Origin: Thermoproteota archaeon
Lineage (GTDB): Archaea > Thermoproteota > Thermoprotei_A > EX4484-217-1 > JAPDJV01
NCBI GenBank assembly: GCA_029258925.1
Contig: JAPDJV010000010.1
Span: 1-32,125, forward strand
Length of the DNA stretch: 32,125 bases
Reading direction: 5' to 3'
In this document: in pieces, positions 1-32,125 of the stretch
Layout of the letters: each line of letters begins with the position of its first letter
How positions within the stretch are numbered: the stretch's first letter is position 1
Made by a program: the position numbers and the translations under genes
Notes under the pieces: model-generated
The model's input: only the letters and a program-made list of their open reading frames with translations
The model's database searches: none
What the model was told of the DNA's origin: nothing

Positions 1-55
1 ACGGGGCTAGACCCCACGGGCTTGGAGCACAGCTCCCATCACCCGCACGTCCACG
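1..55 (-). other. GC-rich, hairpin-rich segment at window edge
   Basis: About two thirds G+C, against roughly 43% for the rest of the window. It holds two close hairpins: GGAGC/GCTCC at 24-36 and GGGG/CCCC at 3-15. A TATA-like stretch reading GCTTATAG on the minus strand lies at 76-83, about 25 bases before the GC-rich part begins. In AT-biased hyperthermophiles, stable RNAs are often the GC-rich islands, so this could be the first part of a structured RNA transcribed leftwards out of the window. I could not fit it to tRNA, 5S or SRP RNA, so no RNA class is named. Confidence 0.25.
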
Positions 56-130
56 AAAATCGTTGACGCAACAAACTATAAGCATATCGCCCAGAGCAAA
101 ATAATATAAAAGAATGCGAAAAGCTACAGT

Positions 131-511
131 TTAATGTTTCTGCCCACCTGTTTTAACCATAATCGCATTATCCAAGAGGTTTTCAAGGAAACTGATATCG
201 GAATATCTTTGAAACAGGGATTCAGGAAGATATTTAGAAACTGCTGGCTCCGATTAGGCCGAAGCAGATGCAGAGTAGGTTAGTTACAGTAGAGTATTTT
301 GAAAGACTTACTAGAACCAATCACTGCTGAAAAAGCTCCAGGATGCATGTCGAATACTTCCTAAAGCCTCTAGGGCTTCGATGAGACTAAACGTTGAAAC
401 CACTTGAACTCTTCTATACGGGAGAACCCCAGTTAACTCAGGTGACACGAAAACTCTGTTAAAAACCTCTAGAAACTTATGTTCAATTTAATCACAAAGA
501 TCAGAGAACAT
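131..511 (-). pseudogene. remnant of an unrecognised gene
   Basis: There is no intact gene between 56 and 616, but the minus strand has two protein-like stretches. One reads from an ATG at 509-511 through an in-frame TAA at 488-490 to a TAG at 311-313 (58 codons after the TAA, including FLEVFNRVFVSPELTGVLPY). The second, in another frame, is open from 253 to a TAA at 131-133 (40 codons, ending LLDNAIMVKTGGQKH). Read together they suggest one decayed gene with a stop and one or more frameshifts. A TATA-like CCGTATAAAC on the minus strand around 552-561 would suit its start. The family is not recognised. Open stretches this short can arise by chance, and a 49-codon plus-strand frame overlaps the second part. 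Confidence 0.3.
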
Positions 512-616
512 GTTGCCCGAAGAATCTTGGAATTGCCTAACACAGCACTAAGTTTATACGGTTATGATAACATAGATTATGCTGAATGTAGACGATGCTT
601 TGGGTGAAGGAGTATT

Positions 617-919
617 TTGGAGTTTGAATACGAGTCCTGGATGTGGAGATTGGAGTCACTGGTTCAAGCAGTAAGATATGTTTTCGAGAGGCTTGGCATG
701 GAGGCAGTCGTAAACGTTGAAGATAAGCATTTGAGAGCTGAGGGCAGGAGCACTACTCTCTCAGCAATTATCGAAGCCGAAGAGCTCGAGATCAAGCCAC
801 CGTACATAAGGCGTTCGATTCCAGCTCTTAAGATAAGGATCTGTCTGGATGGTGCAGAGAGTTCCGTGGAGAAATTTCTTGAAACATATAGGTTGACCAC
901 TCTTAGAGCTGGTGGATAG
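617..919 (+). CDS. conserved hypothetical protein, copy A of a local paralogue pair
   Basis: A 100-residue acidic and basic protein with no signal peptide, membrane segment or motif that I recognise. TTG start; GGTGAAGG at 603-610 lies 6 bases upstream. A TTTATA element at 553-558 gives a plausible promoter. The best support that it is a real gene is a second copy at 8513-8818 that aligns along nearly its whole length with one codon of length difference. Shared blocks include LEFEYESWMW near the N-terminus and the C-terminal VEKFLETYR followed by a Gly-rich end. The substitutions between copies are largely conservative. The second copy carries an in-frame stop, so this is the only intact one. 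Function unknown. Confidence 0.6.
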   Translation: MEFEYESWMWRLESLVQAVRYVFERLGMEAVVNVEDKHLRAEGRSTTLSAIIEAEELEIKPPYIRRSIPALKIRICLDGAESSVEKFLETYRLTTLRAGG

Positions 920-1021
920 CAATTGTTAAGAAAACTTAAACAGTAAGCTGCCTGAAACTCCAGACCAATGAAGCCATAAATCCTCCTGAAGAACCCGCCT
1001 CCCACATGAATGATATCTACT

Positions 1022-1738
1022 CTAGTATTTAGCCTTGAATCTTAACCGCTTAAATACATTGTCATGCCTTCGATCCCCAGAGACCCCGATGACCACTGCT
1101 AGGTTGGACCATTTGAACCCCTTTGATTTAGCAAGATTGATGAATTCCCTCATTTCTTCAACAATGTTTTCGGGTACCCCAAGCCTCTTCCAAGCCTCAA
1201 CACTTTCTCTAACTATATGCTCTACTTCCTCCATAGTTAAAGGAATATTCTGCTTCAATTCTTCAGCATATATGACCTGTAGACTGCAGTCTTCCAATAA
1301 GCCCACCCAGTAAGTTAATGGTTTATAGTCTTCGAATCTGCCAATACTATGCATGGCTTTACGCCATAGACCAGCATACACATTATAAGCTTCACACCCA
1401 CGGGGGGAGGGCTCTACGATTACGATCTCAGCGGAAACCTTTCTAACTTCTTCAATAATCCTCCTATGGATGCAGGGGTCTACTTCGTGGAGCATGAAGC
1501 TGAGAACAGCTGTATCGAATACCTTTGAGCGAAACGGTAGGTGAGCTGCGTCGGCGCAGACTAGCATAACGTTCGACGAGCCGCGACACAGGAAGCTTTT
1601 CAGCTTCTCAAAGGATTCATCTATACATGTCACAACACTGTTTCTATTCTTCTCGACGAGAATTCTTGTAGACTCACCAACACCTACATCGAGAACAGTG
1701 CTGTTCTCCACATTAATTATATTCCATACCTCCTCCAT
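1022..1738 (-). CDS. class I SAM-dependent methyltransferase
   Basis: A 238-residue Rossmann-fold methyltransferase. Motif I is VLDVGVGES (residues ~15-23), the acidic end of strand 2 is VTCIDES, followed by CADAAHLPF (motif III region) and FDTAVLSFMLHEVDP (motif IV), then EIVIVEPSPRG. This is the layout of the methyltransferase-11/UbiE-like families. The substrate cannot be read from the sequence. It lies 140 bases downstream of the cobN-like gene on the same strand and could be cotranscribed with it. A link to tetrapyrrole chemistry is possible, but it does not resemble the CbiF/CobA-type (SUMT) tetrapyrrole methylases, so that link is only positional. No strong ribosome site is seen at the ATG. 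Confidence 0.9.
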   Translation of the reverse strand: MEEVWNIINVENSTVLDVGVGESTRILVEKNRNSVVTCIDESFEKLKSFLCRGSSNVMLVCADAAHLPFRSKVFDTAVLSFMLHEVDPCIHRRIIEEVRKVSAEIVIVEPSPRGCEAYNVYAGLWRKAMHSIGRFEDYKPLTYWVGLLEDCSLQVIYAEELKQNIPLTMEEVEHIVRESVEAWKRLGVPENIVEEMREFINLAKSKGFKWSNLAVVIGVSGDRRHDNVFKRLRFKAKY

Positions 1739-1878
1739 ACAGTGTGCCTCTGCTCCCTAATAGCATGTAACATATGCTTAGTAACTGCTCTCTTCGAGCT
1801 CCATATAGTACTGGTTGGAGTGTGACTAAATATTTGGTTGTTGGCGTGAACTGTTAGTGTTCGTGGAGTTTTGCTCGA

Positions 1879-4800
1879 CTACTCTTCTAGGTAACCCTCT
1901 ATTTCGCTTGAGACCTCCCTTAATTTTTCAATATCTTCTTCACGTGGTTTCCAGTATTCCCTCAAGTATGCTTCGTACAGTCTTTTAACTATTTCATGGA
2001 CTGCCCACTTGTTTTCCTTCAGCATCTTATTTCTCAATTCATCGTTAAATACGTATTTGTCTGCTATTTTGTTCCAAACCCAGTTGGATACTTCACCTGT
2101 GGTTGCTGCTAACCCTAGAACGTACTCTACTCTTTCAGCTATTTCGCGTACGCCGTCGTAGCCGTGTTCTATCATCGCGTTGATCCACTTCGGGTTTAAC
2201 AGTCTAGTTCTAACCGCGTGGTCTATGGCTTCGTCGATGTCTCTAAACTTTATTCTCTCCAAGGTTGTATCTATCCATATGGTGTCTACTTTGGAGCCTC
2301 TAGTGTTTTCAACGGCTTTCCTCAAGCCTCCTAGGAACTCGTAGTAGTGGTCGAGGTCTGTTATCTCGTATTCGTGTGCATACCTTACTTGGCTCACCAA
2401 GTCTACAGTGTTCAGGAGGTTTCTGAACAGTTCGTTAAATTCTTTAGCGTGGATGCTCTCTCCATAACCATACATCATGTCCTCGATGTATGTGTCCGCA
2501 AGCTCCTCCTCGCTCCTCCACGCTGACGATTCTATCATGTCTGTTAGCCTAGTGTTGTACGCTCCGTCCTTGGGGCCGAAAATCCTGATAGTAGAGTTCT
2601 CCCCGTAAGTGTCCTCCATTTCTAGAACATGTTTTCTCACGTAGTTCATTTCCGGGGGTTCATTTAGATTTGCCACTAGCTTCACTGCTCTATCTATTAA
2701 TGTTATTAAGTGTGGTAGAGTGTCTCTGAAAATCCCGCAAATAGTGACCACAACGTCTACTCTAGGTCTGCCCAGTTCTTCCAGTGGAATGACCTCTAAG
2801 TCCGTGCTCCACGGACCATGCTTCCTTACGAGCCTCACTCCCAGGTAGTGGAGTATTTGGCCCACGGTCTCTCCCCTCGTACCCATGGTTTCGAAGCCCC
2901 ATAGGACAACGCCTACTGTTTCAGGATACTTCCCATGCTTCTCCCTGTATTTTTTCAAAGTTTCCTCAGCTATCTTCCTACCTCTAATGTAGGCTGCTTT
3001 GCTAGGTATGAGTCTGGGGTCGAAGGCGTAGCCGTGGCTTCCAGTCGGGAATGCTTCGGGTGTTCTAATAGGGTCTCCGGCGACTATTGGCTGAATATAC
3101 TTGCCGTCGAGCGCGTTTATCACTGAGGCTAACTCATTGCTTGACCTAATCCTGTTTGCAAGATCCTTTGCGAACTCAATAATACTTTCAATATCCCTCC
3201 TGAACTCGCCTGGAAACATCTTAACGACTTCCCCATCTCTTCCATCAAGCACTTTAATCACGATCTCCCTTGCCTCTCTCTCGATTTCTTCAAGGATTTC
3301 GGAGCCTCTTCTACCCTGCACAATAATATGTGGCTTCTCGAGGAGGTCATCGTAGTTCAGACCCTTGGATTCAGCTATTACCCTGTTAAGCGACTTAACT
3401 TCTCTATCATACCTGAGCACAAAAGTTAAGTACTCGACAATATCCTCATCACTCCACTTCTCACCCAGTACGTGGAGTCCTCTAGGCGCTATCGACCTCT
3501 TCATTTCGAATAGTTTGTCGTGGAGCTCGTCGATGCTCGAATACGCTATGTTAAGCTTCTCGCACTTCTCTTCAATCAGCTTCTCCACGATGCTTGCCCT
3601 ACTTGGATCTTGAACTCTTGCTTCCTCGAATTCGTGGAGGAGTTCTTCAAGTTCTACGTAGTCTTCGTATAGATCTGCTTTCATGTATGGAGGCGTTCCA
3701 TGTGTTATTGTGTAGGCATAGCTCCTTCTCTTAGCTATGGTCATTTCCGACGGGTTAGTTACGTGGTAAACGTATACGTGTGGCAAGTCTCCGATCAGCG
3801 TGTCGGGGAAGCATTTAGCCGATAACCCTACTTCCTTGCCTGGCATGAACTCTAGAGTTCCATGGGTTCCCAGGTGGATGACTGCGTCGGCCTTGAACAC
3901 TTCGCTAATCCAGTAGTAGAAGGCTAGGTATTGGTGGTGTGGCGGTAGATCCTTGCTATGGTATATCTTATCAGTGTTCTCATGAACACCTCTACTCGGT
4001 TGCACACCGATGAACACGTTGCCGAGGATCACGCCGGGTATGAGGAACTGGTCGTGGACAACGTTTATGTTTCCCGGAGCCTCACCCCAGGTCTCAACAA
4101 TTCTAGACACGACTTCATCAGGTAGCTTAGCAAGTAGCTCACTGTATTCTCTTACATCGAGTTTGATCGCATTCGTGCTCTCAGGCAGAGTCCATTGAGG
4201 CGAGTTCACTAATCCGTGTGTTGTAATCAGTTCTTTGAGGTCCTCCCTAGTTAGAACATCGGTCACGTAGTTGTTCTCCTTTAAAGTCTTCAACAATGCT
4301 TCAAGACTTCCGAAAACGTCTAGATACGATGCGCTGCCAACATTGTGCTCGCCAGGAGGATAATTGTATATGACTATTGCCACCCTCTTCTCAGCGTTAG
4401 GCTTCCTCCTAAGATTCAGCCACCCCAGTATCCTGTTGATTTTCCTATTGATCCTGTCCTCGATTATCAGGGTTCTCTTACTCATATCATCGCTTAGCCC
4501 AGCTATTGGAATTGGCTCAATGGCTCCGTCGATTTCAGGCAGTGTGACTGCTGTAACTACTTCGATAGGTGAAACACCTTTTTCATCCTTCTCCCACTTA
4601 GATACCTCCCTCATGAACATTATTGGACCGTTGAATAGTGGGCAGTCCAGTTCTTTGAGGAGGTCGTATGTTGGCTCAGAGGGGCCGCCGTAAGGACCTC
4701 CATTAATTCTAAACCATTGTAGATTAACAATGGCGTCGACGACAGGTTTACCTTGTAGCATGCAGTTTCTTCTGAGAAAATCCACCTGGTTGCATAGTTC

Positions 4801-5610
4801 TCTAGAGGAGCCTCCGATAATCGGTATAACATTGACTCCCCTACTCTTCAACTCTTTAAACATGTACTCGGCTACAGGCTTACATTGGTCGAAGTGCATG
4901 CCAGCGTATAGGAGTATTGCGATAGTTGGCCTAGTTAAGTCAACTCTACTAGCTTCAAGATATTCATTAATATTCTTAAACGTTCCAACCTCCGGATCCC
5001 ATATGGAGCCGGGGGGTATTTCGACAAGGGGCTTCTCGTATTTAACTTTCACTCGGAAGTATTCTTTGAGTATTAGGAGCAGCATGTTCTTGAGATTCCT
5101 TTTCCCATGGAAAGCCCAGTACTTGATGCATAGAGCCCAGTTTCTAAAATGTTTTAGTGGGCCAACAGGTATTATTCTCCCCGACTTCTCGATGAGGTCC
5201 ATGATCCTCCAAATCTTCGACATTTCCAAATACTGGGTATCCATGTCAACTTCCCTAATCCTCGAGAATATGGCATCACCCGTGGTACCATTTAATTTGA
5301 GATACCTCAGGATCTCAGGGCTTCCAACAACTAGTGGAAGAACAACTCTAGCCCTACTTCTCCTCAAAAGTTCAGGCAGCTCCTTAACAAACCAGCTGGT
5401 CGGCGTCCTAATGTCAATAATTACTATATCAGCGTCAAGCACAGAATCCTTGAATTCACGTATGAGATCCTTGTTCCTCTCATCTAATTGATGAGTGTAG
5501 AACACTTTCGGCACGATCACACTTTCCAACTCCTTATTAATTTCGTCGACAGCCTCAAACAATGATCCTAGGCCCGTCTTAGTTGATATAACACATAAAT
5601 TGATAATCAT
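1879..5610 (-). CDS. cobN: CobN/BchH-type metal chelatase large subunit
   Basis: 1243 residues, full length for the CobN/ChlH/BchH family. This subunit binds the tetrapyrrole and the metal ion and is driven by an AAA+ I/D motor. Family signatures in order are YNYPPGEHNVGSASYLDV (~416-432), HLGTHGTLEFMPGKEVGLS (~579-597, with the conserved His pair and Glu), FPTGSHGYAFDP (~854-865), LWGFETMGTRGETVGQIL (~903-920), and EELGRPRVDVVVTICGIFRD (~944-963). Start chosen at the ATG at 5610, preceded by AGGTGATT. The motor subunits are the ChlI-ChlD fusion 655 bases away on the opposite strand. CobN (cobalt) is the most likely assignment for an archaeon, but Mg and Co chelatases cannot be separated safely by eye. 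No other corrin or chlorin gene is in the window. It is unbroken. Confidence 0.95.
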   Translation of the reverse strand: MIINLCVISTKTGLGSLFEAVDEINKELESVIVPKVFYTHQLDERNKDLIREFKDSVLDADIVIIDIRTPTSWFVKELPELLRRSRARVVLPLVVGSPEILRYLKLNGTTGDAIFSRIREVDMDTQYLEMSKIWRIMDLIEKSGRIIPVGPLKHFRNWALCIKYWAFHGKRNLKNMLLLILKEYFRVKVKYEKPLVEIPPGSIWDPEVGTFKNINEYLEASRVDLTRPTIAILLYAGMHFDQCKPVAEYMFKELKSRGVNVIPIIGGSSRELCNQVDFLRRNCMLQGKPVVDAIVNLQWFRINGGPYGGPSEPTYDLLKELDCPLFNGPIMFMREVSKWEKDEKGVSPIEVVTAVTLPEIDGAIEPIPIAGLSDDMSKRTLIIEDRINRKINRILGWLNLRRKPNAEKRVAIVIYNYPPGEHNVGSASYLDVFGSLEALLKTLKENNYVTDVLTREDLKELITTHGLVNSPQWTLPESTNAIKLDVREYSELLAKLPDEVVSRIVETWGEAPGNINVVHDQFLIPGVILGNVFIGVQPSRGVHENTDKIYHSKDLPPHHQYLAFYYWISEVFKADAVIHLGTHGTLEFMPGKEVGLSAKCFPDTLIGDLPHVYVYHVTNPSEMTIAKRRSYAYTITHGTPPYMKADLYEDYVELEELLHEFEEARVQDPSRASIVEKLIEEKCEKLNIAYSSIDELHDKLFEMKRSIAPRGLHVLGEKWSDEDIVEYLTFVLRYDREVKSLNRVIAESKGLNYDDLLEKPHIIVQGRRGSEILEEIEREAREIVIKVLDGRDGEVVKMFPGEFRRDIESIIEFAKDLANRIRSSNELASVINALDGKYIQPIVAGDPIRTPEAFPTGSHGYAFDPRLIPSKAAYIRGRKIAEETLKKYREKHGKYPETVGVVLWGFETMGTRGETVGQILHYLGVRLVRKHGPWSTDLEVIPLEELGRPRVDVVVTICGIFRDTLPHLITLIDRAVKLVANLNEPPEMNYVRKHVLEMEDTYGENSTIRIFGPKDGAYNTRLTDMIESSAWRSEEELADTYIEDMMYGYGESIHAKEFNELFRNLLNTVDLVSQVRYAHEYEITDLDHYYEFLGGLRKAVENTRGSKVDTIWIDTTLERIKFRDIDEAIDHAVRTRLLNPKWINAMIEHGYDGVREIAERVEYVLGLAATTGEVSNWVWNKIADKYVFNDELRNKMLKENKWAVHEIVKRLYEAYLREYWKPREEDIEKLREVSSEIEGYLEE

Positions 5611-6040
5611 TCAACAATCACCTAGTTCAAGCAAGTCTTGAAGGGCACCTACTCTGCTGAGTATTGAAAGTTTACACATTCTTAAGTGTTACTTCTCGCC
5701 AATAATAGTATTACTGGATTAAAATACATTAACAATACCATATGACCAGCCAAGAATGATAATACATAATAGTAATTAAGCACATAGAATGTGATTAAAA
5801 ACTACGCTATAGAATTTTGCGCTAACTCTAATCCTTCACTTAGATGGGCATGCAGTGTCAACATAATACTGCTAGGATGATCTTCTCAATGCTTCGAAAT
5901 CATTTAAGGTGAGGTTAAATATTTTGGAAAGATGTCAAGCTATAAACTTTTATAAGTCTCCGTTAATACTGCTTAATGAATAAAAGTGTTAACAATAATG
6001 TAGAGGTCCCCCGCTGTATAGAAATTTCGGGAGGTGCACT
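5611..6040. other. divergent intergenic region between cobN and the chlID operon
   Basis: 430 bases, AT-rich, with no convincing gene on either strand. It must hold promoters for both directions. Near cobN, the minus strand has CACTTAAGAATG around 5681-5692 as a weak TATA candidate. On the plus side there is a good TATA element at 5946-5956. The string TTAACAATA occurs at 5728-5736 and 5990-5998, which could be chance in such AT-rich DNA. No cobalamin riboswitch features were seen. Confidence 0.4.
5946..5956 (+). promoter_or_regulatory. TATA-box promoter for the 6041/chlID operon
   Basis: The stretch AAACTTTTATAAG is a strong crenarchaeal BRE/TATA element. Transcription would be expected to begin about 25 bases on, near 5978, leaving roughly 60 bases of leader before the GTG at 6041. 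Confidence 0.5.
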
Positions 6041-6232
6041 GTGATATTCACCGTGAAAGACTCGGCATTTATTTGGATGATTCCCGCAGTTGCAGTCCTA
6101 TTTGTTTTGATCGTTAACACTATGACCCACGTTCCACGCCCTAGGCTTCCTAGTACTAAATTATCTGCAACACGACTGTTTGAAAGCATTTCTATCGTGA
6201 TGGGATTGGGGGGTCAGATCTTAGGGATTTGA
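6041..6232 (+). CDS. small single-pass membrane protein upstream of chlID
   Basis: 63 residues. A hydrophobic helix spans residues ~9-27 (AFIWMIPAVAVLFVLIVNT), followed by a basic, proline-containing stretch (HVPRPRLPSTK) and a mildly hydrophobic tail. GTG start with GGGAGGTG 4-5 bases upstream, which is the best evidence that it is translated. It ends 33 bases before chlID and shares its promoter. I do not recognise a family, and it lacks the His-rich motif of the cobalt-transporter subunit CbtB. It could be a membrane tether or transport helper for the chelatase, or a leader peptide. That is inference from position only. Confidence 0.45.
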   Translation: MIFTVKDSAFIWMIPAVAVLFVLIVNTMTHVPRPRLPSTKLSATRLFESISIVMGLGGQILGI

Positions 6233-6265
6233 GCACCGTGATTTCCAGTTAAATGCTTTAAAGAG

Positions 6266-8266
6266 GTGTCTGTGGAGGAGTTGGAGAGAGTAAGGGTCTT
6301 CCCGTTCACGGCTATAGTTGGAATGGAGAAGACTAAGCTTGCTTTAATGGCCGTAGCCGTGGATCCAACTATAGGCGGCGTGTTGCTTAGTGGCGATAAG
6401 GGTACTGGTAAGTCGACACTGGTGAGAGCGTTTGCCGACGTATTGCCGGAGATACCTGTTGTTAAGGGATGCCCGTTTAACTGTAACCCGTACAATCCGC
6501 TGGAGATGTGCGACAACTGTTACTCAAGGTATGTGCATGGCGAGAGTCTTGAGGTTGTTATGAGGAAGATGAAGGTTGTTAACCTGCCCTTGAACATAAC
6601 TGTCGACAGACTTGTTGGAACAATAGACATTAAGAGAGTGCTCACCGAGGGTGTTAGAGCATTCCAGGTTGGGTTGCTGGCCGAGGCTAACAGGAACATA
6701 CTGTACATTGACGAGGTTAACTTGCTAGACGACTACGTGGCTGACCTACTTCTCGACGCTGCGGCACTGGGCTGGAATATCGTTGAGCGCGAGGGAATAT
6801 CGTTCAAGCATCCGGCGAAATTCATTTTAGTGGGCAGTATGAATCCCGAGGAAGGCGAGTTGAGGCCTCAACTCCTAGATAGATTCGGCCTCTACATACC
6901 AATAGAGGCTATTAACGATCCCGATGTGAGGGTAGAGATAGTTAAGAGAGTTGAGGAGTTCCACCGGGATCCGATAGGATTCTACAAGAAGTGGGAGCCG
7001 GAGCAAGAAAAGGTTAGGGAGAAGATAGTTAGAGCTAGAAGGCTGCTTCCCAACGTTACTGTCGACAACGATCTTCTCAAGCTACTGGCTAAGACAGTGG
7101 TTGAAATGGGTATTAGAACTCATAGAGCCGAAATAGTTACTGTCAAAGTAGCTAAAGCTATTGCAGCACTTGATGGTAGGACTGAGGTGAGCTTAGAGGA
7201 TCTTAGGAGAGCTATGGAGCTGTCCCTGCTACATAGAGTGAAGTCTAGAGCATTCGAGAAGCCAAGGCCCAACCTACAGCCACCACCTAAATTACGGCCT
7301 CAGAGAAACCCTAATAATAAACCTGAGCGTAGACGCGGGGGAAAAACTGCCCACAGAGATAGCAGTAATGTGAGGGGGAGAGAACACAGTTTAAGGAACA
7401 CCTTGAACCCCGTGGAGGAGGAAATTCATCGCAATAATCCAGGCAACGTCATTGGCGAAGGGAGGAAGGTGTTCGAGGCTACTGAATTCAACCAGCAACT
7501 CCCCAACCCTCTTCAAGGCGGAACCAGATACACACGGTTTCCACAGGGTAGGGGAGCGAGAGATGAAGTAGCAACCGTTATTGGATATGGCCACGGATAC
7601 CCAGTAACCTACTCCATACCGGTTAGAGAGGAACATCTGCAAGACCTAGACCTGTTTGCCACAGTAAACGCGGCCGCTCTAAGAATTAGAAGGTTGCCGT
7701 TGACCGTGGAGCGGGAAGACTTTAGAGTTAGGGTTCGCAAGTGCAGGACACCCAGACTAATAGTCATATTACTTGACTGCAGTGGAAGCATGTCTGTTAA
7801 GAGGAGAGTTAGTATAGCTAAGGGTCTTGTTAGAAAACTCATAGAAACCTCTTATGTGAGAAGAGACTACGTAGCACTCATAACGTTCAGAGGACGTGAT
7901 GCCACACTAACTGTACCACCAACACGCAAATACGAGGAAGCATACGAGGTTATCGATAAAATCCCGGTAGGCGGTAGAACACCCCTAGCAGCAGCACTAC
8001 AGAGCCTACTCACGCTCGCACGAGTATTCAGAATGAAGTATAGGAATGCTACGATAAGAGCAATACTAGTAACAGATGGGAAAGCCAACATACCACTATA
8101 CAATAAGCCGATACGTGAAGAACTTAGAACTCTTGCAAACGCTATTAGGAGAGCAAAAGTAAAGTTTGAAATATACGATACTAGACCCAGAGGAATAATA
8201 GATCCATCACCTTCATACATAGAAGTATTAGCGGAGATCCTCGAATGCCCCGTCTACAGCATTTAG
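6266..8266 (+). CDS. ChlI-ChlD fusion: AAA+ and VWA motor subunit of metal chelatase
   Basis: 666 residues combining the I and D subunits of Mg/Co chelatases. The AAA+ part (1-330) has Walker A GDKGTGKST (43-51), a four-Cys insert (C69, C73, C82, C85) like that of I-subunits, Walker B ILYIDE (~145-150), sensor GSMNPEEGELRP (~190-201) and an Arg finger region LLDRFG. Residues ~330-440 form a Pro/Arg/Asn-rich linker. The C-terminal VWA domain has a complete MIDAS: DCSGS (504-508), TPLAA (572-576) and VTDGKANIP. It would form the ATP-driven ring that acts on CobN. GTG start; it follows the small membrane protein by 33 bases. It faces away from cobN but surely works with it. No damage is visible. 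Confidence 0.95.
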   Translation: MSVEELERVRVFPFTAIVGMEKTKLALMAVAVDPTIGGVLLSGDKGTGKSTLVRAFADVLPEIPVVKGCPFNCNPYNPLEMCDNCYSRYVHGESLEVVMRKMKVVNLPLNITVDRLVGTIDIKRVLTEGVRAFQVGLLAEANRNILYIDEVNLLDDYVADLLLDAAALGWNIVEREGISFKHPAKFILVGSMNPEEGELRPQLLDRFGLYIPIEAINDPDVRVEIVKRVEEFHRDPIGFYKKWEPEQEKVREKIVRARRLLPNVTVDNDLLKLLAKTVVEMGIRTHRAEIVTVKVAKAIAALDGRTEVSLEDLRRAMELSLLHRVKSRAFEKPRPNLQPPPKLRPQRNPNNKPERRRGGKTAHRDSSNVRGREHSLRNTLNPVEEEIHRNNPGNVIGEGRKVFEATEFNQQLPNPLQGGTRYTRFPQGRGARDEVATVIGYGHGYPVTYSIPVREEHLQDLDLFATVNAAALRIRRLPLTVEREDFRVRVRKCRTPRLIVILLDCSGSMSVKRRVSIAKGLVRKLIETSYVRRDYVALITFRGRDATLTVPPTRKYEEAYEVIDKIPVGGRTPLAAALQSLLTLARVFRMKYRNATIRAILVTDGKANIPLYNKPIREELRTLANAIRRAKVKFEIYDTRPRGIIDPSPSYIEVLAEILECPVYSI

Positions 8267-8512
8267 AGCCGTAACGTCTCAATAGGCTGCCAGAGCTATG
8301 AAAATTTTGGCCCCTAGGCCACTAACCCCCACATCACCTCAAAGTTTAAGGCCCCAGATGCTATGAAGTATACTTACTAGTGTGATGATATGGGATTCTA
8401 GTTTTAAAGAGTGCGAGACCAAGGCTGTAGCAGTGTTAAAGTTTAAAACCAGCCTACTAGCCGTAACATGAGTTAAAGGTAGTAGTGTGGAGTCTTAGGT
8501 AGGCGGAGAAGC

Positions 8513-8818
8513 TTGGAGTTTGAATATGAGTCGTGGATGTGGAGTCTGGAGTAGTTCATTGAAATAGTTAACCATGTTTTCAAGAGGCTGGGAATAGAGC
8601 CGGTAATTGAAGTTGAAGGTAGGCGTCTAAGAGTTGAGGGAAGAAGCCCTGTTCTCTCAGTGATTATTGAAGCCGGGGAATGCGAGGGCTTCAAAGCCCC
8701 ACACATAGGCCATCGATTCCCAATACTCAAGATAAGAGTCCGCTTAGATGGTGTGGAGGAGTCCGTTGAGAAATTCTTGGAGACGTACAGGATATGTACT
8801 TTCAGAGGTGGCGGATAG
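8513..8818 (+). pseudogene. degenerate copy B of the 617-919 gene, in-frame stop
   Basis: Starting at the same relative TTG (LEFEYESWMW), this region aligns over its whole length with the 100-residue protein at 617-919 and ends at the matching place (VEKFLETYR, then a Gly-rich tail and TAG at 8816-8818). Codon 14 is a TAG at 8552-8554 where copy A has TCA (Ser). The other codons stay open. One stop and otherwise conserved frame suggests recent loss, or a start downstream of the stop giving a shortened protein. There is no evidence for pyrrolysine decoding, and this group of archaea is not known to use it. An inverted repeat GTTTGAA/TTCAAAC at 8828-8854 lies just after the gene. Confidence 0.8.
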
Positions 8819-9114
8819 CAGGGGATTGTTTGAAGCAGAAAGCATTGTTCAAACACTCAAATAGCACGTGGCTTTGATTTAGAGGGTTCCCAAGTGTTTT
8901 GAGCTTTAAAGCTTCCATGATGGTCTCTATCCACCACTCTCCTATAGGTGTTGGGGCAAGTTGTCAAGAAAACGTCCTATATTATAATCCGACAAAGCTC
9001 CTCCAAGCATTTATTGAGACAAACTTGCTGTATTTCACTACCAGTAATTTACCTGTGACACTTTTGTCTAGGAATGTTTATTCTTCGGTTTATCGGTTTC
9101 AGTATTGTATGTGT
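8819..9114. other. gap of about 300 bases, one doubtful open frame
   Basis: The plus strand is open from a TTG at 8899 to a TGA at 9118-9120 (73 codons; includes SIHHSPIGVGASCQENVLYY). It has no ribosome site, it overlaps the end of the macro-domain gene on the other strand by a few bases, and I do not recognise a family. It may be a remnant. I would not call it a gene. Confidence 0.15.
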
Positions 9115-9662
9115 TTATGATGGTTGAAGCTTCTTACTCCCTAGTAACTTCTCTAACTCTTCTTTGAATGCCTTGTAGAGTTTTTCATTGTAGGCTACTA
9201 GCAGTATTTTGGTTAGTGTTGTCCCCTCCTTGACGTGCTCGACTATTTCGTTTATCATTAATTCGGCTGCCACCCTAACGTCTAGGCCTCCGACGCCAGT
9301 ACCCATGCCTGGAAACGCTACCTCCCTGATCCCCAGCTTCCTGCAGAGGTTTAGTGAGGCCTTAACGGCTGCCCTAACCTTGCTCGGCGTAGTTCTCATT
9401 GCTGGTTGCTCCATTGTGGGTGCGTGGATGACGTATTTGGCTTTCAACCTTCCTCCCCAGTAGCTACTGCTCTACCCACGGGTACTGGCGCATACTTTTT
9501 AGCTTCCTCCTCTATCCCCCTGCCTCCAGCTCTCTTAATTGCCCCGGCAACCCCGCCCCCCATGATCATCTGGGAGTTAGCTGGGTTAACTATGGCTTCA
9601 ACATCGATCCCAGTTATATCGCCTCTAACAACATCGATCTCAACACCCATGTAGCTAACCAA
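9115..9662 (-). pseudogene. macro-domain (ADP-ribose-binding) protein, one frameshift
   Basis: The two minus-strand frames together make one ~183-residue macro domain. The first (9662-9444) carries GDITGIDVEAIVNPANS and MGGGVAGAIKRAGG. The second (9447-9115) carries AKYVIHAPTM and GMGTGVGGLD. These are the ADP-ribose-binding loops in the usual order. The break is at the plus-strand CCCC run at 9455-9458: one more C would restore a continuous Gly-rich join into LKAKYVIHA, exactly the family pattern. Macro domains of this size remove ADP-ribose from proteins or hydrolyse O-acetyl-ADP-ribose. The TTG start at 9662 has GGTGAT upstream. As read, no complete domain is made. Consensus error in the run is a real alternative to decay. 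Confidence 0.85.
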
Positions 9663-9782
9663 GGAGGATCACCAACTCAATCTCCGCGTCAACAATATAT
9701 TAGCTTAAACCTTCGATAACGTGCTTTGTTACAGGCATCACGCTTTACCAGATTATAATGAAGCGAATAGCGCAATAGGTGA

Positions 9783-10220
9783 TTACTTGGGGGTCAGCCC
9801 GTAGAATTCTTCAGCTATTTTCTCCAGTCTCCTCACATAGTCTCTCTTGAATCCCAGAAATATTCCACCCACTTTCCCTCCAACGTAAATCCACGTCTTC
9901 TCCCCGAACTTCAGCAGTCTTCCGGCAAGCATCTTGCTGTCTACGCGTAGCTTGACACCTTTAATCATTCTATCGAAGTGAACCATTATGCCCTCACCCG
10001 TCCCCGTTACTGGGAGAAATATGCTATGCTTGGGGGGCAGTAGCTCGTTGAGGACAGGGGTTTCAATATCTAGATGGGTCACTCTGGCTAGGGAATAACC
10101 CTTCAAGTGGATGTAGACCTCCGCATCCAACACCCTAAATCCTTCAGCTGTAACAAGTATCGTCTTAGCGTCAACCTTCAACTTTCCAGGTCCAGGACCA
10201 GTCACAATAACACCAAACAT
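9783..10220 (-). CDS. conserved-looking hypothetical protein, beta-rich
   Basis: 145 residues, not recognised. The pattern of alternating hydrophobic stretches with many Gly, Val and Lys (VIVTGPGPGKLKVDAKTILV, WIYVGGKVGGIFLGFK) suggests a beta-sheet protein, with one amphipathic helix at the C-terminus (YVRRLEKIAEEFYGL). No signal peptide or membrane helix. ATG start; GGAG lies rather far (about 13 bases) upstream. It stands alone between the broken macro gene and a region of gene remnants. Codon use looks like that of a true gene (Lys/Glu/Arg balance typical of thermophiles). Confidence 0.65.
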   Translation of the reverse strand: MFGVIVTGPGPGKLKVDAKTILVTAEGFRVLDAEVYIHLKGYSLARVTHLDIETPVLNELLPPKHSIFLPVTGTGEGIMVHFDRMIKGVKLRVDSKMLAGRLLKFGEKTWIYVGGKVGGIFLGFKRDYVRRLEKIAEEFYGLTPK

Positions 10221-10368
10221 TATGTTAATTCAACTCCAATTAAACCTCACTACTAAAAAGTATTGTTCTTGGGAGCGCGCTGAGGGTACATATGACATTT
10301 AAGGTTGCCGTTAGCCTCAAATATATTAAAGTGCGAATCCCTTTTAGATAGGAACTTTAGGAGGGGAT

Positions 10369-10570
10369 TTGCTGTTGAAAGAGAGCAAGCGGGAATAATG
10401 CTGATTGTTAGTTGTGATAAGGACTTGGAGAGACCGTGAGGAATGTATGTTTACCACCAGTGTTCAATAATGATGAATATGTAGAGATCTCTGAGCTTCC
10501 ATCCTCAATAGTATTTGCTCTGCTCTACTTATTTCTTCATGAACGCCTAGACGTCCATAATAAACCATAA
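10369..10570 (+). pseudogene. short gene remnant, unrecognised
   Basis: AGGAGGGG at 10359-10366 is a strong ribosome site, followed by a TTG at 10369 that stops after nine codons. In two other frames the message-like reading continues: GIMLIVSCDKD (ATG at 10398), then after a one-base shift near 10421-10426, LGETVRNVCLPPVF and VEISELPSSIVFALLYLF, to a TAA at 10568-10570. A full ribosome site followed by protein-like sequence broken by shifts looks like a decayed small gene. No family recognised. Its end overlaps the end of the minus-strand remnant by about 34 bases. Confidence 0.3.
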
Positions 10571-11022
10571 TAGATTTTTATTGACGACTTAACTATTTCA
10601 TCCTTTTCTAGATATGGATTTTCAATTCTCAAACCGGGAACTCTAGGCTCAAATCAAGAATGCTTTATAAAGCAGTTGAGTATTTGATAGAAGAGGTACA
10701 TATTAGTACAGTTTATGGCCTTAACTGTCTGGATGAAGTATTCAACTCGGGAATGAGGGGAACCTGGAATGCATAATGAAATGTAAGCGGTTGGTTTCTC
10801 CAAGAGAAGCTTGGTGATGTAGTCTTCGATGGAAGAAGGCTTGAAGATTATAAGATCTAAGGGGTAGTAGGCCGAAGATAACTGATAATTATGGAAGTCT
10901 ACAAACAATGAGCTTTTTGTAGGCACCAAATTATTTAGATTATTGCAAACAAGAGAAACATATGTAGGAGTATTCTTAATAGTCTGAATGTCCCTAGTTT
11001 TCATGGAAGAAAGCATTGACAT
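10537..11022 (-). pseudogene. unrecognised open frame with an in-frame TGA
   Basis: A 122-codon minus-strand frame begins at 11022 and stops at TGA 10654-10656. The same frame then stays open for 38 more codons (including VPGLRIENPYLEKDEIVKSS) to a TGA at 10537-10539. The part after the stop is as protein-like as the part before it, so this may be a decayed 161-codon gene. No motif is recognised. The start overlaps the antitoxin start on the plus strand by 7 bases, and the composition (Asn, Ser and Cys rich) is unlike neighbouring intact genes, so it may also be spurious. Confidence 0.3.
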
Positions 11023-11204
11023 TATCTGTACCTCTAGAAGAGCTCAGGAAAATTATTCGCGAGGAAGTTCATAGGGCTTTTTTAGAGGTCATGCTCGAGC
11101 TGGTACCGTATATCAGTGATGAAGAACAAAGGGAAATAGAGCATACTGCTGGTTCTCCGGAAGATTATTGTGAGGAGGATTTTATAGAGTGGAGTGGAAG
11201 CTAA
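11016..11204 (+). CDS. RelB-like antitoxin of a RelBE-type pair
   Basis: 62 residues: an N-terminal amphipathic helix (LEELRKIIREEVHRAFLEV) and a strongly acidic C-terminus (DEEQREIEHTAGSPEDYCEE). This is the composition and length of small archaeal antitoxins that wrap around RelE/ParE toxins. It overlaps the toxin frame by 16 bases, the usual translational coupling. TTG start with a weak GGAAG upstream. Since the partner toxin is frameshifted, this antitoxin may be an orphan. The assignment rests on composition and on the neighbour rather than on a recognised DNA-binding motif. Confidence 0.6.
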   Translation: MTLSVPLEELRKIIREEVHRAFLEVMLELVPYISDEEQREIEHTAGSPEDYCEEDFIEWSGS

Positions 11205-11472
11205 AGGTTTATCGTAGTGCCTTGAAGTTTCTCGAAGAGAGAATACAGAAATCTGAAAGGGAACATATTATAGAGAAGCTGAAGGAATTGCTTGACAGTT
11301 TAGAAAAAGGAGTTATACCATACAGTAGACTAGATATAAAGAAACTAAAAGGGAAGTGGAGAGGCTTTTAGGGATGAGGGTAGGTAATGTAAGAATCATA
11401 TTTAAGATGAACTTGGATGAAAGGGAGGTTCTCATATATTCTATACATTATCGTGGACAAGCATATCAATAG
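11189..11472 (+). pseudogene. RelE/ParE-family toxin, one frameshift
   Basis: The frame from a GTG at 11189 (ribosome site GAGGAGG at 11172-11178) gives the helical N-half of a RelE-like mRNA interferase (WKLKVYRSALKFLEERIQ, then DIKKLKGKWRG) and stops at TAG 11369-11371. The next frame continues exactly where the family's C-half should be: MRVGNVRIIFKMNLDE, then VLIYSIHYRGQAYQ and TAG at 11470-11472. One extra T in the TTTT run at 11366-11369 joins them into a 94-residue protein, the normal size. The conserved Arg-Val-Gly-x-x-Arg strand falls after the break, so the encoded fragment would be inactive. Decay, consensus error and programmed slippage are all possible; the first two are likelier. 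Confidence 0.8.
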
Positions 11473-11734
11473 CTACTAAAGTGCAACGTGTCATGTTTTA
11501 GTTTCCCTCAAAGTAGTGCAAACCATTCTATCTAATACCCTGTCTGAGATGATAGCTCCAGTCTAAATACGAATTCATACTCAGTATGGAGTTGATGGCA
11601 GTCTAGGGAAACTTTTTGAGAGAAACCACCCCATGTGATCATCAAGTTCCACGTGTTTGGATCGTCCCACATATTAAGTGGTGAGGTTTCTTCTTAACAC
11701 AGAGCATATTTTGTGAAAACGTGGAATATGCTAA
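11473..11734 (+). other. gap with degenerate coding-like stretches
   Basis: No intact gene. One plus-strand frame reads protein-like segments separated by in-frame stops (KVVQTILSNTLSEMIAPV, then IRIHTQYGVDGSLGKLFER), and another frame continues with HVIIKFHVFGSSHILSGEVS. This may be the upstream part of a decayed gene. It cannot be assigned. Confidence 0.2.
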
Positions 11735-11987
11735 GTGTGTTGTATAGGCGATGTTGAGGAAAATGTTCGATACTCCAGGCCACCACATGAGAGGAGTCTT
11801 CTGAGAGCTTATAGGAAGGGAACTATGAGCTATACGGGGCTCATGAAGTCTGCCGGTGTTGATGATAGCAGGACACTCATATTCCATTTAAGAAAGATGC
11901 AAGATTTCACTAAGAAGAAGAGAGAAGAACGCTGAGAATTCTATAGTTAAAAATGAGGATGAAACGGGGAAACATTTTACCCGTTAA
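11735..11987 (+). pseudogene. broken winged-helix (ArsR-like) regulator
   Basis: The readable part has the compact archaeal winged-helix pattern LLRAYRKGTMSYTGLMKSAG followed by DDSRTLIFHLRKMQDF, i.e. helix 2, turn, and the recognition helix with the FHLRKM signature. The frame then ends at TGA after a purine-rich AAG repeat (11911-11930). One frame over, the text resumes with KNAENSIVKNEDETGKHFTR, which looks like the wing, and stops at 11985-11987. No ribosome site is seen at the beginning. The break falls within the DNA-binding domain, so it is probably not functional. It lies just upstream of the peptidase gene and may once have been cotranscribed with it. Confidence 0.55.
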
Positions 11988-12036
11988 TGCTTTAAGTGTG
12001 GAGGTGGTTTGGTTAAAGTGTTGGAGGAGGTCCTAG

Positions 12037-13818
12037 TTGGAGAAGCCTTTGGAAAGGTTTATGGCTTACGATAAAATTTATTCGATTGCACCGCATCCAA
12101 ACGGGGAAACTCTGGCTCTGGGCATTGATACTTCTGGACAAGTTAACTTGTGGATTTACACACCCCACACATTGCCTAGGAGAGTGACACCGTTCACTGA
12201 GCGCAGAGCTCTCCCCATCGCATGGAATCGTAGCGGGATGAAGCTTCTCTTCGAATCGGATTATCAAGGTAATGAGGAGTGGCAGCTGCACGTCTACGAT
12301 GCTGAGAGCAAGTGGTTTGTTGACGTGGTTTTCGAGGAGGGGGTCACGCATTTCACAAGCGATTGTTGTTGGAGTCCTAGGGGATCCAGCAAATTCGTTT
12401 ACATGGCTAACAGGGAGGAGAAGTCCAGGTTCGACTTATACGTTAAAGACGTTGATAGGGGGACTGAAGAGCTCGTCGTGAAGGGTTTCGGAGGCTACCA
12501 GATCCCCTACTGGTTCGAGAATTCACTGCTCCTATTAGACTTCAGAATACATGAGGATACAACTATTTACAGAGTTGATCTTAGGAATGGGAAGCTGACA
12601 GAGTTAACGCCTCACGTAGGTGAAGCAGTTTTCACCCCGATAGGATCCTGGAGAAACGGGTTCTTCATGGTTGCCGATGAAAACAGGGATTTCAAGGCTC
12701 TAGCCTTCTACGATTTAGATAAGAAGAACTATAAGATAGTCTGGGAGGGTAAATGGGATGTTGAGAGAGCTGATATAGGAGACAGGTACTTATTGTTCAG
12801 CGTTAACGAGGAGGGATATTCAAAACTGTACTCGTTAAACCTTGAAACATTTAAGATACGTGAAATCGATATTCCAGAGGGAGTAATATTCAACGTCTCC
12901 GCTGCTCCGGGAAGAGACATATTCTACATTCAGCTTTCCAAACCAACACATCCCCTCAACGTATACGTGGTGGATTTAGAGGAGGAGAAATTTGAGAAAG
13001 TGACAAACACGTTCCATGGCAGTATACCTGAGGAGGAACTCGTTAAACCGGAGTCTATGTGGTATGAGAGCTTCGATGGGAGGAGAATACATTCGTTAAT
13101 ATACAAGCCGAGGGAAGTCAGGGAGAATACTCCAATAGTATTGATTCTCCACGGAGGACCGGAATCACAGAGCAGACCCTACTATTCAGCGTTCACCCAG
13201 TACCTAGTCGATAACGGGGTTGCCGTGGCATTACCCAATTTTAGAGGATCATCCGGCTACGGAAAATCGTTTCAGAAACTGATAAGGAGGGATTGGGGCG
13301 GGGGAGAGCTAAGAGATGTTGAACACCTAGTTAAATACTTGATTGAGCAGCCGCGGGTTGATGCTGGGAGGATAGGTGTTTTTGGAGGTAGTTTCGGAGG
13401 CTTCCTAACATTATCTTGTATTACAAGGCTCCCACAGTATTGGAAGGTTGCTGTTGAATGGTTTGGACCAAGCAATCTAGTCACGTTCACAAAGTCTGTT
13501 CCACCATACTGGAAGAGGTATATGAAGGAATGGGTGGGTGACCCAGGGGATCCGGAAGATCTTAAGTTCCTCCAGGAGCGTTCACCTATAAACTATATTG
13601 ATAACATTCGATGCCCAATACTGATAGTGCAGGGTGCCAGAGATATTAGGGTTGTGAAGAGCGAGTCCGATCAGATAGTTGAAAAGCTTAGAGCCAGAGG
13701 AGTAGAGGTCAAGTACATTGTTTTCGAAGACGAGGGACATGGCTTCACTAAGGAAGCAAACTATAAGAGAGCATTAAGGGAAACCGCCACGTTCCTCCTA
13801 AAACACTTAAAAACATAA
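12037..13818 (+). CDS. S9 family acylaminoacyl/oligopeptidase
   Basis: 593 residues. The N-terminal ~330 residues have the repeated WSPRG/YVKDVD-type blades of a beta-propeller. The C-terminal alpha/beta-hydrolase domain holds the triad: Ser452 in GGSFGG, Asp536 in QGARD, His568 in DEGHGF. The oxyanion and substrate signature LHGGPESQ (~371-378) and NFRGSSGYG (~401-409) are also present. The family (prolyl oligopeptidase, acylaminoacyl peptidase) cleaves short peptides, often removing acylated N-terminal residues, in the cytoplasm. TTG start with GGAGGAGGT 5 bases upstream. Complete and undamaged. The propeller does not allow a safe choice between acylaminoacyl peptidase and other S9C members. 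Confidence 0.95.
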   Translation: MEKPLERFMAYDKIYSIAPHPNGETLALGIDTSGQVNLWIYTPHTLPRRVTPFTERRALPIAWNRSGMKLLFESDYQGNEEWQLHVYDAESKWFVDVVFEEGVTHFTSDCCWSPRGSSKFVYMANREEKSRFDLYVKDVDRGTEELVVKGFGGYQIPYWFENSLLLLDFRIHEDTTIYRVDLRNGKLTELTPHVGEAVFTPIGSWRNGFFMVADENRDFKALAFYDLDKKNYKIVWEGKWDVERADIGDRYLLFSVNEEGYSKLYSLNLETFKIREIDIPEGVIFNVSAAPGRDIFYIQLSKPTHPLNVYVVDLEEEKFEKVTNTFHGSIPEEELVKPESMWYESFDGRRIHSLIYKPREVRENTPIVLILHGGPESQSRPYYSAFTQYLVDNGVAVALPNFRGSSGYGKSFQKLIRRDWGGGELRDVEHLVKYLIEQPRVDAGRIGVFGGSFGGFLTLSCITRLPQYWKVAVEWFGPSNLVTFTKSVPPYWKRYMKEWVGDPGDPEDLKFLQERSPINYIDNIRCPILIVQGARDIRVVKSESDQIVEKLRARGVEVKYIVFEDEGHGFTKEANYKRALRETATFLLKHLKT

Positions 13819-13943
13819 GTTCAACAATTTTCAAACACCACCAGAACTCATGTTCAACACTAGTTTAGCAGTGGAGACGTTAAGTTTCACATAGCATAAA
13901 GGATTTTAATGGTGTTCTAAAGTAGAGATTACCTAATAGCCTT

Positions 13944-14223
13944 ATGAATTGCTACGGATTATTGCATGGATTTTCAAAAAGCCCGTATACAGTAATGTCT
14001 ATTGAAACCAACACTAATCTTGAAAACGTTTCCAGATTAGTAGCAAAATTTAATGGGATTCATACAAAACTATACAGTAACGACGTCTGCAATGAATGAT
14101 GATATGAAGATTGTGATAGCCAGCAAAATCTAATTCCCCATAAGACCCTTATCGGAGAGGACTGGTGTTGAATTAACGAGAATGGTGTTCAAACAGTTAG
14201 AGTATGTGTGCTGGGTACAGTAG
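13944..14223 (+). pseudogene. unrecognised gene remnant before the DIP cluster
   Basis: The 463 bases between the peptidase and the cytidylyltransferase contain a 51-codon frame from an ATG at 13944 (YGLLHGFSKSPYTVMSIETN) to a TGA at 14097-14099. The next frame picks up at once (MKIVIASKI, in-frame TAA at 14131-14133, then RPLSERTGVELTRMVFKQLE) to a TAG at 14221-14223. The three pieces read as one ~92-residue protein interrupted by a one-base shift and one stop. No family recognised. The rest of the gap shows nothing except the promoter of the next gene. Confidence 0.35.
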
Positions 14224-14240
14224 GATGCTCGAGTCAATCA

Positions 14241-14251
14241 GTATTTAAACC
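14241..14251 (+). promoter_or_regulatory. TATA-box promoter for the inositol phosphate genes
   Basis: GTATTTAAACC is a good archaeal TATA element. It lies about 35 bases before the preferred ATG at 14282, so the transcript would begin near 14267, just at the GGAGGGG ribosome site. Confidence 0.5.
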
Positions 14252-14281
14252 CTATCCTAGAACTTGGGAGGGGTGTCTGCT

Positions 14282-15052
14282 ATGTTTGCAGAGGCAGTAT
14301 TGTTAGCTGCAGGCTTGGGTAGGAGGATTAGAAGTCTATTTGCTATTCCTAAATTTGCTATTCCAATAGAAAAAACTCCGTTAATCAAGTACCCCATAAG
14401 TTCCCTTATCAACGTGGGTGTGAAGAGGATCATAGTTGTTGTTGCCAGGAAGTATGTTGATGAGGCAATCAATGTTTTAGCGCCCGTTAGGAGCAGGGCT
14501 GAAATAGTGGTCGTAGCCAACCCCAGGCCGGAATGGGGTAATGGGTATAGTTTGATCCTTGCACTACCACACATCACGAGTAGTGTATTTTTAATCTCGA
14601 TGTGCGATCACATATATCAAAGTAGTATTCCAAGGAGGGTCCTTGAAACATTAATTGCCAAGGAGGCGAGTGTTTCTGTAGGTGGAGACAGAATAGGAGG
14701 GTACATCGAGGTTGAAGAAGCAACTAAGATACTGGTTGATATGGATGGCAGAGTTCTGAGCATAGGCAAAATGCTAAGGAAGTATACGCATATTGATGTG
14801 GGGGTTATCGCTATGGAGAAGAGATTTCTGAAAAAAATATCCACAGTATGTGAGAGGAGTTCTGTGACGGTTACGGACATTATTAACCTTGGTGTAAGAC
14901 TAGGATACGATGTTGTTGTTGGAGATGTAACTGGGAGTTTATGGACTGAGATAGATACTCCCATAGACTACTTAGAGCTAATACGTGGGAGGAGGAGGAA
15001 GGTATTAGAGAGGGTTAGAGGTGAGCTAGGATTTGTCTGGGAAGCCAACTGA
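14282..15052 (+). CDS. CTP:inositol-1-phosphate cytidylyltransferase (DIP pathway)
   Basis: 256 residues of the nucleotidyltransferase (MobA/GlmU-like) fold. The nucleotide-binding signature LLAAGLGRRIRSLF sits at the N-terminus, followed by PLIKYPISSLINVGVKRIIVV, and ISMCDHIYQ supplies the metal-binding Asp. The function follows from context. The next gene is a CDP-alcohol transferase and the one after is inositol-1-phosphate synthase, which is the set that makes di-myo-inositol phosphate. This enzyme would make CDP-inositol. In several organisms it is fused to the next gene; here the two overlap by 20 bases. Start placed at the ATG at 14282 because GGAGGGG lies 8-9 bases upstream; the longer TTG start at 14264 would fall before the expected transcript start. 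Confidence 0.85.
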   Translation: MFAEAVLLAAGLGRRIRSLFAIPKFAIPIEKTPLIKYPISSLINVGVKRIIVVVARKYVDEAINVLAPVRSRAEIVVVANPRPEWGNGYSLILALPHITSSVFLISMCDHIYQSSIPRRVLETLIAKEASVSVGGDRIGGYIEVEEATKILVDMDGRVLSIGKMLRKYTHIDVGVIAMEKRFLKKISTVCERSSVTVTDIINLGVRLGYDVVVGDVTGSLWTEIDTPIDYLELIRGRRRKVLERVRGELGFVWEAN

Positions 15053-15668
15053 CGGGATAATTTCTAGGATGATTAATAGGAGGATTTCCACTAGGATTTC
15101 GAAGTTAATAGTGTCCAGAGGAATACCGTTAACCCCGAACCAGGCCACCCTAATATCATTCATAATATCCGCAATACCTCTACCACTATACATTCTGGGG
15201 CATCCTGTGATAGCAGGTATAATAGTTCAGTTAGCATCCATAATTGACGGTGTTGACGGAGAAATAGCTAGGCTAAGGGGTTTAACTTCGAGTTTCGGAG
15301 CATTCATGGATGCAGTATTGGATAGAGTAGCTGACATCATGATGCTTCTAGGAGCATCCATATACGTGCTCAAAACACTTGCAACACCCACAATCCTACA
15401 TTTCACAACAATGTTCCTAGCAATTTCAGGCTCAATGCTAGTTAGCTATCTTCATGGTAGAGCTGAGAAGGACTTGGGCATGCATCCAGTATACTTCGGT
15501 AAAACCCCTCTAATAGCTTCTAGAGACGTTAGGTTGTTCATATTGTTTGTTGGAAGCCTTATCGGCTACATTTTCGAATCACTGCTTGTAATAGCAGTTT
15601 TATCTTTAACCTACGTTTTCCTTAGGTTAATTGAAATTTTTAAATATATCATAGCTGCAAAACATTAG
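15033..15668 (+). CDS. CDP-alcohol phosphatidyltransferase, DIPP synthase
   Basis: 211 residues, a multi-pass membrane enzyme with about five or six hydrophobic segments. The family signature is complete: D75-G-x2-A79-R80-x8-G89-x3-D93-x3-D97 (read from DGVDGEIARLRG and FGAFMDAVLD). By context it would join CDP-inositol to inositol-1-phosphate to give phosphorylated di-myo-inositol phosphate, the second step of the pathway. A phospholipid synthase role is possible on sequence alone. TTG start inside the end of the cytidylyltransferase gene, with GAGGTG about 9 bases upstream; translational coupling is likely. In organisms with the fused enzyme, this is the C-terminal half. Confidence 0.88.
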   Translation: MSGKPTDGIISRMINRRISTRISKLIVSRGIPLTPNQATLISFIISAIPLPLYILGHPVIAGIIVQLASIIDGVDGEIARLRGLTSSFGAFMDAVLDRVADIMMLLGASIYVLKTLATPTILHFTTMFLAISGSMLVSYLHGRAEKDLGMHPVYFGKTPLIASRDVRLFILFVGSLIGYIFESLLVIAVLSLTYVFLRLIEIFKYIIAAKH

Positions 15669-15717
15669 AGTAAAGCTTATTGAGAAGTGCTGGTTATAGT
15701 ATTTCTGACATTACATT

Positions 15718-15735
15718 AAGCTTTGCATAAAGCTT
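15718..15735. repeat. perfect inverted repeat 1 in the MIPS leader
   Basis: AAGCTTTGCATAAAGCTT: 7-base arms around GCAT. The right arm overlaps a TATA-like GCATAAAG, and the half site AAAGCTT occurs again at 15672-15678. As DNA this is a candidate operator placed at the promoter of the inositol-1-phosphate synthase gene. Confidence 0.5.
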
Positions 15736-15746
15736 CTACACCTGTG

Positions 15747-15764
15747 AGGGGGCGCATGCCCCCT
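15747..15764 (+). terminator. GC-rich perfect hairpin 2 between DIPP synthase and MIPS
   Basis: AGGGGGCGCATGCCCCCT: a 7-bp stem with six G-C pairs and a GCAT loop, followed by AAATAA and not by a T run. It could end part of the upstream transcript, act as an RNA processing or stability element, or be a protein-binding site. The function is not settled by sequence. Confidence 0.4.
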
Positions 15765-15777
15765 AAATAACCTCTTC

Positions 15778-15795
15778 ATCACCTTGTGAGGTGAT
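15778..15795 (+). promoter_or_regulatory. hairpin 3, covering the MIPS ribosome site
   Basis: ATCACCTTGTGAGGTGAT: a 6-bp stem whose 3' arm GGTGAT is the Shine-Dalgarno sequence for the ATG at 15800. If it folds, it hides the ribosome site. A stem this short would open easily at high temperature, so it could be a simple thermosensor or a ligand-controlled switch. Confidence 0.4.
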
Positions 15796-15799
15796 CGAC

Positions 15800-17002
15800 A
15801 TGATCAGAGTGGTACTGTTAGGTCAGGGTATGGTTGGAACACATTTCGCAGTTGGAATTGAGAGGTTGAAGAGGGGAGAGATAGAACCATACGGTATACC
15901 TCTAGCAAACCACAAGCTACCATACAGCATAGAGGATATTGAGATAGTTGCCTCCTACGATGTAGACGATAAAGTTGGAAAAACAGTGTATGATATTGCA
16001 AAGAAGGTTTTCGGAGACAACTTCAACCTGCCTCCAACACTCAAGGACATAGTTGTTGAAAGAGGAATACACTTAGATAGTTTAAAGGGTCTCCCAGTGA
16101 AGGCCAGCGGCCTAGAAGATAGGATGAGCATTATTGAAGCTGTAGGTGAACTAGTGGATGACTGGAAGAGCATGAAGGTTGACGTCGTAGTAAACATTAT
16201 AACAACTGAGGCTGGAGAGTCATTCAATAGCGTTGAGGAGTTGAGGAGAGCTATTGAGATGGATGACAGGAGTAAACTCACTGCTTCACACGCATATGCA
16301 TATGCAACAGCGCTCTTAAGCATGAAGCACTGGAAAGCAGCATTTATTAACGCCATACCAACGCCACTAGCTAACGATTGGGGAGTTATTAAGCTGTACG
16401 AGGAGGCAGGCGGAGTAATCCTCGGAGACGACGGCGCCACTGGAGCTACACCATTAACCTCAGACCTCCTAGAACACCTAGCTGAGAGAAACAGGAAAGT
16501 AAGGTATGTCGTACAGTTTAATATTGGCGGAAACACCGACTTCCTAGCACTCACAATCCCTGAGAGAAACCTCATGAAGGAGAAGACTAAGAGCAGCATT
16601 GTTGAAGGTATTCTAGGCTACGATGCTCCACACTACATCAAGCCAACAGGCTACCTAGAACCCTTAGGAGACAAGAAGTTCGTAGCAATGAACATAGAGT
16701 ACATATCATTCAATGGATTCGTAGATGAGCTCACCGTCGTTGCCAGAATAAACGACAGTCCAGCACTAGCTGGAAACCTAGTCGACCTAGTGAGATTAGG
16801 TAAAATCGCCTTGGACAACGGGTTTAAGGGAACAATCTACGAGGTAAACGCCTTCTACATGAAGAAGCCAGGACCACCCAACTCGAAGACCACATCTAAG
16901 ATAACAGCGTACTACAATATGCTTAAGTGGATAGAGAAAGCATGTAAAGCACAGCGAGGTCTCTTAGAGATACCTCAAATCAGATTCTCAATCAGTGAAT
17001 AA
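15800..17002 (+). CDS. myo-inositol-1-phosphate synthase
   Basis: 400 residues. The N-terminal NAD-binding Rossmann motif VLLGQGMVGTHFA is followed by the family's central region (VVVNIITTEAGESF, ASHAYAYATALLS, FINAIPTPLAND, GDDGATGATPLT, QFNIGGNTDF) and a C-terminal KTTSKITAYYNML. The enzyme converts glucose-6-phosphate to inositol-1-phosphate, the first step of DIP synthesis and also a precursor of archaeal inositol lipids. Start placed at the ATG at 15800: GAGGTGAT sits 4-5 bases upstream, while the GTG at 15791 lies inside that ribosome site. It is separated from DIPP synthase by a 131-base leader with three inverted repeats, so it probably has its own control. Confidence 0.95.
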   Translation: MIRVVLLGQGMVGTHFAVGIERLKRGEIEPYGIPLANHKLPYSIEDIEIVASYDVDDKVGKTVYDIAKKVFGDNFNLPPTLKDIVVERGIHLDSLKGLPVKASGLEDRMSIIEAVGELVDDWKSMKVDVVVNIITTEAGESFNSVEELRRAIEMDDRSKLTASHAYAYATALLSMKHWKAAFINAIPTPLANDWGVIKLYEEAGGVILGDDGATGATPLTSDLLEHLAERNRKVRYVVQFNIGGNTDFLALTIPERNLMKEKTKSSIVEGILGYDAPHYIKPTGYLEPLGDKKFVAMNIEYISFNGFVDELTVVARINDSPALAGNLVDLVRLGKIALDNGFKGTIYEVNAFYMKKPGPPNSKTTSKITAYYNMLKWIEKACKAQRGLLEIPQIRFSISE

Positions 17003-17022
17003 CATAATAGCCATCCCCAGTG

Positions 17023-17142
17023 TTAAAATATCAAATAATTTTTTACTTCCAGCATGCTCAAAACTTCTTCAATGTTAAAGGTTCCCACAGTTATTAGCAG
17101 TTCTGCAGACCTCAAGAATGCTTGATGGAGACCTACTCGTAT
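17023..17142 (-). pseudogene. short coding-like remnant after MIPS
   Basis: A 39-codon minus-strand stretch (including AFLRSAELLITVGTFNIEEV) ends at TAA 17023-17025 and has no start codon or ribosome site in view. The 11-base string TGTTAAAATAT occurs at its end (17021-17031) and again at 17191-17201, in each case after a short C-rich stretch. It could be a gene fragment or chance. Confidence 0.2.
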
Positions 17143-17211
17143 TCAAATTATATGGCTTTATGGAACTAGTAAGCTGATAATCCGATCCAATGTTAAAATA
17201 TTTAATCATAA

Positions 17212-17377
17212 GATGATGGGGCAAAGTATGTGTAGTTCTTGTCGATAATGGACAAGTTAAGCTAGCAGGAGAACTATATTAATCGAGAAATTAAAAGCCT
17301 TCTATCTAGAAGTTGAGGGAAATTTCAGCATGTTAATTATTTGGCTCTGTCCTAAACTTTTTCAAGGTGTTAGCTGA
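17212..17377 (+). pseudogene. small remnant gene coupled to the radical-SAM gene
   Basis: Plus-strand frames read VCVVLVDNGQVKLAGELY (17229-17279, then TAA) and, one base back, LIEKLKAFYLEVEGNFS (from 17279), ending at a TGA (17375-17377) that overlaps the ATG of the radical-SAM gene as TGATG. That stop-start overlap is typical of cotranscribed genes and supports a former coding role. No intact start is found and no family is recognised. Confidence 0.3.
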
Positions 17378-18394
17378 TGTCGAGCGGAGTTGATGCGGTG
17401 AAAGTGGTGGACTACACCCTCACATGCAGTTTCCGGGAGTTTAGGAAGATCTTGCATAAGGCGTTCGAGACTCGTGTAGAAAAGTTTGGGAGGAACTATA
17501 CTTTTTCGCTCCAAGCATGGTCCACTACGATGTAGAGGGACATAGAAGCGTGGGGGCCTACATGTTCCCCGCTATATCGGTCACGGGGGCAAGATGTGAG
17601 CTAGATTGCAAGCACTGCCGTGGACTCCTATTAAGAAACATGATACCTGCCGAAACACCATGAAACTCTATGAAATATGCACTAGGGTAAAAGAGGGTGG
17701 TGGAGTTGGTTGTTTAATAAGTGGTGGGAGTTTGAGAGATGGAAGCGTACCATTACGGCCATTTATTCCAGTAATAAAGAGGGTTAAGGAGGAGCTTGGA
17801 TTAAAAATACTTGTCCACACAGGTATTCCGCATGACGAGACCATAAAAGCACTTGCAGATACTGGTATAGATGGAGTACTTTTAGACGTAATTGGCTCAG
17901 ACGATACTATTAGAGAAGTATACAATTTAAACCGTAAAGTAGAGGACCTAGACCGTGCCCTAACGCTACTGGAAGAACATGGAATACCAGTTATCCTACA
18001 CATAGTAGTAGGGTTACACTATGGTATTCTGAAAGGAGAGAGGAAAGCCATGGAAATAGTGTCGAAACATAGTGTGGCAGCACTGGTCATAGTGGTCTTA
18101 ATGCCCTTACCCGGCACTGACATGGAGAAAGTTAATCCACCACACCCCATAACAGTGGCTAGACTCATAGCTACAGCCAGACTCATAAAAGAGGATACAC
18201 CTTTACTCTTGGGATGCGCTAGACCTGGAGGTATCCATAGGATTGTACTCGACGCGCTAAGCATAAGGGCTGGTGTAAACGGAATAGCATATCCCTCGAT
18301 AGAAGCTCGTCTCATAGCTGGAAAACTCGGGTTAAATATAGAATTTCACAGGGAATGCTGCTCTCTTATTTGGAAATATATTTCAATAAAATAG
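17377..18394 (+). pseudogene. radical SAM protein, COG1856/biotin synthase-like, two frameshifts
   Basis: Three frames together give a ~339-residue radical SAM protein. Frame 1 (ATG 17377, AAGGTG upstream) runs to VEKFGRNY. After the TTTTT run at 17502-17506, frame 2 continues FFAPSMVHYDVEGHRS and carries the cluster motif C-ELD-C-KH-C at 17595-17618. Near 17652-17660, frame 3 continues KLYEICTRVKEGGG, LISGGSLRDGS, LKILVHTGIP and on to the C-terminus. Both breaks are cured by one added base. The Gly-rich and Cys motifs suit the COG1856 group of biotin synthase homologues, some relatives of which act in archaeal sulfur insertion; the substrate is unknown. As read, the Cys motif and most of the barrel are in different frames, so no active enzyme is made. 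Confidence 0.85.
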
Positions 18395-18469
18395 GATTGA
18401 GAGGTTGGAATAGTATTTAGAGGACTTCTAGCGGCTCATCAACTATTCCATAAATGTTGCCAGTGTGTG

Positions 18470-19633
18470 CTAGAATGTTGAGTAGAGTTTGTGTATTCCG
18501 AATTCTCCGTGGCCCAATGTTTCCGCTTTAGTCAGTCTCCCGTTTAATACGTTTACCAATTCTTCGAATATTCTTCTCCCAACCTCCTCTATACTTTCCT
18601 CTCCCAGTACAATTGTTCCAGCATTGATGTCTATGCTTTCCTTCATCTTCTCATACGTCCACGGGTTACCAGTTATCTTTAGAACTGGGGCTATCGGATT
18701 CCCTGTCGGCGTGCCTCTACCAGTAGTGAATAATATTATTTGAGCTCCTCCAGCAACCATTCCAACCATTGACTCCACGTCCTGGCCAGGCGTGTCCATG
18801 AAGTACAATCCTCTTCCTTGAGGATGCTCCCCGTATTCTAGAACTCCACTAAGAGGTTTTGAGCCAGCCTTATATATTGCTCCCAAAGACTTCTCCTCTA
18901 TAGTCGTTATACCTCCCTTAATGTTTCCAGGCGTAGGTTGCCCTCCCCTCAAGTCCACTCCTAGGCTCTTAGCCTTCTCTTCAACTCTCTTAACGACTGA
19001 GAGGAGTTTCCTTGCTACCTCAGGAGTTCTCGCTCTCCTCGCAAGTATGTGCTCCGCGCCAACAACCTCGGTTGTCTCAGAGAATACTACTGTTCCACCA
19101 TAGTCGATTATCCTGTCAGCCACATATCCTACTGCGGGATTCGCCGCTATAGCAGATGTCCAATCAGAACCCCCGCACTCCACACCCACAATAACATCTG
19201 AGAACTCTGCAGGCCTCCTAGTCTGCTTCGACGCGTACTCCACGAATCTCCTAGCTACTCTAACACCCTTCCCCAACGCCCCCGACTCCCCCTCCTCCTG
19301 TATAACTACTAGTTCCACAGGCTTCCCCGCCTCCTCTACCTCCCTCAATATCTTAGTGTAGGGAACAGTTTCGCATCCTAAGGATACTAAGACTACTGCC
19401 GCGACATTGGGGTGTATAGCAATATTTCTCAATATTTTAGTTGTCTGCTCAGCATCCTCCCCAACCTGACAACACCCATGCTGGTTCTCTACCAGAACTG
19501 TTCCCGGAACACTGTTAGCTATCTGCCTGGCCACGTGAAGTGCGCAGACAACTGTTGGCAACACGAGCACGTGGTTCCTGAAACCAATGCTTCCATTACT
19601 CCTCTCATAACCGTAAATCTTGAATTCCACCAT
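18470..19633 (-). CDS. UxaA/SuyB-type hydro-lyase or sulfo-lyase large subunit
   Basis: 387 residues matching the C-terminal (large) part of altronate/galactarate dehydratases and of sulfolactate sulfo-lyase SuyB. Signatures: RNHVLVLPTVVCA at the N-terminus, GCCQVGEDAEQT, VECGGSDWTSAIAANPAVG (~152-170), PTPGNIKGGITTIEEKSLG and LFTTGRGTPTGNP. These enzymes eliminate water or sulfite from sugar acids or sulfo-acids and use a metal centre. Normally a ~100-residue SAF-domain partner is encoded next door or fused; none is visible here. The substrate is therefore open. ATG start, GGAG about 14 bases upstream. Intact, with a broken gene on each side. Confidence 0.9.
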   Translation of the reverse strand: MVEFKIYGYERSNGSIGFRNHVLVLPTVVCALHVARQIANSVPGTVLVENQHGCCQVGEDAEQTTKILRNIAIHPNVAAVVLVSLGCETVPYTKILREVEEAGKPVELVVIQEEGESGALGKGVRVARRFVEYASKQTRRPAEFSDVIVGVECGGSDWTSAIAANPAVGYVADRIIDYGGTVVFSETTEVVGAEHILARRARTPEVARKLLSVVKRVEEKAKSLGVDLRGGQPTPGNIKGGITTIEEKSLGAIYKAGSKPLSGVLEYGEHPQGRGLYFMDTPGQDVESMVGMVAGGAQIILFTTGRGTPTGNPIAPVLKITGNPWTYEKMKESIDINAGTIVLGEESIEEVGRRIFEELVNVLNGRLTKAETLGHGEFGIHKLYSTF

Positions 19634-19869
19634 AATTTAATCAACTCCAAAACTCGAAAACTAAACCTTCAAGGTGGATGTGGGAGCTAGTAAGCATGTC
19701 CTCTTCCAATATGTGAGGCAACATTGCTCCCTAAAGATATTGGTCATCAAACTATTTTAAATTCCCTACGTTCCACTAATTATTTGATCGGAAATTGACG
19801 GGGAATACTATAGGTCATTCCTTTAGGATCTTAATGTTTTAATCTAGTATTACATATGGGTTGAAGTAC

Positions 19870-20651
19870 ATGAAGTTGTTTAGAGATGTGTTTAGGTAAT
19901 AGAGGAGTCATTGCGGATAGAGAACACTTCCTAAATGAAATAGTAGGTAACATACTTTTGCCATATGAGGTAAGTAGGGTATACGAGGAGGAGTTGATAG
20001 GGGAGTTTGAGAACGAGTTCGAAGAAGAATACTTTAATTATTTTACTGTTTTAGTCGGTAGAAGAGGATCTTGTATTGGATTTAGCGTGTAGTGATGGCA
20101 GGCATACTTTAAGGCTGTCTGAGAAGGTAGGTGAAGTTATAGCGCTTGACCTCTCCTCCAACAACTTAGACATGGCTAGGAGAAAGTGTTCTGGAAGCAG
20201 GAACATTTGCTTCGTGAAGGCTTCAATGTTCGAGCTGCCGTTCCCGGAGAACACTTTTAATGGAATATGGTTTCCCAAGCGTTCGAATACGTTCCGCCAG
20301 ATAGAAGAGGCAGACTTTTATTGTCTCTTAGAAAAAATATTGAGGCCTTCAGGCATATTGTACATGAGTGCCAAAACATGGATTTACCAAGACCTGCTTA
20401 CTTCACTTGGAGAGCTTCTAAGTAACTTCGTTCTCTACTGCTACTGGAAGGTAATTAGGAGAAAGCCCCCTCTTACGGGGGAATACTTGTACTACGTGGA
20501 TTTGGGGGAGAATAAGGGGGTCTGGTATTACCATGTACATATCGATGAGCGGACGCTGATTGAACTGTTAACCAAACATGGGCTGAAAATATTGAAAATG
20601 GACGTCTACGATGGATACATTTACACTTTATTAAAGAGAGAATGTTCTTGA
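19870..20651 (+). pseudogene. class I methyltransferase with four frameshifts
   Basis: The text of one ~259-residue methyltransferase is spread over several frames. MKLFRDVFR (ATG 19870) is followed, after an extra A near 19896-19899, by RGVIADREHFLNEIVG to YFNYFTVLV. After an extra base near 20057 comes LVLDLACSDGRHTLRLSE (motif I) and VIALDLSSNNLDMAR. After a missing T near 20271-20273 the true frame is QAFEYVPPDRRG to SLRK. After an extra A in the six-A run 20332-20337 it returns as ILRPSGILYMSAKTW to the end. The QAFEYVPPDRR and ILRPSGILYMS pieces are consecutive motifs of this family, which makes the reconstruction convincing. Insertions and a deletion both occur. Substrate unknown. Confidence 0.85.
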
Positions 20652-20779
20652 AGACTCCAGATAAATAGTTGAACTCATCATAACTGGTTACCTTAAATCT
20701 TCATGAACGCTATTTCAACACTCTACTATTATCAGGAAACCATACTCTAACTTGCTGAGATGTGAAGTTTCAAGCTACT

Positions 20780-21496
20780 CTACTCGTAGCTCTCCCTAAG
20801 CTCAACTAGTCTATCTGGGTAATCTGTTGCAATAGCGTCGACTCCTCTCTCCACCATTTTCTCGGCAATGCTGGGATCGTTTACAGTCCATACGGCAACT
20901 TTCAACCCTAATCTGTGAGCTAAAGAAACAGCTTTCTCTGTAGCCAGTGGATATCTGGGCAACACTATTTTAGCTCCAATTTTCTTAGCATCGATTATCC
21001 TACCCGGAGGCCTCGAATATATTAATCCGGTGACTATGCTCGGCTCCATTCTTCTAGCAGCAATTAATGCTTCATCGTGGAAGCTGACTAGTGCAACGAA
21101 TTCTGGGAGGCCGCGTCTCCGAAGTAATTTAATGATGTTGCTCGTAGTCTCCGGCTCCTTGATCTCTATGAATAACCCGCTTCTACCATTGGCAAACTCT
21201 AATGCTTCTTCAAGTGTTGGAACATTCTCCCCATCAACTCTAATCCCATCCCTAATCTCCTTGAAAGTTAGATCCCTTGCTTTAACAGGAGTCCCAGCCA
21301 CTCTGGAAAAGTCCTCGTCGTGTAGCAGTATTAGTGCACCATCTCTAGTCGACCTCACGTCGACTTCAACAATGTCAACACCTATCTCTAAGGCTCTACC
21401 TATACTACGCAAAGTGTTCTCAGGTTCAAGACCCTTCGCGCCTCTATGGCCAATAATAGAGAAGGGTTTCCTAGAAAGTCTAGAGATAATGTTCAT
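20780..21496 (-). CDS. ugpQ: glycerophosphodiester phosphodiesterase
   Basis: 238 residues, a TIM-barrel GDPD. Conserved motifs: GHRGAKGLEPENT (His17, Arg18, Glu24), the metal-binding EVDV (Glu44, Asp46), LLHDEDFSRV (His59), VPTLEEALEFA, FIEIKEPE, VAVWTVND and GVDAIATDYPDRL. It hydrolyses glycerophosphodiesters to glycerol phosphate and an alcohol, recycling polar lipid head groups. No signal peptide, so cytoplasmic. ATG start with GAGGAGA 5 bases upstream. A minus-strand TATA element (AGTATATAGG, around 21529-21538) lies about 35-40 bases before the start. Proximity to inositol phosphate genes suggests, but does not show, inositol-containing substrates. Confidence 0.95.
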   Translation of the reverse strand: MNIISRLSRKPFSIIGHRGAKGLEPENTLRSIGRALEIGVDIVEVDVRSTRDGALILLHDEDFSRVAGTPVKARDLTFKEIRDGIRVDGENVPTLEEALEFANGRSGLFIEIKEPETTSNIIKLLRRRGLPEFVALVSFHDEALIAARRMEPSIVTGLIYSRPPGRIIDAKKIGAKIVLPRYPLATEKAVSLAHRLGLKVAVWTVNDPSIAEKMVERGVDAIATDYPDRLVELRESYE

Positions 21497-21691
21497 GATA
21501 TCTCCTCAAACTATCATACTAAGTTCAAACCTATATACTTATCAACATACAGTTTGATGAAAAATGCTTAATAATAGCCTAGTAAAGTTGAGTATGATAT
21601 TGAAGAAATCGCTTTTATAATTGAGGTAAAAAGCTTTTTGAATATGTGGTGCAAGATAATAGTTGAAGAAGCCCAACAGGTGGTTTGGTAA

Positions 21692-21913
21692 ATGATAACG
21701 TTTGCACTATTTGGTGTAGTATTCTTCATATTTGCTATAATAATGTTCATAGTGAACATATTGATCAGCGTGTGGGTCTATAGAGATGCTCAGAGAAGGT
21801 ACAAAAATAGCGATACGCCCATACTATGGCTATTAATAGTACTGTTGACGGGCCTGATAGGACTAATAGTTTACTTAATAGTGAGGCCGAGTGAGCGCTC
21901 ATCAACCATATAA
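21692..21913 (+). CDS. small two-helix membrane protein, PLDc_N-like
   Basis: 73 residues: hydrophobic helix 1 (LFGVVFFIFAIIMFIVNILI), the short loop VYRDAQRRYKNSDTP, helix 2 (LWLLIVLLTGLIGLIVYLIV) and a short basic tail RPSERS. The loop with aromatic-Arg-Asp-Ala and the second helix ending in VYLIVRP are the pattern of the PLDc_N (cardiolipin synthase N-terminal) family of small proteins. AGGTGGT lies 7 bases before the ATG. A TATA-like CTTTTATAATT is at 21612-21622. It stands alone and its role is unknown; it probably sits in the cytoplasmic membrane. Confidence 0.75.
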   Translation: MITFALFGVVFFIFAIIMFIVNILISVWVYRDAQRRYKNSDTPILWLLIVLLTGLIGLIVYLIVRPSERSSTI

Positions 21914-21946
21914 CTGAAATTTTCTATGATTAACCTTGCTCTAATA

Positions 21947-21966
21947 TGGTGTTTCACCAAGTTTTT
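21947..21966 (+). terminator. hairpin plus T run after the PLDc_N-like gene
   Basis: TGGTG-TTT-CACCA stem loop followed by AAG and TTTTT, 33 bases past the stop codon. This looks like an intrinsic terminator. The stem is short for a hyperthermophile, where the T run alone may be what matters. Confidence 0.4.
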
Positions 21967-22214
21967 AAATAATGATGTTATTTCACCAATTTTAGCAATA
22001 ACATTATGGTTATTCATAATGTTGTTTCAAGCATTACTCATATGTACAGCTAATCACTAAACTCATCCCCTCCTTAAACTCACCATAAAGAGATTAGTGT
22101 GTTAAATGTAAGTTTTCTATTAAAGAACTGATTTTAAGATTATAACTAATATTTTGGGAGTTAATACCTAAAATTCATATAAGAGTAGTCTAAATATTAT
22201 TATGGTGCGAATGC
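21967..22214 (+). other. AT-rich gap with the promoter of the pilin-like gene
   Basis: A TATA element CATATAAG at 22176-22183 lies about 32 bases before the TTG at 22215. Otherwise there are only imperfect inverted repeats (GTTATT/AATAAC at 21974-21999). A 44-codon hydrophobic frame at 21926-22060 overlaps the terminator and has no ribosome site. Confidence 0.35.
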
Positions 22215-23570
22215 TTGTGTTACAAAAAGTTTAGTAGATCTGTATCAGTAATAACAGTTATACTATTATTGTTACTTATCAGCGTGATAACCTCACTAAT
22301 GATTTATGTTTGGATTGGCGGATTCACTGGGTCAGCAACCTCATCGTCGGAGACGGGTGCACAGGTTCTCGGAGAGAAATTCAAGATAGAGGCATATAGG
22401 GTAGTTGAGACTGATGAGGGCATACTACTTCTCATATGGGTTAGAAACTTGGGGGATACGATAGTAAAAGTGAATTCAGTATACTATGGTTCAGGAGAGT
22501 CTTTTAGCTTAGCGAGTTTAGCTTATTCAAATCTCTCGCCTCCAATATGGGGCGGTGATGAATACGAGTTCGACGGCGATGAGCAGATAATAGTGCTTAA
22601 AGATAGTGGAGTGATATTCTACGAGGATTTTAGAGACGGGTACAATTCTTCGAAGTGGATTACAATAAGCACTCTTGAAAGCTCGCAGGGAGAGGAAGGT
22701 AGCATAATAGTAGACTCTCAGCACGGGCTCATATTGAAAATAAGTAGGCCTGGAACTTCTGGTACGGAGAAGTATGGTCTAAGACTAAAAGACCCACTAT
22801 CCATACCCTCAGGCAGATTTATTGTGGAAGTGGCTACGGGTAAAATGAATGGAACACAACCATACAATTATCTCGTTGAAGTATATTTCTCACAGTACGC
22901 TACAACGGGCAATCCACATTTTTTAAGTCAGTTTGTAGCCGTATACATAAACGGATGGTATCCACCCAGCAGCATATTGTCGACAGCAATCATGGAGAAT
23001 AGAGATAAGGATGGAGTTGAATGGGACTACGAGATAGAGGATTACCAGACTTATGGTAGGTGGCTTCTAAGATTTCTTAGGAACGAGGATAGAATATACG
23101 TGTACTATAATGGTACCTACCAGAACTATCTCACGAACTTCGATAATGAAATGTACACTAATCCATATATATACTTGGATATAGGCTTGTGGAGCGGGCA
23201 GTCTGGAACGTTCTGCGTGTACATACCTTACATTAAAGTGTACAGGAGCCTAGATATCACTATTAAGGGTTTGAGAAGTGGGTGGAGAGTTCTAATAGTT
23301 GATGATGAGGGTAGGGTTCTCGGAGATAAAACTTCTAGCGGCGAAGAGGTTTCCTTTAGTAAAGACGAGTTAAACTGCGATTACCCGCGCTCTGCACATA
23401 TAATTATTATACCGCCCATGGAAGATTCTATGGAAATAGGTTACATTATTGAGCCTAGGGAGACCAGGATCGTAGCAGCGTTTATTACAAGCTCTCTACC
23501 AACACACTTTAAAGTTAAAGTAGTTTCTGAAAGGGGAGTTGAAGCAACTACGGACATTACTGGGAAATGA
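22215..23570 (+). CDS. pilin-anchored surface protein
   Basis: 451 residues. The N-terminus (SVSVITVILLLLLISVITSL, then MIYVWIGGFTGSAT) matches the archaeal type IV pilin N-terminal domain: a short basic leader, one long hydrophobic helix, then YVWxxGFTGS. The usual pilin is 120-170 residues; here it carries about 400 more. The middle part (YEDFRDGYNSSKWITIST to VYIPYIKVYRS) looks like a jelly-roll, concanavalin-like (DUF2341/LamG-type) carbohydrate-binding module. The C-terminal part is predicted beta-rich. It is likely exported, assembled or retained at the cell surface, and may bind sugars or a surface. TTG start. There is no peptidase or assembly ATPase nearby. Confidence 0.8.
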   Translation: MCYKKFSRSVSVITVILLLLLISVITSLMIYVWIGGFTGSATSSSETGAQVLGEKFKIEAYRVVETDEGILLLIWVRNLGDTIVKVNSVYYGSGESFSLASLAYSNLSPPIWGGDEYEFDGDEQIIVLKDSGVIFYEDFRDGYNSSKWITISTLESSQGEEGSIIVDSQHGLILKISRPGTSGTEKYGLRLKDPLSIPSGRFIVEVATGKMNGTQPYNYLVEVYFSQYATTGNPHFLSQFVAVYINGWYPPSSILSTAIMENRDKDGVEWDYEIEDYQTYGRWLLRFLRNEDRIYVYYNGTYQNYLTNFDNEMYTNPYIYLDIGLWSGQSGTFCVYIPYIKVYRSLDITIKGLRSGWRVLIVDDEGRVLGDKTSSGEEVSFSKDELNCDYPRSAHIIIIPPMEDSMEIGYIIEPRETRIVAAFITSSLPTHFKVKVVSERGVEATTDITGK

Positions 23571-23818
23571 TTTGGCTATCGATAAATCGCATTTTTATTT
23601 AAACTCTACAAATGTGGTAGTTCAAGAAGCACACATCATCCAAGCCCTGTCCCTGCAGATTTCACACAACTACACCTAGCTTACTAGACTGCATTTTAAT
23701 AGCAAATCCTACATTGTGAATCAACTTCTACGGGTGTTTTAATGAGTGCGTTGCATTTTCGGATTTGGCACTTCCTTTAAATAACTTTCTTCAAAACGAA
23801 TATCTAGAGGTCTTTTAG

Positions 23819-24883
23819 GTGATGTGTGTGCAATGTGTTAAAGGCATGTTGAACGGGCCTTGTGGGAGCATGAGGGATGGTAAGTGTGAAGTTGGTGTTA
23901 AATGTCCATGGTATGCTTTGTACAAGGAGGGTAAGTTAACTGACGAAGTTAAATTGGATAAAGGTTTCCTCGTAAAACTGGAAGTGAAGAGTAGAGAGGC
24001 TAGGGCAGAGTTCTTGAAGAAAGCTTTAAACGATAAAATAGTTTATACCCTTGACTTGCCTCCTTTACCTGAAATGTTTCCTGGAAAGAATATTCTTGAA
24101 ATGTATGATGCTGTTAGCGTGCCAGACAATCCAATGGCCAGGCCATACATAGACCCGGTGGTCTACTGCTATAAGGTTAAGCAAGAGTTCGGTGTTGAAA
24201 CCATTGCACACATTACTGCTAGAGATAGGAATAGGCTTGCACTCCTATCGATGTTCATGACCGTGGGGTATGCTGGGGTAGACGGTGTAATGCTTGTCAC
24301 CGGAGACCACACAATACACTCGCCATACAAGGTTATCAGGCCAGTGTACGATCTGGACTCCGTTAGAATGATCTATCTTGCTAGACTCGTGACGGACTAC
24401 GGTGTCGACTTCAGGGGGAAGAAACTACCTTACAAGCCATTCTTCCACATTGGTGCAGGCTGGGATCCAAATATTGAGGCAGGCCTAGAACTTATAAGGA
24501 TTAAGAGGAAGATCAAGGCTGGTGCAGAATTCTTCGAGTCCCAGGCAATATTCGATATCAAGCCTGTGGTGGAGTTATTGAAGACTATTAAAGGAGCTGG
24601 CATAGACGTACCACTAATGCTATGCCTAATACCAGTGTACAAGCTGAAAGAACTAAAATTCATGCCTAAGCTCGGAGTTAAAGTATCTAAAGAGTACTTG
24701 GATAAAATATTGGAGATAAAAGACGATCCCGTGAAATGTAGAGAGTACTCGGTGAACTATCTGGCAGCAATGGCGGAGGAGGCAGCACAAGTATACGATA
24801 GAATAGGCTACTATATCGGGTCGCATGGAGGATTTGATCTAGCAGAAGAGTTGACAAAGGAGATTAAGAGTAGAGTAGGGTGA
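23819..24883 (+). CDS. metF: methylenetetrahydrofolate reductase, MetV-MetF fusion
   Basis: 354 residues. The first ~45 residues are a Cys-rich module (C3, C6, C15, C23, C29, with NGPCGSMRDGKCEVGVKCPW) like MetV / the 'MTHFR C-terminal' zinc or iron-sulfur domain. The rest is a MetF-type TIM barrel (TLDLPP, ETIAHITARDRNR, GVDGVMLVTGDH, FFHIGAGWDP, AGAEFFESQAIFD, VPLMLCLIPV). It would reduce a methylene-tetrahydropterin to the methyl form for methionine or C1 metabolism; the pterin used is not known. Here the MetV module is N-terminal to MetF in one chain. GTG start, AGAGGT upstream, and the TATA-like TTTAAATAA at 23776-23784. Confidence 0.85.
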   Translation: MMCVQCVKGMLNGPCGSMRDGKCEVGVKCPWYALYKEGKLTDEVKLDKGFLVKLEVKSREARAEFLKKALNDKIVYTLDLPPLPEMFPGKNILEMYDAVSVPDNPMARPYIDPVVYCYKVKQEFGVETIAHITARDRNRLALLSMFMTVGYAGVDGVMLVTGDHTIHSPYKVIRPVYDLDSVRMIYLARLVTDYGVDFRGKKLPYKPFFHIGAGWDPNIEAGLELIRIKRKIKAGAEFFESQAIFDIKPVVELLKTIKGAGIDVPLMLCLIPVYKLKELKFMPKLGVKVSKEYLDKILEIKDDPVKCREYSVNYLAAMAEEAAQVYDRIGYYIGSHGGFDLAEELTKEIKSRVG

Positions 24884-25081
24884 AAAACAATAAAACTCTC
24901 TACTATTTTTATTCAGCGAGGCTTCCCGAAAGAGTTTATCTAAAATGTGGTCTTAATCATCGTCTTTGAAGAATTATGATCTTAAACTCGTAGGCCACTA
25001 TGTAAGCCAAGTGTTTCAGAAAACTTAGCGTGAGTCTGAAATATATATTAGGACTTTTATTCTTGAACCCTGGGGAACAAT

Positions 25082-25456
25082 GTGACCAGGGTATTCATAT
25101 CCTCTCCTCTAAAGAATAAAATGTTAAACGACTTGTTGGCTAAGCTATTGGAGGAGGAAGGCTTCTCCACATATTTGCCTCAGAGAGATACTCCCCAAGT
25201 TAGTGATGTGAAAGAAGTGTTTGAAGCTAATATTAAAGCTATTTCCAGCGCTAATATCGTGGTAGCAGTTCTCGTTAATCATGGCCGTGACCTGGGATTC
25301 GAATTGGGTTACGCGTATGCACTGGGCAAACCAATAATAGCGTTGGTCGGCGACGATGACTACAAGAAAGATAAGATGATTTTCGGGTCAATAACAGATA
25401 CAGCACGCTCTGTGGAAGATCTCGTACAGAAACTCCGGGAATACGAGTTTCAATAG
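25082..25456 (+). CDS. nucleoside 2-deoxyribosyltransferase-like protein
   Basis: 124 residues with the flavodoxin-like fold of the nucleoside deoxyribosyltransferase family. VFISSPL comes at the N-terminus, ANIVVAVL in the middle, then GRDLGFELGYAYALGKPIIAL, where the Glu of FELGYA is the family's catalytic residue. Relatives swap bases on deoxyribose or split nucleotides. GTG start. A TATA element (AATATATATTAGG, about 25039-25051) puts the transcript start some 17 bases upstream, with no Shine-Dalgarno, so translation is near-leaderless. It stands as a single gene. Confidence 0.8.
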   Translation: MTRVFISSPLKNKMLNDLLAKLLEEEGFSTYLPQRDTPQVSDVKEVFEANIKAISSANIVVAVLVNHGRDLGFELGYAYALGKPIIALVGDDDYKKDKMIFGSITDTARSVEDLVQKLREYEFQ

Positions 25457-25552
25457 TCACAATTAAATGAAGAAGACTAGTGTAGTTGAAGGTGGCTTAT
25501 GGAGCATGTAAACAATGTCAAGATTGTTCTAGGAAAGAGAATTTAGGAATTC

Positions 25553-25660
25553 TTAAACATTTAGGAGTAATTCTTCCACTTTGTTCCCAACCATTTCAGC
25601 CTCTTCTAGAGTATTCTCTAGAATAATGAACTCGCTAAATAAAATTTTATAACGTGGAGT
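25553..25660 (-). pseudogene. C-terminal fragment of a lost gene
   Basis: A minus-strand frame with no start codon reads PRYKILFSEFIILENTLEEA then EMVGNKVEELLLNV and ends at TAA 25553-25555. The amphipathic Glu/Leu-rich tail is typical of the ends of small nucleotidyltransferase or HEPN toxin-antitoxin proteins, but this is not enough for assignment. The rest of 25457-25742 shows only the vapB promoter (CTTTTATATT, 25700-25709). Confidence 0.3.
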
Positions 25661-25742
25661 TTATCTCTTTAGGTCAGGCTTGCTAATTATACCAGGCAAC
25701 TTTTATATTTCTGCTAATATGCTTTATACATGGTTATGATGT

Positions 25743-25988
25743 ATGAGTCAGATTATAACATCAAGGGTTGGGAAGAAGGGTGCTATTTACCTTCCCAAAG
25801 AACTGATGAGGAAAATGGGCATTAATGAGGGAGATAAAGTTGTCATGAAAATAGAGGGTAATAAACTGATTTTGGAATTTATACCAGACCCCTTATCGCT
25901 AGCCCTCACTATTAGGAAGTGGGCTAAGACTACAGTTAAAGAATTTGAATATGAATCAGAGGAAGAGCAGAATGAGCTCTACAATTAA
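25743..25988 (+). CDS. vapB: VapB antitoxin, AbrB/SpoVT type
   Basis: 81 residues. The N-terminal swapped-hairpin DNA-binding fold is clear: ITSRVGKKGAIYLPKELMRK, then MGINEGDKVVMKIEGNKLIL. The C-terminal tail (FEYESEEEQNELYN) is acidic and should bind the toxin. It would repress its own operon and neutralise VapC. It overlaps the toxin gene by 17 bases. A TATA element at 25700-25709 is about 35 bases upstream, so the mRNA leader is very short and there is no clear ribosome site. Confidence 0.9.
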   Translation: MSQIITSRVGKKGAIYLPKELMRKMGINEGDKVVMKIEGNKLILEFIPDPLSLALTIRKWAKTTVKEFEYESEEEQNELYN

Positions 25989-26460
25989 GGTACTACTTGA
26001 CTCCACATACCTGCTTCCAAGCTTCGGTATCGAGATTCTAGGATTAACTGATAATGATATAATCGAGCTCAGGGAGCAGGCTTTAAAGAACAACGTTAAA
26101 TTTTACTGCATGACGGCATCGTGGACTGAAATTATAGGGAAAGTGTGTAGAGAAGCCGAGCACCACGGCATAGACTTATGTAAATTACTGAATACCGTGT
26201 TACCCTCAATTTTAGAATACGAACTGTATACGTGGATTAATCCATCTACTGAAGCAGTGAAGCTGGCATTTAAGCTGAGAATGCTTGGACACAAGGATAA
26301 TATAGATAACTTACTCTATGCAACGGCCACCGTAAACAATATGGTATTTTTGACTATGGATGACGAGTTCAAGGGGTTCTTGAAGAAACACGGCCTTGAA
26401 GTCAATAATGTTAAAAATCATGTACAATTAATTCAAGAATTAAGAAATAGAGACAAGTAG
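25972..26460 (+). CDS. vapC: VapC toxin, PIN-domain ribonuclease
   Basis: 162 residues from the ATG at 25972, which is preceded by GAGGAAGAG; an upstream in-frame ATG at 25945 lies well inside vapB and lacks a site. PIN-domain acidic residues are Asp10 (VLLDSTYLLP), Glu53 (SWTEIIGK), Asp109/Asp112 (GHKDNIDNLLYATA) and Asp130/131 (LTMDDEFKGF). It would cleave RNA when free of VapB. It is intact, in contrast to the RelE toxin in this window, so this pair is probably functional. Confidence 0.9.
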   Translation: MSSTIKVLLDSTYLLPSFGIEILGLTDNDIIELREQALKNNVKFYCMTASWTEIIGKVCREAEHHGIDLCKLLNTVLPSILEYELYTWINPSTEAVKLAFKLRMLGHKDNIDNLLYATATVNNMVFLTMDDEFKGFLKKHGLEVNNVKNHVQLIQELRNRDK

Positions 26461-26500
26461 CATAATATGATTGTTATACTAGGTGCACACTGGTAAGCAT

Positions 26501-26920
26501 CTAGCTCCATATTTTTCTAAGGTCTCTGAGGTCAATCAGCGTTTCTATCCAGTATGGAATAGTTGCTAACACTAGGATTAATATGGTCGATAGCGGGGGT
26601 TTTGATAGTAGTATGTATGTTGCTACGAGCGTTGACGTGAATGCCGTGTATATCATCATCCTAGGTAATATTATCCCTCTTATAGCAATGTATGAGGCTA
26701 AAAAAGGTGGTAGTTTTTTAATGATCTCGTAGTCTCCGTCATCCCTCCTAGTAGCCAGACCCCTTTTAACTAGCTTCTCCAGCACTCTCTGAGCTTTACC
26801 TGGACTACTATACTCTAATATTCTCTGAGCCTCCCTAACACCAACAGGCTTGCCATGTCTCAACAGTTTCATGTAAGCTTTTATAGTTTCACTGTCAACA
26901 CTATAGCCCATGGTATCCAC
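26501..26920 (-). CDS. winged-helix protein with C-terminal membrane helices
   Basis: 139 residues. The N-terminal ~70 form a winged helix (KLLRHGKPVGVREAQRILEY, SSPGKAQRVLEKLVKRGLAT, then the wing RRDDGDYEIIKK). The C-terminal half has about two membrane helices (IAIRGIILPRMMIYTAFTST, and LSTILILVLATIPYWIETLI). Such membrane-tethered winged helices are known in archaea, but their targets are mostly unknown. It starts 5 bases after the stop of the secreted-protein gene, so the two form one operon. It may sense or report on that partner. GTG start at 26920 or ATG at 26911. Confidence 0.8.
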   Translation of the reverse strand: MDTMGYSVDSETIKAYMKLLRHGKPVGVREAQRILEYSSPGKAQRVLEKLVKRGLATRRDDGDYEIIKKLPPFLASYIAIRGIILPRMMIYTAFTSTLVATYILLSKPPLSTILILVLATIPYWIETLIDLRDLRKIWS

Positions 26921-26925
26921 CGAGA

Positions 26926-28029
26926 TTACATTCTTCTCACTACAATTCCCACTATTAATGCCACAATTAAGGCTATTCCCACGGGCAAAGCTATTTTCTC
27001 AAGTTCTCCTAAGACTTGAGGCTGCGTTGACTCCCCTACTGGCGATCCACTAGTTGAGGGCGGCTCTGAAGGTATTTCTTCAAGAGGATAGTCCCATCCA
27101 CATCCAGATACTCTAAGAAGCATTGCTCCGTCTATCATATAATAGGGTGTCCATTCACCCTTATAGTACACTATCCTACTATTCCACCCGGCAAGACCGG
27201 GACCGGCGACCTCCATGATCCTACTTATATCGTGATCATCTAGTCCGCTTATGACACCGAGTTCTCTTAACCATTTAAGCTCGTATTCCAGCGCTTCTCT
27301 AAGTCTCTCACCACCGACTTCCGGTACTGGAACGCTGGCGTTACCTCCGTGCTCCCTGAACTCCAGGCTAATGTCTTTGTTAAATATTTGGCTGAGCAAC
27401 GCATTAACTTCGTTGAATGCTTCCATGCTGTAGCCTTCAACAATTACATTAGCCATTACAGTATTATTATGGGCTGATGCCATGTAAATCGTTGCGTTAA
27501 CATCATCTATTGTCTTGCATAGGTAGCCTCTAATGTATCCTCCTTCATTCCCTATATCAACATGCCATCCAAAGTCCGAAGCGATTCCTCTAATAGTCTC
27601 GAAGTCTATGCTTTCGTTTCTTAACTCTATACTGGCCTCATACCTGACAGCAGTCTCGTTTAAATATGTGATCGGGCTCTCGACGCGGACGCCAATATAT
27701 TTCCCCGCACTTTCTTCAGGGAAGAGTCTTTGTAGAGAAACTATCACCACTACTCTTTCATCCACGTGGCTTCGGTACAGGTAAGCTGTTTCCCCCCACA
27801 AGTACTCTACCTTAACAATACCTGTCATTCCATCCAGAATGCTCAGATCATACACTATGCTCGGCTTGTTTAAAACAACTTCTATGGAACCTTTATCAGT
27901 TGGATCAAAACATGCCTCCGCTAATGTCGAGTTAACAGCTACGAGCACTAGGCTCATCACTATTATGCTGAACATTATGCTCGACACCAACTTACGTTTA
28001 ACTAAGTAAGGACCGCTCCCTGAATTCAC
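26926..28029 (-). CDS. secreted, C-terminally membrane-anchored protein of unknown function
   Basis: 367 residues. A signal peptide or signal anchor lies at ~12-37 (KRKLVSSIMFSIIVMSLVLV, ending STLAEA). An extracellular part of about 300 residues is rich in beta strands and possible N-glycosylation sites (Asn-x-Ser/Thr, e.g. LNET, RNES). A Ser/Pro/Thr-rich stalk (PSEPPSTSGSPVGESTQ) is followed by a C-terminal membrane helix (LPVGIALIVALIVGIVVRRM). This is a surface protein with a spacer that lifts it off the membrane. No catalytic motif seen. GTG start with GGTGAT 5 bases upstream. Operon with the membrane winged-helix gene. Confidence 0.8.
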   Translation of the reverse strand: MNSGSGPYLVKRKLVSSIMFSIIVMSLVLVAVNSTLAEACFDPTDKGSIEVVLNKPSIVYDLSILDGMTGIVKVEYLWGETAYLYRSHVDERVVVIVSLQRLFPEESAGKYIGVRVESPITYLNETAVRYEASIELRNESIDFETIRGIASDFGWHVDIGNEGGYIRGYLCKTIDDVNATIYMASAHNNTVMANVIVEGYSMEAFNEVNALLSQIFNKDISLEFREHGGNASVPVPEVGGERLREALEYELKWLRELGVISGLDDHDISRIMEVAGPGLAGWNSRIVYYKGEWTPYYMIDGAMLLRVSGCGWDYPLEEIPSEPPSTSGSPVGESTQPQVLGELEKIALPVGIALIVALIVGIVVRRM

Positions 28030-28205
28030 AATACATCACCCTCTAATGAAATCCTTAGTCTCCCATTTAGTTAAAACTATGGAGTAGAACATAATTGTCC
28101 TTAAACCATGACATGTAATAACGTTCTCAGCGAACCCTTACATTAATTTCTCCAGCTGTGTTGAAGAGTATTTAGTTGAGGTTCGAGGAGGAGAAGGCTG
28201 GAAAC

Positions 28206-28214
28206 TATTATAAG
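28206..28214 (+). promoter_or_regulatory. TATA-box promoter for the D-aminoacylase
   Basis: TATTATAAG. Transcription should begin near 28235, which is downstream of the first possible start codon (GTG 28216) and so argues for a later start. Confidence 0.45.
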
Positions 28215-28260
28215 TGTGGTTCCCACTAGAGTGCTTAAAATTATTGTGTGGTGCATTGAT

Positions 28261-30021
28261 TTGGGAGACTACGATATAATTGTTAAGAACGTTCTTATAA
28301 TTGACGGGTCTGGGGCTAAGGGGTTTAAGGGTTCGATAGCTGTTAAAGGCGAACGCATAATTTCTGTCGGCGACGAGTTGGAGGGGGATGCTGATATAGT
28401 TATTGATGGTGGAGGCCTTGTTGCCGCTCCTGGATTCATAGATATTCACTCACATGTCGATGAAACTATTTTGCTGAATCCCAATGCTTGGAGCACTGTT
28501 GTCCAGGGTATAACAACTGTTATAGGAGGCAACTGCGGTTTCTCTCCTGCACCACTAAAAGACTGGTGGCTTTTCTCTTTCTGGGAATACGATGTGTGGG
28601 ACGATGTTGAACCATTCAAGTATTATCCTGAAATCATTCAGCCCATAGATAAAGTCGATAAAGTGTTTAGGGAGAAATACGGGTTGTCGATTGACTGGAG
28701 GAGTTTCAAGGATTTTCTAACGAAGGTCGAGTCGACAGGCATATCGGTTAACTACGTTCCACTAGTTGGACACAACACTATTAGAGCAACTGTTATGGGT
28801 AGAGACTACAAGAGGAAGGCTTCGGAAAAAGAAGTGGAGGAAATGAAGGAATACGTCAGGGAGGCCGTGGAGGCCGGGGCCCACGGATTGTCAACTGGAT
28901 TCGACTACGAGCCGGGAAGCTATGCTTCAACAGATGAAGTAGTCGAATTGGCTAAAGTTGTATCAGAATATAATGGAATATATGCTACCCATTGGAGGAG
29001 GACTGGTGTCAGGAAGGAGAGAGTAGAGTTTGAGCCTCCCGAGAAAATAAAGGGTATTATTGAGGCTATCGAGATAGGTAGGAGAGCCAATGTGCCAGTG
29101 CAGATATCTCATATAATGTCAGGTTACACAATATATCCGACACCGCCGAGAAGCCTAGCACTAGCAGCCATAAGAGCTACTTTAGATGTGATAGAAGAGG
29201 CTGCAAGCAGCGGTGTTGACGTATACTTCGATGTGATACCAAATACTGATGGAGGAGTATTCACAATACCCTACCTGGCATCCCTCTTAGCTCCGTGGGT
29301 TAAAGATGCTGGTACCAGAAAGGCCATAGCCCAACTATTAAAGGCTAAAGACTATAGGAGGGAGGTAAAGGAGACTATTAAAGCTGGTAAATGGTGGCTT
29401 ATTAACCCGAAAGTCGACCCGTACTGGGCTGAAAAAGTAATCATACTAGACTGTAGTGTGGAGAAGTATAAGGGTAAGAGTCTTGGTGAAATAGCTGGTG
29501 AAGAAGATGTTAACCCACTTGACAAATTATTCGATATCCTAGTTGAAGACCCTGAAACCAGGATTATGACTAAAATAATAAGCGACGAGGTTGAAGTAGA
29601 GGAGTTCATTAAGCATCCCAGGGCAATAGTGTGTACAGATGTGTTTGCATACGATAAGCCTTGGTCTATGAGTAAGCCACCATACTTCCTGCCACACCCA
29701 AACACTTACGGCGTATTCCCAAGGTATATTAGAAGATATGCTTTGGAGCGTAAAGTATTGTCATTGGAGGAGGCAATATATAAGATAACAGGCTTATCAG
29801 CTAAGAGATTCAGGCTGGAAAACAGGGGGCTAATAAAGCCGGGATACTATGCTGACATAGTTATATTCGATCCCAATGAAATCAGCGACATGGGGGATTA
29901 CATAGAGCCGAGAAGACCACCTAAGGGAATAAACTACGTTCTAGTTAATGGGAAAATAGTTGTAAAGGAGGGAGCACATACTGGAATAAGACCGGGGAAG
30001 ATCATAAGGAGAAAACAATAA
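28261..30021 (+). CDS. N-acyl-D-amino-acid deacylase family amidohydrolase
   Basis: 586 residues from the TTG at 28261. Amidohydrolase signatures: APGFIDIHSHVDE (metal His pair), IGGNCGFSPAP (metal-binding Cys of D-aminoacylases), GLSTGFDYEPGSYASTDE, THWRRTG, QISHIM (metal His) and VCTDVFAYDKPW (catalytic Asp). The C-terminal beta-sandwich ends with PGYYADIVIFDP and VLVNGKIVVKEG. The enzyme family removes acyl groups from D-amino acids, and some members act on dipeptides or hydantoin-like rings. The chosen TTG has GGTG 7 bases upstream and starts with GDYDIIVKN, the family's usual beginning. GTG starts at 28246 and 28216 are longer alternatives. Intact. Confidence 0.9.
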   Translation: MGDYDIIVKNVLIIDGSGAKGFKGSIAVKGERIISVGDELEGDADIVIDGGGLVAAPGFIDIHSHVDETILLNPNAWSTVVQGITTVIGGNCGFSPAPLKDWWLFSFWEYDVWDDVEPFKYYPEIIQPIDKVDKVFREKYGLSIDWRSFKDFLTKVESTGISVNYVPLVGHNTIRATVMGRDYKRKASEKEVEEMKEYVREAVEAGAHGLSTGFDYEPGSYASTDEVVELAKVVSEYNGIYATHWRRTGVRKERVEFEPPEKIKGIIEAIEIGRRANVPVQISHIMSGYTIYPTPPRSLALAAIRATLDVIEEAASSGVDVYFDVIPNTDGGVFTIPYLASLLAPWVKDAGTRKAIAQLLKAKDYRREVKETIKAGKWWLINPKVDPYWAEKVIILDCSVEKYKGKSLGEIAGEEDVNPLDKLFDILVEDPETRIMTKIISDEVEVEEFIKHPRAIVCTDVFAYDKPWSMSKPPYFLPHPNTYGVFPRYIRRYALERKVLSLEEAIYKITGLSAKRFRLENRGLIKPGYYADIVIFDPNEISDMGDYIEPRRPPKGINYVLVNGKIVVKEGAHTGIRPGKIIRRKQ

Positions 30022-30269
30022 GTTCCATGTTTTTACATACCATCCAATTTCTCCAACTATACGTTATTTAATAGTTACCTAGCTTTTAAATGTGGTAAGA
30101 TAACAGTTTTGATGCAATAAACTCTTAGACAATATCCTTTGTCAGGCCAATATTCTTCACAAACCCCGATGCTTGTTGCTACAATAGTCAAATAGTATCT
30201 ATGCGTGTGTGGAGAATTGCTACTGACTACAATATTGTGTCTCTAGGTCTTATTAAAGAAAATTTTATA

Positions 30270-30291
30270 TTTTTCTGAAATTTCAGAAAAA
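30270..30291. promoter_or_regulatory. 22-bp perfect palindrome at the radical-SAM promoter
   Basis: Each half reads TTTTTCTGAAA towards the centre at 30280/30281; all 11 positions pair. It directly follows a TATA element (AATTTTATAT, 30261-30270) and would cover the transcription start. It ends 16 bases before the TTG start. Position and symmetry fit an operator for a dimeric regulator that blocks transcription. The GbsR/MarR-like protein encoded at the end of this operon is the obvious candidate. Confidence 0.6.
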
Positions 30292-30307
30292 AGAAAGGTG
30301 TTAGGGT

Positions 30308-31876
30308 TTGCAGGGGTACAGAGTGGTTTTAACAGCCGATAGGAGTATGATGAGCAATTATGGTGGAGGCCTCTTCTTCGGCTTCATTTCAACAGGACCA
30401 GTAAAAGGGTTCATACCGTTAACGATATTAATGAAGTTTGTCTTCAAGCCTGTACCGGTTGGGCCTAGAGGAGAAGCACTGCTGGCGCCGAATGGTCTTA
30501 GGAGAATCGAATCTGCATTAATTGAGAGCGGTGTTGTCGGCGAGGAAGAAATCATCGTTACTCCACCAGAAAAACTGGAGAAAGCCATTGGGAGAAGCAC
30601 TAGGATTATAGGCATACATTCACATGACCACCTTGGTAAGGGACCTGCTTCAACAGCTTTCTCAGGTCCAACGGGAATAGTGCACGAGGAACCTATTTCG
30701 GCATGGGGCTTCAAAACCCTCGTAACAAGCCCGATAATACAGGAGTCTAGGAGGAGGGGGGCGATCGTAGTAGCTGGAGGCCCCGGAGCATGGCAGTTCA
30801 CATATGAGGACATGACTAGGCTGGGAGTGGACATCGTATTGTATGGTGAGGGAGAGAAAGCTGTGCCAAGAATATTCTCGAAAATATTAAACGGCGAAGA
30901 CGTGGAGTTACCGCAAATAATCCATGTCAACCCAACAGAGTACCCTAAAGCCGAGGAAATACCTGTTTTAAGAGGAGGCACTATAGGTGGAATAGTTGAG
31001 GTTTCAAGGGGTTGTGGGAGAGGTTGTAGTTTCTGCAGGCCAACCCTAGTCCCTCTTAGACATAGACCCCTAGAACACATACTCAGAGACATAGAGGTTA
31101 ACGTGAAGTGTGGGCAGAGGAGCATATGCCTACATGCAGAGGACATATTCAGGTATGGCAGCAGCCCTCTTGAAGTAAAACACAAGAAAGTTGTAGAACT
31201 ATTTGAGAAAGCCTCTAAGGTTCCAGGAGCAGTCATTTCCAGCTTCAGCCATGCAAATCTAGCATCCATAGCCGCATATCCTAGAACAGTTAGAGCCATA
31301 TCAGAAATTTTAGGAGCAGACGAGAAGAACTGGGTTGGATATCAGACGGGTATAGAGACAGGTAGTCATCGGCTAATAAAAATGCACATGGAGTACAAGC
31401 CTTACCCCTTCAAGCCCGAGGAGTGGCAGGATGTAGTTGAACAAGCTTTTGCAATAAGCGTGGACAACGGGCTTGTCCCAGCCGCAACACTAATAGTTAA
31501 CCTGCCCGGGGAAAGAGAGGAAGATGTTTTGAAGACTATAGCACTTGTCGAGAAGCTCAGACCATACAAGAGCCTAATAGTCCCCCTACTATACGTGCCC
31601 ATGAATCCAGCGCAGAAGATGATGAGGTTCATAGAAGATGCCGAGTGGTATCATTGGGAGCTCTACATGTCTGTTTGGGAGCACAACATGAAGTGGCTAC
31701 CGGTGACAGCAGAAGAATACGTCAAGAATACTAGTCCAGGAGTGAAGATCTTCGTGAAATCCCTCATCAAGTTATTGAAGAGAGTTGCAGATAAGAGAGT
31801 TAAATCATTTATAAAGAGTAACTTGGAGAAGAAGCTTGAGGAGAGATCAAGAAAAATATTGCTAAAAGCAAAATAG
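30308..31876 (+). CDS. B12-binding-type radical SAM protein
   Basis: 522 residues. The N-terminal ~210 residues have the Rossmann-like look of a B12-binding domain (IIGIHSHDHLGKGPAS, AIVVAGGPGAWQFT, VDIVLYGEGEKAVPRI). The radical SAM domain starts with EVSRGCGRGCSFCRP, giving C-x3-C-x2-C for the 4Fe-4S cluster, followed by ICLHAEDIFRYG, VGYQTGIETGSHRLIK and LIVNLPGEREEDVLKTI. The C-terminal ~100 residues are helical and basic. The substrate is unknown; relatives methylate or rearrange unreactive carbons. The N-domain lacks an obvious DxHxxG B12 motif, so cobalamin binding is not assured. TTG start with AAAGGTG upstream. Followed after 15 bases by a regulator gene. Confidence 0.9.
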   Translation: MQGYRVVLTADRSMMSNYGGGLFFGFISTGPVKGFIPLTILMKFVFKPVPVGPRGEALLAPNGLRRIESALIESGVVGEEEIIVTPPEKLEKAIGRSTRIIGIHSHDHLGKGPASTAFSGPTGIVHEEPISAWGFKTLVTSPIIQESRRRGAIVVAGGPGAWQFTYEDMTRLGVDIVLYGEGEKAVPRIFSKILNGEDVELPQIIHVNPTEYPKAEEIPVLRGGTIGGIVEVSRGCGRGCSFCRPTLVPLRHRPLEHILRDIEVNVKCGQRSICLHAEDIFRYGSSPLEVKHKKVVELFEKASKVPGAVISSFSHANLASIAAYPRTVRAISEILGADEKNWVGYQTGIETGSHRLIKMHMEYKPYPFKPEEWQDVVEQAFAISVDNGLVPAATLIVNLPGEREEDVLKTIALVEKLRPYKSLIVPLLYVPMNPAQKMMRFIEDAEWYHWELYMSVWEHNMKWLPVTAEEYVKNTSPGVKIFVKSLIKLLKRVADKRVKSFIKSNLEKKLEERSRKILLKAK

Positions 31877-31891
31877 CCTCAGGTGCTGGAA

Positions 31892-32125
31892 ATGCCTATA
31901 GAGTTCGGCAGTGTAGAACTAGAGTTCATATCTAAGATGGCAAAGCTGTCGTATAAGTGGGGCTTAGGGGAAGCAGTTGGCAAAATCCTAGGAGTATTAT
32001 TGCTCAGCGAAGAACCTTTAACCCAAAGAGACCTCGCCGAAATAACCGGTTACAGTGTGGGTGTTGTAAGCAGTAGTCTAACGATACTTGAGAGACTCGG
32101 ACTAGTGGTATACGAGAAGATTAAG
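31892..32125 (+). CDS. GbsR/MarR-like winged-helix regulator, 3' end cut off
   Basis: The first 78 codons are present and open to the window end. The sequence reads FISKMAKLSYKWGLGEAVGKILGVLLLSEEPLTQRDLAEI, then TGYSVGVVSSSLTILERLGLV. That is a helix, a winged-helix helix-turn-helix and the beginning of the wing, the arrangement of the GbsR family (COG1510). ATG start with AGGTG 6 bases upstream. It is cotranscribed with the radical-SAM gene and probably controls that operon through the palindrome at 30270-30291. Confidence 0.85.
   Translation, partial: MPIEFGSVELEFISKMAKLSYKWGLGEAVGKILGVLLLSEEPLTQRDLAEITGYSVGVVSSSLTILERLGLVVYEKIK

Follow-up and report, generated by a model that had tools for sequence, protein, structure and literature searches.

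What is the role of a long palindrome that lies against the TATA box of an archaeal radical-SAM gene, when the next gene in the operon encodes a winged-helix protein? We examined this question in a 32,125-nucleotide stretch of a Thermoproteota genome (contig JAPDJV010000010.1, hereafter the window), for which an initial annotation had proposed a self-regulated unit. Our analysis makes it likely that this is an autoregulated operon, in which the winged-helix regulator binds the palindrome and represses both the enzyme and itself, and that, with an enzyme of the GDGT ring synthase (Grs) family as its product, it serves as a tetraether-lipid switch. The features of the locus and of related loci are collected in Table 1.

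Table 1 Coordinates of the operon, its predicted control elements and related loci.
Feature	Position	Strand	Remarks
TATA-like element TTTTATAT	30263-30270	+	Read from the sequence; A-rich BRE-like bases just 5′
22-bp perfect palindrome	30270-30291	.	Proposed operator of the downstream regulator
16-bp core TTCTGAAATTTCAGAA	30273-30288	.	Fits the cross-family consensus TTCNGAANNTTCNGAA
Possible Shine-Dalgarno AGGTG	30296-30300	+	7 bp 5′ of the TTG start; read from the sequence
Radical-SAM enzyme	30308-31876	+	522 aa, TTG start
GbsR/MarR-type winged-helix regulator	31883-32419 (window-equivalent)	+	GTG start; 178 aa; the window holds 31883-32125, the first 81 codons
Small nucleotidyltransferase gene (NTP_transf_2)	32921-33277 (window-equivalent; L002 12922-13278)		3′ of the operon
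PadR-linked Grs loci	L106, L107, L108, L109, L110, L111, L122, L126, L129, L203		

The palindrome TTTTTCTGAAATTTCAGAAAAA is composed of two 11-bp arms, TTTTTCTGAAA and TTTCAGAAAAA, with a spacer of 0 bp and 100% complementarity, exactly as initially annotated; no other perfect palindrome in the window is longer than 18 bp. Palindromes of this length or longer arise in simulated sequence of intergenic composition at ~1e-6 per base, and shuffled 80-bp upstream regions equal its score with p ~0.007. Reading the upstream sequence against the archaeal TATA/BRE consensus places the TATA-like element directly before the palindrome, with a one-base overlap, which bears out the adjacency described at the outset. 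The 3′ end of the palindrome is 16 bp from the TTG start of the radical-SAM ORF, for which the AGGTG motif could provide the ribosome site. Given the usual archaeal spacing from the TATA box, transcription is expected to start near 30291-30293, and the palindrome would therefore sit between the TATA box and the start.

These features also bear on three other readings of the palindrome: a terminator, a leader hairpin and a chance product of AT-rich sequence. Its A+T-rich composition, its flanking T and A runs and an RNA fold slightly more stable than that of shuffled sequences are what such readings would predict; however, the fold is no better than chance (z-score -1.2), on which ground the RNA hairpin was rejected, the palindrome precedes the expected start site, and the chance frequency is the very low one given above. 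Two-sided changes in orthologs, described below, moreover keep dimer symmetry at the same spacing. We consider these readings scarcely credible and treat the palindrome as a predicted operator.

The radical-SAM and regulator genes are on the same strand, with a 6-bp gap between the stop of the first and the start of the second. The span originally assigned to the unit, 30261-32125, correctly locates the operon, but its end at 32125 splits the regulator gene. Pfam HTH_5 and MarR_2 both match the regulator above cut-off, identifying a winged helix-turn-helix domain in agreement with the earlier description. A phmmer search of the PDB with the window regulator returned a sole sequence match, MJ223 (1KU9, E 4.2e-8), and a model of a 61%-identical protein from locus L206 (pLDDT 81) shows two long helices after the winged helix, and 1KU9 is again its best PDB match in Foldseek (E 2.4e-8, TM 0.66/0.73). 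Since 1KU9 comes first both by sequence and by the fold of the L206 model, the label "GbsR-like" given by the initial annotation is justified. MJ223 is a GbsR-type MarR protein whose winged helix and long C-terminal helices are shared with the window regulator. The GbsR protein of Bacillus responds to choline; the window differs from GbsR-type systems in that the genes linked to the regulator encode predicted lipid radical-SAM enzymes. An ArsR-kind metal sensor was also considered and set aside, as the corresponding NCBIfam matches are far under cut-off. Beyond the operon, an apparently disrupted partner frame lies 5′ of the NTP_transf_2 gene, and the two are possibly an MNT/HEPN-type pair.

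The enzyme had been described as a B12-type radical-SAM protein of unknown product. The radical-SAM part of this description holds (Pfam Radical_SAM above cut-off) and the match to a B12-binding domain is weak, whereas the enzyme need not be left without a predicted product, as it can be assigned to the Grs family. It carries the CxxxCxxC motif of that family as CGRGCSFC at residues 236-243; its NCBIfam relatives score far below cut-off only, and 96 of the 98 related genomes searched encode a homolog. In genome G025, which we take to be Sulfolobus acidocaldarius DSM 639, it aligns over its full length with two genes: one at 1.35 Mb (297 bits, 33% identity over 526 residues), a GrsA candidate assigned by gene position and paralog identity, and one at 0.20 Mb (243 bits). 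The two candidates are 32% identical to each other, close to the literature figure of 31% for GrsA and GrsB. A maximum-likelihood tree places the enzyme as sister of the whole GrsA clade, on a long deep branch and across the midpoint root from GrsB, a root that is unsure because long branches meet there. As the enzyme falls within neither the GrsA nor the GrsB clade and forms a separate deep branch beside the former, we refer to it as "Grs family" and not as "GrsA". Orthologs with 47-60% identity occur in other families of the phylum. A TIGR04013 search of the window genome gave ten matches, and no other protein of that genome resembles the enzyme at E <= 1e-8, making it the only close Grs homolog there. 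An AlphaFold model of the enzyme from a two-row alignment reached a pLDDT of 44 and was left unused.

Judged by its sequence, then, the enzyme is a Grs-family radical-SAM protein and would most likely form cyclopentane rings in tetraether lipids (GDGT). The GDGT ring synthases GrsA and GrsB of S. acidocaldarius are Saci_1585 and Saci_0240 (PMC8473941, PMC10465181). They are similar to the enzyme in length and layout, have the CxxxCxxC motif and align with it from end to end, and the enzyme is sister to the clade of GrsA; it differs from them in its modest identity, in its own deep branch and in having a product that is predicted. We found no GbsR-type regulator beside the S. acidocaldarius Grs genes.

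The proposal of a self-regulated unit can be judged by whether orthologous radical-SAM genes that keep the regulator also keep the palindrome, and both other regulator-linked Grs genes that we found do. The closest ortholog is in Thermoprotei archaeon B20_G17 (G343), where the enzyme is 60% identical, the gene order is enzyme then regulator as in the window, and TTCTAAATTTTTAGAA lies directly 3′ of the TATA box, in the same place. In G152, the regulator precedes the enzyme and TTCTGAATTTTTAGAA is found 3′ of the TATA box. Related sites accompany other predicted lipid genes: Thermoproteales archaeon AUK141 (G340), whose regulator is 57% identical to that of the window, has TTTTTCCGAA-AA-TTCGGAAAAA before a radical-SAM/SPASM gene that is followed by the regulator, and G424 has the same SPASM-regulator pair on a contig that ends before the promoter. 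The SPASM gene of G343 is likewise preceded by a site (L172), first met by a pattern scan and counted accordingly, with a 16-bp core identical to that of the window. The Grs gene of G293 has TTCGGAATTTTCCGAA upstream and lacks a linked regulator, a regulator homolog being encoded elsewhere in that genome. Across the orthologs, core positions 4 and 13 covary (T:A, C:G, G:C), with dimer symmetry and spacing retained; such paired changes are as expected of a site read by a symmetric dimer. A profile search of genome contigs with the regulator alignment returned only five loci, all in genomes already included, and no further regulator orthologs were found in the classes of G152 and G398. The self-regulated unit thus survives comparison with its orthologs and is supported by it, binding and autoregulation being its predicted parts.

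The position of the site relative to the TATA box is not uniform. It is upstream in G340, at the G343 SPASM gene and in G293, and downstream of the TATA-like element in the window, at the G343 Grs gene, in G152 and in several of the GrsA operons described below. Archaeal activators usually bind upstream of the TATA box, and the first group of promoters would suit a regulator that activates the operon through the palindrome, or that acts both ways according to where the site lies; in the second group, to which the window belongs, a bound protein would hinder polymerase, and we therefore think activation or dual action unlikely. Repression remains our preferred reading for the window, and, because activation is as plausible where the site is upstream, the sign may differ between promoters.

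To place the site in a wider context, we turned to an operon of the form wHTH-X-GrsA (GrsA third), found both in other families of the class and in G001, G002 and G003, which belong to the same order as the window. Among the proteins of those genomes, the wHTH protein of this operon is the one most closely related to the regulator of the window, as profile comparison agrees. When 98 relatives were searched with the regulator, Grs genes adjoined most of the 20 best hits. The core TTCNGAANNTTCNGAA is matched at 10/12 or better before 10 of 18 wHTH-X-GrsA operons and in 3.7% of control upstream regions, a comparison in which related genomes are non-independent and the controls include some true sites; the remaining eight operons have no site of that quality. 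Among 521 distinct upstream windows, 12 match the core at 11/12 or better, and all of these are at Grs, SPASM, regulator or wHTH genes (one is a divergent neighbour that uses the intergenic region of the G152 regulator), whereas 60 scrambled palindromes of the same letters average 0.1 such matches and never exceed 2. In 13 whole genomes we counted 11 exact sites against 7 for a mirrored control. Of the 11, five fall within coding sequence and six between genes, each of the six in front of such a lipid operon. Over the DNA-binding part, the Desulfurococcales-like wHTH regulators are only ~30-43% identical to that of the window, so the common site could be partly convergent.

Within the window genome, the palindrome is found once in the 1,747,272-bp assembly even when 3 mismatches are allowed; a wide regulon there was rejected, since the core too is present only once, and the region 5′ of the SPASM gene of this genome lacks it. 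The scan of genome and relatives suggested in the initial annotation thus finds a single copy at home and related sites before the lipid genes of relatives, and the view of site and regulator as one operon unit is retained with the amendment that the site is not private to this operon: its core recurs before wHTH-X-GrsA and probable GMGT-synthase genes. The gene X between wHTH and GrsA is itself conserved, with a product of ~100-140 aa (L005 1103-1480, L007 1147-1497 and equivalents); a Pfam search with the L007 version (as L100 3548-3898) gave no match. In Desulfurococcales-like genomes, a methionyl-tRNA synthetase gene often follows 3′ of GrsA on the same strand (L005, L007, L011 and others).

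The SPASM protein of G340 and G343, whose gene has the site upstream, consists of a helical N-terminus, a radical-SAM domain and a SPASM domain. It has a full-length, 54%-identical homolog in G038, which we take to be Ignisphaera aggregans, and none in G025. The GMGT synthase Gms has this same succession of helical N-terminus, radical-SAM and SPASM, and has been reported in I. aggregans and as absent from S. acidocaldarius (PMC11186832). We accordingly liken the SPASM genes of G340, G343 and G424 to Gms by layout and distribution, and regard their product as a probable GMGT synthase. In G398 (L203 1018-4089), a Grs gene is directly followed on one strand by a GMGT-synthase-like SPASM gene, with a divergent PadR gene. 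Paralogs of the regulator (L146, L147, L148, L149, L151) lie beside or opposite genes for a UbiA prenyltransferase and a GT4 glycosyltransferase, and at most of these loci a palindrome overlies the TATA box (ATTTTTATATTTT-TCG-AAAATATAAAAAT at L149, for example); these features suggest a further regulon, for lipids or glycolipids. Taken together, the homology and distribution of the SPASM protein, the G398 gene pair and the UbiA and glycosyltransferase neighbours point to membrane lipids as the field of this regulator family.

This context is relevant to a further alternative, namely that the enzyme belongs to the Grs superfamily and makes something else, for example a lipid modified in another way, such as by methylation, or a compound that is not a lipid; the regulatory logic would be unchanged. 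The long branch outside the GrsA clade, the 33% identity to the GrsA candidate and the inclusion of methyltransferases among related B12/radical-SAM families give this alternative some weight. Nevertheless, close Grs homologs are present in nearly all genomes of the class and the enzyme is the sole one in its own, the orthologs' regulator adjoins, and their site precedes, a probable GMGT synthase, and in G398 Grs and SPASM genes stand in direct succession; we consider a different product a real but lesser possibility and continue with ring formation as the preferred assignment.

Not every Grs gene is accompanied by a candidate regulator. A search for three wHTH types within two genes of 86 Grs genes found one linked to 29 of them and none at the other 57, as raw counts, so linked-regulator control is common and not universal. 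Ten Grs genes from other families have a PadR-type wHTH gene (PF03551 where tested) immediately adjoining, mostly divergent, and some of these loci have inverted repeats of their own near the promoter, e.g., AAATATTTTG-N5-CAAAATATTT in L111. The presence of PadR-type regulators beside other Grs genes indicates that linked wHTH control seems to have arisen more than once. This variation in wHTH family between Grs loci, together with the G293 site that persists without a linked regulator, would be compatible with a protein other than the co-operonic regulator binding the palindrome. Against this, the sites cluster at loci with the regulator or a relative of it, G293 has its regulator homolog elsewhere in the genome, and none of the PadR-linked Grs genes has an 11/12 core match, which leaves another binder very improbable. 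Footprinting across species lends indirect support to the prediction that the regulator, as a dimer, recognizes this operator.

In the mechanism that we propose, a dimer of the GbsR/MarR-type regulator would occupy the palindrome between the TATA box and the expected start, most likely blocking the entry of RNA polymerase and so repressing enzyme and regulator alike. A signal, which may be a hydrophobic or lipid-related ligand, redox state or temperature, would release the regulator, and enzyme and regulator would then be made together; the enzyme would most likely form cyclopentane rings in membrane tetraether lipids. A related regulator-site pair would control GrsA operons and the probable GMGT synthase in other Thermoproteota, and the recurrence of the pair at both kinds of gene argues for a switch dedicated to the tailoring of tetraether lipids. 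The layout is like that of archaeal autoregulated enzyme-repressor operons, in which a palindromic operator lies by the TATA box and the regulator is encoded in the operon, and differs from them in the kind of enzyme, a predicted tetraether-lipid radical-SAM protein, and in the operator TTCNGAANNTTCNGAA. Autoregulated regulator-enzyme operons and GbsR-type proteins are already known kinds; in the open-access papers searched, we found no description of a regulated tetraether-lipid radical-SAM operon or of this operator, nor any described regulator of grs genes.

Archaeal GDGT lipids carry differing numbers of rings according to temperature and acidity, and the ring count serves geologists as a palaeothermometer for the oceans. 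The enzymes that form the rings are known, and transcript levels of grsB respond to acid and cold in Sulfolobales (PMC10465181). A broader and more tentative proposal, which we put forward as conceivable rather than probable, is that the GbsR/MarR-type regulator and TTCNGAANNTTCNGAA are an ancient pair that, in many Thermoproteota, acts as a dedicated switch for the GMGT cross-link as well as for ring formation, sensing the state of membrane lipids or a precursor and setting ring number with temperature or acidity. The window and its relatives supply a candidate regulator, a predicted binding site and a likely regulon for ring enzymes, which makes the question of ring control directly testable, for example in cultured Desulfurococcales-type relatives with wHTH-X-GrsA. 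This heat-loving archaeon joins a probable ring-forming lipid enzyme, a regulator and its predicted operator in one unit, and a similar site lies at lipid genes of distant archaea; its recurrence points to a hitherto undescribed control of the rings in archaeal membranes.
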